A DNA stretch of 64,000 nt, from positions 62,001-126,000 of the forward strand of contig NZ_JACHHX010000004.1 of the NCBI RefSeq assembly GCF_014202935.1, given 5' to 3'. Made by a program: the position numbers and the translations under genes. This document shows positions 1 through 64,000 of this stretch, one piece after another. The notes beneath the pieces are model-generated. The model did no database searches. It saw nothing but the letters and a program-made list of their open reading frames with translations, and was not told the DNA's origin. Numbering within the stretch: the first letter of the stretch is position 1; each line of letters begins with the position of its first letter. This DNA comes from Rehaibacterium terrae. GTDB lineage: Bacteria; Pseudomonadota; Gammaproteobacteria; Xanthomonadales; Xanthomonadaceae.

Positions 1-77
1 CCGAGGCCGTGGCCGAGGCGCGCCGCGCCGCAGCCGAGGTGCGGGTGCTGGGCTCGTATCCGGTGGCGTTGCCGTGA
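1..77 (+). CDS. pheA: Prephenate dehydratase / chorismate mutase (P-protein), C-terminal end only
   Basis: Only the last 24 codons are present; the reading frame enters from the left edge and stops at TGA 75-77. The tail reads VRVLGSYPVALP, which matches the C-terminal end of the ACT domain of bifunctional P-proteins, where a VLGSYP motif is typical. The following genes hisC and aroA are the usual neighbours of pheA in Xanthomonadales and many other proteobacteria, which supports the call. The enzyme makes phenylpyruvate from chorismate and is normally feedback-inhibited by phenylalanine through the ACT domain. Identification rests on a short tail plus context. Confidence 0.72.
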   Translation, partial: EAVAEARRAAAEVRVLGSYPVALP

Positions 78-81
78 CAGG

Positions 82-117
82 GCCGGGACCGGGGACCCGG
101 GACCCGTGGCCCGGGAA
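82..117. repeat. Short GC-rich direct/inverted repeat between pheA and hisC
   Basis: The pheA-hisC gap carries iterations of a gggaccc-like unit (gggaccggggacccgggacc...cccggg) with several CCCGGG palindromes. It has no coding character and could form weak hairpins in the pheA-hisC transcript. Similar low-complexity GGGACC or CCGGTTACCGG stretches are seen elsewhere in this window in intergenic DNA (about 56345-56372). Confidence 0.5.
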
Positions 118-157
118 AAGCTCCGCGCCTTCAGCCCCCTGCCCTCAGACCTCGCCA

Positions 158-1276
158 ATGCACGAGAACGACTTCCTCGCCCTGGCCCAGCCCGGCCTGC
201 GCCGGCTCAGGCCCTACGACCCCGGCCACGACATCGTCGCGCTGCGCCGCCGCTTCGGCGCGCGGCTGGTGGAGCTGGGTGGCAACGAGAACCCGCACGG
301 CCCCAGCCCGCGCGCCCGCGAGGCGATCCTCGATGCACTCGGCCAGCTCGCCCGCTATCCCGATCCGCTCGGCGGCGACCTCAAGGCCGCGCTGGCGAAC
401 AAGCTCGGCGTCGATGCCGCACAGATCCTGCTCGGCAATGGTTCGCACGAGCTGCTGATGCAGTTCGCGCAGGCCTTCTGCGGGCCCGAGGCCGGCGTGG
501 TCATGTCGCGCTACGGCTTCGCCGTGTATCCGCTGGCGGCGCTGGCCGCCGATGCGCCGCTGACCGTCGCCGAAGCGCTGCCTGAGGGCCATCCGATGCA
601 CCGCGGCCACGACCTCGACGCGATCCGCGCCGCAGTGGACGAGCGCACGCGGCTGGTCTACCTGTGCAACCCGAGCAATCCGGTCGGCACCTGGTTTCCC
701 AGCGCCGACCTTGAACGCTTCCTCGCCTCGTTGCCCGAGCAGGTGCTGGTCGTCGTGGACGAGGCCTATGCCGAATACGTCGAGGTGCCGGAGCTGCAGA
801 GCGCGCTGACGCTGCTGCCGCGCTTCCCGCGCCTGATCGTCACCCGCACCTTTTCCAAGGGTTACGGGCTGGCCGGGCTGCGGGTTGGTTACGCGGTGGC
901 GCAACCGGGGCTGGTGGCGGTGATGGAGCGGCTGCGCGAGAGCTTCAACGTCAACCTGCCCGGGCTGGCCGCCGCCGAGGCCGCGCTGGCCGACGAGGAG
1001 CACCTGGCCTGGCATGTCGAACAGAACCGCATCGAGCGCGAGTGGCTGAGCACGCGCCTTCGCGACCGCGGTCTGTACGTGCATCCCTCGCAGACCAATT
1101 TCCTGCTGGTGGATTTCGGCCGCGACGCCACGCCGTACGAGGAGGCCCTGCTGGCGCAGGGTGTGGTCCCGCGCCCGATGCGCGGCTACGGCCTGCCGAC
1201 CTGCCTGCGCATCAGCATCGGCACGCGCAGCGAGAACCAGCGGCTGCTGTCGGGGCTGGAGGGAGCCGGCGCATGA
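158..1276 (+). CDS. hisC: Histidinol-phosphate / aromatic aminotransferase (HisC family)
   Basis: A 372-residue class I/II PLP-dependent aminotransferase. The PLP-binding lysine is K234 in the motif TFSKGYGLAGLRVGY; the family's CNPSNPVGT and VVDEAYAEY motifs are present, as is GNGSHELL near residue 90. The frame stays open upstream to base 74, but that stretch is a proline- and glycine-rich translation of the intergenic GC repeat, so the ATG at 158 (MHENDFLAL) is preferred. Between pheA and aroA this copy may serve phenylalanine/tyrosine synthesis (aromatic or imidazole-acetol-phosphate aminotransferase) rather than histidine synthesis; the his operon is not in the window. Its stop overlaps the aroA start (ATGA). 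Confidence 0.9.
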   Translation: MHENDFLALAQPGLRRLRPYDPGHDIVALRRRFGARLVELGGNENPHGPSPRAREAILDALGQLARYPDPLGGDLKAALANKLGVDAAQILLGNGSHELLMQFAQAFCGPEAGVVMSRYGFAVYPLAALAADAPLTVAEALPEGHPMHRGHDLDAIRAAVDERTRLVYLCNPSNPVGTWFPSADLERFLASLPEQVLVVVDEAYAEYVEVPELQSALTLLPRFPRLIVTRTFSKGYGLAGLRVGYAVAQPGLVAVMERLRESFNVNLPGLAAAEAALADEEHLAWHVEQNRIEREWLSTRLRDRGLYVHPSQTNFLLVDFGRDATPYEEALLAQGVVPRPMRGYGLPTCLRISIGTRSENQRLLSGLEGAGA

Positions 1277-2592
1277 GCGGCGCATCGTCCCTGGACTGGC
1301 TCGCCGGCCCGGCCGGCCCGCTGCGCGGCGAACTCGTCGTGCCCGGCGACAAGTCGGTGTCGCACCGCGCGGTGATGCTGGGCGCGATCGCCGAGGGCGT
1401 CACCCGGGTACGCGGTTTTCTCGAAGGTGAGGACACGCGGGCGACGGCGCGCATCCTCGGCCAGCTCGGCGCGCGCATCGAGGCGCCGGCGGCCAGCGAG
1501 CGCATCGTCCACGGCGTCGGCCTGCACGGGCTGCGCGGCTGCGCCGACGACCTGGACTGCGGCAATGCCGGCACCGGCATGCGTCTGCTGGCCGGGCTGC
1601 TGGCGGGGCAGGTCTTCGACAGCCGGCTGGTCGGCGACGCCTCGCTCTCGCGCCGGCCGATGGGGCGGGTGATCGAGCCGCTGGCGCGGATGGGGGCGCG
1701 TATCGAGGCCGCCGAGGGCGGTCGCCCGCCGCTGATAATTCACGGCAACAATGCATTGCAAGGTATTGATTATGAAATGCCTGTGGCCAGCGCGCAGGTG
1801 AAGTCGGCGCTGCTGCTGGCGGGGCTGTACGCGCGCGGGGAAACCAGGGTGCGCGAGCCGCATCCGACCCGCGACTACACCGAACGGATGCTGGCCGCAT
1901 TCGGCTGGCCGGTGGCTTTCCGTCCCGGCGAGGCCGCGCTGAGCGGCGGGCAACGGCTGCGCGCGACCGAGGTCGTCGTCCCGGCGGATTTCTCCTCGGC
2001 GGCGTTCTTCCTGGTCGCCGCCACGCTGGTGCCAGGCTCCGAGCTTCGACTGCGCGCGGTCGGCATCAACCCGCGCCGCACTGGCCTGCTGCACGCGCTG
2101 CGGGCGATGGGGGCGGACATCCGGGTCGAGAACGCGGGCGAGCAGGGCGGCGAGCCGGTGGCCGATCTGGTCGTCCGCCACGCGCCGCTGCGCGGCATCG
2201 AGATCGACACCGCCTGGGTGCCGGACATGATCGACGAGTTCCCGGTCCTGTTCGTGGCCGCGGCCTGCGCGCGGGGACGTACCGTGGTGCGCGGCGCCGC
2301 CGAACTGCGGGTGAAGGAGTCCGACCGCATCGCCGCCATGGCCGAGGGGCTGCGTGCGCTCGGCATCGCCGTCGAGGAGCGTCCCGACGGCGCGGTGATC
2401 GAAGGCGGCCGCTTGCGCGGCGGCGCGGTGGACAGCCGTGGCGACCATCGCATCGCGATGAGCTTCGTGGTGGCGGCGCAGTTGGCCGGCGACCAGGTGC
2501 GGATCGGCGACTGCGCCAACGTCGCGACCTCGTTCCCCGGTTTCGAAGCGCTGGCGCGCGGCGCCGGAATGGGAGTGCGCAGGGCGGGCTGA
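1273..2592 (+). CDS. aroA: 3-phosphoshikimate 1-carboxyvinyltransferase (EPSP synthase)
   Basis: A 439-residue protein of normal family length. It catalyses transfer of enolpyruvyl from PEP to shikimate-3-phosphate, step six of the shikimate pathway, in the cytoplasm. Visible hallmarks are the substrate-binding GDKSVSHRAVML near residue 27, GNAGTGMRLLAGLLAG near 98, and the C-terminal LRVKESDRIAAMAEGL signature. The annotated start is the ATG that overlaps the hisC stop (ATGA), implying translational coupling; the longer open frame upstream lies inside hisC. Usual partners serC-pheA-aroA are replaced here by pheA-hisC-aroA. Confidence 0.97.
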   Translation: MSGASSLDWLAGPAGPLRGELVVPGDKSVSHRAVMLGAIAEGVTRVRGFLEGEDTRATARILGQLGARIEAPAASERIVHGVGLHGLRGCADDLDCGNAGTGMRLLAGLLAGQVFDSRLVGDASLSRRPMGRVIEPLARMGARIEAAEGGRPPLIIHGNNALQGIDYEMPVASAQVKSALLLAGLYARGETRVREPHPTRDYTERMLAAFGWPVAFRPGEAALSGGQRLRATEVVVPADFSSAAFFLVAATLVPGSELRLRAVGINPRRTGLLHALRAMGADIRVENAGEQGGEPVADLVVRHAPLRGIEIDTAWVPDMIDEFPVLFVAAACARGRTVVRGAAELRVKESDRIAAMAEGLRALGIAVEERPDGAVIEGGRLRGGAVDSRGDHRIAMSFVVAAQLAGDQVRIGDCANVATSFPGFEALARGAGMGVRRAG

Positions 2593-2593
2593 G

Positions 2594-3223
2594 TCAGCGT
2601 TCCAGACGGAACGCGATCGGGATCAGCACGCTCGACGGCACCGGTTGGCCGTCGTGCAGCGCCGGCTCGAAGCGCCAGCGCCGCACCGCCGCCACCGCCG
2701 CCGCATCGAGCTGGCGCGCGCCGCTGCCACGCTCCACCTGCACCCGCGTCGGCCGGCCGCGGGCATCCACCTCGACCCGCAGCAGCACCTCGCCCTCGAT
2801 GCGCCGACGCAGCGCCTGCGACGGGTAGCCCGGCGCGGGCTGGTTCGGCAGCGGACGGGCCTGGCGTTCGCTGACGACGACCGTGTCGCCGGGTGTCGAC
2901 GCCGGCGCCTGGTCGACGATGCGCGGGTCGACGTACGGCGGTGGCCGCATCCCTGCCGGTGGCGCTTCCGGAATCGCCAGGTCGGGCGCGGGGCCTGGCG
3001 GCGTCGGCAGCGTCGGCGTGGTCCCCGCGGCGGGTGCCGGGTCGGGCGGGGGCGGAGGCGGGCGGTTCGTTTCCGGCAGGCCGAAACGGAGCAGCCCGAG
3101 CAGCACGCCGAGGGCGAGCGCCAGCGCGAACACGCCTGCAGCCCGCGCGGCCGGGTGGCGGGTGAGGGCACGCCAGCGGTTTCCGGCTTCGTGGGAGGCT
3201 GGGGTCGGCTCGGTCGCGGCCAT
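2594..3223 (-). CDS. TonB-family energy transducer
   Basis: A 209-residue protein with a TonB layout: a short cytoplasmic N-terminus, one membrane helix around residues 23-43, a proline-rich periplasmic linker (PPPPPPDPAPAAGTTP), and a C-terminal TonB domain (PGYPSQALRRRIEGEVLLRV ... AAVRRWRFEPAL). TonB proteins carry proton-motive energy from ExbB/ExbD to outer membrane receptors; exbB and exbD are not here. The start at MAATEP is preferred because the upstream extension has no coding character; no strong ribosome-binding site is seen. It converges on aroA with a one-base gap. A TonB-dependent receptor lies 10 kb away, but a link is only inference. Confidence 0.85.
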   Translation of the reverse strand: MAATEPTPASHEAGNRWRALTRHPAARAAGVFALALALGVLLGLLRFGLPETNRPPPPPPDPAPAAGTTPTLPTPPGPAPDLAIPEAPPAGMRPPPYVDPRIVDQAPASTPGDTVVVSERQARPLPNQPAPGYPSQALRRRIEGEVLLRVEVDARGRPTRVQVERGSGARQLDAAAVAAVRRWRFEPALHDGQPVPSSVLIPIAFRLER

Positions 3224-3326
3224 GCTCGATGGAAGGAGTGGACTGGTCCGAGTAGGCCGCAGAACCGCCAGCCGCCGCAAGTTTCGTTCGTGTGCGTTTG
3301 CCCGCGGGGGCGGGTGGCCGCGATAA

Positions 3327-4666
<1,340 letters not shown>

Positions 4667-4742
4667 GGACACTGCCAGCGGTCAGCAGGCAGGCCGGGAA
4701 CCCAAACCGCTGCGATCCGCCCGGTTCGGCCCGGGTGGAGTT

Positions 4743-5324
4743 TCACGCCGCTCGTGGCAACAGTGCCGGCAGCTCGGCGAGGGCCGCCTTGAGCGCCGCC
4801 TCGCGTTGGGCAGGAGACAGGTTCAGCCCCTCGGCGCGGACGATGTGGAGGTCGTTCACGCCGATGAAGCCGAACACGTGCCGCAGGTAGCTTTCCTGGA
4901 AATCGGCCGGGCTGTCGGCCCCGTACTGGCCGCCGCGTGTGCTGACGACGATCACGCGCTTGTCGCCGGCCAGGCCCTGAGGGCCCTCGGCGGTGTAGCG
5001 GAAGGTCTTGCCGGCGACCACGATGCGGTCGATCCAGGCCTTGAGGGTGGAGGGGATGCTGAAGTTGTACATCGGGGCTCCGATCACCAGCACGTCGGAG
5101 GCCTGAAATTCGGCCAGCACTTCGGCGGCCAGTGCAGCCTGCCGTGGGTCGGCGGCGGTCAGGCTGGCCGCCGTCAGGTGCGGCAGGGGCTCGGCATCGA
5201 GGTCGCGGTAGCGGACCACGACGTTCGGGGCAGTCGACCGCAGGGCCGACACGATGGCGGTCGCGAGCTGGCGGCTGGCCGAGCCGTCGCCCATCGCACT
5301 CGAGTCGATATGCAGTACATTCAT
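4743..5324 (-). CDS. azoR: FMN-dependent NADH-azoreductase
   Basis: A 193-residue flavodoxin-like protein of the AcpD/AzoR family (usual length about 200). It begins with the family's MNVLHIDSSAMGDGSASR phosphate-binding loop and contains the flavin-binding GAPMYNFSIPSTLKAWID and STRGGQYG motifs. These cytoplasmic enzymes reduce quinones and azo compounds by two-electron transfer. Start 5324 is chosen over 5351 because a GGGAG sits 8 bases upstream and family members start at this point. It is divergent from a LysR regulator, the classic arrangement for LysR control of a quinone-responsive reductase. Confidence 0.93.
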   Translation of the reverse strand: MNVLHIDSSAMGDGSASRQLATAIVSALRSTAPNVVVRYRDLDAEPLPHLTAASLTAADPRQAALAAEVLAEFQASDVLVIGAPMYNFSIPSTLKAWIDRIVVAGKTFRYTAEGPQGLAGDKRVIVVSTRGGQYGADSPADFQESYLRHVFGFIGVNDLHIVRAEGLNLSPAQREAALKAALAELPALLPRAA

Positions 5325-5339
5325 GACATTGCTCCCATG

Positions 5340-5425
5340 ATCGTTGCACATGGAGCAACGATAAGATCTGACTTTTCCGGGATAAATGTCCTAAAAAGAC
5401 ATTGATCGTTCTCTTTATGGAACGA
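5340..5425. promoter_or_regulatory. azoR-lysR divergent control region with three inverted repeats
   Basis: Three perfect inverted repeats lie in the 106-base gap: atcgttgc-N7-gcaacgat (5340-5362), aatgtc-N7-gacatt (5385-5403) and tcgttc-N8-gaacga (5406-5425). Dyads of this kind at a LysR-target divergent promoter fit recognition and activation sites for the adjacent LysR protein. The AT-rich segment 5361-5419 is the likely promoter zone for both genes. Confidence 0.7.
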
Positions 5426-5430
5426 GGGCC

Positions 5431-6420
5431 ATGCAGGATCTCAACGATCTCTACTACTTCGCCATGGTGGTCGAGCACGGCGGCTTCGCTGCCGCCGAGC
5501 GCGCGCTGGGCATCCCCAAGTCGCGGCTGAGCCGGCGCATCGCGCAGCTGGAGACCGACCTCGGCGTGCGCCTGCTGCAGCGCTCCACCCGCCGTTTCGC
5601 CGTGACCGATGTCGGCCAGAGCATCTACCGCCATGCCCAGAGCATGATCGAGGAGGCGCGGGCCGCGCGCGAGGTGGTCGACCGCCTCAGCGCCGAGCCA
5701 CGCGGGCTGGTGCGGATGAGCTGCCCGGTGGCGCTGGCGCAGCGGCAGATCGCGCAGATCCTGCCCGACTTCCTCGCCTCGTACCCGCAGGTGCGCGTGC
5801 TGCTGCACGTCAGCAACCGCCGCGTCGATCTGATCAACGAAGGCATCGACATCGCCCTGCGCGTACGCTCGCAGCTCAACGACGACGGCAGCCTGGTGAT
5901 GCGCAGCTTCGGCTCGATCCAGGAGCTGCTGGTCGCCAGCCCCGCCTATCTCGCCCGTCATGGCCGCCCGCGCACGCCCGACGAGCTGCGTGCGCACGTG
6001 AGCCTGAGCATGAGCGAGGAGGAGGGCAAGCAGCGCTGGGACCTGCAGGGCCCCGATGGCGAAACCGTGCGCATCGAGATGCAGCCACGGGTGATGGCGC
6101 ACGACTTCCCCGTGCTGCGCGAGATGGCGGTGCGCGGTCTCGGCATCGCCTTGCTGCCGGAGACAGTCTGCGCCGACCAGGTGCGCACCGGCTCACTGGA
6201 GGTGGTGCTGCCGGACTGGAGTCTGCCGCAGGGCATCTGTCACGCCGTGTTTCCGACCCGGCGCGGCCTGCTGCCGGCCGTGCGCGTGCTGATCGACTTC
6301 CTTGCCGAGCGCCTGCCGCCGCTCATCGAGGCCTCGCGCCTGGATTGCGTCGGCTGCGACGGGCGCAAGGCAGTTTCGCCATCACCGGCCGGCGCGACAG
6401 CCGCCGCGCAAGGCAAGTAA
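5431..6420 (+). CDS. LysR-family transcriptional regulator
   Basis: A 329-residue LysR-type regulator. The winged helix-turn-helix occupies residues about 1-60 (FAAAERALGIPKSRLSRRIAQLE ... LLQRSTRRFAVTD) and the periplasmic-binding-like effector domain about 90-300. It most resembles the large subgroup that controls adjacent oxidoreductases such as azoreductases and quinone reductases. Divergent orientation to azoR and the dyads between them imply direct control of azoR and likely self-repression. The C-terminal 25 residues (after LIEASRLDC) are low-complexity and specific to this protein. The effector is unknown. Confidence 0.9.
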   Translation: MQDLNDLYYFAMVVEHGGFAAAERALGIPKSRLSRRIAQLETDLGVRLLQRSTRRFAVTDVGQSIYRHAQSMIEEARAAREVVDRLSAEPRGLVRMSCPVALAQRQIAQILPDFLASYPQVRVLLHVSNRRVDLINEGIDIALRVRSQLNDDGSLVMRSFGSIQELLVASPAYLARHGRPRTPDELRAHVSLSMSEEEGKQRWDLQGPDGETVRIEMQPRVMAHDFPVLREMAVRGLGIALLPETVCADQVRTGSLEVVLPDWSLPQGICHAVFPTRRGLLPAVRVLIDFLAERLPPLIEASRLDCVGCDGRKAVSPSPAGATAAAQGK

Positions 6421-6503
6421 ACTGCGCATCCGCCGGCGGGCCTCGCGATGGTGGCCGCGCACCAGCGAAGTTTCCCGCCGCGCGATTCAGCAGTACCAGC
6501 AAC

Positions 6504-6667
6504 GCAGAGATGGCCGAGTGGTCGCAGCCCGCGTCGTTTACGATCTGCCGGTGGCAGATCGTGACGCGGGCGAGGGTGAGGGTGACGCGGGCGAGGGTGA
6601 GGCAGGACGCCGAACGGCAGCGCACCAGGGATGGTTGCTCGCCGCGCAACCGGGGAGCATCGAGTAC
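6504..6667 (+). repeat. Repeat unit 1: tRNA-Ser 5' fragment plus hairpin
   Basis: Bases 6504-6521 match the first 18 bases of the intact tRNA-Ser at 6811 with one mismatch, then diverge in what would be the D-loop. There follows a long hairpin at 6528-6570: cccgcgtc + 4-base bulge + acgatctgcc, loop ggt, then ggcagatcgt + gacgcggg (18 base pairs). This unit holds an exact 21-base tandem duplication (6561-6581 and 6582-6602) absent from unit 2. Unit length is 164 bases. Confidence 0.85.
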
Positions 6668-6810
6668 GGAGAGATGGCCGAGTGGTCGCAGCCCGCGTCG
6701 TTTACGATCTGCCGGTGGCAGATCGTGACGCGGGCGAGGGTGAGGCAGGATGCCGAACGGCAACGCACCAGGGAAGGTTGCTCGCCGCGCGATTCAGGAG
6801 CACCAACTAC
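6668..6810 (+). repeat. Repeat unit 2: tRNA-Ser 5' fragment plus hairpin
   Basis: Bases 6668-6685 are identical to the first 18 bases of the intact tRNA-Ser, followed by the same hairpin (6692-6734) as in unit 1 and a nearly identical 75-base tail. Unit length is 143 bases, shorter than unit 1 by exactly the 21-base duplication. It runs directly into the intact tRNA gene. Confidence 0.85.
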
Positions 6811-6900
6811 GGAGAGATGGCCGAGTGGTTTAAGGCAGCGGTCTTGAAAACCGCCAGGGGCGAAAGCCTCTCGTGGGTTCGAATCCCACTCTCTCCGCCA
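6811..6900 (+). tRNA. serT: tRNA-Ser(UGA)
   Basis: A 90-base class II tRNA with encoded CCA. The acceptor stem pairs ggagaga (6811-6817) with tctctcc (6890-6896), followed by discriminator G and CCA. The anticodon stem gcggt/accgc encloses the loop cttgaaa, giving anticodon TGA at 6845-6847. A long variable arm (about 6856-6873) and the T-arm ggttcgaatcc are present, as expected for serine tRNAs. It reads UCA and probably other UCN codons. Two truncated copies of its 5' end lie just upstream. Confidence 0.97.
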
Positions 6901-6923
6901 CTTTCCGGCAGCGCCATCACGGC

Positions 6924-7547
6924 ATGCTTGGCGATGATGCGACGACGGCCCGCCTCCCCTTGAAGACAACCTCCATCCTCTGGCGCCGCCTCGACCAGCC
7001 CGGTCACGAATTCGCTCGGCTGGCGCCGTGCGATGGCGGCTGGCTGCTGTCGGGCGCGGCGGTGCTGGCGGAGGCGGGTGAGCCGTGCCGGCTCGACTAC
7101 CGCATCCGCTGCGATGCGCAGTGGCGAACGCTGGAGGTCGGGATCGAAGGCGTCGTTGGCACGCGCGAGGTCGCGCTGCGTGTCACGGTGGACGAGGCGC
7201 AGCGCTGGTTCGTCGATGGCGTGGAGTGCGCGGCGCTGGCCGGCTGCCAAGACGTCGACCTCGGCTTCAGCCCTTCGACCAATCTGCTGCCGATCCGCCG
7301 GCTCGCGCTGGCAGTGGGCGAGCAGGCGTCGGTACGCGCGGCATGGCTGCGGTTCCCGCAACTCGTGTTCGAGCCGTTGGAGCAGGTCTACCGACGGGTG
7401 GAGGCGAGGCGTTACGGCTACGAATCGGGCGGCGGGAGCTTCCGTGCCGAGCTCGATGTGGACGACGAGGGCTTCGTCGTCCGCTATCCGGATTTTTGGG
7501 AGCGGTTCGCGGCGGGGACCGGTCGAGGTCGGCGACGGCGAGGGTGA
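6924..7547 (+). CDS. Putative glycolipid-binding family protein (DUF1089-like)
   Basis: About 207 residues from ATG 6924, or 195 from a TTG at 6960; the start is uncertain, and codons before residue 13 or so look non-conserved. The body resembles the putative glycolipid-binding family PF06475: ILWRRLDQPGHEF at the start, then LDYRIRCDAQWRT, RRWFVDG-like, DVDLGFSPSTNLLPIRRL and a DDEGFVVRYPDFWERF end. The last dozen residues (GTGRGRRRRG) are translated from an FMN-reductase remnant on the other strand, so the natural C-terminus may have been altered by a deletion. It sits 24 bases after the tRNA-Ser. Function in the cell is not known. Confidence 0.7.
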   Translation: MLGDDATTARLPLKTTSILWRRLDQPGHEFARLAPCDGGWLLSGAAVLAEAGEPCRLDYRIRCDAQWRTLEVGIEGVVGTREVALRVTVDEAQRWFVDGVECAALAGCQDVDLGFSPSTNLLPIRRLALAVGEQASVRAAWLRFPQLVFEPLEQVYRRVEARRYGYESGGGSFRAELDVDDEGFVVRYPDFWERFAAGTGRGRRRRG

Positions 7548-7650
7548 GGTGGTCGAGGCCGTCACCGGCGGGCGCCTGTGCGGCGCGTAGCAGGTCGGTG
7601 TCGCAGGAGCCGGCGCGCAGACTGCCGGAGATTCCGAGGATGCGGTTCAT
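7537..7650 (-). pseudogene. Remnant of an NAD(P)H-dependent FMN reductase
   Basis: On the minus strand the first 35 or so codons read MNRILGISGSLRAGS followed by CDTDLLRAAQAPAGDG, which is the N-terminal phosphate-binding loop and first helix of the NADPH-dependent FMN reductase/chromate reductase family (normally about 180 residues). After about residue 36 the similarity is lost and the frame runs antisense into the 3' end of the preceding gene. The rest of the gene is missing, so this is a truncated remnant. It is the last member of the minus-strand run from the ECF sigma operon. Confidence 0.65.
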
Positions 7651-7716
7651 GGTGGGGCTCGTGCATCGCCGTGCGACGGTACGGGCATACGCTCGCCGTG
7701 AGCTTGACGGGCCCGG

Positions 7717-8250
7717 TCAGTCCCCGCCGGCCATCTCCAGAAGCTTGCTCACGGTGCGCCAGTTGCGCGCGGTGGCCGCCACACCCAGCGCCTTCTCGGC
7801 GCGCTCGGCGAGTCTGGATTTGCCGAAACCGTCGGGCGTGTGCAGATAGAAGGCGTGCTCGCCAAGAACATACCGCTCGCTGCCGCTGCGGTGACGCTCC
7901 AGCGCATCGAGGTCGGGTGCGGTGGCGGGCGCGGCAAGGAAGAACACATGCACGCGGGTCGGCGCGGCGTCGGCTTCCGGGAACGGATTGGCGGCGGCGA
8001 TGGCGCGCAGGCGGGCGGCGTCGAACACCAGCACGTCCGGGGCGAAGCCGCACTCGCGCGCGATGGCGTCGCGCAGCGTGCCGGCCAGCCGGCGCGCATC
8101 GCGATGGCGGAAAACGACGTTGCCGCTCTGGATGTAGGTGCGAACATCCTCGCCGCCGAGCGACTGGATCAGCGCGATCAGCGACTTCATCGGCAGGCTG
8201 CGGGTGCTGCCGACGTTGATGCCGCGCAGCAGGGCGATCCAGGTGTTCAT
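7717..8250 (-). CDS. DUF1697 family protein
   Basis: A 177-residue protein starting MNTWIALLRGINVGSTRSLPM, followed by VRTYIQSGNVVF, GFAPDVLVFDAARL and the C-terminal ATARNWRTVSKLLEMAG. This pattern is diagnostic of the DUF1697 family, whose members are found in many bacteria and whose function is unknown. Its start overlaps the stop of the YigZ-family gene (ATGA), so it is probably translated with that gene in the sigma-factor operon. Confidence 0.88.
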   Translation of the reverse strand: MNTWIALLRGINVGSTRSLPMKSLIALIQSLGGEDVRTYIQSGNVVFRHRDARRLAGTLRDAIARECGFAPDVLVFDAARLRAIAAANPFPEADAAPTRVHVFFLAAPATAPDLDALERHRSGSERYVLGEHAFYLHTPDGFGKSRLAERAEKALGVAATARNWRTVSKLLEMAGGD

Positions 8251-8840
8251 TCGGTCGTCTCCAGCCGGGCCTGTCCGCGCGTGGCGTCGCGGAGGGCGGC
8301 GGCCAGGGCGTCGAGGCGGTCGGCGGGCAGGCGGATGCGCAGGCGCAGGCCGTCGGCGGCGTAGTGTTCGTCGAGCTTCTCGGCCTGGTGCTGGGCGAGC
8401 AGGGTGTGCAGCGTGCCGGCGTGCTCGAAGCCGGCGGCGATGTCGGCTTCGCAGGTGTCGACCAGCGTGATGCGCGGGGCCAGTCGCAGGCACTCGGCGG
8501 CGGCGCCGCCATAGGCGCGCGCCAGGCCGCCGGCGCCGAGCTTAATGCCGCCGAACCAGCGCGTCACCACCACCATCACGCCGTCCAGCCCCTGCCCGTC
8601 GATGGCGGCGAGGATCGGCCGGCCGGCGGTGCCGGCGGGCTCGCCGTCGTCGCTGAAGCGGTAATGCTGCCCGATGCGGTAGGCCCAGCAGTTGTGGGTG
8701 GCGGCGGGGTCGGCGACCCGGTCGAGGAAGGCCAGTGCCGCCTCCGGCGAATCGACCGGCGCGGCCTGCGCCAGGTGACGGCTCTTCTTGACCTCCAGTT
8801 CGAACGAGGCCGGGCCGGCGAGGGTCTGCCGCCGGCTCAT
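8247..8840 (-). CDS. yigZ: IMPACT/YigZ family protein
   Basis: A 197-residue protein of normal YigZ length. The N-terminal UPF0029 domain carries ATHNCWAYRIG, FSDDGEPAGTAGRPIL and VVVTRWFGGIKLGAGGLARAYGGAA, the family signature; a DUF1949-like domain follows (from about residue 125). The eukaryotic homologue IMPACT modulates GCN1-GCN2 signalling; the bacterial role is unsettled. It is joined by ATGA overlaps to the anti-sigma gene upstream and the DUF1697 gene downstream. Confidence 0.93.
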   Translation of the reverse strand: MSRRQTLAGPASFELEVKKSRHLAQAAPVDSPEAALAFLDRVADPAATHNCWAYRIGQHYRFSDDGEPAGTAGRPILAAIDGQGLDGVMVVVTRWFGGIKLGAGGLARAYGGAAAECLRLAPRITLVDTCEADIAAGFEHAGTLHTLLAQHQAEKLDEHYAADGLRLRIRLPADRLDALAAALRDATRGQARLETTE

Positions 8841-9412
8841 TCGGCCAGCGCCCGCAAGTCGTCGGGCAGCGGGTGGTCGGGGTGGACGTCGATGAAGCGG
8901 CGCAGGCTGCGGCGGGCGTCGTCGGCCTGGCCGGCGGCGAGGCGCTCGCGGATGCGCGCGATCCAGTCTGCCGGGGCGAGGCTTTCGTCGCTTTCCGGCG
9001 GCGGCAGTGTGGCATCGGGGACGGAGAGCAGGGCGGCGGCGGGCGCCGGCGGGGCGATGTCGCGCGTCTGCGGTCGCACAGTGTCGGCCGCAGCACGCCC
9101 GCGGACGCTGTCCGGTGCCGGGACAGTCTCGAGTGCGGGGGCGAGCGGCGCCACTTCGTCGAGCGGTGCGTCCGGGCGCTGCCATTGCCAGAACAGGGCG
9201 ACTGCGAGCATGGCGGCGGCCGAGGCGCCGAAGCCCCAGCGCAGCGACAGGCGGCGGCGTGGGTTGTCCCGTTCGACAGCGGCGCGGGCGGCGGCGAGCA
9301 CGGCGGCATCCAGCTGCGACGATGGGCCGCCGCCGGACAGGGCGCGGACGATGCGCGCCAGCGCGCGCTCCTCGGCGTCGTGGGCCTCCTTGCGCGGATC
9401 GTCGGTGTGCAT
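8837..9412 (-). CDS. Probable membrane-bound anti-sigma factor
   Basis: A 191-residue protein with an acidic and basic N-terminal cytoplasmic part (residues 1-55), one membrane helix at about 59-77 (FGASAAAMLAVALFW) and an alanine/proline-rich periplasmic part ending in a helical segment (WIARIRERLAAGQADDARRSL). It starts one base inside the stop of the ECF sigma factor gene (TGATG), the normal arrangement for a cognate anti-sigma protein. It lacks the zinc-binding HxxxCxxC motif. Family assignment rests on topology and position. Confidence 0.75.
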   Translation of the reverse strand: MHTDDPRKEAHDAEERALARIVRALSGGGPSSQLDAAVLAAARAAVERDNPRRRLSLRWGFGASAAAMLAVALFWQWQRPDAPLDEVAPLAPALETVPAPDSVRGRAAADTVRPQTRDIAPPAPAAALLSVPDATLPPPESDESLAPADWIARIRERLAAGQADDARRSLRRFIDVHPDHPLPDDLRALAE

Positions 9413-9963
9413 CAGCTCGCCCTCAGTCTGGCGCGCAGCTTGTCCATCGCGTAGCGCAGCCGCGATTTGACGGTTTCACGGCCGACGCCGGTGATGCGGC
9501 CGATCTCCTCCAGCGACAGTTCCTGCTCCAGTCGCAGCAGCACCGCCTCGCGTTGCTCCGGCGGCAGTTCCTCCAGCGCGCGCTGCAGCCGGCGGCGCTC
9601 CTCGAATTCGGACAAACGCCTGTCGGGGGCATCCGGGTCTGCTTCGCGGGCGATGCGTTCCTCGCCGTCGGGCGGCGGATCCGGGCGGTGGCGCTTGGCG
9701 CGCCAGTGGTCGGCCAGCCGGTGGTGCGCCACCTGGTACAGCCAGGTGGCGAAGCGGGCTTCCGGCCGGTAGCGGATCCGGGCGGCGATCACCCGCTGCC
9801 AGACATCCTGGAACAGCTCTTCGGCCAGGCCGCGGTCGCGCACGCTGCCGTGCAGAAAGCGGAACAGCGGTGCGCGGTGACGGGCGTACAGCGTCTCGAA
9901 GGCGTTCGCCTCGCCACGGCCGAAGGCCTGCATCAGCTCCTCGTCGGTCGGCTCCCGGGTCAT
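9412..9963 (-). CDS. ECF-type RNA polymerase sigma factor
   Basis: About 183 residues. Region 2 spans about 10-80 (AFETLYARHRAPLFRFL, LAEELFQDVWQRVI, FATWLYQVAHHRLADHWR) and region 4 about 118-180 (LEELPPEQREAVLLRLEQELSLEEIGRITGVGRETVKSRLRYAM), with a helix-turn-helix for the -35 element. It directs RNA polymerase to an envelope- or oxidative-stress-type regulon held in check by the downstream anti-sigma protein. A GTG six bases upstream is an alternative start. Typically such factors activate their own promoter, which would lie in 9964-10037. Confidence 0.93.
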   Translation of the reverse strand: MTREPTDEELMQAFGRGEANAFETLYARHRAPLFRFLHGSVRDRGLAEELFQDVWQRVIAARIRYRPEARFATWLYQVAHHRLADHWRAKRHRPDPPPDGEERIAREADPDAPDRRLSEFEERRRLQRALEELPPEQREAVLLRLEQELSLEEIGRITGVGRETVKSRLRYAMDKLRARLRAS

Positions 9964-10037
9964 CGCCACAGCCTAGCCGCTGGCGAGGTCCACGGGAATG
10001 CTAGTCTTTGTCCGGGGCGTTGTTATGCTCCCGGGGC

Positions 10038-13007
10038 ATGAGCCGGCGACGTATCCAGGCCAAGACCAGCAGGTCGCGCGACGCGCAGCGCACCAAGGCG
10101 TCGGCCTGGCGGGCCATCGCCTATGCCGAGGACATGGCCGCGCTGGCCGAGGTGCTGCGCGAATTCGCGGCCGGCGCGCCCGTGGCCCTGTGCTGCGGAC
10201 GTTCGGGTGGGCGCAGCGGTCGTTTCGGCAGCGATGCCGGCCTCCCGGCCGACCTGCGCGATGCCCTGGCCGAGGCCATCGAGGCCCTCGACGACCGTCC
10301 GCGCCGCAGCGGGTCGGGTGCCGGTTTCGCCCAGGCGAGGGCCGTCCCGCATGCGCTGGGCTGGGTGGCGGTGGCGCTGGGATGCGAGGGGCAGTGCTCC
10401 GAGGACCGCCTGCGCCACCTCGCCGATGCCGCGCTGCGTCGGGCGGCCACCCTGCTCGAGCGCGAGCACCTGCACGAGACCGTGCACCGGTTGGAGAAGG
10501 CCGAACTGCTGCAGAGCGCGCTCTACGCCATCGCCGACATGGCCAGCGCGCCGCTCGAGATGAGCGAGATGCTGCGCGGCATCCATCGGATCGTGTCCGA
10601 CCTGATGTATGCCGAGAACTTCTACATCGTCCTCTACGATGCCGCACGCGAATCGATCCGCTTCCTCTATTTTGCCGACTCCAAGGACAACTTCGCCCCC
10701 GATCCGGAGACCGAGTTCGCCATCGCCGACCTGCCGAACAGTCTCACCGTGGCGCTGATCCGCCGCGGCCAGTCGATGATGGGCCCGTCCGGTCGTGTCG
10801 CGGAAGAGCTCGGGCTGGCGTCCAGCCCGCAGACCGGGCCGGAGAGCGAGGACTGGCTGGGCGTGCCCATGCTCGACGACCACGGCGTGCGCGGCGCCGT
10901 CGTGGTGCAGAGCTACGACCACGGCGTGCGCTACAGCGAGGAGGACCGGACGCTGCTGACCTTCGTGGCGCGGCATATCCTGACCGCTCTGTTGCGCAAG
11001 CAGGGACAGCACGAGCTGGAGCAGCGGGTGCGCGACCGCACCCGCGCGCTCGCCGCCGCGAACGACGAGCTGCGCCAGGAGATCGAGGAGCGCCAGCGCG
11101 CCCAGCGCCTGCTGGCCGCGCAGTTCCGCATCGCCGAGCTGTCCATCGGCGCCGACAGCATGGAGTCGTTCTATGCCCAGGTGCATGCCGTGGTCGGCGA
11201 GCTGCTGTACGCGAAGAACTTCTTCATCGCGCTGCTCTCCGAGGACGGCACGGCACTGGAGTTCCCTTACTCGGTGGACGAGCGTGACCCGCCACGGCCA
11301 CGTCGCCTGCTCGGGCGCGGACTCACCGAGTACGTGCTGCGCACCGGCCGTCCGCTACTGGTCGATCAGGCAGCCCACGAAGCGCTGCAGGCGCGGGGCG
11401 AGGTGATCACCTCCGGCGCGCCCTCGGACTGGTGGCTGGGAGTGCCGCTGGTGCAGGACGAGCGCACCATCGGAGTGCTTGCCGTGCAGAGCTACTCGCC
11501 CGGGATCGGCTTCAACCTGCACGATCAGGAGCTGCTGAGCTTCGTCGCCTTCCATATCGCTGCCGGCCTGGAGCGCAAGCAGGCGCAGGATCGCCTCAAA
11601 CTCGCCTATGCCGAGCTGGAGCAGCGCGTCGAGGAACGCACCCATGCCCTGGCCGAGGCCAACCGCGAACTGCGCGCGATGATCGCCGAGCGCGAGCGCG
11701 CGGAGGAGCGGCTGACCCACCAGGCTCTGCACGACAGCCTGACCGGGCTGCCCAACCGCGTCCGTCTGCTCGACCGGCTGCAGGCGGCGATGGCACGCTA
11801 TCACCGCGACCCGCGAAGGTCGTTCGCGGTGCTGTTCCTCGACCTCGACCGCTTCAAGGTGGTCAACGACAGTGTCGGCCACCTGATCGGTGACGAGATG
11901 CTCGTGCAGGCCGGCCGGCGCATCGCCGGCGCGGTGCGCGAGCCGGATACCGTGGCCCGGCTCGGGGGAGACGAGTTCGCCATCCTGCTGGAGGAAATCC
12001 ACGGCGAAGAGGAGGCGTGCGAGGTGGCGGCGCGCGTGATCGACGCACTCGCCGCGCCGATGATCATCGGCGACAAGGAGCTGTACACCTCGGCCAGCAT
12101 CGGCATCGCCATGGCCCATCCGCGCTACAGCCAGGGCGAGGAACTGCTGCGCGACGCCGATGTGGCGATGTATCGGGCCAAGGCTGCCGGCCGGCAGCGC
12201 TACGAGATCTTCGACGAGCAACTGCGCCATGAGGCCTTGCGCGTGCTCGACATCGAAAGCGACCTGCGCCGGGCCCTGGCCACCGGCGATTTCGAGCCGC
12301 ACTTCCAGTCCATCGTGCGGCTCGGCGATGCCCACCGGGTGGGTCTGGAGTCGCTGTTGCGCTGGCGCCATCCCTGCCACGGCATTCTCTGTCCCGAGCA
12401 CTTCCTGGCCGTGGCGCAGGACAGCGGCCTGATCGAGCAGATCGATTGGCTGCTGTTCGAGCGCACCTGCCGGCTCGCGCCATCCCTGCTCGGCCCCGGG
12501 CAGTACGTCAGCATCAATGTCTCGCCACGTCATTTCCGTTCGCCGCGACTGGCCGGGCGACTGCTGGAGCTGATGGCCGTCAATGGCCTGGCGCCGTCAC
12601 AGGTGCGCATCGAGATCACCGAGGGGGCCCTGCTCGACGACTCCTCGGTGGTGCGCGACAGCCTGGTGCAGTTGCGCGAGGCCGGTGTCGTGGTACAGCT
12701 GGATGACTTCGGTACCGGCTATTCGGCACTGTCGTACCTGCACCGCTTCCCGATCGGCTCGCTCAAGATCGACCGCAGCTTCATCGCCGGGCTGGACAGC
12801 AGCTCCGGGCAAGGTGGCACGGCGGTGGTGCGTGCCATCCTGGCACTGGCGCGCTCGCTCGGCATCGAGGCGATCGCCGAGGGCATCGAAACCCCGGCGC
12901 AGCGCGAGACGCTGATCGGGCTGGGTTGCGCCTACGGCCAGGGCTACCTGTTCGACGCGCCATGGGCGGCCGGCGAGATCGGCGCGCCGGACGTTCACCT
13001 GGCCTGA
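10038..13007 (+). CDS. Cytoplasmic GAF-GAF-GGDEF-EAL protein (c-di-GMP turnover)
   Basis: A 989-residue protein without membrane segments. Order: N-terminal region (1-160), GAF 1 (about 165-317), coiled coil, GAF 2 (about 360-515), coiled coil, GGDEF domain (about 560-735) and EAL domain (about 750-985). The GGDEF motif is intact at 643-647, with the inhibitory-site motif REPD five residues before it, so cyclase activity is plausible. The EAL signature is ESL (771-773), but the catalytic set looks complete: INVS, ITEG, DDFGTGYS, KIDRSF, AEGIET and QGYLF. Both synthesis and hydrolysis of c-di-GMP may be possible, controlled by the GAF domains. Start 10038 (ATG) is preferred over an upstream TTG. 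Confidence 0.93.
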   Translation: MSRRRIQAKTSRSRDAQRTKASAWRAIAYAEDMAALAEVLREFAAGAPVALCCGRSGGRSGRFGSDAGLPADLRDALAEAIEALDDRPRRSGSGAGFAQARAVPHALGWVAVALGCEGQCSEDRLRHLADAALRRAATLLEREHLHETVHRLEKAELLQSALYAIADMASAPLEMSEMLRGIHRIVSDLMYAENFYIVLYDAARESIRFLYFADSKDNFAPDPETEFAIADLPNSLTVALIRRGQSMMGPSGRVAEELGLASSPQTGPESEDWLGVPMLDDHGVRGAVVVQSYDHGVRYSEEDRTLLTFVARHILTALLRKQGQHELEQRVRDRTRALAAANDELRQEIEERQRAQRLLAAQFRIAELSIGADSMESFYAQVHAVVGELLYAKNFFIALLSEDGTALEFPYSVDERDPPRPRRLLGRGLTEYVLRTGRPLLVDQAAHEALQARGEVITSGAPSDWWLGVPLVQDERTIGVLAVQSYSPGIGFNLHDQELLSFVAFHIAAGLERKQAQDRLKLAYAELEQRVEERTHALAEANRELRAMIAERERAEERLTHQALHDSLTGLPNRVRLLDRLQAAMARYHRDPRRSFAVLFLDLDRFKVVNDSVGHLIGDEMLVQAGRRIAGAVREPDTVARLGGDEFAILLEEIHGEEEACEVAARVIDALAAPMIIGDKELYTSASIGIAMAHPRYSQGEELLRDADVAMYRAKAAGRQRYEIFDEQLRHEALRVLDIESDLRRALATGDFEPHFQSIVRLGDAHRVGLESLLRWRHPCHGILCPEHFLAVAQDSGLIEQIDWLLFERTCRLAPSLLGPGQYVSINVSPRHFRSPRLAGRLLELMAVNGLAPSQVRIEITEGALLDDSSVVRDSLVQLREAGVVVQLDDFGTGYSALSYLHRFPIGSLKIDRSFIAGLDSSSGQGGTAVVRAILALARSLGIEAIAEGIETPAQRETLIGLGCAYGQGYLFDAPWAAGEIGAPDVHLA

Positions 13008-13010
13008 CTG

Positions 13011-13038
13011 CCGCACCCCGGCCGCAGCCGGGGTGCGG
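13011..13038. terminator. Hairpin between convergent genes
   Basis: A perfect 12-base-pair stem, ccgcaccccggc (13011-13022) and gccggggtgcgg (13027-13038), with a 4-base loop, lies just after the GGDEF-EAL stop and before the stop of the minus-strand receptor gene. It probably ends transcription from both sides, although the U-run is weak. Confidence 0.75.
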
Positions 13039-13053
13039 GCGATGTTGCGACGG

Positions 13054-15705
13054 TTACCAGACGTCGACCGACAGGCGCACGTACCACTCGCCGCCGTTGA
13101 AGCCGAACGGGGAGGACAGCGGATAGCTGAGCCCGAGGAAGTTCAGCACCCCGTTGGTTTCGCGGTCGGGATAGGTGTCGAAGATGTTCTGTCCGCCCAC
13201 GGTGAGGTGGAACCGGTCGCGGATGTGCCAGGTCGCAGCCAGGTCGAACAACCACTTGGAACCGAAGCTGGCCCGTTCGCCGAAGGTGAAGTCCTGCCAG
13301 CCGGAGTAGCGGTTGGCACGCACGAGCAGGTCCACGTTCCACGGCGAGCGGTAGTCGAAGGTCAGCACCGAGCGGTTGCGCGGCAGCTGGTTCTCCAGGT
13401 CGAACACGCGCTCCTCGTCGATCGTGCCCGGATCGAAGCGTCGCACCTTCTGCTTGTTGTAGCTGTGGCGCGCGTCGAAGATGGCCCAGCCGTACTCGCC
13501 GAAGTCGGCGCGGTAGTTGGCCACCAGATCCACGCCCTCCACGGTGGTGTCGAAGGCGTTGGTGAAGAACGACACGAAGCCGAGCAGTTCGGCGCCGGGC
13601 ACGCCGGCGTCGATCAACCGCTGCTGTTCGGGCGAGCCGGGCTCGATGTTGAAGCTGGCCAGTGCGATGCGGTCGTCGACGTCGATGTTGTAGTAGTCGA
13701 GCGTCACGGTGAAATCACGTGACGGTGCGTACACGATGCCGGCCGAGTAGGCGAACGACTCCTCGACTTCCAGCGGCCGCGAGCCCAGCGCGACCGAGGC
13801 CGGATGGCTCACTGGGAAGGTGCCCAGCGGCACCAGTGTGCCGGAGGCGTCGGCGGTGGTGGTCACGTCCAGCGTATTGGCCTGGCCCGGCGTCGGCGCG
13901 CGGAAGCCGGTGTTGACCGTGCCGCGCAGGGCGAATGTCTCGCTGGCCTGGAAGCGCGCCGACACTTTCCAGTCGAAGTGGGTGTCGAAGGCTGCCGATT
14001 CCTCGACGCGGCCGGCCAGGCCTACCGTCAGCCGGTCGGTCGGATCGGTCTCGAGGTCGAGGTAGGTGGCCCAGCTGTTCTGGCTGAAGCGGCCGGCCGA
14101 TTCCGGGCCGTCGCCCTGGAAGCCGTCCGAGCCGACGCCGAACAGCAGCGCGGTGGGGCCGCTCTCGTACGAGGCGGGGTCGCCCTGGCCGATGATGTAA
14201 GTCTCGCTGCGCCATTCGGCGCCGAAGGCGATGTTGAGCGGCGCGGCGAACACGCTGTTCTCCAGCGCGTAGGCGAAGTCCAGGTTGACGCCACGCTCGC
14301 GCTGCGTCAGCGTGCCGGGCCGGAACTCGGTCGGGCTGAGGCGACCGAGGCTGGGGTTGATCGAGTCGCGCAACAGGTAGGCGACCCGGTTCTCGCCCAG
14401 GCGCCCGCTCAGATCCCAGCGCAGGCCGCCGGCGCTTTCGCCGCGGATGCCGAGAACGGTTTCGAAGTCCTCGATCTCGGCGCCGAAGGTGGGCGTGTAG
14501 CCGCCCGGGAAGCGGGTATGGATCGGGTTCAGGGCAACCCAGCCGGACGGGCTGGTCGCGCTCGGGGTGAGGTAGTCGGCCGGGTTGAGGCCGCGGGCGA
14601 TGATGGCGTTGACCAGGGCCTGGTCGACCGGGTCGGGCTGGCCGTCGCCGTCGCTGTCCACCATCAGCGTGCCGCGCGGGCGGATGCCGGGTACGCCGAC
14701 CGGGGTGCGATAGAAGAAGCTGGAGTCGAAGTCCTGGTCGGCGTAGCTGCCGAAAGCGTAGGCGCGAACGCTGTCGCTGACCCCGATCTCGCTGTTGAAG
14801 AACAGCCGGATGCCCTCGGCATTGGGATCGCCCCAGCGCTGGCCGAGGCCGTTGAACGGCACCCGGTCGCGACCGACGATGTTGCCCACGACGGCGGCGT
14901 CGGCGCGCGGATGGCCGCGCGAGGTGAAGTCGTTGTTGAAATACTCGGCGGTGAGGTTGAAGAAGCCGTCGCTGGTCAACGGCGTGCCCCAGCTGAGCGA
15001 TGCGCGGTACTTGTCGCCGTCGCCTTCGTAGGTCGAGCCGTATTGGCCGTCGATCTTCAGGCCGCTGGAGTAGTCGTTGAGGATGATGTTGATGACGCCG
15101 GCGATCGCATCGGAGCCGTACTGCGCCGAGGAGCCGTCACGCAGCACCTCCACGCGTTGGATCGCCGCGGCCGGGATCAGGCCGAAATCGACCGCCTGCG
15201 CGCCCTGGTTGACCGTGCCGAACGGCTCGACCTGCAGGTTGACCAGCGCTGAGCGGTGGCGGCGCTTGCCGTTGATGAGCACCAGTGTCTGGTCGGGCGG
15301 CAGGTTGCGCAGGCTGGCCGGGCGGATGAAGGCGGTGCCGTCGGCGATGGGGAAACGCTGGGTGTTGAACGACGGTGCGATGTTGGCCAGCTGGTCGGTG
15401 AATTCAGGCGAGGACTGCCGTTCCAGCGTCGTCGGGTAGAACACGTCGATCGGCGAGATCGACTCGGTCGGCACGCGACCGCGCACACGGGTGCCCGTGA
15501 CGATGATCTGGTCGAGCTGGGCGACTTCCTCTTCGGCGGCCGTGGCCTCCTGTGCCTGGGCCGGGACGGCCAGCACGGCGCAGAACAGCGCCGTGGCCGA
15601 GTACAGGGCCGAGCGGCGCAGTCTCGCGCCGGCATGCTGACGGATCCCGGCGCCAGGCATGCCCGGCCGTTGCGGCCTGGGCCTCTTGCATTTCTGCGTC
15701 TGCAT
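13054..15705 (-). CDS. TonB-dependent outer membrane receptor
   Basis: An 883-residue receptor. A signal peptide ends near AQAQEATAAEEE (about residue 53); a TonB box-like stretch (DQIIVTGTRV), the plug domain (LANIAPSFNTQRF, RNLPPDQTLVLINGKRRH, VEVLRDGSSAQYGSDAIAGVINI) and a 22-strand barrel follow, ending in the aromatic terminal residue W. Start 15705 has GGGGAG seven bases upstream; the longer frame lacks coding character. An aspartate-rich loop DSDGDGQPDPVD (residues 350-361) resembles a calcium-binding element. The substrate cannot be inferred. The gap 15706-15962 upstream contains an AT-rich island (about 15815-15890) that is the likely promoter zone. Confidence 0.92.
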   Translation of the reverse strand: MQTQKCKRPRPQRPGMPGAGIRQHAGARLRRSALYSATALFCAVLAVPAQAQEATAAEEEVAQLDQIIVTGTRVRGRVPTESISPIDVFYPTTLERQSSPEFTDQLANIAPSFNTQRFPIADGTAFIRPASLRNLPPDQTLVLINGKRRHRSALVNLQVEPFGTVNQGAQAVDFGLIPAAAIQRVEVLRDGSSAQYGSDAIAGVINIILNDYSSGLKIDGQYGSTYEGDGDKYRASLSWGTPLTSDGFFNLTAEYFNNDFTSRGHPRADAAVVGNIVGRDRVPFNGLGQRWGDPNAEGIRLFFNSEIGVSDSVRAYAFGSYADQDFDSSFFYRTPVGVPGIRPRGTLMVDSDGDGQPDPVDQALVNAIIARGLNPADYLTPSATSPSGWVALNPIHTRFPGGYTPTFGAEIEDFETVLGIRGESAGGLRWDLSGRLGENRVAYLLRDSINPSLGRLSPTEFRPGTLTQRERGVNLDFAYALENSVFAAPLNIAFGAEWRSETYIIGQGDPASYESGPTALLFGVGSDGFQGDGPESAGRFSQNSWATYLDLETDPTDRLTVGLAGRVEESAAFDTHFDWKVSARFQASETFALRGTVNTGFRAPTPGQANTLDVTTTADASGTLVPLGTFPVSHPASVALGSRPLEVEESFAYSAGIVYAPSRDFTVTLDYYNIDVDDRIALASFNIEPGSPEQQRLIDAGVPGAELLGFVSFFTNAFDTTVEGVDLVANYRADFGEYGWAIFDARHSYNKQKVRRFDPGTIDEERVFDLENQLPRNRSVLTFDYRSPWNVDLLVRANRYSGWQDFTFGERASFGSKWLFDLAATWHIRDRFHLTVGGQNIFDTYPDRETNGVLNFLGLSYPLSSPFGFNGGEWYVRLSVDVW

Positions 15706-15962
15706 TGTCTTGCTCCCCTGAACGTGTCGAAGGACGGCCGCCTGCCGACGGCCACCGGCGGGAGCCGCCCTCCGGTTGGCCGGAGTGGTCTTTCGGACTC
15801 CCGTCATCAGCGCTTTTACTCTTTTCTTACATCCAGGGAAAGGGTTTTCTCCGGGGATAAAAGCTTTTCTGAAACAGACGGTTGCATTCCGGCGACGCGG
15901 AGCGCATCGCTGTCGGACGGACGGCGGGACAGGGACAAGCAGGGGGCGGAGGGCTGGCCGGG

Positions 15963-17486
15963 TCAGTCGTCCTGCCGGTCGTCGACCGTCAGATGCCGCT
16001 GGCCGTCGGCGAACTGCGCCCGCACGCGCCGCCCAGGCGTCGCCTCGCCGGCGAGCCGCAGCAGCGCCCCGCTGTCGCGGTCGCGCAGGATCACGTAGCC
16101 GCGCGCCAGCGTGGCCAGGGGGCTGGTGGCTTCCAGTGCGCGGGCGAGCCCCGCCAGGCGCAGGGCCTGCTGCTCGAGTCGGCGCGCGAGCAGGAACTGT
16201 TGGCGCTCGCGCAGGCGACGCAGGCGTTCGCGCGAATCCTGCAGACGCCGCCGGGGATGCACTGCCCGCAATCGTGCGGCCGCCGTCGCCAGGCGGCCCT
16301 GGCTGCGCTCGATCAGGCGTCGCGCGATCAGCCGCAGTCGTGCGGCCGCCGCCGCCAGGCGACCCTCGCTGCGCTCGATCAGGTGTCGCGCGACCAGCCG
16401 CAGGCGGTGGTCGAGATCGCCCAGGCGCTGGCGGCTGCGGGCCACGCGCTGCTGCGGGCTGACGGCGCGCAAGCGCAGCCAGGCGCGGTCGGCACGCTGC
16501 GCCAACCCCCGATGCAGGCGGGCGAAGGCGCTGTCCAGCCGTCGCCGTTGGGCGGCGAGGGCGGCCAGCAGTTCGCCGCGATCGGGGGCGAGCAGTTCGG
16601 CGGCGGCCGAGGGCGTGGGGGCGCGCAGGTCGGCGGCGAAGTCGGCCAGGGTCACGTCGATCTCATGGCCGACGGCCGATACCAGGGGTACTGGCGATTC
16701 GACGATCAGGCGCGCCAGCGCCTCGTCGTTGAAGCACCACAGGTCTTCAAGCGAGCCGCCGCCACGGGTCAGCAGCAGGGCATCGTGGCGTCCGCTGGCG
16801 TAGGCGCGGCGCAGCATGGCGGCGATTTCGGCGGCGGCGCTCGTGCCCTGCACCGGTACCGGCAGGATTTCCGCCTCGATCAGCGGGAAACGCCGGCCGA
16901 GCACGCTGAGCACGTCGCGCACCGCGGCACCGTGCGGCGAGGTGAGAATGCCCAACCGGCGCACGAAGCGCGGCAGCGGGCGCTTGCGGGCGGCGTCGAA
17001 GAGGCCCTCGGCGGCGAGTCTGGCCTTCAGCTCCTCGAAGGCGCGGCGCAGGGCGCCTTCGCCGGCCTCTTCCATGTGATCGAGCACCAGCTGGCAGTCG
17101 CCACGCGGCTCGTACAGGGTGAGCCGGCCGCGGGCGAGCACGCGCTGGCCATCGGCGGGGCGGAAGCGCAGCAGCAGCGCCTTGTTGCGGAACAGTGCGC
17201 AGCGCACCTGGGCACGCTCGTCCTTGAGGCTGAAGTACAGGTGGCCGGAGGCCGGGCGCGACAGATTGCTGATCTCGCCTTCGATCCAGACCAGCGGAAA
17301 GGCATCCTCCAGCAGATCGCGCGCCAGCGCGTTGAGCTGGCCCGGGGTCAGTATCTGGCGTTCGTGGGCAAGGTCGGACACGTACGGGCTCCGGGGGCGG
17401 CCGGCCAGCATGCCGCTGCCGACCGTCAGCGGCAAGCCGCGGCGGCCGGTCGCGGGCCCGGAGGGCGGGCGGTCTAGAATATGCAT
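15963..17486 (-). CDS. xseA: Exodeoxyribonuclease VII large subunit
   Basis: A 507-residue protein. The N-terminal OB-fold (residues about 35-130: [26 protein letters not shown]) is followed by the catalytic domain ([77 protein letters not shown]) and a long coiled coil; the end has [10 protein letters not shown]. It degrades single-stranded DNA together with XseB, which is not in the window. GGAGG lies 5 bases before the start. The coiled coil contains a 22-residue tandem duplication. The start is only 20 bases from the divergent gene at 17507. Confidence 0.96.
16272..16403. repeat. 66-base tandem duplication within xseA
   Basis: Two adjacent copies (16272-16337 and 16338-16403) with few mismatches encode 22-residue repeats with the shared core IERS-GRLA-AAARLR (about residues 362-405). 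The length is a multiple of three, so the frame is kept and the coiled coil of the exonuclease is extended. Confidence 0.85.
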
Positions 17487-17506
17487 CGGTTCCTCCGGCG
17501 AAACCC

Positions 17507-19165
17507 ATGACCAGCCCCAGCTACCGCCATCTGCGCGACCTGCCGCCGATCGAAAGCAGCGGCAAGGCCTCGGTCTTGCCGACCGACGCGCGGCGGCTCG
17601 CCGCCTGGGTGGCGGCCCTGCCGCGCGCCAATCCGGCCGTCGTGCAGGAGCAGCTGCGCGACGCACTGGATGCGCTCGCCGCGCAGCGCCTCAGCGGCGG
17701 CGCCCGCTTCGATGCGCTGGAGCTGCTGCGCTCGCCGGTGGCGGAGGCCGTCGCACAGCTCGAAGGCCAGTTCGTCGGCGCCACCTTTCCGCTCCCGCCG
17801 GCCAAGGTCCGTGCCGCGCAAGACGCCGAACGCTTCCACGTCGCTCTGGCGCATGGCTACCGCCTGGCCGCGGCCGACCTGTGCACGCCCACGGGCAAGC
17901 CGCCGATGCTTCGCGGCGGCACGGTCGCCACGGCACTGGGACGCGCCATGCATCATTACGGCGCCGCGCTGGCCAAGGCCTGGCAGGTCTACCGCGCCCC
18001 TCAGCCAGGCAGTTGGCAGGGCCTGCATCGTTGCCATGCGTTCGCCGTCGAGTGCGGACTCGGCAGCAAGACGATCGACGATCCGCTGGCCGGGTCGCGC
18101 CAGACGCTCGACGCGATCTACTGTGCGACCTTGCTGGCCTCGCTGTGCAACCCCTACGCACACAGCCAGGCCGAACAGGAGGTGCTGTGGGCGCTGGCGC
18201 GTGCCTACGCGCCGCAGTGCCCGCTGTCGGGCGAGGGCGGGCCGGATGCGCTCGCCATGATCGATCCCGAAAGCGACTGCGGCCCGGGGATCGGTGGTGG
18301 CGGCCCGGACGGCGCGGCCTACCTGGACACGTCGCGACTGCGCGCCGACATCGACCACGCGCTGGCGCACGGCGGCGAAAGCCGCCTGCGGCTGTCGCCT
18401 TCGCACGGCGTGGTCGTGCAGAGCGGGCGCAAGCTGCTGGAGAGCGTGCAGCGCAGCCTGGGGCAGGCGGTGGCGGCCCGTGCCGAGGGGCGCCTGCCGG
18501 GCGGTCACGTGCTCGACTGCGTGATCGGCATGAGCGTGCTGCACTACTACCTGGCCGGCCGGCTGGACTTCGACGCCTTCGTGCGCCAGGCGCGCGAAGG
18601 CCAGATCCAGATGGTCGACCGCGCCGCCTGGACGCATGCCGGCGGGGAATTGACGCGCCTGCCGCCCGTGCCGACGCAGGTGCTGGATCAGAGCCTGCAC
18701 GGCTATCGTGTCGCCTGGGGGAGCGATGCACAGGCGCGTGCCCGGGTCGGCGAACTGGTCGGTTTGTCGCTGCCGGACGAGCCGGACGACGAGCGCGACT
18801 GGATGGTCGGCATCATCCGCTGGCTGCGCTACGAGGAGGACGGCAGCATTTCGGCCGGCATCGAGCTGCTGGCGCGACGCGCCCATGCGGTCGGCCTGCG
18901 CGGGCTGAACGGGCGGGGCGACGACCGTCCGCCGCTGCGGGCCTTGGCCCTGTTGCCGCTCGACGGCGAGACCGGCGCGCGGTACCTGAGCCAGGAGCCC
19001 GGCGAGTTCGACGGCGGCGAGATCGAGATCCTGCGTCCATCGCGGCTCGACGGCGCGGGCGAGAACATCCTCAGTGCGTCGCGGACACGCCTGGGTCTGC
19101 TTCACAACGGCGGCGACTACGTGCTTTACGGCACCTCCGCGTCCGCCCGGGAGTCGTTTTCATGA
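17507..19165 (+). CDS. Conserved protein of unknown function, coupled to ispG
   Basis: A 552-residue soluble protein with no signal peptide or clear membrane helix. The N-terminal 200 residues are helical ([52 protein letters not shown]); the C-terminal part is mixed alpha/beta and ends [10 protein letters not shown] ... [10 protein letters not shown]. The general layout recalls large cytoplasmic proteins with a PilZ-like C-terminal domain found in beta- and gammaproteobacteria, but the canonical RxxxR and D/NxSxxG motifs are not evident, so no function is assigned. No clear ribosome-binding site precedes the ATG. The stop overlaps the ispG start (ATGA), so it is expressed with ispG. It is divergent from xseA with only 20 bases between starts. 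Confidence 0.8.
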
Positions 19166-20400
19166 GCGATCGTTACGGACCCGCGCCGCGTCGGCGTGCG
19201 CGGGCGGTACGGGTCGGCACCGTCACGGTCGGCGGCGATGCGCCGGTCGTGGTGCAGTCGATGACCAACACCGACACCGCCGACGTCAAGGCCACCGCGC
19301 AGCAGATCGCCGAGCTGTGGCGTGCCGGTTCGGAGGTGGTGCGCGTCACCGTCAACACGACCGAGGCCGCCGCCGCGGTGCCGCGCATCGTCGAGCGGCT
19401 GGCGATGATGGGTGTGGAGGTGCCGATCGTCGGCGATTTCCACTACAACGGTCACCAGCTGCTGGCCGCCGAGCCGGCCTGCGCGGAGGCGCTGGCCAAG
19501 TACCGCATCAACCCGGGCAACGTCGGCTTCGGCAAGAAGAAGGACGTGCAGTTCTCGACGATCGTCGAGACCGCCATCCGCTACGGCAAGCCGGTGCGCA
19601 TCGGCGTCAACTGGGGCTCGCTGGACCAGTCGCTGGCCGCGCGGCTGATGGACGAGAACCACGACCGCGCCGAGCCCTGGGACGCCGCGCGCGTGCTGCG
19701 CGAGGCGCTGATCGTGTCGGCGCTGGAGTCGGCGCAACGCGCCGAGGCGCTGGGCCTGCCGGGCGACCGCATCATCCTCAGCGCCAAGGTCAGCGGCGTG
19801 CAGGAGCTGATCGCGGTGTACCGTGACCTGGCCGCGCGCTGCGACTATCCGCTGCACCTGGGGCTGACCGAGGCTGGCATGGGAAGCAAGGGCATCGTCG
19901 CCTCCACCGCGGCGCTGGCGGTGCTGCTGCAGGAGGGTATCGGCGACACCATCCGCATCTCGCTCACCCCCGAGCCGGGCCAGTCACGCACCGCCGAAGT
20001 GGTCGTTGCCCAGGAACTGCTGCAGACCATGGGCCTGCGTGCGTTCACGCCGCTGGTCACCGCCTGTCCGGGCTGCGGGCGCACCACCTCGAGCTTCTTC
20101 CAGGAGCTGGCCAAGACCGTGCAGGAACATGTCCGGGCCAAGATGCCGGAGTGGAAGCTCAAACATCCCGGTGTCGAGAATCTCTCGCTGGCGGTGATGG
20201 GCTGTGTGGTCAATGGCCCTGGCGAGAGCCGTCATGCCGACATCGGCATCTCGCTGCCGGGTACCGGCGAGGCGCCGGCCGCGCCGGTGTTCATCGACGG
20301 CGTGAAGGCGATGACCCTGCGCGGCGACAACATCGCCCGCGAGTTCGTGGCGATCATCGACGACTACGTCGCGCGTCGCTATCGGGCCGAAGCCGGCTGA
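19162..20400 (+). CDS. ispG: 4-hydroxy-3-methylbut-2-en-1-yl diphosphate synthase (IspG/GcpE)
   Basis: A 412-residue enzyme of the longer IspG type. It converts MEcPP to HMBPP in the MEP isoprenoid pathway using a [4Fe-4S] cluster. The TIM-barrel start ([22 protein letters not shown]) is clear, and the cluster ligands C302, C305 (CPGCGRT) and C348 (GCVVNGPGE) are present. The start is the ATG overlapping the stop of the preceding gene; the much longer open frame upstream is a shadow. In many gammaproteobacteria ispG sits between rodZ and hisS; here rodZ (61983) is followed directly by yfgM, so ispG has moved. Confidence 0.97.
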
Positions 20401-20545
20401 TCCGGCCGAGCGAGCAGGCCTGCGCCGCGCCCGGCGGGCGGGCGAGCGCGACTCAAGCAGACGGACCGGTTCGATGCGATCGGGTATGACGCGGCGCTGG
20501 AGGACAATCTGCGCCGCACGCTCTACTGACGGCGCACTGCGAGGA

Positions 20546-20821
20546 TCAGGGGAAGTCGCTGAAATCCGGCGCGATGCGGTAGGCGCGGCACAGTTCGTCG
20601 AGGCCGGCGGGATGTCCCTCGATACGTGGGCGGCGGCCGCTCACAGCCTCGATGCGGGCGATCAGTTCGGCCAGCAGGGCGATGCCGGCCACGTCGATAC
20701 GGTCGATGCCGCGCAGGTCGATGGTCTCCACGTGGCGCAGACCGGCGTCATGCAACGGGAAGTCGGCGACGCGCTCGCGGTCGAGCGCGCCGTCCAGCCT
20801 GAGCACAGTCTCGGAGCTCAC
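20546..20821 (-). CDS. mlaB: STAS-domain protein MlaB
   Basis: A 91-residue single STAS domain with the strand-helix core VETIDLRGIDRIDVAGIALLAELI; the conserved D-(I/V)-A-G position is kept where other STAS proteins carry DSxG. In the Mla system MlaB binds the ATPase MlaF and is needed for complex stability. It uses a GTG start overlapping the mlaC stop (GTGA), and it is the last gene of mlaA-F-E-D-C-B. The 145 bases between it and ispG hold no clear gene or terminator. Confidence 0.88.
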   Translation of the reverse strand: MSSETVLRLDGALDRERVADFPLHDAGLRHVETIDLRGIDRIDVAGIALLAELIARIEAVSGRRPRIEGHPAGLDELCRAYRIAPDFSDFP

Positions 20822-21444
20822 TGGGCGTCCCTGATCTGGATGCGCCCGGCACGCAGGTCCTCGGTGACCTGGGCGATGCCGCGCTGGCGCAGCGGTTCGT
20901 CGAACTGGGTGCGGTAGGTCTGCACGTAGGAGATGCCCTCGACGATCACGTCGAACACCTTCCAGTCGTCGCCGCGCTTGCGGAACAGGTACTGCACTGG
21001 CACCGGCGCGCCGGAGGCGCGCAGCACCTCGGTGTTCACCCGCACGATCTGGCCATCGCGCAGTGGCTGCTCGCCGGTGACCCGGACACGGGTCTTGTCG
21101 GGATCGATCTCCAGCAGGGCGCGACCGTAGCGGTGCAGCAGATTGTCCGCCAGCGCCTGGGCGAAGGCGTCCACCTCGGCGTCACTGGCTCGGCGGCCGT
21201 GCAGGCCGAGCACCATGCGGGCCGAGTAGTTCTGGTCGAGCACTTCGCCCAGTGTGCTGCGGATGAACTCCTGCAGCGCCGCGTCGTTGGCGTTGAACTC
21301 GTCGCGGCGTTCCTTGATGCCAGCCAGGACGGCAGCGGTGGTCTGCTCGATGACCAGCTTCGGGCGCGGGCCGGCGACGGCGGCGCCGACGACCAGCATC
21401 AGCGCAGCGGCGGCCAGCAGTCGCAACAGGGGGGCGGGAAACAT
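20818..21444 (-). CDS. mlaC: Periplasmic phospholipid-binding protein MlaC
   Basis: A 208-residue protein with a signal peptide (LLRLLAAAALMLVVGAAVAG, cleavage near AVAGP) and the MlaC/Ttg2D domain: FIRSTLGEVLDQNYSARMVLG, VQYLFRKRGDDWKVFDVIVEGISYVQTYRTQF. It ferries phospholipid across the periplasm between the MlaA complex in the outer membrane and MlaFEDB in the inner membrane. Start 21444 has AGGAG 8 bases upstream; the open frame extends further without support. Confidence 0.95.
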   Translation of the reverse strand: MFPAPLLRLLAAAALMLVVGAAVAGPRPKLVIEQTTAAVLAGIKERRDEFNANDAALQEFIRSTLGEVLDQNYSARMVLGLHGRRASDAEVDAFAQALADNLLHRYGRALLEIDPDKTRVRVTGEQPLRDGQIVRVNTEVLRASGAPVPVQYLFRKRGDDWKVFDVIVEGISYVQTYRTQFDEPLRQRGIAQVTEDLRAGRIQIRDAQ

Positions 21445-21473
21445 GACGGAAACTCCTTGGGTTCCTTCCGTGC

Positions 21474-21959
21474 TCATTCGTCCGTCGCCGGGGCGTTTTC
21501 GTCGCCGCCGCCGAACAGGTACTTGCCGATCAGCTGCTCCAGAACCACCGCGGACTGGGTCAGGACGATCTCGTCGCCGTCGCGCAGCGGTTCCGGGTCG
21601 CCGCCGGGGGCGAGGGCAACATAGCGCTCGCCGAGCAAACCGCTGGTGAACACGGCGGCGGAAGTGTCGACCGGGATGTCCGAATAGGCCGAGTCGATCT
21701 TCAGGGTCAGCACCGCCTCGAAGGTCTGCGGATCGAGCTGGATGCGGCTGATCTCGCCGACCGTGACGCCGCCGATCTTGACCGGAGCGCGCACGCGCAG
21801 CTCGCCGATGTTGCTGAAGCGGGCGGTGACGGTGTAGCTGCCGCCGCCCAGGCCGGTCTTGCCGTTGGTCGAGGCGAAGGCCAGCACCAGCAGGGTGGCG
21901 AAGGAGAGCAGCAGGAACAGCCCTACCGCGAGTTCGAATCGGTTGCCGGAACGGTTCAT
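21474..21959 (-). CDS. mlaD: MCE-domain phospholipid transport protein MlaD
   Basis: A 161-residue protein with one N-terminal membrane helix (FELAVGLFLLLSFATLLVLAF) and a single MCE domain (YTVTARFSNIGELRVRAPVKIGGVTVGEI ... TSGLLGERYVALAPGG). In the Mla complex it forms a hexameric ring that binds lipid in the periplasm. It starts two bases after the mlaE stop. Confidence 0.96.
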   Translation of the reverse strand: MNRSGNRFELAVGLFLLLSFATLLVLAFASTNGKTGLGGGSYTVTARFSNIGELRVRAPVKIGGVTVGEISRIQLDPQTFEAVLTLKIDSAYSDIPVDTSAAVFTSGLLGERYVALAPGGDPEPLRDGDEIVLTQSAVVLEQLIGKYLFGGGDENAPATDE

Positions 21960-21961
21960 GG

Positions 21962-22708
21962 TCAGAACAGCATCGCGCTCAGGATGAAGTTGGAGACGAG
22001 CACCAGCAGCGAGCCGTTGACCACCGCGCGGGTGGTGGCGACCGAGGTGCCCTCGATGGTGGGCTCGGTGTGGTAGCCGACGTGGGTTGCCATCAGTGCG
22101 GCAATCAGACCGAACACCAGGCACTTGAGGAAGGCGCCGAGGAAATCATCGACCAGGTCGATGCTCTCGCGCAGCGCCGACCAGAAATAACCGGCGTCCA
22201 GGCCCAGTACCCAGACCGCCTCGAAGTAGCCGGCGGCGATGGCGAAGCTGCAGAAGAACGCGCACAGCAGCGGCACGCCCAGCACCGCCGCCCAGAAGCG
22301 CGGCACCACGACCTTGGCGACCGGATCGATCGCCATCAGCGACAGCGCCGGGATCTGGTCGGTGGCGCGCATCAGGCCGAGTTCGGCGGCCATGGAGGAG
22401 CCGGCGCGGCCGATGAAGAGCAACGCCGTCAGCACCGGCCCGAGCTCGCGGTACAGCGACAGGCCGAGCAGGGTGCCGAGCGAGTTGGTGGCGCCGAAGG
22501 TGCTCAGGGTGCGATAGCCCTGCAGGGTCATCACCAGGCCGACGAAGGCACCGCCGACGGCGATGATCGGCAGCGAGCGCACGGCGATGGCATACAGCTG
22601 CGCGACGATGTCGGCCAGCAGGTCGCGGCGCGGGTAGCTGGCGCGCAGGATGGTGACCAGGAACAGGCCGGATTCGCCGATGGCGGACAGGGCGCGTGCG
22701 GCGGGCAT
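21962..22708 (-). CDS. mlaE: Phospholipid ABC transporter permease MlaE
   Basis: A 248-residue permease of the MlaE family with five to six membrane helices; the conserved ELGPVLTALLFIGRAGSSMAAELGLMRATDQIPAL cytoplasmic segment couples it to the ATPase. It begins two bases after the mlaF stop. The complex with MlaF, MlaD and MlaB moves phospholipid at the inner membrane. Confidence 0.96.
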   Translation of the reverse strand: MPAARALSAIGESGLFLVTILRASYPRRDLLADIVAQLYAIAVRSLPIIAVGGAFVGLVMTLQGYRTLSTFGATNSLGTLLGLSLYRELGPVLTALLFIGRAGSSMAAELGLMRATDQIPALSLMAIDPVAKVVVPRFWAAVLGVPLLCAFFCSFAIAAGYFEAVWVLGLDAGYFWSALRESIDLVDDFLGAFLKCLVFGLIAALMATHVGYHTEPTIEGTSVATTRAVVNGSLLVLVSNFILSAMLF

Positions 22709-22710
22709 GG

Positions 22711-23538
22711 TCAGCCTCCCAGCGCCGCGGGGCGTTCGCGGCCGGCGTCGAAGGGGATCGGGCCGTCCGGTTCGCCGGCCATGAACTGGTGCAGCAGCGG
22801 GTCGTCGGTGGCCTCCAGTTCGGCCGGGGTGCCGTCGAAGGCGATGCCGCCATTGGCGACCACGACCACCCGGTCGGCGATCGGCAGGCATTCGAGCATG
22901 TGGTGGGTCACCACCAGGCTGGTCAGTCCGAGCATGTCGTTCAGGCGCTTGATCAGGCTGACAATCACACCGGTGGCGATCGGGTCCAGGCCGGTCAGTG
23001 GCTCGTCGTAGATCATCAGCGGCGGATCCAGCGCCAGTGCGCGCGCCAGCGCCACGCGGCGGGCCATGCCGCCAGACAGTTCGCGTGGGTAAAGATCGAT
23101 CGCCGAGCGCAGGCCGACCGCGTTGAGCTTGAGTTCGACGATGCGGCGGATCACCGCGTCCGGCAGCCGGGTGTGGTAGCGCAGCGGCAGGGCGACGTTC
23201 TCGCCGGCGGTCAGGTCGGAGAGCAGGCCGTTGCCCTGCAGCAGCACGCCGATGCGTCGGCGCAGCGCCATCAGCGCGCGCGGCCGTCCGGCCGGCACCG
23301 GCTCGCCGAACACCTCGACCGTGCCGCTGGCGGGCGCCAGTTCGCCGGTGATGGCGTGCAGCAGGGTGGACTTGCCGGCACCGCTGGGACCGAGCACGGC
23401 CACCACGCTGCCACGCGGTATGTGCAGGCTGGCGCGGTCCAGGATGGTACGGCCGCCGCGGACGATGCGCAGATCGTCGATGCGGACGGCAGGCATGTCG
23501 TGAGTGTCGTTCACGGCGGTCGGTGGGACGACGGGCAT
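22711..23538 (-). CDS. mlaF: Phospholipid ABC transporter ATPase MlaF
   Basis: A 275-residue ABC ATPase with Walker A (GPSGAGKSTLL), Q-loop (LLQGNGLLSDLTAGENV), signature (LSGGMARRVALARALAL), Walker B (LMIYDEPLTGLD) and switch histidine (VTHHM). It energises MlaE-mediated lipid transport. The ATG at 23538 shares a base with the mlaA stop (TGATG); a second ATG at 23496 (MPAVRIDDL) is an alternative nearer the usual family N-terminus. Confidence 0.96.
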   Translation of the reverse strand: MPVVPPTAVNDTHDMPAVRIDDLRIVRGGRTILDRASLHIPRGSVVAVLGPSGAGKSTLLHAITGELAPASGTVEVFGEPVPAGRPRALMALRRRIGVLLQGNGLLSDLTAGENVALPLRYHTRLPDAVIRRIVELKLNAVGLRSAIDLYPRELSGGMARRVALARALALDPPLMIYDEPLTGLDPIATGVIVSLIKRLNDMLGLTSLVVTHHMLECLPIADRVVVVANGGIAFDGTPAELEATDDPLLHQFMAGEPDGPIPFDAGRERPAALGG

Positions 23539-24293
23539 CAGTCGTCGTAGTCCTCAAGGTCGAAGAGATAGTCGGGCAGCTCGTCCTCGCCGTCGTTGAT
23601 CAGGAAGCGACGGCGTTGCAGCCAGGCGTCGCGGATCAGGACGTAGTCATCGGACGCGTCGCTGACGAAACCCTCGGCGGCCAGCGCCTGTCCGCGCAGG
23701 TCCACCAGGTACAGCCCGGAGACGAAGATACGGGTCTTTTCACGCTCGAAGTGGCGGAACGGGCCGAGCTGGTAGTCGCCGGCGTCGCCGAAGGCGTCGC
23801 GCACGGTGGTCGGGCCGAGGAAGGGCAGCACGACGTAACGCGAGTTCCGCCAGCCCCAGGTCGCCATGGTCTGGCCCATGTCCTCGCGGCGGATGCGCAG
23901 GCCGGCGTCGCTGGCCGGATCGAGCAGGCCGCCGAGGCCGAGCGTGGTGTTGATCGCGAAGCGCGCCATCGCACTGCCGGCCTGCGCCGGTTTGCCCTGC
24001 AGCAGTTGGTGCAGGGCGGTGAACGGCTGGAACAGGTTGGTGAAGAAATTGCCGACACCGCGTCGCACCACCGGCGGAGTCAGGGTGGTGTAGACGGTCG
24101 CCAGCGGCCGCGCCACGTAGCGATCCACCCGTTGGTTGAAGGCGTGCGTGCGGCGGTTGAAGCGCTCCCAAGGGTCGGCGTCGAAGCTGCCGTTCTGGGC
24201 CTCGTTGGCCGGCTCCTGCGCTTGCTCGGCGGCGAGCGCGGGCGCGCCAGCGAGCGCGAGCAGCATTGTCAGCGAGCGGAGGAGATGACTCAT
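23538..24293 (-). CDS. mlaA: Outer membrane phospholipid-removal protein MlaA (VacJ)
   Basis: A 251-residue protein with the VacJ pattern: DPWERFNRRTHAFNQRVDRYVARPLATVY, TTLGLGGLLDPASDAGL, ETM-like EDMGQTMATWGW, YVVLPFLGPTTVRDAFGDAGD. It extracts phospholipids from the outer leaflet of the outer membrane. The start at 24293 has AGGA upstream. The N-terminus is a signal peptide ending in APALAAEQ, without the lipobox cysteine found in E. coli MlaA, so it may not be lipidated. It is first in the operon mlaA-F-E-D-C-B; the more usual order has mlaA elsewhere or last. Confidence 0.94.
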   Translation of the reverse strand: MSHLLRSLTMLLALAGAPALAAEQAQEPANEAQNGSFDADPWERFNRRTHAFNQRVDRYVARPLATVYTTLTPPVVRRGVGNFFTNLFQPFTALHQLLQGKPAQAGSAMARFAINTTLGLGGLLDPASDAGLRIRREDMGQTMATWGWRNSRYVVLPFLGPTTVRDAFGDAGDYQLGPFRHFEREKTRIFVSGLYLVDLRGQALAAEGFVSDASDDYVLIRDAWLQRRRFLINDGEDELPDYLFDLEDYDD

Positions 24294-24781
24294 GCGTCCT
24301 GCGGAAATGTCCAGTCGGGGCAAAAAAATGGCGGCCAAGCCAACGGAATCGAGACGGTCTCGCGGCCAACACGACCGCGGGCAGCGGCCGCATGACCCTG
24401 CCCCGATGGCCGGAAAGCGCGCAGGGACGGGCATTTTGCCATAGCGCCCGCGCATTCCGGCGTTGGCGACGACGCACCGGCCGGGATGCTCTGTCCCGCG
24501 CCGTTCGCCAGCGCGGGCAGGATGATGCCCGGGAGAACGTGAAGCGCAGCCCTACGCACTCTGGGCAGGCATGCCACGGCCATCGCTTGCAGCGATCGCC
24601 TGGCGATGCGGGCCAGCGATGGCTCGCCTGACAGGCCGGGCATGAACGGCCTGCCGGCGCTCGGGTTCCGGACGATCCCTCCCGAGCTGTCGCCACGCGG
24701 GCCCCGCCACGACCGCTCGTTGCGCCGCTTGCCCTGGCTGGCATAACCTCGCACGTGCGAAAGGGAACTTCGGGGGAACCC
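24294..24781. other. 488-base gap between divergent mlaA and the response regulator
   Basis: No gene is supported. Both promoters must lie here: that of the mla operon toward the left and that of the regulator toward the right. A 9-base inverted repeat, gccatcgct (24577-24585) and agcgatggc (24612-24620), with a further internal dyad (agcgatcgcctggcgat), lies in the middle and could be a regulator site or an RNA hairpin. No clear sigma-70 elements can be assigned by eye. Confidence 0.5.
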
Positions 24782-25423
24782 ATGATTCGCGTCTTCCTGC
24801 TCGACGATCATGCGTTGGTCCGCACCGGCTTCCGCATGATCCTGACGCAACAGGTCGATATGGAGGTGGTCGGCGAGGCGGCAAGCGGCGAGGAAGGGTT
24901 GCCGCTGATCCGCAAGCTCAGGCCGGACATCCTGCTTTGCGATCTGCACCTTCCCGGCGTGAGCGGGCTGGAAATCACCGAGCGGGTCGTGAAGGGCAGC
25001 TACGGACCACGCGTGATCGTCGTGTCGGTGCAGGAGGACGGCCCGATGCCGCGCCGGTTGCTCGAAGTCGGCGCATCCGGCTACCTCGGCAAGGGCTGCG
25101 AAGCGAACGAACTGCTGCGTGCGATTCGCGACGTGCATGCCGGCAAGCGATACCTCGCCGGCGGCTTGGCGCAGAAGCTGGCCTTCGGCGCGCTCACCGG
25201 CGACGAGTCGCCGTTCGACCGGCTTTCGCCGCGTGAGCTGGAGGTGGCGATGATGCTCAGTCAGGGCAAGCGCATGGAGGACATCGCCCGTCACCTCAGC
25301 CTGAGCGCGAAGACCGTGGCCACGCACAAGTACCGGCTGTTCGAGAAGCTCGGCATCGGCGACGTGGTGGCGCTGGCACGCTTGGCCGGCCAGTATGGAC
25401 TGATCGACGCCGCGACCGGCTGA
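24782..25423 (+). CDS. LuxR-type response regulator, GacA/UvrY-like
   Basis: A 213-residue regulator. The receiver domain (1-120) has acidic pocket D8-D9, phosphorylation site D54 (LLCDLHLPG) and the conserved lysine in YLGKGC; the C-terminal LuxR helix-turn-helix spans about 145-205 (LSPRELEVAMMLSQGKRMEDIARHLSLSAKTVATHKYRLFEKLGI). The start MIRVFLLDDHALVRTGFRMIL and overall length closely match GacA/UvrY, which controls CsrB-type small RNAs with the sensor BarA/GacS. No sensor kinase or uvrC is adjacent. GGGGGAA precedes the ATG. Confidence 0.88.
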   Translation: MIRVFLLDDHALVRTGFRMILTQQVDMEVVGEAASGEEGLPLIRKLRPDILLCDLHLPGVSGLEITERVVKGSYGPRVIVVSVQEDGPMPRRLLEVGASGYLGKGCEANELLRAIRDVHAGKRYLAGGLAQKLAFGALTGDESPFDRLSPRELEVAMMLSQGKRMEDIARHLSLSAKTVATHKYRLFEKLGIGDVVALARLAGQYGLIDAATG

Positions 25424-25431
25424 GCGCAACG

Positions 25432-25459
25432 GGAACGGGCGCCCGGAAGCGCCCGTTCC
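25432..25459. terminator. Bidirectional hairpin between the regulator and rne
   Basis: A perfect 11-base-pair stem, ggaacgggcgc (25432-25442) and gcgcccgttcc (25449-25459), with a 6-base loop lies between the convergent stops. The U-run is poor. Confidence 0.75.
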
Positions 25460-25481
25460 GCATTCCGCTGTCGCGGCGCCA

Positions 25482-28352
25482 TCAGCCGGTCGATTTGCTC
25501 TCCTCGCCGGCGGCGGCCTCGCCGCCGGCGCGCGCTCCGTCCGCCGGAGCCGTGTCGCTGGCTGGCGCGGATGTTTTCTCGGCTGGCGGGCGGTTGGCGG
25601 TTTCGATCGTGGCCGGGCTTTCGTTCCCGGGCGACGACGGGCGCGGGGGGGCAACCGGCGTGGGCATTGGGGGCGGCGCATGGATCGCCGCGGCGACGGC
25701 GGTGGACAGCGGGATCACCAGCGGTGGCTGACGGACCGGCGGCTCCGGGGGGATGATCCGGGCGGCCGGCCTGGGAGCGGGCTTGGCGATTTCAGGCGCT
25801 GTCGCACCGGCTGATTCCGGGCCGTCGTTCGCGGAGGCCGTCCGCGGCTTGTCGTTGGCAGGCGCTGCCGGGGCCGGTTGACGGTCGTCCGCGGCGGCAT
25901 CCGCCGCCGGGACCGGTGCGGAAGCGGCTGCGCGGCCCGCGACGGGCTCGCCAGCGGGTGCGACGGGCGGTGTCGGGGAGGGGGGCTGCGACTGCGGTGC
26001 GACCGCGGCCGGCGCCCGGTCGCGGCGGTCTTCCACGGCCGGCTCCTCCTCGTCGAAATCGAAGCCGGGCTGGCTCATGCTCTCCGGCGAGCCCTCGACC
26101 GGCGTGCTTTCCTGACGGCGGCGGCGGCGACCGCCGCGGCGGCCACGGCGACGGCGAGTGCTGCCGGGGGCGCCGGCTTCGCCCGTCTCGGTGCCGGCCT
26201 GGGCCGCCGTCGAGGTGGCATCGGCGGCCGGGACTGCTACGGCCTCGCTCACTGCCGGCTCGGTGGTGAGCGCAGCGGCGGGAATGGCGGCGGTTCCGGT
26301 GTCGGTTTCCGGCGCAGGCTGGACAGGCGGCGCGGCGGCCTTGCCGTCCTTGCGCTCGGCTTCCGGGCGAGCGGGCGGCTCCCGGCGCTCCGGCTTGGCC
26401 TGCGCCGGCTGGCCGCTCTGGCGGGAGGGATCTGCCTTGCCGCCACGCGGCTCTTCCCGGCGGGCCTGGGGCTGGGGCGGCTTGGCCTGCTTGGCCTGCT
26501 GCGGCTGGCGCTGCTGCTCGCGCTTGTCGCGGCGGCCTTCGTCGCGACGACCGTTGCGCTGGCGCTGGTCGCGCTCGCGCTCCTGCTCGCGCCGCCCGCC
26601 GCGCTGCGGCTCGCGGCCCTCGGCCGGCTTCGCGGGCGCGGCCTGCCCGCTGCTGCGGAACCAGCGCAGGATCCGCTCGACCAGACCGCCGGAGTGGGTC
26701 GGCGCGGCGACCGTCGGCTCTGGCGGCGGCGCTTCCTCGCGCAGCGGTGCGGGCGCCGGCGGACGGACGTTGGTGACCGCCGCGGCCGGCGGGATGTTGA
26801 GGTTGGCCTTGGTCAGCGAGTGCACCTCGAGCTTGCGCGGGGTGGTGCGCTGGTAGCTCGGTTTGCTGGCCTCCTCGCCCATATCGTTCTCGCGCAGGCG
26901 GGTGACGTTGAAGTGCGGCGTCTCCAGCTTGTCGTCGGCAACGATGATGATCGGCGCGTCGTGACGCTGCTCGATCTCGATCAGCGCCCGGCGCTTTTCG
27001 TTGAGCAGATAGTTGGCGATCTGCGGCGGGGCCTGCACCAGCACCTGGCCGGTGTTTTCCTTCATCGCGTGCTCTTCGGCGAGGCGCAGGATCGACAGCG
27101 ACAGCGACTCCACGCTGCGCACGCGGCCGTGGCCGTCGCAGCGCGGACAGACGATCTGGCTCGATTCGCCGAGCGAGGGGCGCAGTCGCTGGCGGCTCAT
27201 CTCCAGCAGGCCAAAGCGCGAGATCCGGCCAATCTGCACGCGGGCGCGGTCCTGCTTGAGCGCCTGGGCCAGACGGTTCTCGACTTCGCGCTGGTGGCGG
27301 TTGGACGACATGTCGATGAAATCGATCACGATCAGGCCGCCGAGGTCGCGAAGGCGCAGCTGACGGGCGACCTCCTCGGCCGCCTCCAGATTGGTCTGGA
27401 AGGCGGTCTCCTCGATGTCGCTGCCCTTGGTGGCGCGCGCCGAGTTGACGTCGATCGCGGTCAGGGCTTCGGTCTGGTCGACCACGATGGCGCCGCCGGA
27501 GGGCAGGCGCACCTCGCGTCCGTAGGCGGCCTCGATCTGCGACTCGATCTGGAACCGGTTGAAGAGTGGGGTGGAATCCTTGTACAGCTTGAGCTTGCGC
27601 AGGTTCTGCGGCATCACCTGCTGCATGAAGTCCCGGGCCTCCTCGTAGAGCTCCTCGGTGTCGACCAGGATCTCGCCGATGTCGGCGCGCAGGTAGTCGC
27701 GCAGGGCGCGGATGATCAGCCGCGACTCCTGGTAGATCAGGAACGGTGCCGGCTTGGACAGGGCGGCGTCGGTGATCGCCTTCCAGACGTGAAGCAGGTA
27801 GTCCAGGTCCCACTGCAGCTCTTCGGCGTCGCGACCGACGCCCGCGGTGCGGATGATGACGCCCATGTCGTTGGGGATCCGCAGCTGGTCCATGGCTTCC
27901 TTGAGTGCCTGCCGGTCGTCGCCCTCGATCCGCCGCGAGACACCGCCGGCAGTCGGGCTGTTGGGCATCAGCACCATGTAGCGGCCGGCCAGGGAGATGA
28001 ACGTGGTCAGCGCGGCGCCCTTGTTGCCACGCTCTTCCTTGTCGACCTGGACGACGACCTCCTGGCCTTCGCGCAGCAGCTCCTTGAGCCCGGCCTTGTT
28101 GGGGTCGACGCCGGCCTGGAAGTAGTCGCGGGAGATTTCCTTGAGCGGAAGAAAGCCGTGACGCTCACCGCCGTAGTCGACGAAGGCGGCTTCGAGCGAA
28201 GGTTCGAGCCGGGTGATCCGGCCCTTGTAGATGTTGGATTTCTTCTGTTCCCGGGAGGGTTGTTCGATATCGATGTCGTACAGGGTCTGGCCATCGACGA
28301 TGGCCACACGCAACTCTTCTGCCTGAGTCGCGTTGATGAGCATGCGTTTCAT
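25482..28352 (-). CDS. rne: Ribonuclease E
   Basis: A 956-residue endoribonuclease, the core of the RNA degradosome. The catalytic half has the N-terminal [21 protein letters not shown], an S1 domain (about 38-120), the 5'-sensor, the DNase I-like site with D301 (AIDVNSAR) and D344 (VIDFIDM), and the Zn-link C402-PRC405. The C-terminal half (about 520-956) is disordered, with an arginine-rich RNA-binding block ([18 protein letters not shown]) and a second [14 protein letters not shown] block, then an alanine/proline-rich tail. Start 28352 has GAGGA about 10 bases upstream. Family members regulate their own mRNA through a long leader. Confidence 0.97.
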
Positions 28353-28768
28353 TGTTGTCGTGTCCTCACGCGCTCGACCGCGAGGAACGCCGGGGTGTCC
28401 GCTCCCGATGTGGGAGGGCCGCCCCGTGCGCCACGCGCCTTGGGCGGCCCCTGCGAAATCTCCAGCGCTGCTACCAGACCGAGGGGCATAGCCCGCGGGA
28501 GCGCTTGTCATAAAAACGGGTTTTCTTCGACCGGATGGGCGCCTTGCGCCCGCCGGCTTCCATGCCGGAAACCAGACGGCGTTTCCGTGCGATTGACGCC
28601 AGTCCGGAGGGGACGGCCGCAGCCCATGACTCGTCGCGTTAACATGGGCGCCCCGAAGGGCCCTGAAGGCGGTGTCGCTCCGGAATTCGCCGACGCTGGG
28701 GAACCCCCAAAGCGTCCAGTGAAATCAGGACGTTACTTCGCGGCCTTAGTGTAGCAGAAGCGATCCCC
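28353..28768. other. rne leader and rne-rluC divergent promoter region
   Basis: This 416-base gap holds no supported protein gene. By analogy with other gammaproteobacteria most of it should be the long 5' leader of rne mRNA, through which RNase E limits its own synthesis; several short GC-rich stems can be drawn (for example gccggcttccatgccggaa around 28552-28570), but the known E. coli leader structure is not recognisable. The rluC promoter must lie near 28700-28760. Confidence 0.5.
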
Positions 28769-29719
28769 ATGACCACAGATGCCCCGTCCCCGGGCGTGAA
28801 GCTGGTGCGCGTCCCGGATGACCGGGCCGGTCAGCGCCTGGACAATTTCCTGCTCGGCCAGCTCAAGGGCGCCCCGCGCAGCCTGGTCTACCGCATCCTG
28901 CGCACCGGCCAGGTGCGCGTGAACGGCAAGCGGGCCAAGCCCGAATCCCGGCTGGAAGGGGGCGACGAGGTACGTATCCCGCCGGTCCGTCTGGGCGAGC
29001 CGGTGGACCGGGGGGCGGCGCCGAAAGCGCTGCTCGACCGGCTGGCAGCCAGCATCGTGTTCGAGGACCGGCTGCTGCTGGCGGTGAACAAGCCCAGCGG
29101 CATCGCCACGCACGGTGGCAGCGGGATCGGTTTCGGGGTGATCGAAGGGCTGCGGCAGTTGCGGCCCGGCGAGCCGCTGGAGCTGGTCCATCGTCTGGAT
29201 CGCGACACCAGCGGCCTGCTGGTCGTGGCCAGGAAGCGCTCGGCGCTCACCGAGCTGCAGGCGCTGATGCGCGAGGAAGGCGGCATCGCCAAACGTTATC
29301 TGGCGCTGTTGGTCGGGCGGATGCCCGACGGCACGATGACCGTCGATCAGCCGCTGCAGAAGTCGGTACTGCAGGGCGGCGAGCGGATGGTGCGCGTGGA
29401 CGCGGGCGGCAAGCCCTCGGTGAGCCACTTCAGGGTGCTCGAGCGCCGCGGTGGGCACAGCTTCTGCGAGGTGCGCATCGATACCGGGCGCACCCACCAG
29501 ATCCGCGTTCACGCCGCCCATGTCGGCCACCCGGTCGCCGGTGACGAGAAGTACGGCGATCGCGAGGCCAACCGCCGGCTGCGCGAACAGGCCGGACTCA
29601 AGCGGCTGTTCCTGCATGCCGCCTCGCTGGAGTTCGCCCTCGATGGCGGGCGGGCGCCCTACGTGCTCAACGCGCCGCTGGCGCCGGAACTGGTCGCGGC
29701 CCTCGACGCGCTGGCCTGA
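28769..29719 (+). CDS. rluC: 23S rRNA pseudouridine synthase RluC-like
   Basis: A 316-residue protein with an N-terminal S4 RNA-binding domain (residues about 18-75: GQRLDNFLLGQLKGAPRSLVYRIL) and an RsuA/RluA catalytic domain with the aspartate in HRLDRDTSGLL. The C-terminal RTHQIRVHAAHVGHPVAGDEKYG is typical. RluC makes pseudouridines 955, 2504 and 2580 of 23S rRNA. Its position divergent from rne is the conserved arrangement in gammaproteobacteria and supports RluC over RluD. Confidence 0.94.
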   Translation: MTTDAPSPGVKLVRVPDDRAGQRLDNFLLGQLKGAPRSLVYRILRTGQVRVNGKRAKPESRLEGGDEVRIPPVRLGEPVDRGAAPKALLDRLAASIVFEDRLLLAVNKPSGIATHGGSGIGFGVIEGLRQLRPGEPLELVHRLDRDTSGLLVVARKRSALTELQALMREEGGIAKRYLALLVGRMPDGTMTVDQPLQKSVLQGGERMVRVDAGGKPSVSHFRVLERRGGHSFCEVRIDTGRTHQIRVHAAHVGHPVAGDEKYGDREANRRLREQAGLKRLFLHAASLEFALDGGRAPYVLNAPLAPELVAALDALA

Positions 29720-29725
29720 CCGGGC

Positions 29726-30076
29726 TCAGCGCGAGTCGGCGGCAAGCGCCTCGGCCTTGGCGGCACAGATGAAGTCGTTCTCGGACAACCCGCCGACGTC
29801 GTGGGTGGAGAAACGCACGACCACCCGGTCGTAGTGCACGCCGAGGTCGGGGTGGTGATCCTCGCGGTGCGCGACGTAGGCCAGCGCGTTCACGAAGGCC
29901 ATCGTGCGGTGGTAGTCGGCGAAGCGGAACGTCTTGCGGATCGCCTGGCCATCCTCGACCAGTTCCCAGCCGGGCAGGGCGCCCAGGTGTTCGGCCACCC
30001 GGGCCGGGTCGAGGCGGTGCTCCGCGCCCCTGCGCGGGACACAGTGGGCTGCCAGCAGGTCCTTGATCGCGGTCAT
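29726..30076 (-). CDS. phhB: Pterin-4a-carbinolamine dehydratase
   Basis: A 116-residue protein of the PCD/DCoH family, with [29 protein letters not shown] and the active-site [31 protein letters not shown]. It recycles tetrahydrobiopterin for phenylalanine hydroxylase (phhA is not in the window). ATG 30076 is preferred (GGAG just upstream, family-like [12 protein letters not shown]); ATG 30088 is possible. It converges on rluC with a gap of six bases. Confidence 0.94.
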
Positions 30077-30143
30077 GGCCGTCTCCATCGTCGATCCGGA
30101 AAGTATACGGGGCGAAGGTCGCCCGACGGACTACAATAGCCGC

Positions 30144-30734
30144 ATGATCCAGATATCCCCGGCCGCGCAGGCCCATTTCCAGCGCCTGCTCCAGACCCAG
30201 GGCGGCGATGCCGTCGGCATCCGTCTTTCCGCCATCCATCCCGGCACGCCCCGCGCGGACGCGCGCCTGGAGTTCTGCGAAGCCGGCGACCTCGGCGGTG
30301 ACGAATGGGCCGTGGAGTGCGAAGGGTTCACGCTTTACGTCGATGCACCGAGCGTCCCCTTCCTCGACGGCGCGGAAATCGACATCAGCACCGGCACGGC
30401 CGGCAGCCAGCTCACCATCCGCGCCCCACGGATCAAGGGCGAGGTACCGGGCGAGGGCGCCAGTCTGGTCGAGAAGGTGCGCTGGTTGCTGGAGAGCGAG
30501 ATCAATCCGCAGCTGGCCTCGCACGGCGGCCGGGTGGCGCTGGAAGAGGTCACTGCCGACGGAGTGGTCGTGTTGCGCTTCGGAGGCGGTTGTCATGGCT
30601 GCGGCATGGTCGACGTGACGCTGAGGCAGGGCATCGAGCGGACCCTGCGCGGGCGCATTCCCGAGATCACCGCAGTGCACGACGCCACCGACCACGCCAG
30701 CGGCAGCGCTCCCTACTACCGGCGCGACGCTTAA
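30144..30734 (+). CDS. nfuA: Fe/S biogenesis protein NfuA
   Basis: A 196-residue protein with an N-terminal degenerate A-type domain ([30 protein letters not shown]) and a C-terminal Nfu domain carrying the CxxC motif C150-HGC153 in [19 protein letters not shown]. It carries and delivers [4Fe-4S] clusters, especially under oxidative stress. The open frame continues upstream, but the ATG at 30144 matches the known family start. It is divergent from phhB with 67 bases between starts. Confidence 0.96.
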
Positions 30735-30796
30735 CCCGATTTTCAGCCAGTGCCCGATAGTCTCCGCCTGCCCTTGACGCGCGGAGCCGCTGGACG

Positions 30797-31552
30797 ATGG
30801 CCGATGCAGGCGACGGATTGAGCCACGACTGGTCGCGTCGGCTATCGCCGCGCGCGCGGCCGCTGGAAAGCTGGCGCCCGCCGGATACGGACACATCGCC
30901 CCGGCTGCGCTGGTTCGTGCTGGCGTCGGTGGCGTTGCTGCATCTCGTGCTGGTCTGGATGCTTCGTGGCGAGATGTCGCCGCGCGAACCGGGTCCGCGC
31001 GACCCGACGCGGATCGAGCTGGTCCTGCTCGATGCGGATGCGCCGATCCCCGAGCTGCGACCGCCAGACGGCGAACCGCCGCCAGTGCGGCGCCTGCAGG
31101 CGGTGGCGCCTGCGCGTGAGGCTCCCCAGTCCCTGGCGGAGACGGTCGACGAGCCGCTCCCGCCACCGGCCCGCAGCTTCCTGTTTCGCCCGGACGGGGC
31201 GCTGGAACTGCCGGAGAACCTCGTCGATGCACTCGACAAGGCGGCCGCCGAACAGGTCGAGTACCGCATCGCGAACCTCGATCGGGCCGGCATGTTCCTC
31301 CGGCCGCCGCCCATCGACTACGAGCCCACCGTGTTCGAGGCCTACTGGGTGCCGCACGAAAACCTGCTCGAGGAATGGGTGCGCAAGGGCATCAAGGAAG
31401 TCTCGATCCCCATCCCGGGCAGCGGCTGGCGGATCGTCTGCAAGGTCTCGCTGCTGGCGCCCGGCGCCGGCTGCGGGATCGCCCCTGTCGTGCAGGCATC
31501 CGGGCGGCAGGACTTCGGACCCTACGTGCCGCCTCCGAACCGCAACCGTTGA
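30797..31552 (+). CDS. Membrane-anchored protein of unknown function
   Basis: A 251-residue protein with a cytoplasmic arginine-rich start, one membrane helix at about 38-57 (LRWFVLASVALLHLVLVWML), a proline-rich periplasmic linker (PELRPPDGEPPPVRR) and a conserved-looking C-terminal region (ENLLEEWVRKGIKEVSIPIPGSGWRIVCKVSLLAPGAGCGI). The layout is like TonB or TolA-type tethers, but the TonB C-terminal domain is not recognised. Two cysteines, C217 and C229 or so, could form a disulfide. A GGAG lies about 10 bases before the ATG. It ends at a strong bidirectional terminator. Confidence 0.75.
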   Translation: MADAGDGLSHDWSRRLSPRARPLESWRPPDTDTSPRLRWFVLASVALLHLVLVWMLRGEMSPREPGPRDPTRIELVLLDADAPIPELRPPDGEPPPVRRLQAVAPAREAPQSLAETVDEPLPPPARSFLFRPDGALELPENLVDALDKAAAEQVEYRIANLDRAGMFLRPPPIDYEPTVFEAYWVPHENLLEEWVRKGIKEVSIPIPGSGWRIVCKVSLLAPGAGCGIAPVVQASGRQDFGPYVPPPNRNR

Positions 31553-31608
31553 CCGCGGCCTCCCGGCGACCGGCTCAGCCGGGTCTGCGATGCCCCTCCG
31601 ACGGAACG

Positions 31609-31636
31609 AAAAAGGGCTCCGTACGGAGCCCTTTTT
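31609..31636. terminator. Bidirectional Rho-independent terminator
   Basis: A fully palindromic 28-base sequence: aaaaagggctcc-gtac pairing with ggagcccttttt, giving a GC-rich stem with an A-tract on one side and a T-tract on the other. It works in both directions for the convergent genes at 30797 and 31658. Confidence 0.93.
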
Positions 31637-31657
31637 GCCGTCCGCGTGCCGGAGCGA

Positions 31658-31993
31658 TTATCTGGCGCCGCGCATGTCGCGCAGCGGACCGCTCTGGGCG
31701 GCATAGAAGGCGGCCAGGTCGGCGATGTCCTGGTCGCTGAGCGTGGCTGCGAAACCGGCCATGATGGCGTTGTCGCGCGCGCCGGACCTGTAATCGTGCA
31801 GGGCCTTTTCCAGGTAGTCGGCGTACTGGCCGGCGAGCAGGGGGTATTGCCCGTCGCCGGTGCCGTTGCCGTCGGCGCCGTGGCAGGCCTGACAGACCTG
31901 GGCCTTCTGGCGGCCGGCCTCGACATTGCCCTTGGCAAGCAGGGCCGGTGCGGTGGCGAACAGGAGTGCGGCGATAACGATGCGCAGGGTCAT
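31658..31993 (-). CDS. Periplasmic cytochrome c (class I, c4/c5-like), second gene
   Basis: A 111-residue protein with a signal peptide (MTLRIVIAALLFATAPALLA) and one heme site C34-QACH38. The axial methionine is probably in DNAIMAGFAATLSDQDIADLAAFYA, a C-terminal pattern shared with cytochromes c4 and c5. It likely carries electrons in the periplasm to a terminal oxidase. AGGAAG lies 8 bases before the start. It follows a related cytochrome gene by 14 bases, so the pair may act together like the two halves of a di-heme c4. Confidence 0.9.
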   Translation of the reverse strand: MTLRIVIAALLFATAPALLAKGNVEAGRQKAQVCQACHGADGNGTGDGQYPLLAGQYADYLEKALHDYRSGARDNAIMAGFAATLSDQDIADLAAFYAAQSGPLRDMRGAR

Positions 31994-32007
31994 GGGAGGG
32001 CTTCCTT

Positions 32008-32340
32008 TCACTTCGCGCCGCCGTCGGCGAGGCTGGCCAGGTAGGTGGCGATGTCGCGGATTTCCTGATCGGTGAAGCTTTCCGCCTGGGCGCGCATGGT
32101 CGGGTGCGGGCGCTGGTTGTTCTTGTAGGCCATCAGCGCCGTCACGAGGTATTCGTAGTTCTGTCCGCCGATCTTGGGGACGCGGTAGCTGGGGTAAGCG
32201 TTCTTGTATCCGGGGATGCCGTGGCAGCCGGTGCATGTGTAGGCCAGGAGTTTGCCGTTCTCAGCGTCGCCCTGCGCCAGTGCGGGTGCGGCGAGGGCGG
32301 CGAGGACGAGGCTGGCGGCGATCGGGAGGGTTTGCTTCAT
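32008..32340 (-). CDS. Periplasmic cytochrome c (class I, c4/c5-like), first gene
   Basis: A 110-residue protein with signal peptide (ending APALAQ) and heme motif C36-TGCH40. The region HPTMRAQAESFTDQEIRDIATYLASL supplies the likely methionine ligand. YKNAYPSYRVPKIGGQNYEYL matches the spacing seen in small c-type cytochromes of Xanthomonadales. It is the upstream partner of the cytochrome at 31658-31993 and is transcribed away from the efflux operon. Confidence 0.9.
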   Translation of the reverse strand: MKQTLPIAASLVLAALAAPALAQGDAENGKLLAYTCTGCHGIPGYKNAYPSYRVPKIGGQNYEYLVTALMAYKNNQRPHPTMRAQAESFTDQEIRDIATYLASLADGGAK

Positions 32341-32536
32341 CGTCGGAGGTCCGCGTCTTCTCGGGTGGCGATGGCGCGCACCGCCAGGCGGCGCACGAAA
32401 AGCAGCCAGTATAACCGTGCATCCCCGGTACAGACAGAGGGGCGCATGCTCAGTGTCAGTCCGGACCCGCCGTGACTTACGACACGCGCCCGGATGCCGG
32501 GGCTTCCGCAGACTCGCCCCTGCCGTTCTTGGGTGC

Positions 32537-32570
32537 TTGACAAGAATAGTGTTATAGATAACTATAACAC
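32537..32570 (+). promoter_or_regulatory. Efflux operon promoter with a 22-base operator dyad
   Basis: A perfect inverted repeat gtgttatag-ataa-ctataacac (32549-32570) lies in an AT-rich island 27 bases before the adaptor gene. A TTGACA (32537-32542) sits directly upstream as a candidate -35 element, and the dyad covers the expected -10 zone. Size and shape fit a TetR-family operator repressing the pump genes. No regulator gene is next to it. Confidence 0.75.
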
Positions 32571-32596
32571 CATACCCCCATAACACTGCTGCCGCC

Positions 32597-33757
32597 ATGA
32601 GCCTTGCCATCAACGCCCGTCTCCCGTTCCGTGCCACGGTCCGCGTGCTTTCCCTCGCGATCACGATGTCCGTGCTGGCAGCCTGCGGCGGCCAGGGCGC
32701 ACCCGCCGCACAAGCGGCGCGTGCGACGGCGCAAGGCCAGGGTGCCGCCGCCAGGGTCGACACGGTGCCGGTGGAAGTCGCCAGGGCCAGCCGGCGCGCG
32801 ATTTCCGCCAGCTACAGCGGCACGGCGACGCTGGATGCGCCGGCCGAGGCCCAGGTCGTGGCCAAGACGACCGGCGTCATCCTGCGGCTGATGGCCGAGG
32901 AGGGCGATATGGTCCAGGCCGGCCAGGTGCTGGCCCGTCTCGATCCCGATCGCAAGGAACTGGCGCTGGCGCAGAGCCAGGCGCAGCTGAGGAAACTGGA
33001 GAGTGAATTCAAGCGCTCGCAGGAGCTGTTTGCCCGCCAGCTGGTCAGCGCGGATGCGTACGAGAAGCTCCGTTCGGAGCTGGAGGTCCAGCGCGCCGCG
33101 GTGGACATCATGCGGCTGGAGTTGTCCTACACCAATGTCGTTGCGCCGATTTCGGGCGTCGTCGCCCAGCGCATGGTCAAGCAAGGCAATCTGGTCCAGA
33201 CCAATGCCCCACTGTTCCGCATCGTCGACACCTCGCGTCTGGAGGCGGTGCTGAACGTGCCAGAGCGCGAACTGGCGACGATGAAGCCGGGCCTGCCGGT
33301 GAAGATGCACGTCGACGCCGTGCCCGGCATGGTCTTCGAAGGAAAGGTGGATCGCGTCGCGCCGGTGGTCGATTCGGGCAGCGGCACGTTCCGCGTGGTT
33401 GCGGCCTTCGCGGGGGCGGAGCTGCTTCGCCCGGGCATGTTCGGGCGCATCGAAGTGGTCTATGACCAGCGTGAGGATGTGCTGGTCGTTCCCCGCGACG
33501 CGCTGGTGGAAGACGATGGCGTGACCGCAGTGTTCGCCGTGCGCGATGGCAAGGCAGTACGCACGCCGGTGCAGCTGGGCTACGTCAACGGCAGTTTTGC
33601 CGAGGTGCGCGCCGGTATCGATGAGGGCGATCAGGTGGTGACGGTCGGCAAGGTCACGCTGCGCGATGGTGCCAGCGTGGAGGTGGTGAACGCACCCGCG
33701 CTCGGCGACGGCAGTCAGGTCGCCAGGCAGGGCAACAACGGAGCGGCCTCCGAATGA
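32597..33757 (+). CDS. RND efflux periplasmic adaptor subunit (lipoprotein)
   Basis: A 386-residue membrane fusion protein of the HlyD/MdtA type. The signal peptide ends in a lipobox LAAC with C30 as the lipidation site, anchoring it to the inner membrane. A lipoyl half-motif (AEAQVVAKTTGVILRLMAEEGDMVQAGQVLARLD), helical hairpin (about 115-165), second lipoyl half (LSYTNVVAPISGVVAQRMVKQGNLV) and beta-barrel domain follow. It links the RND pump to an outer membrane channel. It overlaps the first permease gene (ATGA). No clear ribosome-binding site is seen before the ATG. Confidence 0.94.
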   Translation: MSLAINARLPFRATVRVLSLAITMSVLAACGGQGAPAAQAARATAQGQGAAARVDTVPVEVARASRRAISASYSGTATLDAPAEAQVVAKTTGVILRLMAEEGDMVQAGQVLARLDPDRKELALAQSQAQLRKLESEFKRSQELFARQLVSADAYEKLRSELEVQRAAVDIMRLELSYTNVVAPISGVVAQRMVKQGNLVQTNAPLFRIVDTSRLEAVLNVPERELATMKPGLPVKMHVDAVPGMVFEGKVDRVAPVVDSGSGTFRVVAAFAGAELLRPGMFGRIEVVYDQREDVLVVPRDALVEDDGVTAVFAVRDGKAVRTPVQLGYVNGSFAEVRAGIDEGDQVVTVGKVTLRDGASVEVVNAPALGDGSQVARQGNNGAASE

Positions 33758-36700
33758 GCCTGGTCGAATTCTCCACCCGTCGTCGCGTGACCATCGCGAT
33801 GGCGACGGTCACCTTCGTACTGTTCGGGCTGATCGCGCTCAAGGATCTGAAGGTGAATCTGCTGCCGGACCTGAGCTATCCCACGCTCACGGTGCGTACC
33901 GAGTACACCGGCGCGGCGCCGAGCGAGATCGAGAACCTGATCACCGAGCCGGTCGAGGAAGCGGTCGGTGTGGTGAAGAACCTGCGCAAGCTGCGCTCGG
34001 TATCGCGCACCGGCCAGAGCGACGTGATCCTGGAGTTTGCCTGGGGCACGGACATGGACCGGGCCGGCATGGAGGTGCGTGACAAGCTGGAGGTGCTGCG
34101 TCTGCCGCTGGAGGCGAAGAAGCCGGTATTGCTGCGCTTCAACCCGTCCACCGAGCCGATCATGCGTCTGGTCCTCTCCGGGCAGGGCGAGGCGGCCGGC
34201 AGCGAGATGGCCGAGCTGATGCGCCTGCGCCGCTTCGCGGACGAGGAACTGAAGAAGCGCCTGGAGCCGGTCGAGGGTGTGGCCGCGGTCAAGGTGTCTG
34301 GCGGTCTGGAGGACGAGGTGCAGGTCGAGATCGACCAGCATCAGCTCGCCCGCCTGAACCTGTCGGTCGGCCAGGTGATCGACAGGCTGCGGCAGGAGAA
34401 CGTCAACATTTCCGGTGGGCGTATCGAGGAAGGCAGCCAGCGGTACCTCGTCCGCACCATCAACCAGTTCGTCGATCTCGATGAGATGCGCGAACTGCTG
34501 GTGACGAATTTCGATGGCGTGCCGATCCGGCTGCGCGATGTCGCCACTATCCGTCAGGGTTTCAAGGAGCGCGAGGCGGTCATCCGCCTGGATGGCCGCG
34601 AGGCCGTGGAACTGGCCATCTACAAGGAAGGCGATGCCAACACCGTCACCGTCGCCGAGAACGTCCATCGGGTGCTCGAACGCCTGCGCAAGGATCTGCC
34701 GCCCGATGCGCGCTTGACCGAGGTCGACGACCAGTCGGTATTCATCAAGCAGGCGTTGAGCGAAGTGCGCAGCGAGGCGCTGATCGGCGGCTCGCTGGCG
34801 ATCCTGATCATCTTCTTTTTCCTGCGCAACGGCTGGAGCACGCTGGTGATCGGCCTGTCGCTGCCGATCTCGATCATCGCCACGTTCTTTTTCATGGGAC
34901 AGCTCGGGCTGAGCCTGAACATCATGTCGCTGGCTGGCCTGGCGCTGGCGGCCGGCATGGTGGTGGACGATTCGATCGTGGTGCTGGAAAGCATTGCCAA
35001 GGCGCGTGAACGCGGACTGGGAATCCTCGAGGCGGCGGTGCAGGGCACCCGCGAGGTCAGCATGGCGGTGGTGGCCTCCACCCTGACGACCGTGGCGGTG
35101 TTCCTGCCGCTGGTCTTTGTGCACGGCATCGCCGGCCAGCTGTTCCGTGACCAGGCGCTGACCGTCACCATCGCGATGCTGATGTCGCTGCTGGTCTCGC
35201 TGACCCTGATCCCCATGCTGTCCTCGCTGAAGGCGAAGGCGCCCATGGGCTATCGCCCCGAAACCGGTGGCGACACCCGCGCAGTCTGGAGGCAGATCCT
35301 GGACTACGGGTTGGGTCTGGCGCGATGGCCGTTGGGCGGGTCCATGGCGCCGGCGCTGCGCGGCGGGTTGTTTCTGCTCACGCTGCCGCTCAAGCTGGTC
35401 CCCCTGGTGCTGGTCGGTATCGTGATGTTGCTGGCCATGCTGGCACCGCGGCTGCTGTTCGCCACAAGCTGGCTGGCCACAACGACCGGCCGCCTGCTGG
35501 CCGCCACCGTCGGTCGTCTGCTGCATTTCATCGGCGCTGTGCTGATGCGCGGCTACGGGCGCGTGGAACGCTTCTACGCCCAGGTGTTGCCACAGGCGCT
35601 GGAACGGCCCGCGCTGGTGCTGGCAACCGCCACGCTGGCCTTTGCCGCCGTGCTGGCGCTGGTGCCGACGATGGGCATGGATCTGATTCCGCAGTTGGCG
35701 CAGGACCGCTTCGAGATGACCGCCAAGCTGCCGGCCGGCACCCAGCTGCGTGACACCGATGCGCTGGTGCGCGAGCTGCAGGCGGCGCACGCGAACGATC
35801 CGGGCGTGCGCGTCATCTACGGCGTGAGCGGCAGCGGCACACGGCTGGACGCCAACCCGACCGAATCGGGTGAGAACATCGGCAAGCTCACCGTGGTGCT
35901 GGAGCGTGGCGCCGGCGCGCGTGCCGAGGCCGCCGCCATCGAGCGCCTGCGCGCCACCATGCAGCGCTACCCGGGCGTCGAGGTGAAGTTCGGTCGCCCC
36001 GAGCTGTTCAGCATGGCGACACCGGTCGAGATCGAGCTGCGCGGCAGCGATCTCGGCGCGCTCGAGCGCGCCGGTCGCGACCTGGCCGAACGCATGGCGG
36101 GCGACGACCGCTTCGCCGACATCAAGACCACGGTCGAGGGTGGCTTTCCGGAGATACAGATCCGCTTCGACCAGGAGCGCGCCGCCGCGCTCGGCCTGAC
36201 CACGCGCCAGATCGCCGACCAGGTGGTCCGCAAGGTGCGCGGCGAGGTGGCCACGCGCTACAGCTTCCGCGACCGCAAGATCGATGTGCTGGTGCGGGCG
36301 CAGGAGTCCGATCGCGCCTCGGTGGCCGACATCCGGCGCCTGATCGTCAACCCGCAAAGCGATCGCCCGGTGACGCTGGACGCGGTGGCCGAAGTGATCG
36401 CCACGACCGGTCCGAGCGAGATCCACCGTGCCGACCAGAGTCGCGTCGCCATCGTCTCGGCGAACCTGCGGCATGGCGACCTCGGCTCGGCCGTGGCCGC
36501 GGTGCAGCGGATGGTCGCCGAGAAGCCGCTGGCGGCCGGCGTGCGGATGCACATCGGCGGCCAGGGCGAGGAACTCGATGCCTCGACGGCATCGCTGCTG
36601 TTCGCTTTCGGTCTGGCGATCTTCCTGGTCTATCTGGTGATGGCTTCGCAGTTCGAGTCGCTGCTGCACCCGTTCGTCATCATGTTCACCATTCCGCTCG

Positions 36701-37143
36701 CCGTCGTTGGCGCCGTGCTCGCCTTGATACTCACAGGCAATTCGCTTTCGGTCGTGGTGTTCATCGGCCTGATCCTGCTGGCCGGCATCGTGGTCAAGAA
36801 CGCCATCGTGCTGATCGACCGCATCAACCAGCTGCGAATCGCCGGCGTGCCGAAGCGGCGTGCCATCCTGGAAGGCGCCGAGGCGCGCCTGCGGCCGATC
36901 GTGATGACCACGATGACCACCGTGTTCGGCTTCATGCCGCTGGCGTTGGGGTTGGGCGAGGGCGCGGAGGTGCGCGCGCCGATGGCGATCACGGTGATCG
37001 GCGGTCTGGTGGTGTCCACCCTGCTGACGCTGGTGGTCATCCCGGTCATGTACGACCTGCTCGACCGCAAGACCGATGAGGCCTACGCCGCCAGGAACAG
37101 GCCGCTGTCGGCGGGCGACGGCACCGGGGAGGCCACGGCATGA
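33754..37143 (+). CDS. RND efflux permease, first subunit
   Basis: A 1129-residue RND transporter with twelve predicted helices in the usual 1+5+1+5 arrangement and two large periplasmic loops. It begins MSLVEFSTRRRVTIAMATVTF. Both proton-relay aspartates are present in helix 4 as D405-D406 (GMVVDDSIVVLES). A segment at about 505-610 (PETGGDTRAVWRQILDYGL ... LLHFIGAVLMRGYGR) is longer than in AcrB and contains extra hydrophobic stretches. Substrates are unknown. It overlaps both neighbours by ATGA, so adaptor and two permeases form one operon. Confidence 0.94.
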   Translation: MSLVEFSTRRRVTIAMATVTFVLFGLIALKDLKVNLLPDLSYPTLTVRTEYTGAAPSEIENLITEPVEEAVGVVKNLRKLRSVSRTGQSDVILEFAWGTDMDRAGMEVRDKLEVLRLPLEAKKPVLLRFNPSTEPIMRLVLSGQGEAAGSEMAELMRLRRFADEELKKRLEPVEGVAAVKVSGGLEDEVQVEIDQHQLARLNLSVGQVIDRLRQENVNISGGRIEEGSQRYLVRTINQFVDLDEMRELLVTNFDGVPIRLRDVATIRQGFKEREAVIRLDGREAVELAIYKEGDANTVTVAENVHRVLERLRKDLPPDARLTEVDDQSVFIKQALSEVRSEALIGGSLAILIIFFFLRNGWSTLVIGLSLPISIIATFFFMGQLGLSLNIMSLAGLALAAGMVVDDSIVVLESIAKARERGLGILEAAVQGTREVSMAVVASTLTTVAVFLPLVFVHGIAGQLFRDQALTVTIAMLMSLLVSLTLIPMLSSLKAKAPMGYRPETGGDTRAVWRQILDYGLGLARWPLGGSMAPALRGGLFLLTLPLKLVPLVLVGIVMLLAMLAPRLLFATSWLATTTGRLLAATVGRLLHFIGAVLMRGYGRVERFYAQVLPQALERPALVLATATLAFAAVLALVPTMGMDLIPQLAQDRFEMTAKLPAGTQLRDTDALVRELQAAHANDPGVRVIYGVSGSGTRLDANPTESGENIGKLTVVLERGAGARAEAAAIERLRATMQRYPGVEVKFGRPELFSMATPVEIELRGSDLGALERAGRDLAERMAGDDRFADIKTTVEGGFPEIQIRFDQERAAALGLTTRQIADQVVRKVRGEVATRYSFRDRKIDVLVRAQESDRASVADIRRLIVNPQSDRPVTLDAVAEVIATTGPSEIHRADQSRVAIVSANLRHGDLGSAVAAVQRMVAEKPLAAGVRMHIGGQGEELDASTASLLFAFGLAIFLVYLVMASQFESLLHPFVIMFTIPLAVVGAVLALILTGNSLSVVVFIGLILLAGIVVKNAIVLIDRINQLRIAGVPKRRAILEGAEARLRPIVMTTMTTVFGFMPLALGLGEGAEVRAPMAITVIGGLVVSTLLTLVVIPVMYDLLDRKTDEAYAARNRPLSAGDGTGEATA

Positions 37144-40100
37144 ATGGCCAGAAACGCTGGAGCCTGGCGGAGCTGAGCCTCCGCAGGCCGGTCACGGCAA
37201 CGATGTTCTTCGTTTCGATGATCGCGATCGGCCTGATCGCCGCGTTCCGGTTGCCGCTGGCCTTCTTCCCCGAGTTCGATGCGCCCTTCATCTTCGTCGA
37301 CTTCCCTTATCCCGGCTCGACGCCTGAAGAGGTCGAGCGCACGATTACCCGGCCCGCCGAAGAAGTGCTTTCGACGCTTTCCGGCATCAAACGGATGCGA
37401 TCGACCTCGCGTGCCGACGGCGCCGGCATCGAGATGCAGTTCAGCTGGGGCCGCGATGTCGAGGTGGTGGCTTCGGAGGCGCGCGAGCGGCTGGACGCGA
37501 TCCGCGACGAACTGCCCGACGACCTGCAGCGCTACTTCGTGCTGAAGTTCTCCAGTACCGACACGCCGGTGCTGCGCATCCGTTTTGCCAGTGATCGTGA
37601 CCTCACCACGAGCTGGGACCTGCTCGATACGCAGGTCAAGCGCCGGCTGGAACGCCTGCCCGGCGTCGCACGCGTCGACATCTCCGGCGTCGCGCCGCCC
37701 GAGGTCGAGATCGCGATCTCGCCCGATCGCCTCAGCGCCCACGGCATCGGCCTGAACGAGCTGGCGCAGCGGCTTCAGGCTGCCAACTTCTCGCTCTCTG
37801 CCGGCCAGATCGACGAGGGCACCCGGCGCCTGCGGGTGCAGCCGATCGGCGAGCTGACCGATCTGCAGGATGTGCGCGAGCTGGTCATCTCGCCGCGCGG
37901 TACACGCCTGGCGGATGTCGCCACCGTGCGGCTCAAGCCCAGCCGGTTGGACTACGGCCGCCGGCTCGATGGCCGACCGGCGGTCGGCATCGATGTGTTC
38001 AAGGAGCGCCAGGCCAATCTGGTCGATGTCGGACGCACGGTCCTGGCCGAAACCTACCGTATCGCCGAGCTGCCCGAATTCGAAGGCATCCAGTTCAACG
38101 TGATCCAGGATCAGGCCGATGGCGTGACCAGTTCGTTGTCGGAGCTGGCCAAAGCCGGCCTGCTCGGCTCGCTGCTGTCGATACTCGTGCTGTTCTTCTT
38201 CCTGCGCCACTGGGCATCGACGCTGATGGTGGCGCTGGCGATCCCGGTCTGCTTCGTCATGACGCTTGGGGCGATGTATTTCTTCGGCGTCAGTCTGAAC
38301 ATCATCTCGATGATGGGTCTGCTGCTCGGCGTCGGCATGCTGGTGGACAATGCGGTGGTGGTGACCGAAAGCATCTATCAGTACCGCGAGAAATATCCCG
38401 ACAACCCCTGGAAGTGCGCGATCGAGGGCACCCGCTCGGTGCAGCTGGCGATCAGCGCCGGCACGCTGACCAGCATCATCGTCTTCATTCCCAACCTGTT
38501 CGGCGAGCGCAACGAGATCAGCCTGTTCATGGGCGAGGTCGCGATCACCATCACCGTGGCGCTGCTGGCCTCGTGGCTGATGGCGGTCAGCCTGATTCCC
38601 ATGCTCTCGGCGCGGATCAAGGCGCCGCCGCAGGTGCAGTCGGCACGCGGCCTGATCAAGCGCATGCAGGACAGTTACGGTCAGATGCTGCGCTGGACGC
38701 TAGCCAACCGTGGCTGGAGCCTGTTCGGCATCTTCCTGATCGTGTCGCTGAGCTTCATTCCGGTCGCGCAGACCAAGAAGGACATGTTTCCGTCCGAAGC
38801 GCGGCCGGAGTTCAGCATGTACTTCCAGTGGAAGGGGTCCTATCCGCTGGAACAGATGTCCAGGGAAGTGGCGAAGATCGAGAACTTCCTCGACGAGAAC
38901 CGAGAGCGCTACCAGATCCGGCAGATCTACAGCTGGTTCTCGGAGCGTGGCTGGGGCGGCATCAATGTCTCGTTGCATACGGAAGGGGCTGGCCTGCGGC
39001 CGCCGGCCGAGATCATCGACCAGATCCGCAAGGACATGCCGAAGCTCGCCACCGCGACCGTCGGCATCCAGGGGGACCAGGGCGGCGGCAACAGTGAGGG
39101 GCTGGTGCTTTCATTGTTCGGCGATTCCTCGGAGACGCTGCGCGAGATTTCGAACGATGTGGTCCGTGTGCTTTCCGCGCGCCCTGAGCTGCGGGACGTC
39201 CGCACCGAGTCGGGCGATGCGAGCAGCGAGGTGTCGGTCAGCGTGAATCGCGACCGCGCGGCGCTGTACGGGTTCACTGCGCAGGAGGTCGCGAACTACA
39301 TTGGCATCGCCCTGCGCGGCTCGCCGCTGCGCGAATTCCGTCACGGCGGGCGCGAGGTGCCGATGTGGGTGCGCTTCGACAACGCCGATGCCAAACAGGT
39401 CGACGACCTGAGCAATTACAACTTGCAGCGGGCGGACGGTACCAGCGTGCCGTTGCTGGCGCTGGTCGACGTGCAGGTGCGCCGCAGTCCGAGCCAGATC
39501 ACCCGTGAGAGCCGGCAGACCAGCGTGCGCATCCGGGCCAACCTTGCCGAGGGCGTAACGGCACAGGATGCGCGCAAGACGATGGAGTCGGCCCTGGCCA
39601 CGGTAGCGATGCCGCCGGGTTATCGCTGGAGCTTCGGCGGCGACTTCCAGCGCAACGACGAGGCGGGGCAGCGGATGATGTTCAACACGCTGCTGGCGTT
39701 GCTGATGATCGTGATCGTGATGGCGGCGTTGTTCGAGTCGCTGCTGTTCCCGTTGGCGATCGTGAGCGGCGTGCTGTTCTCGGTGCTGGGTGTGTTCTGG
39801 CTGTTCTGGCTGACCGGAACCACGTTTTCGATCATGGCCTCGATCGGCATCCTGGTGCTGATGGGCGTGGTGGTGAACAACGGCATCGTGATGGTCGAGC
39901 ACATCAATGCGTTGCGACGCGAGGGCCTGAGCCGTACCGAGGCGCTGGTGGCGGGCGGGCGCGAGCGCCTGCGCCCGATCCTGATGACGATGGGCACCAC
40001 CATTCTGGGCATGATCCCGCTGTGCCTGGGAGGGACACAGATCGGCGGCGACGGCCCGCCCTACTACCCGATGGCGCGGGCCATCGTCGGCGGCCTGATC

Positions 40101-40232
40101 TTCTCCACGCTGGTCAGCCTGGCCTTCCTGCCGACCGTCTACGCCCTGCTCGACGACCTGCGTGAGTGGACTTACGACATCGTCCGCCGCGCCGCGGCGA
40201 GGGCGCCGTTGCGCGCGCGGGCGGCAGAGTAG
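37140..40232 (+). CDS. RND efflux permease, second subunit
   Basis: A 1030-residue RND transporter of normal length beginning MNGQKRWSLAELSLRRPVTATMFFVSM. Helix 4 reads GMLVDNAVVVTES: D403 is kept but the second aspartate is replaced by N404. Such VDN forms occur in several RND subfamilies. Together with the first permease it may form a mixed trimer as MdtB and MdtC do; this is inference. No outer membrane channel gene follows; the operon ends here and faces the TraB-family gene. Confidence 0.94.
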   Translation: MNGQKRWSLAELSLRRPVTATMFFVSMIAIGLIAAFRLPLAFFPEFDAPFIFVDFPYPGSTPEEVERTITRPAEEVLSTLSGIKRMRSTSRADGAGIEMQFSWGRDVEVVASEARERLDAIRDELPDDLQRYFVLKFSSTDTPVLRIRFASDRDLTTSWDLLDTQVKRRLERLPGVARVDISGVAPPEVEIAISPDRLSAHGIGLNELAQRLQAANFSLSAGQIDEGTRRLRVQPIGELTDLQDVRELVISPRGTRLADVATVRLKPSRLDYGRRLDGRPAVGIDVFKERQANLVDVGRTVLAETYRIAELPEFEGIQFNVIQDQADGVTSSLSELAKAGLLGSLLSILVLFFFLRHWASTLMVALAIPVCFVMTLGAMYFFGVSLNIISMMGLLLGVGMLVDNAVVVTESIYQYREKYPDNPWKCAIEGTRSVQLAISAGTLTSIIVFIPNLFGERNEISLFMGEVAITITVALLASWLMAVSLIPMLSARIKAPPQVQSARGLIKRMQDSYGQMLRWTLANRGWSLFGIFLIVSLSFIPVAQTKKDMFPSEARPEFSMYFQWKGSYPLEQMSREVAKIENFLDENRERYQIRQIYSWFSERGWGGINVSLHTEGAGLRPPAEIIDQIRKDMPKLATATVGIQGDQGGGNSEGLVLSLFGDSSETLREISNDVVRVLSARPELRDVRTESGDASSEVSVSVNRDRAALYGFTAQEVANYIGIALRGSPLREFRHGGREVPMWVRFDNADAKQVDDLSNYNLQRADGTSVPLLALVDVQVRRSPSQITRESRQTSVRIRANLAEGVTAQDARKTMESALATVAMPPGYRWSFGGDFQRNDEAGQRMMFNTLLALLMIVIVMAALFESLLFPLAIVSGVLFSVLGVFWLFWLTGTTFSIMASIGILVLMGVVVNNGIVMVEHINALRREGLSRTEALVAGGRERLRPILMTMGTTILGMIPLCLGGTQIGGDGPPYYPMARAIVGGLIFSTLVSLAFLPTVYALLDDLREWTYDIVRRAAARAPLRARAAE

Positions 40233-40299
40233 TGGCGGTCCTGGGCGCCGCAGTGGGCGCACGGATGTTCTCCACGGCCGCTGCGATGCGCCGGGCGCC

Positions 40300-41514
40300 T
40301 CAGCCCAGCATTTGGCCGAGCAGATGTGCGCCGCCGGTCCATACGCCGATGGCGGTCCCCAGGCTGGTCAGGAAGAAATTGACCATCACCCTGGCGACAC
40401 GGTTGCGCCACCAGCCGCGCCAGTGGGCGGTGTCGTCGCGCAGGTTGAGGAAGTCGACGTAGGTCGGCTTGCGCATCCAGGCCTCGATGGCGGCGCTGAC
40501 CGTGCCGGAGGCGAGGGCGGGGTGGAGCGGGGTGATCGGCGAGGACAGGAAGGCGCCGGCGATGCTCAGTGGATGGCCGCCGGCGAGTGCACAGCCGATG
40601 GCACCGAGGGTGCCGGTGGCCAGCACCCAGCCGAGCACCATCCCGCCGCCGACCTCGGCTCCCTGCGAGAAGCCCCAGGCGAAGCCGCCTAGCAGGAAGA
40701 CGGTCAGGAACAAGGTGAACCAGGGCACCTTGCTGCCGCTGGGCACCTGCTCCAGCTCGGCGCGCACGGCATGCGCCTCGGCCGTTTCCGTGCGCAACTG
40801 CTCGGACAGGCCCTTGAGGTGGCCGGCGCCGACCACCACCAGCACCCGTCGGCCCGGCGCCGAGACGGCGTCTTCGCGCAACCGGGCCGCCATGTAGCGG
40901 TCACGCTCGGCGATCAGGGCGCGGTAGACCGGCGGGCTGGCGGCGGCGAACTCGCCGAAGCTGCTTTCGAGCAGGTCGCCCTGCTTGAGCCGCTCGATCT
41001 CCTGCTCCTCGACCTTCTCGTCGGTGAGCAGGCTGGCGGCCAGGCCGGCGATCAGCTTGCTGCGGCCCCAGAAGCCCAGGCCGTGCCAGGCGCGCTTGAG
41101 CGTGAGGCCGACATCGCGGTCGATCAGGTGGAGCGGGAGGCCGGCCTTTCTGGCGCCGTCCGCGGCGGCCTTCAGCTCGGCACCAGGTTCGACCCCGAGC
41201 TGTTCGGCGAGCCGGCGCTGGTAGGCGGCCAGTGCCAGGTTGGCGGCGACCAGGCCGGTCTTGCCTTCCTTCAGTATGCGGAACAGGTCTAGGTTGCGCA
41301 GGGTGTCGGGCTCGGTGAGTACGCGGTGGCGCTGCGGGTCGAGCTCGACCGCGACCGCGTCGAAGTCACCGCCGGCGAGCAGTGCCTCGGCCGCTTCCAC
41401 GCTGGCACGGGAAACGTGAGCGGTGCCGAGCAGCGTGTAATGCACGCCGTCGCGCTCGACTTCGACGCAGGGCTGGCCGTGCAGCGCGTCGACGGCGTGA
41501 TGGGTTTCGCTCAT
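40300..41514 (-). CDS. TraB/PrgY-family membrane protein
   Basis: A 404-residue protein. The N-terminal TraB/GumN-like domain has YTLLGTAHVSRASVEAAE and VAVELDPQRH, with the conserved histidine and glutamate thought to be metal ligands in this superfamily, and VVVGAGHLKG later. The C-terminal 140 residues contain four or so membrane helices (FTLFLTVFLLGGFAWGF, MVLGWVLATGTLGAIGCALAGG). The family includes the pheromone shutdown protein TraB/PrgY; its role in Gram-negative bacteria is unclear. It starts 10 bases after aguB, so it may be in that operon. Confidence 0.88.
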   Translation of the reverse strand: MSETHHAVDALHGQPCVEVERDGVHYTLLGTAHVSRASVEAAEALLAGGDFDAVAVELDPQRHRVLTEPDTLRNLDLFRILKEGKTGLVAANLALAAYQRRLAEQLGVEPGAELKAAADGARKAGLPLHLIDRDVGLTLKRAWHGLGFWGRSKLIAGLAASLLTDEKVEEQEIERLKQGDLLESSFGEFAAASPPVYRALIAERDRYMAARLREDAVSAPGRRVLVVVGAGHLKGLSEQLRTETAEAHAVRAELEQVPSGSKVPWFTLFLTVFLLGGFAWGFSQGAEVGGGMVLGWVLATGTLGAIGCALAGGHPLSIAGAFLSSPITPLHPALASGTVSAAIEAWMRKPTYVDFLNLRDDTAHWRGWWRNRVARVMVNFFLTSLGTAIGVWTGGAHLLGQMLG

Positions 41515-41524
41515 GGGGCGGGAG

Positions 41525-42412
41525 TCAGTCGCGGTAGCGCTTGAGCAGGTCGCCGTAGGCGTCGATGCGGCGGTCGCGCAGGAACGGCCAGATGCGGCGC
41601 ACCGACTCGCTGCGCCCGAGATCGACCTCGGCCATCAGGATTTCCGGCGCATCGGTGCCGGCCTCGGCGAGGAACTCGCCCTGCGGACCGAGCACATGGC
41701 TCGAACCCCAGAAGCGGATGCCGGCCGCGCCCAGCGGGGAGGGTTCGTGGCCGACGCGATTGCAGCTGAGCACCGGCAAGCCGTTGGCGACCGCGTGGCC
41801 GCGATGGCTGAGGATCCAGGCCTGGCGCTGGCGCGCGTTCTCGTCCTCGTCCTCGGCCGGATCCCAGCCGATGGCGGTGGGGTAGAGCAGCAGTTCGGCG
41901 CCGGCCAGGGCCATCAGCCGTGCGGCTTCCGGATACCACTGGTCCCAGCACACCAGCACGCCGAGCCGGCCGACCGAGGTGTCGACCGGCTCGAAGCCGA
42001 GGTCGCCGGGCGTGAAGTAGAACTTCTCGTAGAAGCCGGGGTCGTCGGGGATGTGCATCTTGCGGTACTTGCCGACCAGCCGGCCGTCGCGCTCCAGCAC
42101 CACGGCGGTGTTGTGGTAGAGGCCTGGCGCGCGGCGCTCGAACAGCGAGCCGACGATCACCACGCCGTGCCGTTTCGCCAGCGCGCCGAGGCGCTCGCTG
42201 CTCGGGCCCGGGATGGGTTCCGCGCGGTCGAATTCGTCCACGCTCTCGTGCTGGCAGAAGTACGGGCCGTTGTGCAGCTCCTGCAGCAGCACCAGCCGGG
42301 CGCCGCGCTCGGCGGCCTCGGCCACGCGCTGCTCGATCACGGCCAGGTTGGCTTCGGCATCGCCGTGGTTGCGTTCCTGGACGAGTGCGACGGGCAGGGT
42401 GGTCTTCTTCAT
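41525..42412 (-). CDS. aguB: N-carbamoylputrescine amidase
   Basis: A 295-residue nitrilase-superfamily enzyme with the catalytic triad E45 (LLQELHNGPYF), K118 (KYRKMHIPDD) and C155 (VLVCWDQWYPEAAR). The motif set and length match AguB, which releases ammonia and CO2 from N-carbamoylputrescine to give putrescine. The adjacent agmatine deiminase supplies its substrate. Located in the cytoplasm. Confidence 0.95.
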   Translation of the reverse strand: MKKTTLPVALVQERNHGDAEANLAVIEQRVAEAAERGARLVLLQELHNGPYFCQHESVDEFDRAEPIPGPSSERLGALAKRHGVVIVGSLFERRAPGLYHNTAVVLERDGRLVGKYRKMHIPDDPGFYEKFYFTPGDLGFEPVDTSVGRLGVLVCWDQWYPEAARLMALAGAELLLYPTAIGWDPAEDEDENARQRQAWILSHRGHAVANGLPVLSCNRVGHEPSPLGAAGIRFWGSSHVLGPQGEFLAEAGTDAPEILMAEVDLGRSESVRRIWPFLRDRRIDAYGDLLKRYRD

Positions 42413-42624
42413 CGGTCAGCGAATCCGGAAAGGGGCCATTGTAGTAGGGCGCGCCTGCAGGCGACAGGCGAGAGGCCTGGAAGCGGAAAGCGCGCGAGCC
42501 CTGGGTATCGTCGTCCGCACCAACGCCGGGCGCAGTGCCTTGTCCGGGCGCGAGGGACACTGGATTCCCGCTTTTGGAGGAATGAGGTCGGGGTGTTGCT
42601 CTCGCGACTCCCGATTCCCGGCTT
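42413..42624. other. aguA-aguB intergenic stretch with degenerate repeat
   Basis: A 212-base gap between aguA and aguB without a supported gene. It contains ggattcccgcttttggaggaatg (42561-42583) and a related actcccgattcccggctttc (42606-42625), which look like decayed copies of the ATTCCCGC...GGGAAT dispersed hairpins common in many proteobacterial genomes. This is a visual resemblance only. Confidence 0.35.
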
Positions 42625-43650
42625 TCAGGCCAGCAGCCCGATCGGCAGCTGCATGGTGACGCAGTGCAGGCTGCCGTTCTGCCAGATCAGCGGCCGGCAG
42701 GGCACCTGCACGATCTTGCGGTCGGGGAATGCCCGCGCCATCACGGCCGCCGCACCCGCATCGGCCGGGTCGCCGTAGGCCGGCATCAGCACGGCGCCGT
42801 TGATGATCAGGAAATTGGCATAGGACGCGGCGAGGCGGCGGCCTTCGTCGATGATGGGCCGGGCCCACGGCAACGCGAACAGCCGGTAGGGGTGGCCGTG
42901 CCGGGTGCGCAGCGCGGCCAGCTCGGCGGCCATCGCCTGCAACTCCGGGTAATGGCTGTCGTCCGGATCGTCGCAGCCCTGATAGACGATGGCGTCGGGC
43001 GCGGCGAACCGTGCCAGCGTGTCGATGTGCGCATCGGTGTCGTCGCCCTCGAGATGGCCGTGATCCAGCCACAGCACCCGGTTCTGGTGCAGGTGGTGGG
43101 CGAGCGTATGGGACAGGCCGTCACGGCTGGCGTGCGGGTGGCGTTCGTGCATGCAGCGCCAGGTGGTCAGCAGGGTGCCGGCGCCATCGGTTTCGATGCC
43201 GCCGCCCTCCAGGGCGAAGTCGATGCGCTGGCGGGTGGCATTGCGGAACAGACCGGCGGCTTCGAGCTGCTCGACCAGACGGTCGTCGCGCGCGGCCTCG
43301 AATTTGCCGCCCCAGCCGGTGAAGCGGAAGTCGAGCAGGCGGAAACCGTCCGGACCCACGAGCGTGATCGGCCCGGAGTCGCGCAGCCAGGTGTCGTCGT
43401 AGCTGGCCTGCACGAAGCGTACCCGGTCCAGCCGCACGCCGCCGCGCTCGAGCGCGATGCGGGCGCGACGCTGCAGGGGTTCGTCGGCGACGCAGACCAC
43501 GGCGGTCTGGTGGGCGGCGATCGCCGCCGTCAGGGCCACGTAGGTCTTCTCGACGCTGTCCAGCCGGTCGGCCCAGTCGGTGCCTTCGTGCGGCCAAGCC
43601 AGCAGGATCGCGGATTGGGGCTCCCACTCCGCGGGGAATCGTAGTGCCAT
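42625..43650 (-). CDS. aguA: Agmatine deiminase
   Basis: A 341-residue enzyme of the peptidyl-arginine-deiminase-like family. It begins RFPAEWEPQSAILLAWPHEGTDW; the guanidino-binding WLRDSGPI, LEGGGIETDG, and LDHGHLEGDDTDAHIDTLARF motifs are present, and the catalytic cysteine is C330 (GSLHCVTMQ). It converts agmatine to N-carbamoylputrescine and ammonia, feeding AguB. It follows a small periplasmic protein gene by 12 bases. Confidence 0.96.
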   Translation of the reverse strand: MALRFPAEWEPQSAILLAWPHEGTDWADRLDSVEKTYVALTAAIAAHQTAVVCVADEPLQRRARIALERGGVRLDRVRFVQASYDDTWLRDSGPITLVGPDGFRLLDFRFTGWGGKFEAARDDRLVEQLEAAGLFRNATRQRIDFALEGGGIETDGAGTLLTTWRCMHERHPHASRDGLSHTLAHHLHQNRVLWLDHGHLEGDDTDAHIDTLARFAAPDAIVYQGCDDPDDSHYPELQAMAAELAALRTRHGHPYRLFALPWARPIIDEGRRLAASYANFLIINGAVLMPAYGDPADAGAAAVMARAFPDRKIVQVPCRPLIWQNGSLHCVTMQLPIGLLA

Positions 43651-43662
43651 GGGATGATCCGT

Positions 43663-44007
43663 TCAGCGGACCGGTTTGGGTCCGATCTCCTCGGGCGTCG
43701 CCTTGTTGGCGACGGCATTGATGACCCGGTCACGCTCGAAGTAGACGGTGAACTGCGGGTAGTTCCAGCGGTGGATGACCGGCCACTGGGGCTTCTGCCC
43801 GCCACGCGGCTCCATCTTCTGTGCGGGTGTGCCGAAACGGGCCTCGACCTGGCTCATGCTCATGCCGCGTGTGGGCAGTTGCAGGGCGGCACTTGCCTGG
43901 ACGCGCTCGATGAGCAGGACATCGCTCCTGATCGTGGTCTGTTCGGAGGCCGCGGCCGAGGCGAGCGGTGCGAGGGCGAGAAGAAGGGGAAGCAGCCTGA
44001 TGCGCAT
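43663..44007 (-). CDS. Small periplasmic protein of unknown function
   Basis: A 114-residue protein with a signal peptide (MRIRLLPLLLALAPLASAAAS). The mature part contains RGMSMSQVEARFGTPAQKMEP and VIHRWNYPQFTVYFERDRVINAV. The short-residue pattern 'S/T-x-x-x-V-x-x-x-F-G-x-P' followed by a W-x-Y strand resembles the SmpA/BamE-like fold, in which a helix-loop is followed by beta strands, but it lacks a lipobox. GGGAG sits 9 bases before the start. It lies upstream of aguA in the same direction; a functional link to polyamine synthesis is not evident. Confidence 0.75.
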   Translation of the reverse strand: MRIRLLPLLLALAPLASAAASEQTTIRSDVLLIERVQASAALQLPTRGMSMSQVEARFGTPAQKMEPRGGQKPQWPVIHRWNYPQFTVYFERDRVINAVANKATPEEIGPKPVR

Positions 44008-44099
44008 CGGAGTTCTCCCGCGTTCCGGTTGTCGACGACGTTTTATCAGAAGCGGGGTTGTGCCGTCATGCGCGCGGGTGTCGACACCCTGAAACGGCC

Positions 44100-44121
44100 A
44101 AGGGCCGCTTGCGCGGCCCTT
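44100..44121 (-). terminator. Hairpin downstream of rpmJ
   Basis: A perfect 9-base-pair stem aagggccgc/gcggccctt with a 4-base loop lies 40 bases beyond the rpmJ stop. It is a probable terminator for rpmJ or for readthrough toward the periplasmic protein gene. Confidence 0.6.
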
Positions 44122-44162
44122 GTTCGTCGTTTCCGGCCGCGGTCGCGGCCGGGCTCGCCGGC

Positions 44163-44288
44163 TCAGCGCTGGCGGGCCTTGAAACGCGGGTTCGACTTGC
44201 AGATCACGAAGACCTTGCCGCGGCGGCGGACGACCTTGCAGTCGCGGTGACGGGTCTTCGCCGACTTCAGGGAAGACAGGACTTTCAT
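44163..44288 (-). CDS. rpmJ: 50S ribosomal protein L36, type B (zinc-independent form)
   Basis: A 41-residue protein, [17 protein letters not shown] followed by [24 protein letters not shown]. It has the L36 pattern but lacks the four-ligand zinc ribbon of the main L36; such C-minus paralogues (E. coli YkgO) can replace L36 when zinc is scarce, although in Xanthomonadales this form may be the only copy. GAGGG lies 8 bases before the ATG. A longer open frame upstream is not needed. Confidence 0.95.
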
Positions 44289-44318
44289 GGGTAAACCCTC
44301 GGCGGAAAGCACAAGATC

Positions 44319-44346
44319 ATAATACATTTTCCCGCGGGCGCTCAAG
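44319..44346 (-). promoter_or_regulatory. Candidate rpmJ promoter
   Basis: On the minus strand, TATTAT (44324-44319) is a good -10 element, with CTTGAG (44346-44341) 16 bases upstream as -35. It lies about 30 bases before the rpmJ ATG, leaving a short leader. Confidence 0.5.
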
Positions 44347-44421
44347 GGTTTGCCGACTTTTTCCTGAAGCCCGGGCAGCACGGGCTAGAATCGCTGCCGC
44401 CCATCGCTGCGGACCCATGCC

Positions 44422-45108
44422 ATGACCGATCCCGTTCCCGTGCTGACCATCGATGGCCCTTCGGGCTCAGGCAAGGGCACGATCAGCCGGGCGGTCGCCG
44501 CGCGGCTGGGGTGGCACTATCTGGATTCCGGTGCGCTGTACCGCGCGGTCGGACTGGCCGCCAGCTGGGCCGACGTGGACTTCTCCGATCACCCTTCACT
44601 GGTGCGTTGCGCTTTCGATACCGACATCGCCTTCCGCGAGGACGGCGAGCGCGAGCCGAGGATCCTGGTCAACGGCGTCGATGTCACCGACGAACTGCGC
44701 ACCGAGACCGCCGGCGCGGCGGCGTCGGCCATCGCCGCGGTTCCGGAAGTGCGGGCGGCGCTGCGCGAGCGGCAGCGCGGCTTCCGGCGTCCGCCTGGCC
44801 TGGTCGCCGACGGGCGCGACATGGGGACAGTGATCTTTCCCGATGCTCCATACAAGGTGTTCCTGACCGCCAGCGCCGAGGAGCGTGCGGCACGGCGCTA
44901 TAAGCAGTTGAAGGATAAAGGGGTTTCGGTTAACCTTGACAGTCTGCTGCGCGAGATTCTCGCCCGCGATGCCCGTGACGCCCAGCGTACGGTGGCGCCG
45001 TTGAGGCCGGCCGAAGACGCCGTTCTCATCGACACCACCGGCATTCCGGTCGAGGAGGTCGTCGAGCGCGTGCTGTCGCTGTTGCCGGATACGCTCCGGG
45101 GCAGCTAG
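44422..45108 (+). CDS. cmk: Cytidylate kinase
   Basis: A 228-residue nucleoside monophosphate kinase. The P-loop is [24 protein letters not shown] recognition motifs [12 protein letters not shown] and [24 protein letters not shown] are intact. It phosphorylates CMP and dCMP for nucleic acid and lipid synthesis. Cmk directly upstream of rpsA is conserved across gammaproteobacteria, and part of rpsA transcription usually comes from within or before cmk. A TAGAAT (44386-44391) 31 bases before the ATG may be its -10 element. Confidence 0.97.
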
Positions 45109-45300
45109 GCCCGCCCGGCCCACCGCCACGGCAACGATCCGGCCCGGCCTCCGGCCGGCTCGGGCGTGCGCGTTTCCGCCGGCAGGACGGCCCCGGGTCA
45201 GATGCCCGGGTATTTCCTATCCAGACAGGTGCGCAGGCACCGCACACAAGGGTGGGCCGCGGATGCAACCGGCCCGAGTGTTCAACCGAGTAACCAAACA
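45109..45300 (+). promoter_or_regulatory. rpsA leader region
   Basis: This 192-base gap precedes rpsA, whose start has no real Shine-Dalgarno sequence (gagtaaccaaaca before the ATG). A hairpin cccggg-N8-cccggg lies at about 45190-45209. In other gammaproteobacteria the rpsA leader folds into stem-loops that allow efficient initiation and repression by S1 itself; the same arrangement is likely here. Individual stems cannot be confirmed by eye. Confidence 0.5.
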
Positions 45301-46974
45301 ATGACCGAATCCTTTGCAGAACTGTTCGAACAGAGCCAGACCGCGATCGCGAAGCTCAAGCCCGGCGCCATCGTCACCGGCACCGTGGTCGAGGTCCGCA
45401 GCGACGTCGTCGTCATCAATGCTGGCCTGAAGTCCGAGGGCATCATCCCGATCGAGCAGTTCCGTAACGATCAGGGCGAGATCGAAGTCAACGTCGGCGA
45501 CGAAGTGAAGGTCGCCCTGGAATACCTCGAGAACGGCTTCGGCGAGACCGTGCTCTCGCGCGAGAAGGCCAAGCGTGCGATGGTGTGGGACGAGCTGGAG
45601 AAGGCGCTCGAGAACAACGAGACCATCACCGGCCGCATCAGCGGCAAGGTCAAGGGCGGCTTCACCGTCGACATCAAGGACGTCCGCGCGTTCCTGCCGG
45701 GCTCGCTGGTCGACGTGCGCCCGGTCCGCGACCCGGTCTACCTCGAGGGCAAGGAGCTGGAGTTCAAGCTCATCAAGCTCGACCGCAAGCGCAACAACGT
45801 GGTGGTTTCCCGCCGCGCCGTCGTCGAGAGCGAGTTCTCCGAGGAGCGCGAGAAGCTGCTGGAGCGCCTGCAGGAAGGCGCGATCATCAAGGGCGTGGTC
45901 AAGAACCTCACCGACTACGGTGCGTTCGTCGACCTCGGCGGCATCGACGGCCTGCTGCACATCACCGACATGGCGTGGAAGCGCGTGCGCCACCCGTCCG
46001 AGGTGGTCGAGGTCGGCCAGGAACTGGATGTGCGCGTGCTCAAGTACGACCGCGAGCGCAACCGCGTCAGCCTGGGGCTCAAGCAGCTGGGCGAGGATCC
46101 GTGGGACAACATCGCCCGCCGTTATCCGGCCACCAGCCGCGTGTTCGGCAAGGTCTCCAACGTCACCGACTACGGCGCGTTCGTCGAGATCGAGCCGGGC
46201 GTCGAGGGTCTGGTGCACGTCTCCGAGATGGACTGGACCAACAAGAACGTCAACCCGTCCAAGGTCGTCCAGGTCGGCGACGAGGTCGAGGTGATGGTGC
46301 TGGACGTCGACGAGGAGCGTCGCCGCATCTCGCTGGGCATGAAGCAGTGCCAGCCGAACCCGTGGGAAGCCTTCTCGGCGATGCACAAGAAGGGCGACAA
46401 GGTGACCGGCCAGATCAAGTCGATCACCGACTTCGGCATCTTCGTGGGGCTGGAAGGCGGCATCGACGGTCTGGTGCATCTGTCCGACATCTCCTGGAAC
46501 GCCACCGGCGAGGACGTGGTCCGCAACTTCAAGAAGGGCGACACGGTCGAGGCGGTGGTGCTGGCGGTGGACCCCGAGCGCGAGCGCATCTCGCTGGGCA
46601 TCAAGCAGCTCGAGCAGGACCCGTTCGGCCAGTTCATGGCCGCCCACCCGAAGGGCTCGCTGGTCTCCGGCACCGTGAAGGAAGTCGACGCCAAGGGTGC
46701 CACCATCGAGCTTGCCGACGGCATCGAGGGCTATGTGCGTGCCTCCGACATCGCCAAGGAGCGGGTCGAGGACGCGACCCAGCACCTGAAGGTCGGCGAC
46801 AGGATCGAGGCCAAGTTCATCGGCATGGATCGCAAGGGCCGCACCCTGCAGCTCTCGATCCGTGCCAAGGACGAGGCCGAGATGCGCGAGGTGCTGGAGG
46901 ACTACCAGAACGCCTCCGGCGGCACCACCAAGCTCGGCGCGCTGCTCCGCGAGCAGCTGAACAAGTCCGAGTAA
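45301..46974 (+). CDS. rpsA: 30S ribosomal protein S1
   Basis: A 557-residue protein with six S1 RNA-binding repeats at about 21-87, 105-171, 190-260, 277-347, 364-434 and 451-520; repeats 3-5 carry [48 protein letters not shown] and [24 protein letters not shown]1 brings structured or leaderless mRNAs to the ribosome. The start [12 protein letters not shown] is family-typical; the longer open frame lies in the leader. Confidence 0.98.
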
Positions 46975-47049
46975 GCGATGCGGGCGGGGTCCGGGACGGC
47001 CCGGACCCCGCTTTCGACTCCGCCATTCCAGCCTGCCGATCCTCCGCCC

Positions 47050-47352
47050 ATGACCAAGTCCGAACTGATCGAAGTCCTCGCACGCCGGCAAGCCCATCTG
47101 AAGGCGGACGACGTCGATCTGGCCGTCAAGACCCTGCTGGAGCTCATGAGCGGCGCGTTGGCCCACGGCGAGCGCATCGAGATCCGCGGCTTCGGCAGCT
47201 TCTCGCTGCACTACCGGCCGCCGCGCATCGGTCGCAATCCCAAGACCGGCGAGTCGGTCGCGCTCCCGGGCAAGCACGTCCCGCATTTCAAGCCAGGCAA
47301 GGAGCTGCGCGAGCGCGTCAACGGCGTGGTGCCTGCCGCGACCGGCGCCTGA
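47050..47352 (+). CDS. ihfB: Integration host factor subunit beta
   Basis: A 100-residue DNA-bending protein of the HU/IHF family, beginning [30 protein letters not shown]. The DNA-binding signature [24 protein letters not shown] and the beta-arm proline ([21 protein letters not shown]) are present. It forms a heterodimer with IHF-alpha. It follows rpsA as in E. coli (cmk-rpsA-ihfB). Confidence 0.96.
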
Positions 47353-47404
47353 GCTCCGGTCTTTCGGCTAAGCTTTCGGGGTACGACCCCATGAGGCTCC
47401 GCCC

Positions 47405-47680
47405 ATGCGCCTGTTCCAGGGCCTGATCGCCATCCTTTTCGTCCTGTCCGGCGTGCTGTTCAGTGCGCTCAACCCGGCGCCTGTCATCATCGATTTCCAT
47501 TTCCTGACCTGGGGCAGCAGCCTCGGGGTCGCGCTGCTGCTGGCGCTGCTGGCCGGCACCCTGCTGGGCGGGCTGGCGGTCGCGGCGACGGTCGCCTGGC
47601 CGCTCGGTCGCCGGCTGCGCAGGCTGCAGCGGCAGCGGCAGTCCGAGCCGCCTGCACCGCCGGCCGTCGAACAGCCGTGA
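47405..47680 (+). CDS. lapA: Lipopolysaccharide assembly protein A (LapA)
   Basis: A 91-residue inner membrane protein of the DUF1049 family with two helices (about 4-22 and 38-66) separated by the conserved NPAPVIIDFHFLTW segment, and a basic cytoplasmic tail. LapA works with LapB in controlling LPS synthesis through FtsH-mediated LpxC turnover. It overlaps lapB by GTGA, as in E. coli where the pair also follows this operon or pyrF. Confidence 0.92.
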   Translation: MRLFQGLIAILFVLSGVLFSALNPAPVIIDFHFLTWGSSLGVALLLALLAGTLLGGLAVAATVAWPLGRRLRRLQRQRQSEPPAPPAVEQP

Positions 47681-48849
47681 GCGAACTCTACTGGCTCTTC
47701 ATGTTGCTGCCCGTGGCCGCAGCGACCGGCTGGCTCGCGGGCCGGCGCGGCAGCGTCCGGCAGACCGGACAGCGCGTGAGCCGGCTGTCGACGACCTATT
47801 TTCGCGGCCTGAACTACCTGCTCAACGAGCAGCCGGACAAGGCCATCGAGCTGTTCCTGCAGATCGCCGAGGTCGACAGCAACACGGTCGAGACCCAGCT
47901 GGCGCTTGGCCACCTGTTCCGTCGCCGGGGCGAGGTCGAGCGCGCCATCCGGCTGCACCAGGGACTGATCGCGCGGGCCGGGCTGAGCGACGAGCACCGT
48001 ACCCAGGCCATCTTCGAACTGGGCGAAGACTACATGCGCGCCGGTCTGTTCGACCGTGCCGAAACCCTGTTCAGCGATCTGGTGCGGCTGGACGTTTCCA
48101 TGCCGCAGGCGCTCAGGCATTTGATCTCGATATACCAGGCCGAGCGCGACTGGCCGAAGGCGATCGAGCATGCGCGGCGCTACCAGGAGGTGACCGGCGA
48201 GCCGATGGGGTCGCTGATCGCGCATTTCCATTGCGAGCTGGCCGAGCAGGCGCGGCTGGACGGCGATGACGGGCGGGCGCGGTCGCATCTGGCCGATGCC
48301 TTCGCGGCCGAACCCGATTCGGTCCGCGCCGGGATCCTCGAGGGCCGGCTGGAGCTGGCGGCCGGCAACGACCAGGCCGCGATCCGCGCCTTCGAGCGGG
48401 TGGCGCGTCACGACGCCGAGTACCTGCCCGAGATCCTGAAGCCGCTGCTGGCCTGTTACGAGCGGCGCGGCGAAACCGCGCGCGCGCGCGCGTTCCTGGC
48501 CGAGATGGCCGAGCGCTATCCAGGGGTCTCGCCGATCCTCTCGCTCGCCAAGCTGATCGAACGCGAGGAGGGGCGCGAGGCAGCCATCGCCTTCCTCACC
48601 GACCAGCTCAAACGAAAGCCTTCCATCCGCGGACAGGCCGCCTTGATCGAGCTCAGCCTGGCGGAAGGCATGTCCGACGGATCGAGCACACTGAACTCGC
48701 TCAAGCAGGTCACCGAACAGATGCTGATGCGGACCCCGGCCTATCGCTGCAACCGTTGCGGTTTCGGGGCCCGCGCGCATCACTGGCAGTGTCCGAGCTG
48801 CAAGAGCTGGGGCGCGGTCAAGCCCGTGCACAGCCTGGCCGCAGAATGA
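47677..48849 (+). CDS. lapB: Lipopolysaccharide assembly protein B (LapB/YciM)
   Basis: A 390-residue protein with an N-terminal membrane anchor (LYWLFMLLPVAAATGWLAG), about nine TPR-like repeats (from TTYFRGLNYLLNEQPDKAIELFLQIAEVD) and a C-terminal rubredoxin-like metal site with C358, C361, C372 and C375 (CNRCGFGA...WQCPSC). LapB guides LpxC to FtsH for degradation and so sets the LPS level. It starts with GTG overlapping the lapA stop. Confidence 0.96.
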   Translation: MSELYWLFMLLPVAAATGWLAGRRGSVRQTGQRVSRLSTTYFRGLNYLLNEQPDKAIELFLQIAEVDSNTVETQLALGHLFRRRGEVERAIRLHQGLIARAGLSDEHRTQAIFELGEDYMRAGLFDRAETLFSDLVRLDVSMPQALRHLISIYQAERDWPKAIEHARRYQEVTGEPMGSLIAHFHCELAEQARLDGDDGRARSHLADAFAAEPDSVRAGILEGRLELAAGNDQAAIRAFERVARHDAEYLPEILKPLLACYERRGETARARAFLAEMAERYPGVSPILSLAKLIEREEGREAAIAFLTDQLKRKPSIRGQAALIELSLAEGMSDGSSTLNSLKQVTEQMLMRTPAYRCNRCGFGARAHHWQCPSCKSWGAVKPVHSLAAE

Positions 48850-49874
48850 GCCAGACATTCCCGCCGGCCGTGCTGCTGGGCTCGACGCTGCTGGTGGCGG
48901 CGGTTTCGTCGCTGGCCACGGCGCTGGCGCTTGGCTATGCCCGACGGATGGCGCTGCTCGACCAGCCCGGTGCGCGGCGGAGCCACGCCGTCCCGACCCC
49001 GCGTGGCGGCGGGGTCGGCATCGTCGTCGCGTTGATGTGCGGCTTGGCGGGGCTGTGGTTCATGGCGCCGGAAGAGCGCGGGTTGTGGCTGGGCTTCGGG
49101 GCCGGCCTTCTGGCCGTGGCGGGTATCGGTTGGCTGGACGACCATCGCCCGTTGCCGATCCTGCCGCGACTGGCAGTGCACGCCCTCGCGGGGCTAAGCT
49201 TGGCCACAGGGTTCTCCGGCTGGCCCGGGACGCCCGGAGACTGGGCTGGGATGCTCGCAACGGTGATCGGCGTGATGACGCTGGTGAACATCTGGAATTT
49301 CATGGACGGAATCGATGGCCTGGCGGCAAGTCAGGCGGCCCTGGTCGCGGTCGCGCTGGTGGCGATCGGCGGCGCCGGCATCGATGCCCGGGCGATCCTC
49401 GCTCTCTATCTGTTCGCGGCCGCCGCGGCTTTCCTGCCGTTCAACTTTCCGCGGGCGCGCATCTTTCTCGGCGATGTCGGCAGCGGCGCGCTCGGTTTCG
49501 CGGTGGCGGCCCTGATGCTGGTTTCCATCACGCGCGGCGCCATGGACTGGTTCTATGCGCCGGTGCTGGTGTCGGCGTTCCTGATCGATGCCGGCCTGAC
49601 CCTCGCCAAGCGCATCCTGCAGGGCAAGCGTTGGTGGCGGCCGCATCGCGAGCACCTGTACCAGTGGGCCGTGCGCCGCGGCTTCGGTCATCCTCCGGTC
49701 ACCATCGCGTATGCATGCTGGACGGCGGCCGCCGCGACGGTTTGTCTCGCCGGCCCGTCCCTGTTCCCCGATGGGGCCGTGGCGCCGGCATGCGCGTTTC
49801 TCGCCGTCGGTGTGGCGGCGTGGTGCGGCGGGCGCTGCCGCTTGTTGCGAATGGCCAGGGAGAGCAGGGCATGA
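48846..49874 (+). CDS. Undecaprenyl-phosphate sugar-1-phosphate transferase (WecA/WbpL family)
   Basis: A 342-residue polytopic membrane protein of glycosyltransferase family 4 with about ten helices. Catalytic motifs are visible: RRSHAVPTPRGGGVGI, GIGWLDDHRPL (aspartate pair), NIWNFMDGIDGLAA, FLGDVGSGALGF and HREHLYQ. It starts O-antigen or similar glycan synthesis by loading a UDP-HexNAc-derived sugar phosphate on undecaprenyl phosphate. It overlaps lapB (ATGA) and the WbpM-like gene (ATGA). The exact donor sugar is not predictable. Confidence 0.92.
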   Translation: MSQTFPPAVLLGSTLLVAAVSSLATALALGYARRMALLDQPGARRSHAVPTPRGGGVGIVVALMCGLAGLWFMAPEERGLWLGFGAGLLAVAGIGWLDDHRPLPILPRLAVHALAGLSLATGFSGWPGTPGDWAGMLATVIGVMTLVNIWNFMDGIDGLAASQAALVAVALVAIGGAGIDARAILALYLFAAAAAFLPFNFPRARIFLGDVGSGALGFAVAALMLVSITRGAMDWFYAPVLVSAFLIDAGLTLAKRILQGKRWWRPHREHLYQWAVRRGFGHPPVTIAYACWTAAAATVCLAGPSLFPDGAVAPACAFLAVGVAAWCGGRCRLLRMARESRA

Positions 49875-51781
49875 TGCGCTTGGGATATCGCTTCGCCGGC
49901 TGGTTGCCACGCTTGCTGGTGGTGCTGCACGACCTGGGCATGGTCGTGCTGTGCTGGGTCGGACTGCAACGCATCCGCTACAGCATGGCGGAGATCCAGC
50001 CCGACATCCCCTGGTTCTCGACCGAGGTCCTGATCGTCGTCGCCGCGCAGGGACTGGTGTTCTGGCGGGTCGGCCTGTACCGCGGTCTGTGGCGTTTCGC
50101 CAGCCTGCCCGACCTGTGGAACATCCTGCGCGCCGGCGTGCTGGGTGTGTTCGCCATCGCCCTCGGCCTGGTGCTGTTCAACCGTTTCGAACTGCCGGTG
50201 CCACGGTCGGTCCTGGTGCTTTACCCGCTGGTGCTGATGGTGCTGCTGGGCACCCCGCGGATGCTGTACCGGCTCTGGAAGGACAGCCGCCAGGCAGTCG
50301 GCCGCAGCCAGCCCAGCACCCGTGTACTGGTGCTGGGCGCCGGGCGCGCCGGCGAGGCGCTGGTGCGCGACCTGCGACGCGACCATCGCTACCACCCGGT
50401 CGGTTTTCTCGACGACGATCGCGCCCTGCACGGCGCCAAGGTCCAGGGGGTGCCGGTTCTGGGGGGGCTGGATCGCATTGCCGAAATCAGTCGCGAGGTC
50501 GCGGCCGGCCTGCTGGTCATCGCCGTGCCCACCGCCAGTCCGGAGGAAATGCAGCGTATCGTCGCGCTCTGTGAGCAGAGCGGGCTGCCGTTCCGCACCA
50601 TCCCGCGCCTGCAGGATGTGCTGGAAGGACGGGTGGCGCCCGGCGAGCTGAAGGAAGTGGCGATCGAGGATCTGCTCGGCCGCGATCCGGTATCGCCGGA
50701 CTGGCGGGCCATGCGCGACTGGCTGGGCGGGCGTTCGGTGCTGGTGACCGGTGCCGGTGGCTCGATCGGCGCCGAGTTGTGCCGTCAGTGTGCGCGGCTG
50801 GGGGTCGGCAGCCTGACGCTGATCGAGCTCAACGAGTTCGCGCTGGTTTCGATCGAGAGCGAACTGCGCCGTGATTTTCCGGCGCTGACGGTGCGCGCGG
50901 TGCTCGGCGACTGCGGCGACCCGGCGGTCTGTGCGCGCGCGCTCGAGCTCGGCAAGCCGGAGGCGGTCTTCCATGCCGCGGCCTACAAGCAGGTACCGCT
51001 GCTGGAGGGGCAGGTGCGCGAAGCGGTGCGCAACAACGTCCTCGCCACCGAAGTCGTCGCACGCGCCTGCCGTGAGGCCGGAGTCGGCACCTTCGTGCTG
51101 ATCTCCACCGACAAGGCGGTGAACCCGGCCAACGTGCTCGGCGCCAGCAAGCGCTTTGCGGAGATGGTGTGCCATGCGCTCGCCGAGGACACGTCCACCC
51201 GCTTCGTGACGGTGCGTTTCGGCAATGTGCTCGATTCGGCCGGCAGCGTGGTGCCGCTGTTCCGGGAGCAGATCCGGCGCGGCGGCCCGGTCACCGTCAC
51301 CCATCCGGAGGTGACGCGGTACTTCATGACCATTCCCGAAGCCTGTCAACTGATCCTGCAGGCGTCGGCGATCGGCCCGCACGAGGCGATCTACACGCTC
51401 GACATGGGGCGGCCGGTGCTGATCCGGCAACTCGCCGAGCAGATGATCCGACTTGCCGGCAAACAGCCCGGCCGGGACATCCACATCGTCTACACGGGAC
51501 TGCGGCCGGGCGAGAAGCTCCACGAGGTGTTGTTCCACCCCGCCGAGCGCTACCAGCCCACCGCGCACAGCAAGATCCTGCAGGCCGAGCCGCGCGAGAT
51601 CGACAATGTCGCGGTGTTGACCGGGCTGCGCATCGCCCGCGAGGCCGTGCAACGCTACGACGAGGGTCGCCTGATGCGCATCCTGCACAGCGTCGTGCCC
51701 GAGTTCGTGCCCGAGTTCGCCAAACCGTCGGTGCCGGGCAAAGCCGAGGTGATTCCACTGCAAAAGGGCAAGGGTACGTGA
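49871..51781 (+). CDS. WbpM/CapD-like nucleotide-sugar 4,6-dehydratase, membrane-anchored
   Basis: A 636-residue protein: four membrane helices (1-115), a CoA-binding-like Rossmann domain (about 145-270, VLVLGAGRAGEALVRDL) and a catalytic SDR domain (about 285-590) with GAGGSIGAELCRQC, FHAAAYKQVPLLE, LISTDKAVNPANVLGASKR, TVRFGNVLDSAGSVVPLF and HTGLRPGEKLHE-like YTGLRPGEKLHEVLF. WbpM-type enzymes convert UDP-GlcNAc to a 4-keto-6-deoxy sugar for O-antigen. ATG 49871 overlaps the preceding stop; a second ATG follows at once. Confidence 0.93.
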   Translation: MMRLGYRFAGWLPRLLVVLHDLGMVVLCWVGLQRIRYSMAEIQPDIPWFSTEVLIVVAAQGLVFWRVGLYRGLWRFASLPDLWNILRAGVLGVFAIALGLVLFNRFELPVPRSVLVLYPLVLMVLLGTPRMLYRLWKDSRQAVGRSQPSTRVLVLGAGRAGEALVRDLRRDHRYHPVGFLDDDRALHGAKVQGVPVLGGLDRIAEISREVAAGLLVIAVPTASPEEMQRIVALCEQSGLPFRTIPRLQDVLEGRVAPGELKEVAIEDLLGRDPVSPDWRAMRDWLGGRSVLVTGAGGSIGAELCRQCARLGVGSLTLIELNEFALVSIESELRRDFPALTVRAVLGDCGDPAVCARALELGKPEAVFHAAAYKQVPLLEGQVREAVRNNVLATEVVARACREAGVGTFVLISTDKAVNPANVLGASKRFAEMVCHALAEDTSTRFVTVRFGNVLDSAGSVVPLFREQIRRGGPVTVTHPEVTRYFMTIPEACQLILQASAIGPHEAIYTLDMGRPVLIRQLAEQMIRLAGKQPGRDIHIVYTGLRPGEKLHEVLFHPAERYQPTAHSKILQAEPREIDNVAVLTGLRIAREAVQRYDEGRLMRILHSVVPEFVPEFAKPSVPGKAEVIPLQKGKGT

Positions 51782-52677
51782 GTTTCAGACTGCGCAAAGC
51801 CGTTTTCCCGGTCGCCGGACTGGGCACCCGTTTTCTTCCCGCCACCAAGACCGTTCCCAAGGAGATGCTGCCGATCGTCGACCGGCCGCTGATCCAATAT
51901 GCCGTGGACGAGGCCATCGAAGCCGGCTGCGACACGCTGGTCTTCATCACCAACCGCTACAAGCACGCGGTGGCGGATTACTTCGACAAGGCTTACGAGT
52001 TGGAGCAGAAACTCGAGAAGGCCGGCAAGACCGAGCTGCTCGACGTGGTCAGGAGTGTGCTGCCGTCACATGTCCGTGCGATCTTCGTCACCCAGGCCGA
52101 AGCGCTCGGACTTGGCCATGCGGTGCTCTGCGCCAGGGCGGTCGTCGGCGATGAGCCCTTCGCGGTGCTGTTGCCCGACGACCTGATCTGGAACCGTGGC
52201 CCCGGCGCCCTGCGCCAGATGGCCGAGGTGGCCGCCGGGACTTCCGCCAGCGTGATCGCCGTGCAGGAAGTGCCGCGCGAACAGAGCGGCAGCTACGGCA
52301 TCGTCGCGACCGAGCCGTTCGAGGGTCGGCAGGCACGCATCTCCGCGATCGTCGAGAAGCCGCCGCCGGAGGCAGCCCCGAGCAATCTGGCCGTGGTGGG
52401 GCGCTACATCCTGACGCCGCGTGTCTTCGATCTGATCGAGAGCACGCCGCCGGGTCGGGGGGGTGAAATCCAGCTCACCGATGCGATCGCCGCCCTGCTT
52501 GAGGAGCAGCGCGTGCTTGCGTACCACTTCCAGGGCACTCGCTTCGACTGCGGCAGCCATATCGGCCTGATCGAAGCGACCATCCGCTTCGCGCTCGATC
52601 ACGAGAAACTGAGCGAGCCTGCACGTCGCGCGATGCATGCCGCGCTGCACGAGCTGGGCGTACGCGACGAGCCCTGA
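51778..52677 (+). CDS. galU: UTP-glucose-1-phosphate uridylyltransferase
   Basis: A 299-residue nucleotidyltransferase. AVFPVAGLGTRFLPATKTVPKEMLPIVDRPLIQYAVDEAI is the family N-terminus; LPDDLIWNRG and FDCGSHIGLIEA follow. It makes UDP-glucose for LPS, exopolysaccharide and trehalose routes. It starts with GTG overlapping the WbpM-like stop (GTGA). It ends the glycan block; the next gene on the other strand stops three bases later. Confidence 0.95.
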   Translation: MSFRLRKAVFPVAGLGTRFLPATKTVPKEMLPIVDRPLIQYAVDEAIEAGCDTLVFITNRYKHAVADYFDKAYELEQKLEKAGKTELLDVVRSVLPSHVRAIFVTQAEALGLGHAVLCARAVVGDEPFAVLLPDDLIWNRGPGALRQMAEVAAGTSASVIAVQEVPREQSGSYGIVATEPFEGRQARISAIVEKPPPEAAPSNLAVVGRYILTPRVFDLIESTPPGRGGEIQLTDAIAALLEEQRVLAYHFQGTRFDCGSHIGLIEATIRFALDHEKLSEPARRAMHAALHELGVRDEP

Positions 52678-52680
52678 GCC

Positions 52681-53103
52681 TCAGCCCAGATGCCAGCCCG
52701 TCCAGGCGCACCAGCCGATCAGGATGGCGCCCAAGACCCAGAGCAATGCTCCCAACCCGCGCAGCCGTCGCGCGATCGCGGTGGCCTGTTGGCCTTCACG
52801 CACAGCGACATCGCGCGCGGTGCGCTCGCCGGGTAACGGGTAACGTCGCTCCCTCTCGATGGCATCGGCGTAACGCAGCAGCCACAGGCCAAGCAAGGCC
52901 AAGGGCAGCACCAGGGCGATCACGGCGCCGAGGAAGACGATGTAAAGCCATTGCAGGGTGGTCAGCGGATGCAAGGCATCCTCGCCTGGGTGCGACAGCC
53001 AGTATTGCAGTCCCCCGAGCAGAGCCGCCCCGGCCACGGCACTGAGTGCCAGCAAGGCCAGCATGCGACGACGATAGGTCGGGTCGGCCCGATGCACCTG
53101 CAT
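52681..53103 (-). CDS. Small inner membrane protein of unknown function
   Basis: A 140-residue protein with three predicted membrane helices (about 14-34, 50-77 and 117-137: LALLALSAVAGAALLGGL, LQWLYIVFLGAVIALVLPLALLGLWLL, LGALLWVLGAILIGWCAW) and a charged loop with RYPLPGERTARDVAVREGQQA. Start 53103 is chosen because GGAG lies 7 bases upstream; the frame extends to 53178. No family is recognised with confidence. Confidence 0.78.
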   Translation of the reverse strand: MQVHRADPTYRRRMLALLALSAVAGAALLGGLQYWLSHPGEDALHPLTTLQWLYIVFLGAVIALVLPLALLGLWLLRYADAIERERRYPLPGERTARDVAVREGQQATAIARRLRGLGALLWVLGAILIGWCAWTGWHLG

Positions 53104-53163
53104 ATGCGCTCCACTGGACTGGCCGGCTCGCGAATCAAGCACGCCAGTGCCTGATACGTCGAA

Positions 53164-53192
53164 GCCGCGTCCGGACATGCGCCGGACGCGGC
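53164..53192. repeat. 11-base-pair inverted repeat in a divergent gap
   Basis: gccgcgtccgg (53164-53174) pairs exactly with ccggacgcggc (53182-53192) across a 7-base spacer. It lies in the gap between the divergently oriented membrane protein and FAD oxidoreductase genes, so it is not a simple terminator. Confidence 0.75.
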
Positions 53193-53199
53193 GTGGGCT

Positions 53200-53222
53200 G
53201 ACAAGTCCAGGATGGACTTGTC
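53200..53222. promoter_or_regulatory. 10-base-pair inverted repeat, operator-like
   Basis: gacaagtcca-gga-tggacttgtc (53200-53222), a perfect 23-base dyad 44 bases before the FAD oxidoreductase start. Its length and tight spacing fit a dimeric repressor site; the cognate regulator is not adjacent. A short AT-rich run (cctttcctaacatcct) follows. Confidence 0.6.
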
Positions 53223-53265
53223 CAGACCTTTCCTAACATCCTAGCGGGGAGAACCGGACCAGCGC

Positions 53266-54561
53266 ATGGCCATCGGGAATACCAACTACTACCGCGCATC
53301 GGCCATCGGCATGGTCGAGTGGCCGGCCTTGATGGGGCGGACCGATGCCGAGGTGTGCATCGTCGGCGCCGGGTTCGCCGGGTTGAATACCGCGCTTGGA
53401 CTGGCCGAGCGCGGGTATCGCGGCATCACACTGCTGGAATCGGAGCGGATCGCCCATGGCGCCTCCGGCCGCAACGGGGGCTTCGTCTTCGCTGGGTTTT
53501 CTCGCGGCGAGGCCGCGCTGCTGCGCGAGCTCGGACCGGAACGGGCACGGCGACTGCATCGCGGCACCCTGGATGCGGTCGCGCTGATCCGCGACCGCTG
53601 CGCGCGGTATCGGATCGCCTGCGATCCGACGCCTTCCGGCGTGCTCTGGGCGAACTGGTTCCGCGATGCCGACGTGCTGCGCGCGCGTCAGCGCCTGCTG
53701 GCCGAGCATTACGGCGTGCACTGGGACTGGGTGCCGCAGGCGGAACTGCGTGCTCTTCTGCTCACGCGGCGCTACGGCGACGCCCTCCGGGAACGCGAGG
53801 CGATGCATATCCATCCGCTCAACTACGCCCTCGGCCTGGCCCGGGCCGCATCCGAGCGCGGCGTGGCGATCCACGAGCGCTCGCCCGCGCTCGGCTTGAC
53901 GCGTGATGGCGCCGGTTGGTGCGTGCGCACCGCCGGAGGCGAGGTTCGCGCCAGACAGGTGGTGCTGGCCTGCGGCGGCTACCTGGCCAGCCTGCGCCGG
54001 CGCGTGGATGCCGGCGTGATGCCGATCGCGACCTACGTGATGGTGACCGAGCCCCTCGGCACGCGCATGCGCGAGGTGATCCGCACCGATGCCGCCGTGT
54101 ACGACACCCGCTTCGCCTTCGACTACTACCGCCTCTTGCCCGACACACGGCTGCTGTGGGGTGGGCGCATCTCCATCCTCGATCGCCCGCCCGATGCGGT
54201 GAAGCGGCTGCTGTACCGCGACATGCTCAAGGTGTTCCCGCAGCTCGATGGCGTGCGCATCGATTACGCCTGGTCGGGGTTGATGAGCTACGCCCGTCAC
54301 CAGATGCCGCAGATCGGCGAGATCGAACCTGGCCTGTGGCTGGCGCAGGCCTTCGGCGGGCATGGTGTGGCGCCGACCACCTTCGCCGGCGAGCTGCTGG
54401 CCGCCGCGATCGCCGAGGGCGATGAGCGCTGGCGGGATTTTGCCGACTACGGACTGGTCTCGGCCCTGAAGCCCGTGGGTCTGGTCGGCGCCCAGCTCAC
54501 CTACTGGTGGCAGCAGTTCCGCGACGCGTGGAAGGATTGGCGCGAGCGAGCGGCGGGGTGA
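53266..54561 (+). CDS. FAD-dependent amine/amino acid oxidoreductase (DadA/PuuB-like)
   Basis: A 431-residue flavoprotein of the DAO family. The dinucleotide-binding motif GAGFAGLNTALGLAERG is at about 34-50, followed by HGASGRNGGFVFAGF, the substrate-side VMVTEPLG and YYRLLPDTRLLWGGRISI, and the C-terminal LWLAQAFGGHGVAPTTFAGEL FAD motif. The N-terminal NYYRASAIGM is like gamma-glutamylputrescine oxidoreductase PuuB, so a polyamine-derived substrate is possible but not shown. No signal peptide. Confidence 0.85.
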   Translation: MAIGNTNYYRASAIGMVEWPALMGRTDAEVCIVGAGFAGLNTALGLAERGYRGITLLESERIAHGASGRNGGFVFAGFSRGEAALLRELGPERARRLHRGTLDAVALIRDRCARYRIACDPTPSGVLWANWFRDADVLRARQRLLAEHYGVHWDWVPQAELRALLLTRRYGDALREREAMHIHPLNYALGLARAASERGVAIHERSPALGLTRDGAGWCVRTAGGEVRARQVVLACGGYLASLRRRVDAGVMPIATYVMVTEPLGTRMREVIRTDAAVYDTRFAFDYYRLLPDTRLLWGGRISILDRPPDAVKRLLYRDMLKVFPQLDGVRIDYAWSGLMSYARHQMPQIGEIEPGLWLAQAFGGHGVAPTTFAGELLAAAIAEGDERWRDFADYGLVSALKPVGLVGAQLTYWWQQFRDAWKDWRERAAG

Positions 54562-54612
54562 ATTGGCGCCCCGGTCAAGCCATGGCCAAGGCCGTTGCGG
54601 CACACTGCCGGC

Positions 54613-54948
54613 ATGAGCGAGACCATCACCTGGCAGGATTTCGAGCGCGTCCTCATCGCCGCCGGCACCGTGTTGCGTGTGGAGGACTTTCCCGAGGCCC
54701 GCAAGCCGGCCTGGAAACTGTGGGTCGATTTCGGCCCGCACGGCATCAAGAAGACCAGCGCGCAGGTCAAGGCGCTGTACCGACCCGAGGATCTGGTCGG
54801 CCGGCAGATCGTCGGCGTGATCAATCTCCCGCCCAAGCAGGTCGGCCCGTTCGTCTCCGAATTTCTGCTGACCGGCTTCCCGACCGACGAGGGTGTCGTC
54901 ATCACCACCGTCGAACGCCCGGTGCCGAACGGTACCCGGTTATCCTGA
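54613..54948 (+). CDS. csaA: CsaA-like tRNA-binding protein
   Basis: A 111-residue protein consisting of a single tRNA-binding OB-fold domain: [75 protein letters not shown]. It matches the CsaA/YgjH family, described as chaperone- or tRNA-binding. ATG 54613 is preferred over an upstream TTG in the same frame. It follows the FAD oxidoreductase by 51 bases. Confidence 0.92.
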
Positions 54949-54978
54949 TCCGAGAAGGCAACAGCACGCACGGAGCAA

Positions 54979-55044
54979 GGAGAGAAGAGCGGAGGACGCG
55001 GAGTGGATCAATGGGATGTCCTCCGTATCCTCCTGCTTCTCTCC
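54979..55044. terminator. Long imperfect hairpin between convergent genes
   Basis: ggagagaagagcggaggacg continuing to 55003 pairs imperfectly with 55021-55044 (ctccgtatcctcctgcttct and on), about 20 of 24 positions, with a 17-base loop. It separates the csaA-like gene from the convergent thiolase gene, and is the likely transcription end for both. Confidence 0.6.
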
Positions 55045-55074
55045 GCTGACTCCGTGAGTGTCTTTGCTTCCCCG

Positions 55075-56274
55075 TTACACCGCTTCGAACAGGCCCGCCG
55101 CGCCCATGCCGGTGCCGATGCACATGGTGACCATGCCGTACTTCAGGCCGCGCCGGCGCAGGCCGTGGACCAGGGTGGCGGTGCGGATCGCGCCGGTCGC
55201 TCCGAGCGGGTGCCCGAGCGCGATGGCGCCCCCGAGCGGGTTCACGCGGGCCGGATCCAGCTCGCAGTCGCGGATCACGGCCAGCGCCTGCGCGGCGAAA
55301 GCTTCGTTCAGCTCGATCCAGTCGAGCCGATCTTTCGACAGGCCCGCCTGCCGGAGCACCTTGGGAATCGCCGCGATCGGGCCGATGCCCATCACTTCCG
55401 GACGCACGCCGGCCACCGAGAAACCGACGAAACGCGCCAGCGGCGTCAGGCCGTAGTCCTTGATCGCCTGTTCGGAGGCCAGCAGCACCGCGCCGGCGCC
55501 GTCGGACATCTGCGAGCTGTTGCCTGCGGTCACGCTGCCGCCATTGCGAAACACCGGGCGCAGCTTCGCCAGCCCTTCGGCGCTGGTGTCGGCGCGCGGG
55601 CCTTCGTCGTGCTCGACCAGCAGCTCACGGACGCGGACGGCACCGCCGTCGAGATCGGGCTGGTGCGAGATCACCTGGTATGGGGTGATCTCGGCGCGAA
55701 ACTCGCCGGCATCGATGGCGGCCAGCGCCTTGCGGTGCGAGGCGAGGGCGAAGGCGTCCTGATCCTCGCGGCTCACTTTCCATTCCTCGGCGACCTTCTC
55801 GGCGGTGATGCCCATGCCATAGGCGATGGCGACGTTCTCGTCCCGGGCGAACACCTGAGGGCTGAGGGCGACCTTGTTGCCCATCATCGGCACCATCGAC
55901 ATAGACTCGGTGCCGCCGGCAATGACCAGGTCGGCCTCACCCAGCCGGATCCGGTCGGCGGCCATCGCCACCGCTTGCAGGCCCGAGGAGCAGAAGCGGT
56001 TGATGGTCTGTGCCGGGACGGTGTGTGGCAGTCCGGCCAGCAGCACACCGATCCGGGCCACGTTCATGCCCTGCTCGGCCTCGGGCATGGCGCAGCCGAT
56101 GATCACGTCCTCGATACGGCCGACGTCGATGCCGGGCGCCTGTGCAACCACGGCGCGCAGCACGTGCGCCAGCATCTCGTCGGGACGGGTGTTGCGGAAC
56201 ACGCCGCGCGGCGCCTTGCCGACCGGCGTGCGGGTAGCGGCGACGATGTAGGCCTCTTGAATCTGCTTGCTCAT
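55075..56274 (-). CDS. fadA: Acetyl-CoA C-acyltransferase (beta-ketothiolase)
   Basis: A 399-residue thiolase with active-site C95 (NRFCSSGLQA), H355 (GHPLGATG) and C385 (CIGTGMG), the complete set. It cleaves 3-ketoacyl-CoA in the last step of fatty acid beta-oxidation. It is downstream of the multifunctional FadB-like gene on the same strand, the usual FadB-FadA pairing. AAGGA precedes the ATG. Confidence 0.95.
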   Translation of the reverse strand: MSKQIQEAYIVAATRTPVGKAPRGVFRNTRPDEMLAHVLRAVVAQAPGIDVGRIEDVIIGCAMPEAEQGMNVARIGVLLAGLPHTVPAQTINRFCSSGLQAVAMAADRIRLGEADLVIAGGTESMSMVPMMGNKVALSPQVFARDENVAIAYGMGITAEKVAEEWKVSREDQDAFALASHRKALAAIDAGEFRAEITPYQVISHQPDLDGGAVRVRELLVEHDEGPRADTSAEGLAKLRPVFRNGGSVTAGNSSQMSDGAGAVLLASEQAIKDYGLTPLARFVGFSVAGVRPEVMGIGPIAAIPKVLRQAGLSKDRLDWIELNEAFAAQALAVIRDCELDPARVNPLGGAIALGHPLGATGAIRTATLVHGLRRRGLKYGMVTMCIGTGMGAAGLFEAV

Positions 56275-56377
56275 TGGAACGTCCTTGGGTCGGTACCGGC
56301 AGCCGGCAGTCGCCAGCCGGAAAATTTCGGGATGCGGGCTTGCCGGTGGCCGGTTACCGGCTACCGGTTCCCATCGC

Positions 56378-58747
56378 TCAATTCCTCAACGGCTTGCCCG
56401 TCTTCAGCATGTGCGCGATGCGCTCCTGGGTCTTTGGCATCTGCGCCAGGGCGACGAAATGCTCGCGCTCCAGCCGCAGCAGCCAGTCCTCGTCCACCAG
56501 TGTGCCGCGATCGACCTCGCCGCCGCACAGCACGGTGGCGATGCGGCTGGCGATTTCGTAGTCATGCTCGGAGATGAAGCGGCCTTCGAGCATGTTCACC
56601 AGCATCATCCTGAAGGTGGCGATGCCGACATCGCCAGCCACCGCGATGCGGCGGCCGGGCAGCGGCGGCCGGTAACCGCTCTCGGCCAGCGCACGCGCCT
56701 GGGCCTTGGCGACGTACAGCAGCTCATGCGGATGGAACACGACCACGTCGCCATCGCGCAGCAGTCGGAGCTCCTTGGCCTCGATCGCCGAGCCGGACAC
56801 CTTGCCCATGGCGATGGTTTCGAAGTACGGCTTGAGCGCGGCGAACACGTCGCCGCCCGTGCCGGCCGCGGCGGCGGCGCGCTGGGCGATTTCCTTCAGG
56901 CCGCCGCCGGCCGGCAGCAGGCCGACGCCGGCTTCGACCAGGCCGATGTAGCTTTCCAGCGAGGCGACCGTACGCGCCGCATGCATCTGGAACTCGCAGC
57001 CGCCGCCGAGCGCCAGGCCGCGCACGGCAGCCACCACCGGCACCAGCGAGTACTTGATGCGCTGGCTGGTGGCCTGGAAGTTGGCGACCATCGCCTCGAA
57101 CTCGGCCAGCTTGCCGGCCTGCAGCAAGGCGAGCGCACCGGCGAGGTCGGCGCCGGCCGAGAACGGCTCGCGCGGTTGCCAGATCACCAGGCCGTCGAAG
57201 TCCCGCTCGGCCACGTCGATGGCCTGTTGCAGGCCTTCGAGCACGCCGTCGGAGACGGTGTTCATCTTGGTCTTGAAGCTGGCCACGGCAATGCCGTCGC
57301 CGTCGTGCCACAGGCGCAGGGCATCGGTCTCGAACACCGTCTCGCCCGGGGCAAAGCGCTCGCCGAGCACCGGGTCGGGGAAGCGCTGGCGCGCATAGAC
57401 GGCGAGCGTGGAGCGCGGCTTGGCGGCGTTCGCCGAGGGGCTGTAGCTGCCGTCCGGACCATGCACGCCGGCGCGGCCATCGCTCACCCAGGCGGGGAGG
57501 GCGGCATCGCTCATCGCCTTGCCGGTGGCGATGTCCTCGGCGATCCAGCCGGCCACCTCGCGCCAGCCCGCCGCCTGCCAGGTTTCGAACGGCCCCTGCT
57601 GCCAGCCGTAGCCCCAGCGGATCGCCAGGTCGACATCGCGGGCGGTGTCGGCGATGTCGGCCAGATGGAAGGCGCTGTAATGGAACAGGTCGCGGAAGCA
57701 GGCCCACAGGAACTGCGCTTGTCGGTGCCCGCAGGCGCGCAGGCGGGCAAACTTCTCGACCGGGTTCTTCAGCTTGAGGATCTCGGCCACCTCGGGAGCA
57801 ACCTCGGCCCCTGACGGACGGTAATCCTGCTTCGCCAGGTCGACGACCTGGATCTCCTTGCCGACCTTGCGGAAGATGCCGGCACCGGCCTTCTGGCCGA
57901 GCGCGCCCTTGGCGATCAGCGCCGACAGCCACTCGGGCGTCTTGAAGTAATGGTGCCAGGGGTCGTCAGGCAGGGTGTCGGCCATGGTCTTGATGACGTG
58001 CGCCATGGTGTCCAGGCCGACCACGTCGGCGGTGCGGTAGGTGGCCGACTTGGGCCGGCCGACCAGCGGACCGGTCAGCGCATCGACCTCGTCGAAGCCC
58101 AGGCCGAACTGCGCGGTGTGGTGCATCGTCGCCAGGATCGAGAACACGCCGATCCGGTTGCCGATGAAGTTGGGCGTGTCGCGGGCATAGATCACGCCCT
58201 TGCCCAAGGTGGTGGTGAGGAAGGTTTCCAGCCCCTCCAGTACCGCGCGATCGGTGTGCCGGCAGGGGATCAGCTCGGCCAGGTGCATGTAGCGCGGCGG
58301 GTTGAAGAAGTGCACGCCGCAGAAGCGTGTGCGCACCGCGTCGGGCAGGGCATCGGCCATGGTGTTGATCGAAAGGCCGGAGGTGTTGGAGGCGACCACC
58401 GCATGCGGCGCGATGTGCGGCGCGATCTTGGCGTACAGGTCACGCTTCCAGTCCATCCGTTCGGCGATGGCCTCGATGACCAGGTCGCAACCTGCGAGCA
58501 GGGGCAGGTGCTGGTCGTAGTTGGCCGGGGTGATTTCCGCCGCCAGTGCCTTGCTGGCCAGCGGAGCGGGGGAGAGCTTGCCGAGGTTGGCGATGGCCTT
58601 CTCGACGATGGCGTTGGGGGTGCCCTCTTTCGCGGGCAGGTCGAACAGGATCGTCGGCACGCCGGCATTGGTCAGGTGGGCGGCGATCTGTGCACCCATG
58701 ACGCCGGCGCCGAGCACGGCCACCTTGCGGATCTGGAGTTTCGGCAT
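56378..58747 (-). CDS. fadB: 3-hydroxyacyl-CoA dehydrogenase / enoyl-CoA hydratase fusion
   Basis: A 789-residue enzyme with the dehydrogenase half first: NAD-binding VLGAGVMGAQIAAHLTNAG (residues 10-28), VIEAIAERMDWKRDLYAKI, NTSGLSIN, HFFNPPRYMHLAELIP. The hydratase-like half follows from about 480 (ALALGGGCEFQMHAARTV with the oxyanion region, VEAGVGLLPAGGGLKE). This order is reversed relative to E. coli FadB, and matches the FadN-type. It hydrates enoyl-CoA and oxidises the 3-hydroxyacyl-CoA. The 103-base gap to the thiolase gene holds low-complexity ccggttaccggctaccgg repeats. Confidence 0.94.
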   Translation of the reverse strand: MPKLQIRKVAVLGAGVMGAQIAAHLTNAGVPTILFDLPAKEGTPNAIVEKAIANLGKLSPAPLASKALAAEITPANYDQHLPLLAGCDLVIEAIAERMDWKRDLYAKIAPHIAPHAVVASNTSGLSINTMADALPDAVRTRFCGVHFFNPPRYMHLAELIPCRHTDRAVLEGLETFLTTTLGKGVIYARDTPNFIGNRIGVFSILATMHHTAQFGLGFDEVDALTGPLVGRPKSATYRTADVVGLDTMAHVIKTMADTLPDDPWHHYFKTPEWLSALIAKGALGQKAGAGIFRKVGKEIQVVDLAKQDYRPSGAEVAPEVAEILKLKNPVEKFARLRACGHRQAQFLWACFRDLFHYSAFHLADIADTARDVDLAIRWGYGWQQGPFETWQAAGWREVAGWIAEDIATGKAMSDAALPAWVSDGRAGVHGPDGSYSPSANAAKPRSTLAVYARQRFPDPVLGERFAPGETVFETDALRLWHDGDGIAVASFKTKMNTVSDGVLEGLQQAIDVAERDFDGLVIWQPREPFSAGADLAGALALLQAGKLAEFEAMVANFQATSQRIKYSLVPVVAAVRGLALGGGCEFQMHAARTVASLESYIGLVEAGVGLLPAGGGLKEIAQRAAAAAGTGGDVFAALKPYFETIAMGKVSGSAIEAKELRLLRDGDVVVFHPHELLYVAKAQARALAESGYRPPLPGRRIAVAGDVGIATFRMMLVNMLEGRFISEHDYEIASRIATVLCGGEVDRGTLVDEDWLLRLEREHFVALAQMPKTQERIAHMLKTGKPLRN

Positions 58748-58810
58748 GGTTGGATTCCGGTTGAAGGAGAGGGCGGGCCGGCACCGACCGGCCCGTCGGA
58801 TGTGGAAGGC

Positions 58811-59434
58811 TTACACGGCGCGCAGGCCGGCCGCGGCGAAGCGGATCAGTTCGCGCGCCGCACGCTCGCAGTGCTGCTGTTCGCTGACCCCGGCCGGGCG
58901 CTTGATCAGGCCGAAGTCGGCCATGGCATAGGTCAGCGCACCGGCGGTGAAGTCCAGCCGCCAGTACAGCTCCTCCTTGCCCAGGCCCGGCAGGCAGGCG
59001 GCGATGGCCTTGGCGAAGTCGCGCAGCACATGGCCGTAGTTGTCGGAGAGGAACTTGCGCAGGCGGTCGTTTTTCTCCGCGTAGGCGCGGGCCAGCACGC
59101 GGACGAAGGCCGAGCCGCCGTGGCGGTCGAGGGTCAGCGCCAGTGCCGGCTCGATGAACGCGGCCAGGATCGCTTCCAGCGAGCCGGGCGACTCGGTCAG
59201 TGCGGCCTTCAGGGCCTTGAGCCGGTTCTCGCTCAACTCGTCCAGCCGGCGCCGGAACACCTCGTTGACCAGGTTCTCCTTGCTGCCGAAGTGGTAGTTG
59301 ACGGCGGCGATGTTGACGTCGGCACGGCTGGTCACCTGGCGCAGCGAGGTGCCGGCGAAACCGAACTGGGCGAACAGCTCCTCGGCCGCGCCGAGGATGC
59401 GTTCCTTGGTGTTGAAGTGGGTCGTGGCGGTCAC
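58811..59434 (-). CDS. TetR-family regulator of fatty acid degradation (PsrA-like)
   Basis: A 207-residue regulator with an N-terminal TetR helix-turn-helix (residues 8-55: TKERILGAAEELFAQFGFAGTSLRQVTSRADVNIAAVNYHFGSKENLV) and a helical ligand domain. It starts with GTG. It is first in the fadB-fadA direction, 63 bases before fadB, and a dyad fitting the PsrA consensus lies just upstream, so it probably represses its own operon and is released by long-chain acyl-CoA or fatty acid. PsrA identity rests on operator and context. Confidence 0.85.
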   Translation of the reverse strand: MTATTHFNTKERILGAAEELFAQFGFAGTSLRQVTSRADVNIAAVNYHFGSKENLVNEVFRRRLDELSENRLKALKAALTESPGSLEAILAAFIEPALALTLDRHGGSAFVRVLARAYAEKNDRLRKFLSDNYGHVLRDFAKAIAACLPGLGKEELYWRLDFTAGALTYAMADFGLIKRPAGVSEQQHCERAARELIRFAAAGLRAV

Positions 59435-59459
59435 GGCAGACTCGTTTGAATGGTGTGAT

Positions 59460-59475
59460 TGAAACGCACGTTTCA
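59460..59475. promoter_or_regulatory. PsrA-type operator upstream of tetR-fadB-fadA
   Basis: The perfect dyad TGAAACGCACGTTTCA contains GAAAC-N4-GTTTC, which fits the published PsrA site pattern (G/C)AAAC-N2-4-GTTT(G/C). It lies 26 bases upstream of the GTG start of the TetR gene, where a repressor would block transcription. Confidence 0.75.
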
Positions 59476-59547
59476 GATACTGACTCCGAACCGGCGGAAG
59501 GTCAACCGCCTGTCATCGGGCGCTGTTCGCCAGCCGGCGGAATCGGG

Positions 59548-59597
59548 TAGAATTTGCGGCTGGAGTTCCATCTAAGCCCGCGATTTTCGCGGGTTTT
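59548..59597 (+). promoter_or_regulatory. ndk leader: candidate -10 element followed by a terminator-like hairpin
   Basis: TAGAAT at 59548-59553 is a fair -10 element. Starting 24 bases later a stem cccgcga-ttt-tcgcggg (59577-59593) is followed by TTTT (59594-59597), the form of an intrinsic terminator, ahead of ndk (start 59653). If the promoter is real, ndk would be read through or controlled by attenuation; otherwise the hairpin ends an unseen leader transcript. Confidence 0.5.
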
Positions 59598-59652
59598 GTG
59601 TTAGCGTGGCCGTCCCCGGCCAAGGTTTTCCCACGTCCCCTACGGAGTCCCC

Positions 59653-60078
59653 ATGGCGCTGGAGCGCACCATTTCCATCATCAAGCCCGATGCCGTCGCC
59701 AAGAACGTCATCGGCGAAATCTACACCCGCTTCGAAAAGGCCGGCCTCAGGATCGTCGCCGCCAAGATGAAGCACCTCACCCGCAAGGAGGCCGAGGGCT
59801 TCTACGCCGTGCACCGCGAGCGCCCGTTCTTCAATGCGCTGGTCGAGTTCATGACCTCCGGCCCGGTGATGATCCAGGTGCTGGAAGGCGAGAACGCCGT
59901 GGCCAGGAACCGCGAGCTGATGGGCGCCACCAACCCGAAGGAGGCCGCGCCGGGCACCATCCGCGCCGACTTCGCCGAGTCGATCGACGCCAACGCCGTG
60001 CACGGTTCGGACAGCCCGGAGAACGCGGCGATCGAGATCGCCTACTTCTTCGCCGCCACCGAGCTTTGCCCGCGCTGA
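59653..60078 (+). CDS. ndk: Nucleoside diphosphate kinase
   Basis: A 141-residue kinase with the phospho-histidine H117 in NAVHGSDS and the typical [12 protein letters not shown] start. It balances nucleoside triphosphate pools. GGAG lies before the ATG. It begins the conserved ndk-rlmN-pilF-rodZ run. Confidence 0.97.
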
Positions 60079-60089
60079 GTCGTGATGCC

Positions 60090-61244
60090 GTGACCGAGGC
60101 CGCCGCCAGGACCAATCTGCTCGACCTCGATCGCGCGGGGCTGGAGCGCTTCTTCGCCGAGACCCTTGGCGAGAAGCGCTTCCGCGCCCACCAGGTGATG
60201 AAGTGGATCTACCACCAGCACGTCACCGACTTTTCGCAGATGACCGACGTGGGCAAGGCGCTGCGCGCCAAGCTCGAAACCCACGCCGAGATCCGCCCGC
60301 CGAGCGTGCAGTTCGACAAGCCCTCGGCGGACGGCACCCACAAGTGGCTGCTCGGGATGGACGCGGGCAATGCCATCGAGACCGTGTTCATCCCCGACAA
60401 GGGCCGCGGCACGCTGTGCGTGTCCAGCCAGGTCGGCTGCGGCCTGAACTGCCAGTTCTGCTCCACCGCGACCCAGGGCTTCAACCGCAACCTCTCGACC
60501 GCCGAGATCATCGGTCAGGTCTGGGTGGCCTCCAGGCACCTTGGCAACCGGGCCCACGTCCACCGCAAGCTCACCAATGTGGTGATGATGGGCATGGGCG
60601 AGCCGCTGCTGAATTTCGACAACGTCGTGCGGGCGATGAGCCTGATGCGTGACGATCTCGGTTTCGGCCTGGCCAACAAGCGCGTCACGCTGTCCACCGC
60701 CGGCCTGGTGCCGATGATCGACCGGCTCGGCGCGGAGAGCGACGTCGCGCTGGCGGTATCGCTGCACGCGCCCAACGACGAGCTGCGCACCCAGCTGGTG
60801 CCGCTGAACAGGAAGTATCCGATCGCCGAGCTGATGGCCGCCTGCGTCCGCTACCTGCGCCAGCGACGGAAGGGCGAGTCCATCACCTTCGAATACACCC
60901 TGATGAAGGGCGTGAACGACGACCCGGCCACCGCACGCGAGCTGGCTCGACTGATGCGAAGGTTCTGCAACGAAGTGCAGTACGCGGACGCGGCCAAGGT
61001 CAACCTGATTCCGTTCAACCCCTTCCCCGGCACGCGCTTCGAACGCAGCGACGAGGCGACCATCCGCGCCTTCCAGAAGATCCTGCTCGACGCCGGAGTG
61101 CTCACCATGGTCCGCCGCACCCGTGGCGACGACATCGATGCCGCATGCGGCCAGTTGAAGGGGCAGGTCATGGATCGCACCCGCCGGCAAGCCGAGTTCC
61201 GCAAGAAACTCGAACGGGAAGGGCTCTCGCATGAGGCTGCGTGA
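60090..61244 (+). CDS. rlmN: Dual-specificity 23S rRNA / tRNA adenine C2-methyltransferase
   Basis: A 384-residue radical SAM enzyme with the cluster motif C117-x3-C121-x2-C124 ([16 protein letters not shown]) and a conserved C-terminal cysteine C354 in DIDAACGQL. It methylates A2503 of 23S rRNA and A37 of some tRNAs. The start is a GTG at 60090, 11 bases after ndk; no in-frame ATG gives a better fit. Its end overlaps pilF by 14 bases. Confidence 0.95.
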
Positions 61245-61986
61245 CCTGTCGATGCTGGCGCTGGCGGCGCTGCTGGCCGGCTGCGCCGGCGGCGGAGCTC
61301 GTCCAGGTGCCAGCGACGAGCGCGCACGCCTGGCCATGCAGAATGTCGCGATGGGCCAGCAGTATCTGGAGCAGGGCATGCACGAGATCGCCCTGCAGCG
61401 CCTGCAGGAGGCCCTGCGTCACGATCCGCGCTCCGCCGACGCGCACAGCCTGCTCGGCGTGCTGTACGAACGGATCGGCCGCGCCGCGCTGGCCGAAGAG
61501 CACTACGGCCGCTCGGTCCGTCTGGCTCCCGAACGCGGCGCCATCCTCAACAACTACGGTGCCTGGCTGTGTCGCAACGGCCGCCCGGCCGAAGCCGGGG
61601 AGTGGTTCGTCCGCGCGCTCGACGATCCCTTCTACCGCACGCCTGTGGCCGCGCTCGCCAACGCCGGCAACTGTGCCTTGCTCGCCGGTCGTCTCGACCA
61701 GGCCGAGGAGTTCTTCCGGCGTGTGCTGGAGATCGACCCGGGTCACCTGGACAGCCTGCACCAGCTCACCGTCCTGAGCTACGCCAGGGGTGACCTGCTG
61801 CGGGCGCGGGCCTTCTCCCAGCGCCGGCTCGCGGGCGGTCCGCCGGACCCCGGCGCGTTGGAGCTGGCCGCGCGCATCGAGGACGGACTGGGCGACAACG
61901 CCGCCGCAAACCGTTATCGTGCACGTTTGCGCGCCGAGTTTCCCGATTACCGCCCGACCTCGCCTGATTCTCCCAGGACGCCATGA
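61231..61986 (+). CDS. pilF: Type IV pilus biogenesis lipoprotein PilF/PilW
   Basis: A 251-residue lipoprotein (lipobox LAGC, C18) with six TPR-like repeats ([43 protein letters not shown] and following). PilF pilots the PilQ secretin to the outer membrane. It overlaps rlmN at its start and rodZ at its end (ATGA). Confidence 0.93.
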
Positions 61987-62870
61987 CCCCGGACCCAAGC
62001 GCAGACAACGAGAACGCCTCCCGCTCGCCCGGCTCGCGCTTCCGTGAGGCCCGTGCGGCCCAAGGGCTGAGCGTCGAGGCGGCGGCCGCAAGGCTGAAGA
62101 TTCCCGTGGCCGTGGTCGAGGCCATCGAGCGCGACGACTACAGTGCGCTCGGCGCGGCGATCTACGTCCGCGGCCACTGCACCGCCTACGCCCGCCTGCT
62201 CGGGCTGGCTCCGGACATCGTCGACGACGCCTGCCGCCAGAGCCGCAGCGCGCCGCCACCGCTGGTGGCGATGGCGCCCAGCACGCGTCTGCAGCGCTTG
62301 ACCGACCGGCTGGCCCGCCGTGCCGTCTACGTCGTGCTGACCGGCGCGATCGTGCTGCCGGTGATCTGGTATGCGACGCAGGAGGCGCCCGAGATCGCCC
62401 GCGTCAACCTCAGCCCCCTGGACGTGCCGCCAGGAGGGCAGGCGCCGCTGACCGACATCGCTGCGCTGATTCCGGACGGCGAATCTGCTCCGGCACGTCA
62501 GCGGGGGGAGGCCGACCACCCGGTCGTGGCCTCGCTGGCGCCGTTCTACGCAAAGCCGGCGGCGGCGGACGAGTCCGCCGCGGACGCGCCGACCGAGGTT
62601 GCGCCGGACTGGCTGGTGCTCAGCTTCAACGGTCCGAGCTGGGTCGAGATCTTCGCCGCCGACGGCACCCGCCTCGAACAGGCCTTGCTGGGCCCCGGCA
62701 GCGAGCGCCGTTATGCCCCCGGTCAGGTGGCTCGCATCACGCTGGGCAATGCCGAGGCGGTCGAAGTCCGGCAGGCAGGCAGGAAGGTCGACTTCAGCGC
62801 CTACCGCCGGGCCAACGTCGCACGGTTTACGGTATCCTCCGACGGCACGCTGGCGCCCGTCGGCGGCTGA
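61983..62870 (+). CDS. rodZ: Cytoskeletal protein RodZ
   Basis: A 295-residue protein with an N-terminal helix-turn-helix domain (SRFREARAAQGLSVEAAAARLKIPVAVVEAIERDDY), a single membrane helix at about 116-134 (VYVVLTGAIVLPVIWYA), a variable periplasmic linker and a C-terminal DUF4115 domain (WLVLSFNGPSWVEIFAADGTRLEQALL). It links MreB filaments to the membrane and maintains rod shape. In many relatives ispG and hisS come next; here yfgM follows 64 bases later. Confidence 0.94.
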   Translation: MTPDPSADNENASRSPGSRFREARAAQGLSVEAAAARLKIPVAVVEAIERDDYSALGAAIYVRGHCTAYARLLGLAPDIVDDACRQSRSAPPPLVAMAPSTRLQRLTDRLARRAVYVVLTGAIVLPVIWYATQEAPEIARVNLSPLDVPPGGQAPLTDIAALIPDGESAPARQRGEADHPVVASLAPFYAKPAAADESAADAPTEVAPDWLVLSFNGPSWVEIFAADGTRLEQALLGPGSERRYAPGQVARITLGNAEAVEVRQAGRKVDFSAYRRANVARFTVSSDGTLAPVGG

Positions 62871-62934
62871 TTCCGGCGACTCTTCCAAATTTCTCCTTGC
62901 GATGCCCGGATGACCCGTCCGGGCCCTGAGGCTC

Positions 62935-63579
62935 ATGAGCGAACTAGACGAACTCGAACAGGGCGAACGCGTCCGCAACTGGCTGCGGCAGAACGGCAGC
63001 ACCATCGTCACCGGCGTCGCGCTCGGTGTGGCCATGATCTTCGGCTGGCAGTGGTGGCAGGGCAGCCGGGTCGAGCACCGACTCACCGCGGCCACCCACT
63101 ACGAGGCACTGGTCGAGGCCGCCGAACGCGGCGAGCGCGACACCGTCCAGGCGCTCGCCGGCACGCTGGCCCAAGGCTATGCGGATACACCGTACGCGGT
63201 CCTGGCTGCATTGCGTCTGGCCGAGGCGCAGGCGACGGCCGGCGAGAACGAGGCCGCCCTGGCCACGCTCGAGGCTGCCAGCGGAAAGAGTCCCGACCCG
63301 GCCCTGAACGAGCTCCTGCAATTGCGCAGCGCCCGTCTGGAGATCGCCCTGGGCCGCCATGAGCAGGCCCTGACCCGTCTGGCGCGCGTGGGCGACGCCT
63401 ATGCGGCGCTGGCGCATGAACTGCGCGGCGATGCCCATCTCGCCCTGGGGCGTGCCGGCGAAGCGCTGGCGGCCTACCAGGAAGCCCTGACGCGCATGGA
63501 CGCCGCCGCGCCGGCGCGTCCGATCGTACAGATGAAACATGACGATCTGGCGGCTGCGGCCGGGTCGGCGGAGTCGTGA
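62935..63579 (+). CDS. yfgM: Ancillary SecYEG translocon subunit YfgM
   Basis: A 214-residue protein with an N-terminal membrane helix (about 24-44: IVTGVALGVAMIFGWQWWQGS) and a periplasmic TPR-like domain. The start MSELDELEQGERVRNWLRQNGS is family-typical. YfgM associates with PpiD and SecYEG at the periplasmic side of the translocon. TGAGG lies just before the ATG. It is directly followed by bamB. Confidence 0.94.
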   Translation: MSELDELEQGERVRNWLRQNGSTIVTGVALGVAMIFGWQWWQGSRVEHRLTAATHYEALVEAAERGERDTVQALAGTLAQGYADTPYAVLAALRLAEAQATAGENEAALATLEAASGKSPDPALNELLQLRSARLEIALGRHEQALTRLARVGDAYAALAHELRGDAHLALGRAGEALAAYQEALTRMDAAAPARPIVQMKHDDLAAAAGSAES

Positions 63580-63581
63580 GC

Positions 63582-64000
63582 ATGATGCGTCGCCTGATCG
63601 TCCTCTTCGTCTGCGCCGCCCTGCTGGCCGGTTGCGGTACCCGTGTCGGCAAGTGGTTCGGCTCGTCCAGCAAGGACAATGTCGATGCGCCGGCGGAGCT
63701 GACCGACTTCGCGCCCAGCGTCGGTGTCGACAAGCTGTGGTCCCTCCGGCTCGGCAAGGGCGAGCGCCGGCTCTGGATCCGCCAGGCCCCTGCGGTCGTG
63801 GAGGGGCGCGTCTATGCCGCCACCCTGCAGGGCCGGGTCGTGGCCCTGGATCTGGAGAGCGGACGCGAGTTGTGGCGCAGTGAGACCGGCATGCGGCTCT
63901 CCGGCGGCCCCGGCGCTGCCGGCGGTTTCGTCGTGGTCGGCAGTCTCGACGGCGACGTGCTCGCGCTCGATGCCGACAGCGGTGCCGAGCGTTGGCGTAC
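63582..64000 (+). CDS. bamB: Outer membrane assembly lipoprotein BamB, N-terminal part
   Basis: Only the first 139 codons are present; the window ends inside the gene. A lipobox LLAGC gives C18 as the lipidated residue. The visible part has the first PQQ-like beta-propeller repeats (YAATLQGRVVALDLESGRELW, GSLDGDVLALDADSGAERW). BamB helps BamA insert outer membrane proteins. It starts 2 bases after the yfgM stop; two adjacent ATGs (63582, 63585) are both possible. Confidence 0.94.
   Translation, partial: MMRRLIVLFVCAALLAGCGTRVGKWFGSSSKDNVDAPAELTDFAPSVGVDKLWSLRLGKGERRLWIRQAPAVVEGRVYAATLQGRVVALDLESGRELWRSETGMRLSGGPGAAGGFVVVGSLDGDVLALDADSGAERWR

Follow-up and report, generated by a model that had tools for sequence, protein, structure and literature searches.

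Tandem units of tRNA 5′ fragments and hairpins upstream of tRNA genes in Lysobacterales: a possible source of RsmA/CsrA-titrating leader RNA

We analyzed a 64,000-nucleotide stretch of the Rehaibacterium terrae genome (contig NZ_JACHHX010000004.1, positions 62,001 to 126,000, forward strand), hereafter called the window. Its single tRNA gene, a tRNA-Ser(TGA) predicted by ARAGORN, is preceded by an array in which pieces of the tRNA's own 5′ end alternate with hairpins (Table 1). A repeat search registered three copies at the tRNA-Ser locus, spaced 164 and 143 nt apart. The next gene upstream of the array encodes a LysR regulator and ends at 6420. A seryl-tRNA synthetase gene lies two genes beyond it (3366-4646), near the tRNA-Ser(UGA); two other loci (L044 and L049) also have, ahead of the tRNA, a coding end that by eye resembles the seryl-tRNA synthetase C-terminus.

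Table 1. Features of the tRNA-Ser array, in window coordinates.
Feature	Position	Strand	Basis
Tail of a putative third, decayed unit	6453-6503	+	repeat family D3
Unit 1, 164 nt: tRNA fragment, hairpin, module, leader	6504-6667	+	sequence, repeat comparison
tRNA-Ser nt 1-19 of unit 1, single change at base 2 (18/19)	6504-6522	+	
Long bulged hairpin of unit 1	6527-6571	+	fold, z -7.3
Two-hairpin GGA module of unit 1	6595-6641; hairpins 6601-6611, 6624-6635	+	model R1, 69 bits (training sequence)
Unit 2, 143 nt	6668-6810	+	sequence, repeat comparison
tRNA-Ser nt 1-19 of unit 2, 19/19 identical	6668-6686	+	
Long bulged hairpin of unit 2	6691-6735	+	fold
Two-hairpin GGA module of unit 2	6738-6784; hairpins 6744-6754, 6767-6778	+	model R1, 67.9 bits (training sequence)
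Intact tRNA-Ser(UGA)	6811-6900	+	ARAGORN; Rfam RF00005, 62 bits

A reading of the DNA from its letters alone (the sequence-only reading) had described tRNA-5′/hairpin units of 164 and 143 bases before an intact tRNA-Ser and had argued that this is not a simple tandem tRNA duplication. Both points hold, and the units emerge as repeats. The locus, given earlier as 6478-6900, also stands, with unit starts corrected to 6504 and 6668, as does the tRNA-Ser 5′ origin of their first bases, which extends over 19 bases rather than 18. The hairpin that follows is indeed identical in both units; given earlier as 43 bases with 18 pairs, it comprises 19 bp with a one-sided 4-nt bulge and a GGT loop (6527-6571 and 6691-6735). 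Its predicted energy is -36.1 kcal/mol (z -7.3), and none of 200 shuffles was equally stable.

The tail of each unit forms a module of two GGA-loop hairpins, GGC-AGGAY-GCC and ACC-AGGGAW-GGT. Both are present in the minimum-energy fold of unit 2, whose two GGA loops were reached by 3 of 60 shuffles. The minimum-energy fold of unit 1, which is longer by 21 nt, does not form both module hairpins together, and its one GGA loop is unremarkable (31/60 shuffles). Upstream of unit 1, positions 6453-6473 share 81% identity with the unit tails at 6616 and 6759 (repeat family D3) – a resemblance that suggests the remnant of a third, decayed unit.

Within its own genome, the array appears to be confined to this locus. 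Whole-genome BLAST with a 152-nt piece of unit 1 gave the two units as the only strong matches, the next best spanning 24 nt (E 0.008), and strong matches to R1, a covariance model of the module, were likewise limited to the window copies. A loose scan for two GGA hairpins was unspecific, with six further places in the window; R1 scored at most 8.4 bits elsewhere in the window, these places included. Scanning window positions 5400-8000 and 11 loci with Rfam models (cmscan, E up to 1 or 0.1) returned known genes of the tRNA and SRP type and no match to a family of the CsrB/RsmZ kind or to the TwoAYGGAY model RF01731, and in the stretches scanned the element is placed in no Rfam family. Matches of Rfam sX4 and plastid families on the tRNA were dismissed, with scores far below the gathering scores. 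A simple promoter scan of the window found no promoter-like site. We also dropped the idea that the D-stem 3′ strand is regained after the insert (GGCAGCG in the window): a density estimate had made it appear mildly unusual, and the same letters occur in a module that has no tRNA (L253).

We found the same order of parts at other tRNA genes. An 80-nt piece of unit 2 devoid of tRNA sequence found matches in 14 of 247 family genomes, the genome under study included, and the matching loci place the module behind a fragment of tRNA-Cys (L251) or tRNA-His (L252, L254, and L259); related modules also occur with no tRNA nearby (L253, L255, L261, and L262). The module consensus is GGC-A(N)GGAY-GCC, followed after 11-14 nt by a hairpin of three pairs whose loop contains GGA; in L253 the first hairpin reads GCC-ATGGAT-GGC. 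Among 13 aligned window-type modules, selected by their likeness to the window, all have GGA in both loops and form all six pairs. Their covariation score was 0.338 versus 0.060 ± 0.037, with two of five measures within the range of shuffles (151/500 and 138/500) and two of the six pairs variable.

R1 recovered further copies at tRNA-His in two genomes (G025 and G023) and at tRNA-Arg(CCG) in a genome of another family (G081). With a cut-off of E 0.01, 41 of 60 genomes gave matches, most of them weak and possibly due to chance. Two genomes, G017 and G023, had 19 and 16 weak matches, many of them equal in score, which suggests that these could be other dispersed hairpin repeats. In all five tRNA-His loci compared, the fragment equals the intact tRNA over nt 1-20, and both the tRNA-Arg(CCG) locus and window unit 2 show identity over 19 nt; the more diverged tRNA-Cys fragment was missed by the automated comparison. 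The distance from fragment to intact gene is 127-143 nt in the His, Arg, and window loci compared, except for window unit 1, at 307 nt. The junction, read in nine loci, is GGT-CGA in seven and GGTGGC in two; in the window it is GGT-CGC.

A cassette-independent search for a broken tRNA-His identified three carriers among 398 genomes, and each of them has the module. The genus g26 holds several states: the tRNA-His form in G025 and G316, two units with the same kind of cassette on ~47 nt of tRNA-Arg(UCU) and none at tRNA-His in G373, and a cassette at neither tRNA in G462. At that tRNA operon, G004 and G013 contain no cassette. Similar bulged hairpins that lack the module are dispersed across g26. 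The His, Arg, and Cys cases refute a restriction to tRNA-Ser(UGA). The search for a broken tRNA-Leu(NAG) gave matches in 24 of 299 genomes, and its backward control also matched in many; of 26 sites, three were read, two resembling an intact tRNA-Leu and one unrelated. A D-loop scan at tRNA-Ser matched six of 398 genomes – four intact tRNA-Ser(GCU) genes, one unrelated site, and the window. The sequence-only reading had made its case depend on conservation in close relatives: the architecture is kept, and the exact D-loop fusion at tRNA-Ser occurs, among the 398 genomes, in this one only.

A second architecture breaks the tRNA in the anticodon loop. Searching 100 relatives with the locus revealed extra matches to the tRNA 5′ end just upstream of the true tRNA, for example in G072, G016, G031, and G020. 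We defined a broken tRNA-Ser(UGA) as a 5′ half that ends in the anticodon TGA and is followed by a base other than A. This pattern is present in 34 of 398 genomes of the order, which belong to 15 of 99 genera; a single array contains as many as five copies. A scan of 84,980 species genomes identified 97 stretches, a number that differs from a count of genomes since some records share one assembly. Among the 80 stretches examined, 58 contain the fragment and a downstream tRNA-Ser complete through the T arm (60 by a looser count). The rest comprise 12 near a contig end, four with no intact copy behind the fragment, four ordinary tRNAs with G37, and two in which the copy merely passes the anticodon. 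The nearest distance from fragment to intact tRNA across the 58 is 101-432 nt (median 161, three above 193).

By label, the carriers are mostly Lysobacterales – Rhodanobacter, Dyella, Dokdonella, Luteimonas, Lysobacter, Oleiagrimonas, and others – with further cases under Thiobacillus, Sideroxydans, Burkholderiales, Alphaproteobacteria, Holosporaceae, and Eggerthellaceae; labels of metagenome-assembled genomes may be wrong. Counting arrays, eight genomes have a related core at 0 to 4 places each.

Units of this architecture consist of tRNA nt 1-36, a set of hairpins, and then AA plus the 3′ strand of the anticodon stem, the 3′ part of the tRNA being absent. Because an exact reverse complement follows the AA, the anticodon stem can close. 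Of 92 distinct units, 80 have this perfect complement to their own stem strand, across six stem types, versus 0.9% in mononucleotide shuffles. The flank before the first unit is mostly unlike the flanks between units, with a unit-like upstream flank in L052, L053, L059, and L074. On visual inspection, a -10-like motif appears ahead of many first units and not between units. The acceptor strand of the fragment is identical to that of the intact tRNA in 22 of 31 distinct fragment-tRNA pairs and different in nine. In L086 (G013) and L165, the fragment has GGAAGCG and the intact tRNA GGAGAGA, so that fragment and tRNA need not have a recent common origin.

To characterize the hairpins, we assembled 49 distinct units of 155-169 nt, excluding six loci of other groups by name, and retained 38 after a 96.5% similarity filter; the structure was drafted from one unit, and the Lysobacterales units were collected through their tRNA part, not through GGA. 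In these 38 units, 13 pairs changed on both sides versus 6.6 ± 1.3 in shuffles, and the covariation score was 0.134 versus 0.064 ± 0.004 (0/500 shuffles; slid controls 0.018-0.038). Further pair types were not unusually numerous (26 versus 23.8; 71/500 shuffles). RNAalifold recovered the anticodon stem and five hairpins from the 38-unit alignment, and did not recover the D stem or the extra TTGA/TCAA pairs.

The loops of these hairpins differ sharply in GGA content. GGA occupies the loops of hairpins 1 and 4 in all 38 aligned Lysobacterales units, versus 1/38, 0/38, and 1/38 in hairpins 2, 3, and 5. No GGA loop appears in the minimum-energy folds of 25 of 31 units from four other groups (assigned from record labels and layout), versus 4 of the 65 remaining units. 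The GGA-less units make up 9/12 of the short Lysobacter type, 10/10 of the beta-like, 4/6 of the alpha, and 2/3 of the Eggerthellaceae group. The GGA total over all 96 units (117 versus 49.2) is no test because the units are related.

We observed fusions to yet other sites. The break of a tRNA-Ser fragment in G020 lies in the T loop, and the fold contains two GGA hairpins. A terminator-like hairpin (GGTTCCTTTTCTTTGGACAAGC..AAGAAAAGGAACC; L114 of G317, L115, and L116) carries a multi-hairpin cassette in its loop once and exists in an empty form at two other places. At the SRP RNA gene (RF00169) of the genome under study, a partial gene copy and a bulged hairpin adjoin, as judged by eye. A weak R1 match of 22.9 bits (G000:C6:63938-63986; L305 1339-1387, minus) also lies beside this SRP RNA gene, on the opposite strand. 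The site is near a tRNA-Ser(GGA), and L258 of G462 looks similar. For the tRNA copies, a target-site duplication of fixed length was considered and rejected: breaks at about nt 19-20, 36, and 47 and in the T loop all go with a copy that begins close to tRNA nt 1. The original observation is confirmed and broadens into a recurrent tRNA-5′-fragment/hairpin element with several break points and several tRNA hosts. The earlier suggestion that an element using the tRNA 5′ end was amplified locally agrees with this recurrence of fused cassettes. The alternative that the hairpin is dispersed with no link to tRNAs does not apply to the genome under study, though in relatives some copies do lie away from tRNAs.

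The array partly resembles several characterized systems. The E. coli tyrT repeats, which give rise to rtT RNA, are cotranscribed with a tRNA and arranged in tandem, each unit of ~180 bp including one end of that tRNA; there the 3′ end is repeated, downstream of the gene, whereas in the window the 5′ end is repeated, upstream. REP elements, which are associated with RAYT transposases, are imperfect hairpins dispersed between genes; the window hairpin is similarly imperfect, but its own genome has it at this locus only. Like CsrB/RsmZ-type RNAs, the motif has several hairpins with GGA in the apical loop, two per window unit. According to one report, CsrB/CsrC and RsmX/Y/Z contain such repeated loops, with CAGGA(U/A/C)G in the loops of CsrB, selected CsrA ligands mostly have six-base loops, and RsmE binds ANGGAN loops (PMC7652899). 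These RNAs are stand-alone sRNA genes, whereas the array is fused to a tRNA 5′ end, stands before a tRNA, and has predicted binding. A second report notes no homologue of the CsrB/RsmY type in Xanthomonas genomes; it describes RsmU of Xanthomonas campestris, from the same order as the window, as an RsmA-binding RNA cut from a longer transcript, which derives from an mRNA 3′ UTR with no tRNA and is found, per that paper, in Xanthomonas only (PMC7694677). The TwoAYGGAY motif (RF01731) has, like the module, two GGA-loop hairpins with predicted CsrA binding (PMC4333381). In E. coli, RrA/RrB/RrF show that RNA which binds CsrA can be transcribed together with stable RNA, here from rRNA operons; unlike the window array, these RNAs lie between rRNA terminators and have no tRNA fragment or array (PMC8144298). 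Among the titles, abstract openings, and passages seen in the open PMC literature, we found no description of tRNA 5′-fragment arrays.

Our preferred reading, to which we assign a probability of roughly 40%, is that the array is a tRNA-borne hairpin cassette whose leader RNA titrates RsmA/CsrA. A folded cassette joined to a duplicated 5′ end of the tRNA gene behind it would enter the transcript as tRNA leader, and RNase P, cutting at the tRNA 5′ end, would free the leader RNA. In the window, the paired GGA-loop hairpins of each unit could form the site for one RsmA/CsrA dimer, and the leader RNA would titrate the protein in step with tRNA transcription. We infer binding because the paired loops stay GGA while the stems change and because the genome encodes one CsrA (one PF02599 match above the cut-off). 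The cassette would arise locally, with the window architecture joining the tRNA gene at GGT (in the D loop, once in the variable loop) and other architectures joining in the loop of the anticodon or T arm; duplication of the tRNA 5′ part would leave an intact tRNA in place, and units could then multiply in tandem. If RsmA/CsrA is bound, a class of Csr/Rsm antagonists would be embedded in tRNA precursors and a global post-transcriptional switch tied to stable-RNA synthesis. A broader version is unlikely, though worth stating: tRNA genes, and perhaps other structured RNA genes, may serve as nurseries in which a cassette re-fuses to a loop, duplicates the arm from base to loop, which keeps the gene alive, and amplifies into leader RNAs with paired GGA loops that soak up RsmA/CsrA. 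If true, tRNA transcription would be coupled directly to the Csr/Rsm switch in Lysobacterales.

Function is the weakest step of the titration reading. The units of the same layout whose predicted folds lack GGA count against a general RsmA role, and the copies away from tRNAs and by the SRP RNA gene fit a mobile hairpin equally well. The main rival is accordingly a mobile hairpin with no cellular function, which we regard as a tentative but serious possibility. A non-autonomous element, REP-like or IS200/IS605-like and moving as single-stranded DNA, would enter at GGT or in hairpin loops, with GGA as part of the element and an array that has no cellular role; tRNA genes would be frequent hosts because they form hairpins. 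The shifting hosts within g26 (tRNA-His, tRNA-Arg(UCU), or neither), the recurrent GGT junctions (GGT-CGA, GGTGGC, and GGT-CGC in the window), the cassettes away from tRNAs, the terminator-like hairpin with its empty forms, the SRP RNA copy, and the module-free bulged hairpins of g26 all favor such an element. It is less easily reconciled with the low copy number (two strong units in the genome under study, 0 to 4 places per genome in eight), with GGA loops that stay constant while neighboring hairpin loops vary, and with the absence of a transposase among ten neighboring proteins (window 1042-15807). Were it correct, the array would document repeatable entry into tRNA genes without killing them.

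The remaining explanations fare less well. Fragment and hairpins might act in cis, shaping the folding, processing, or transcription of the next tRNA: fragments mostly copy the tRNA they precede (22/31 pairs share the acceptor strand), the anticodon stem is kept closed in 80/92 units, and the spacing is mostly 101-193 nt. The nine pairs with differing acceptor strands, the use of several tRNAs and break points, and the modules found with no tRNA make this improbable. Neutral debris of template switching – a stalled fork that copied a tRNA arm, jumped to a distant hairpin, and returned, with array length drifting afterwards – would account for copies that start near tRNA nt 1 and end at a loop at several break points, and for the partial copies near SRP RNA, but it sits poorly with compensatory changes and constant GGA loops, and we consider it quite improbable. 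A scar left by an integrative element with the tRNA as attachment site, proposed earlier as a decayed integration site, draws on the use of tRNA anticodon and T loops by tyrosine recombinases. The same ten neighboring proteins include no integrase or transposase family, the units are too short for genes, the 5′ rather than the 3′ part of the tRNA is duplicated, and related cassettes are fused at different points of several tRNAs; on present evidence, the array is not an integration scar, an origin to which we give very little credence.

We observed one further kind of structure at tRNA-Ser genes. L237 (G399) and L232 (G304) contain long palindromes that span a tRNA-Ser 3′ end and terminator and are followed by more hairpin cassettes. 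These palindromes are located behind tRNA-Ser(GCU) or its 3′ end.
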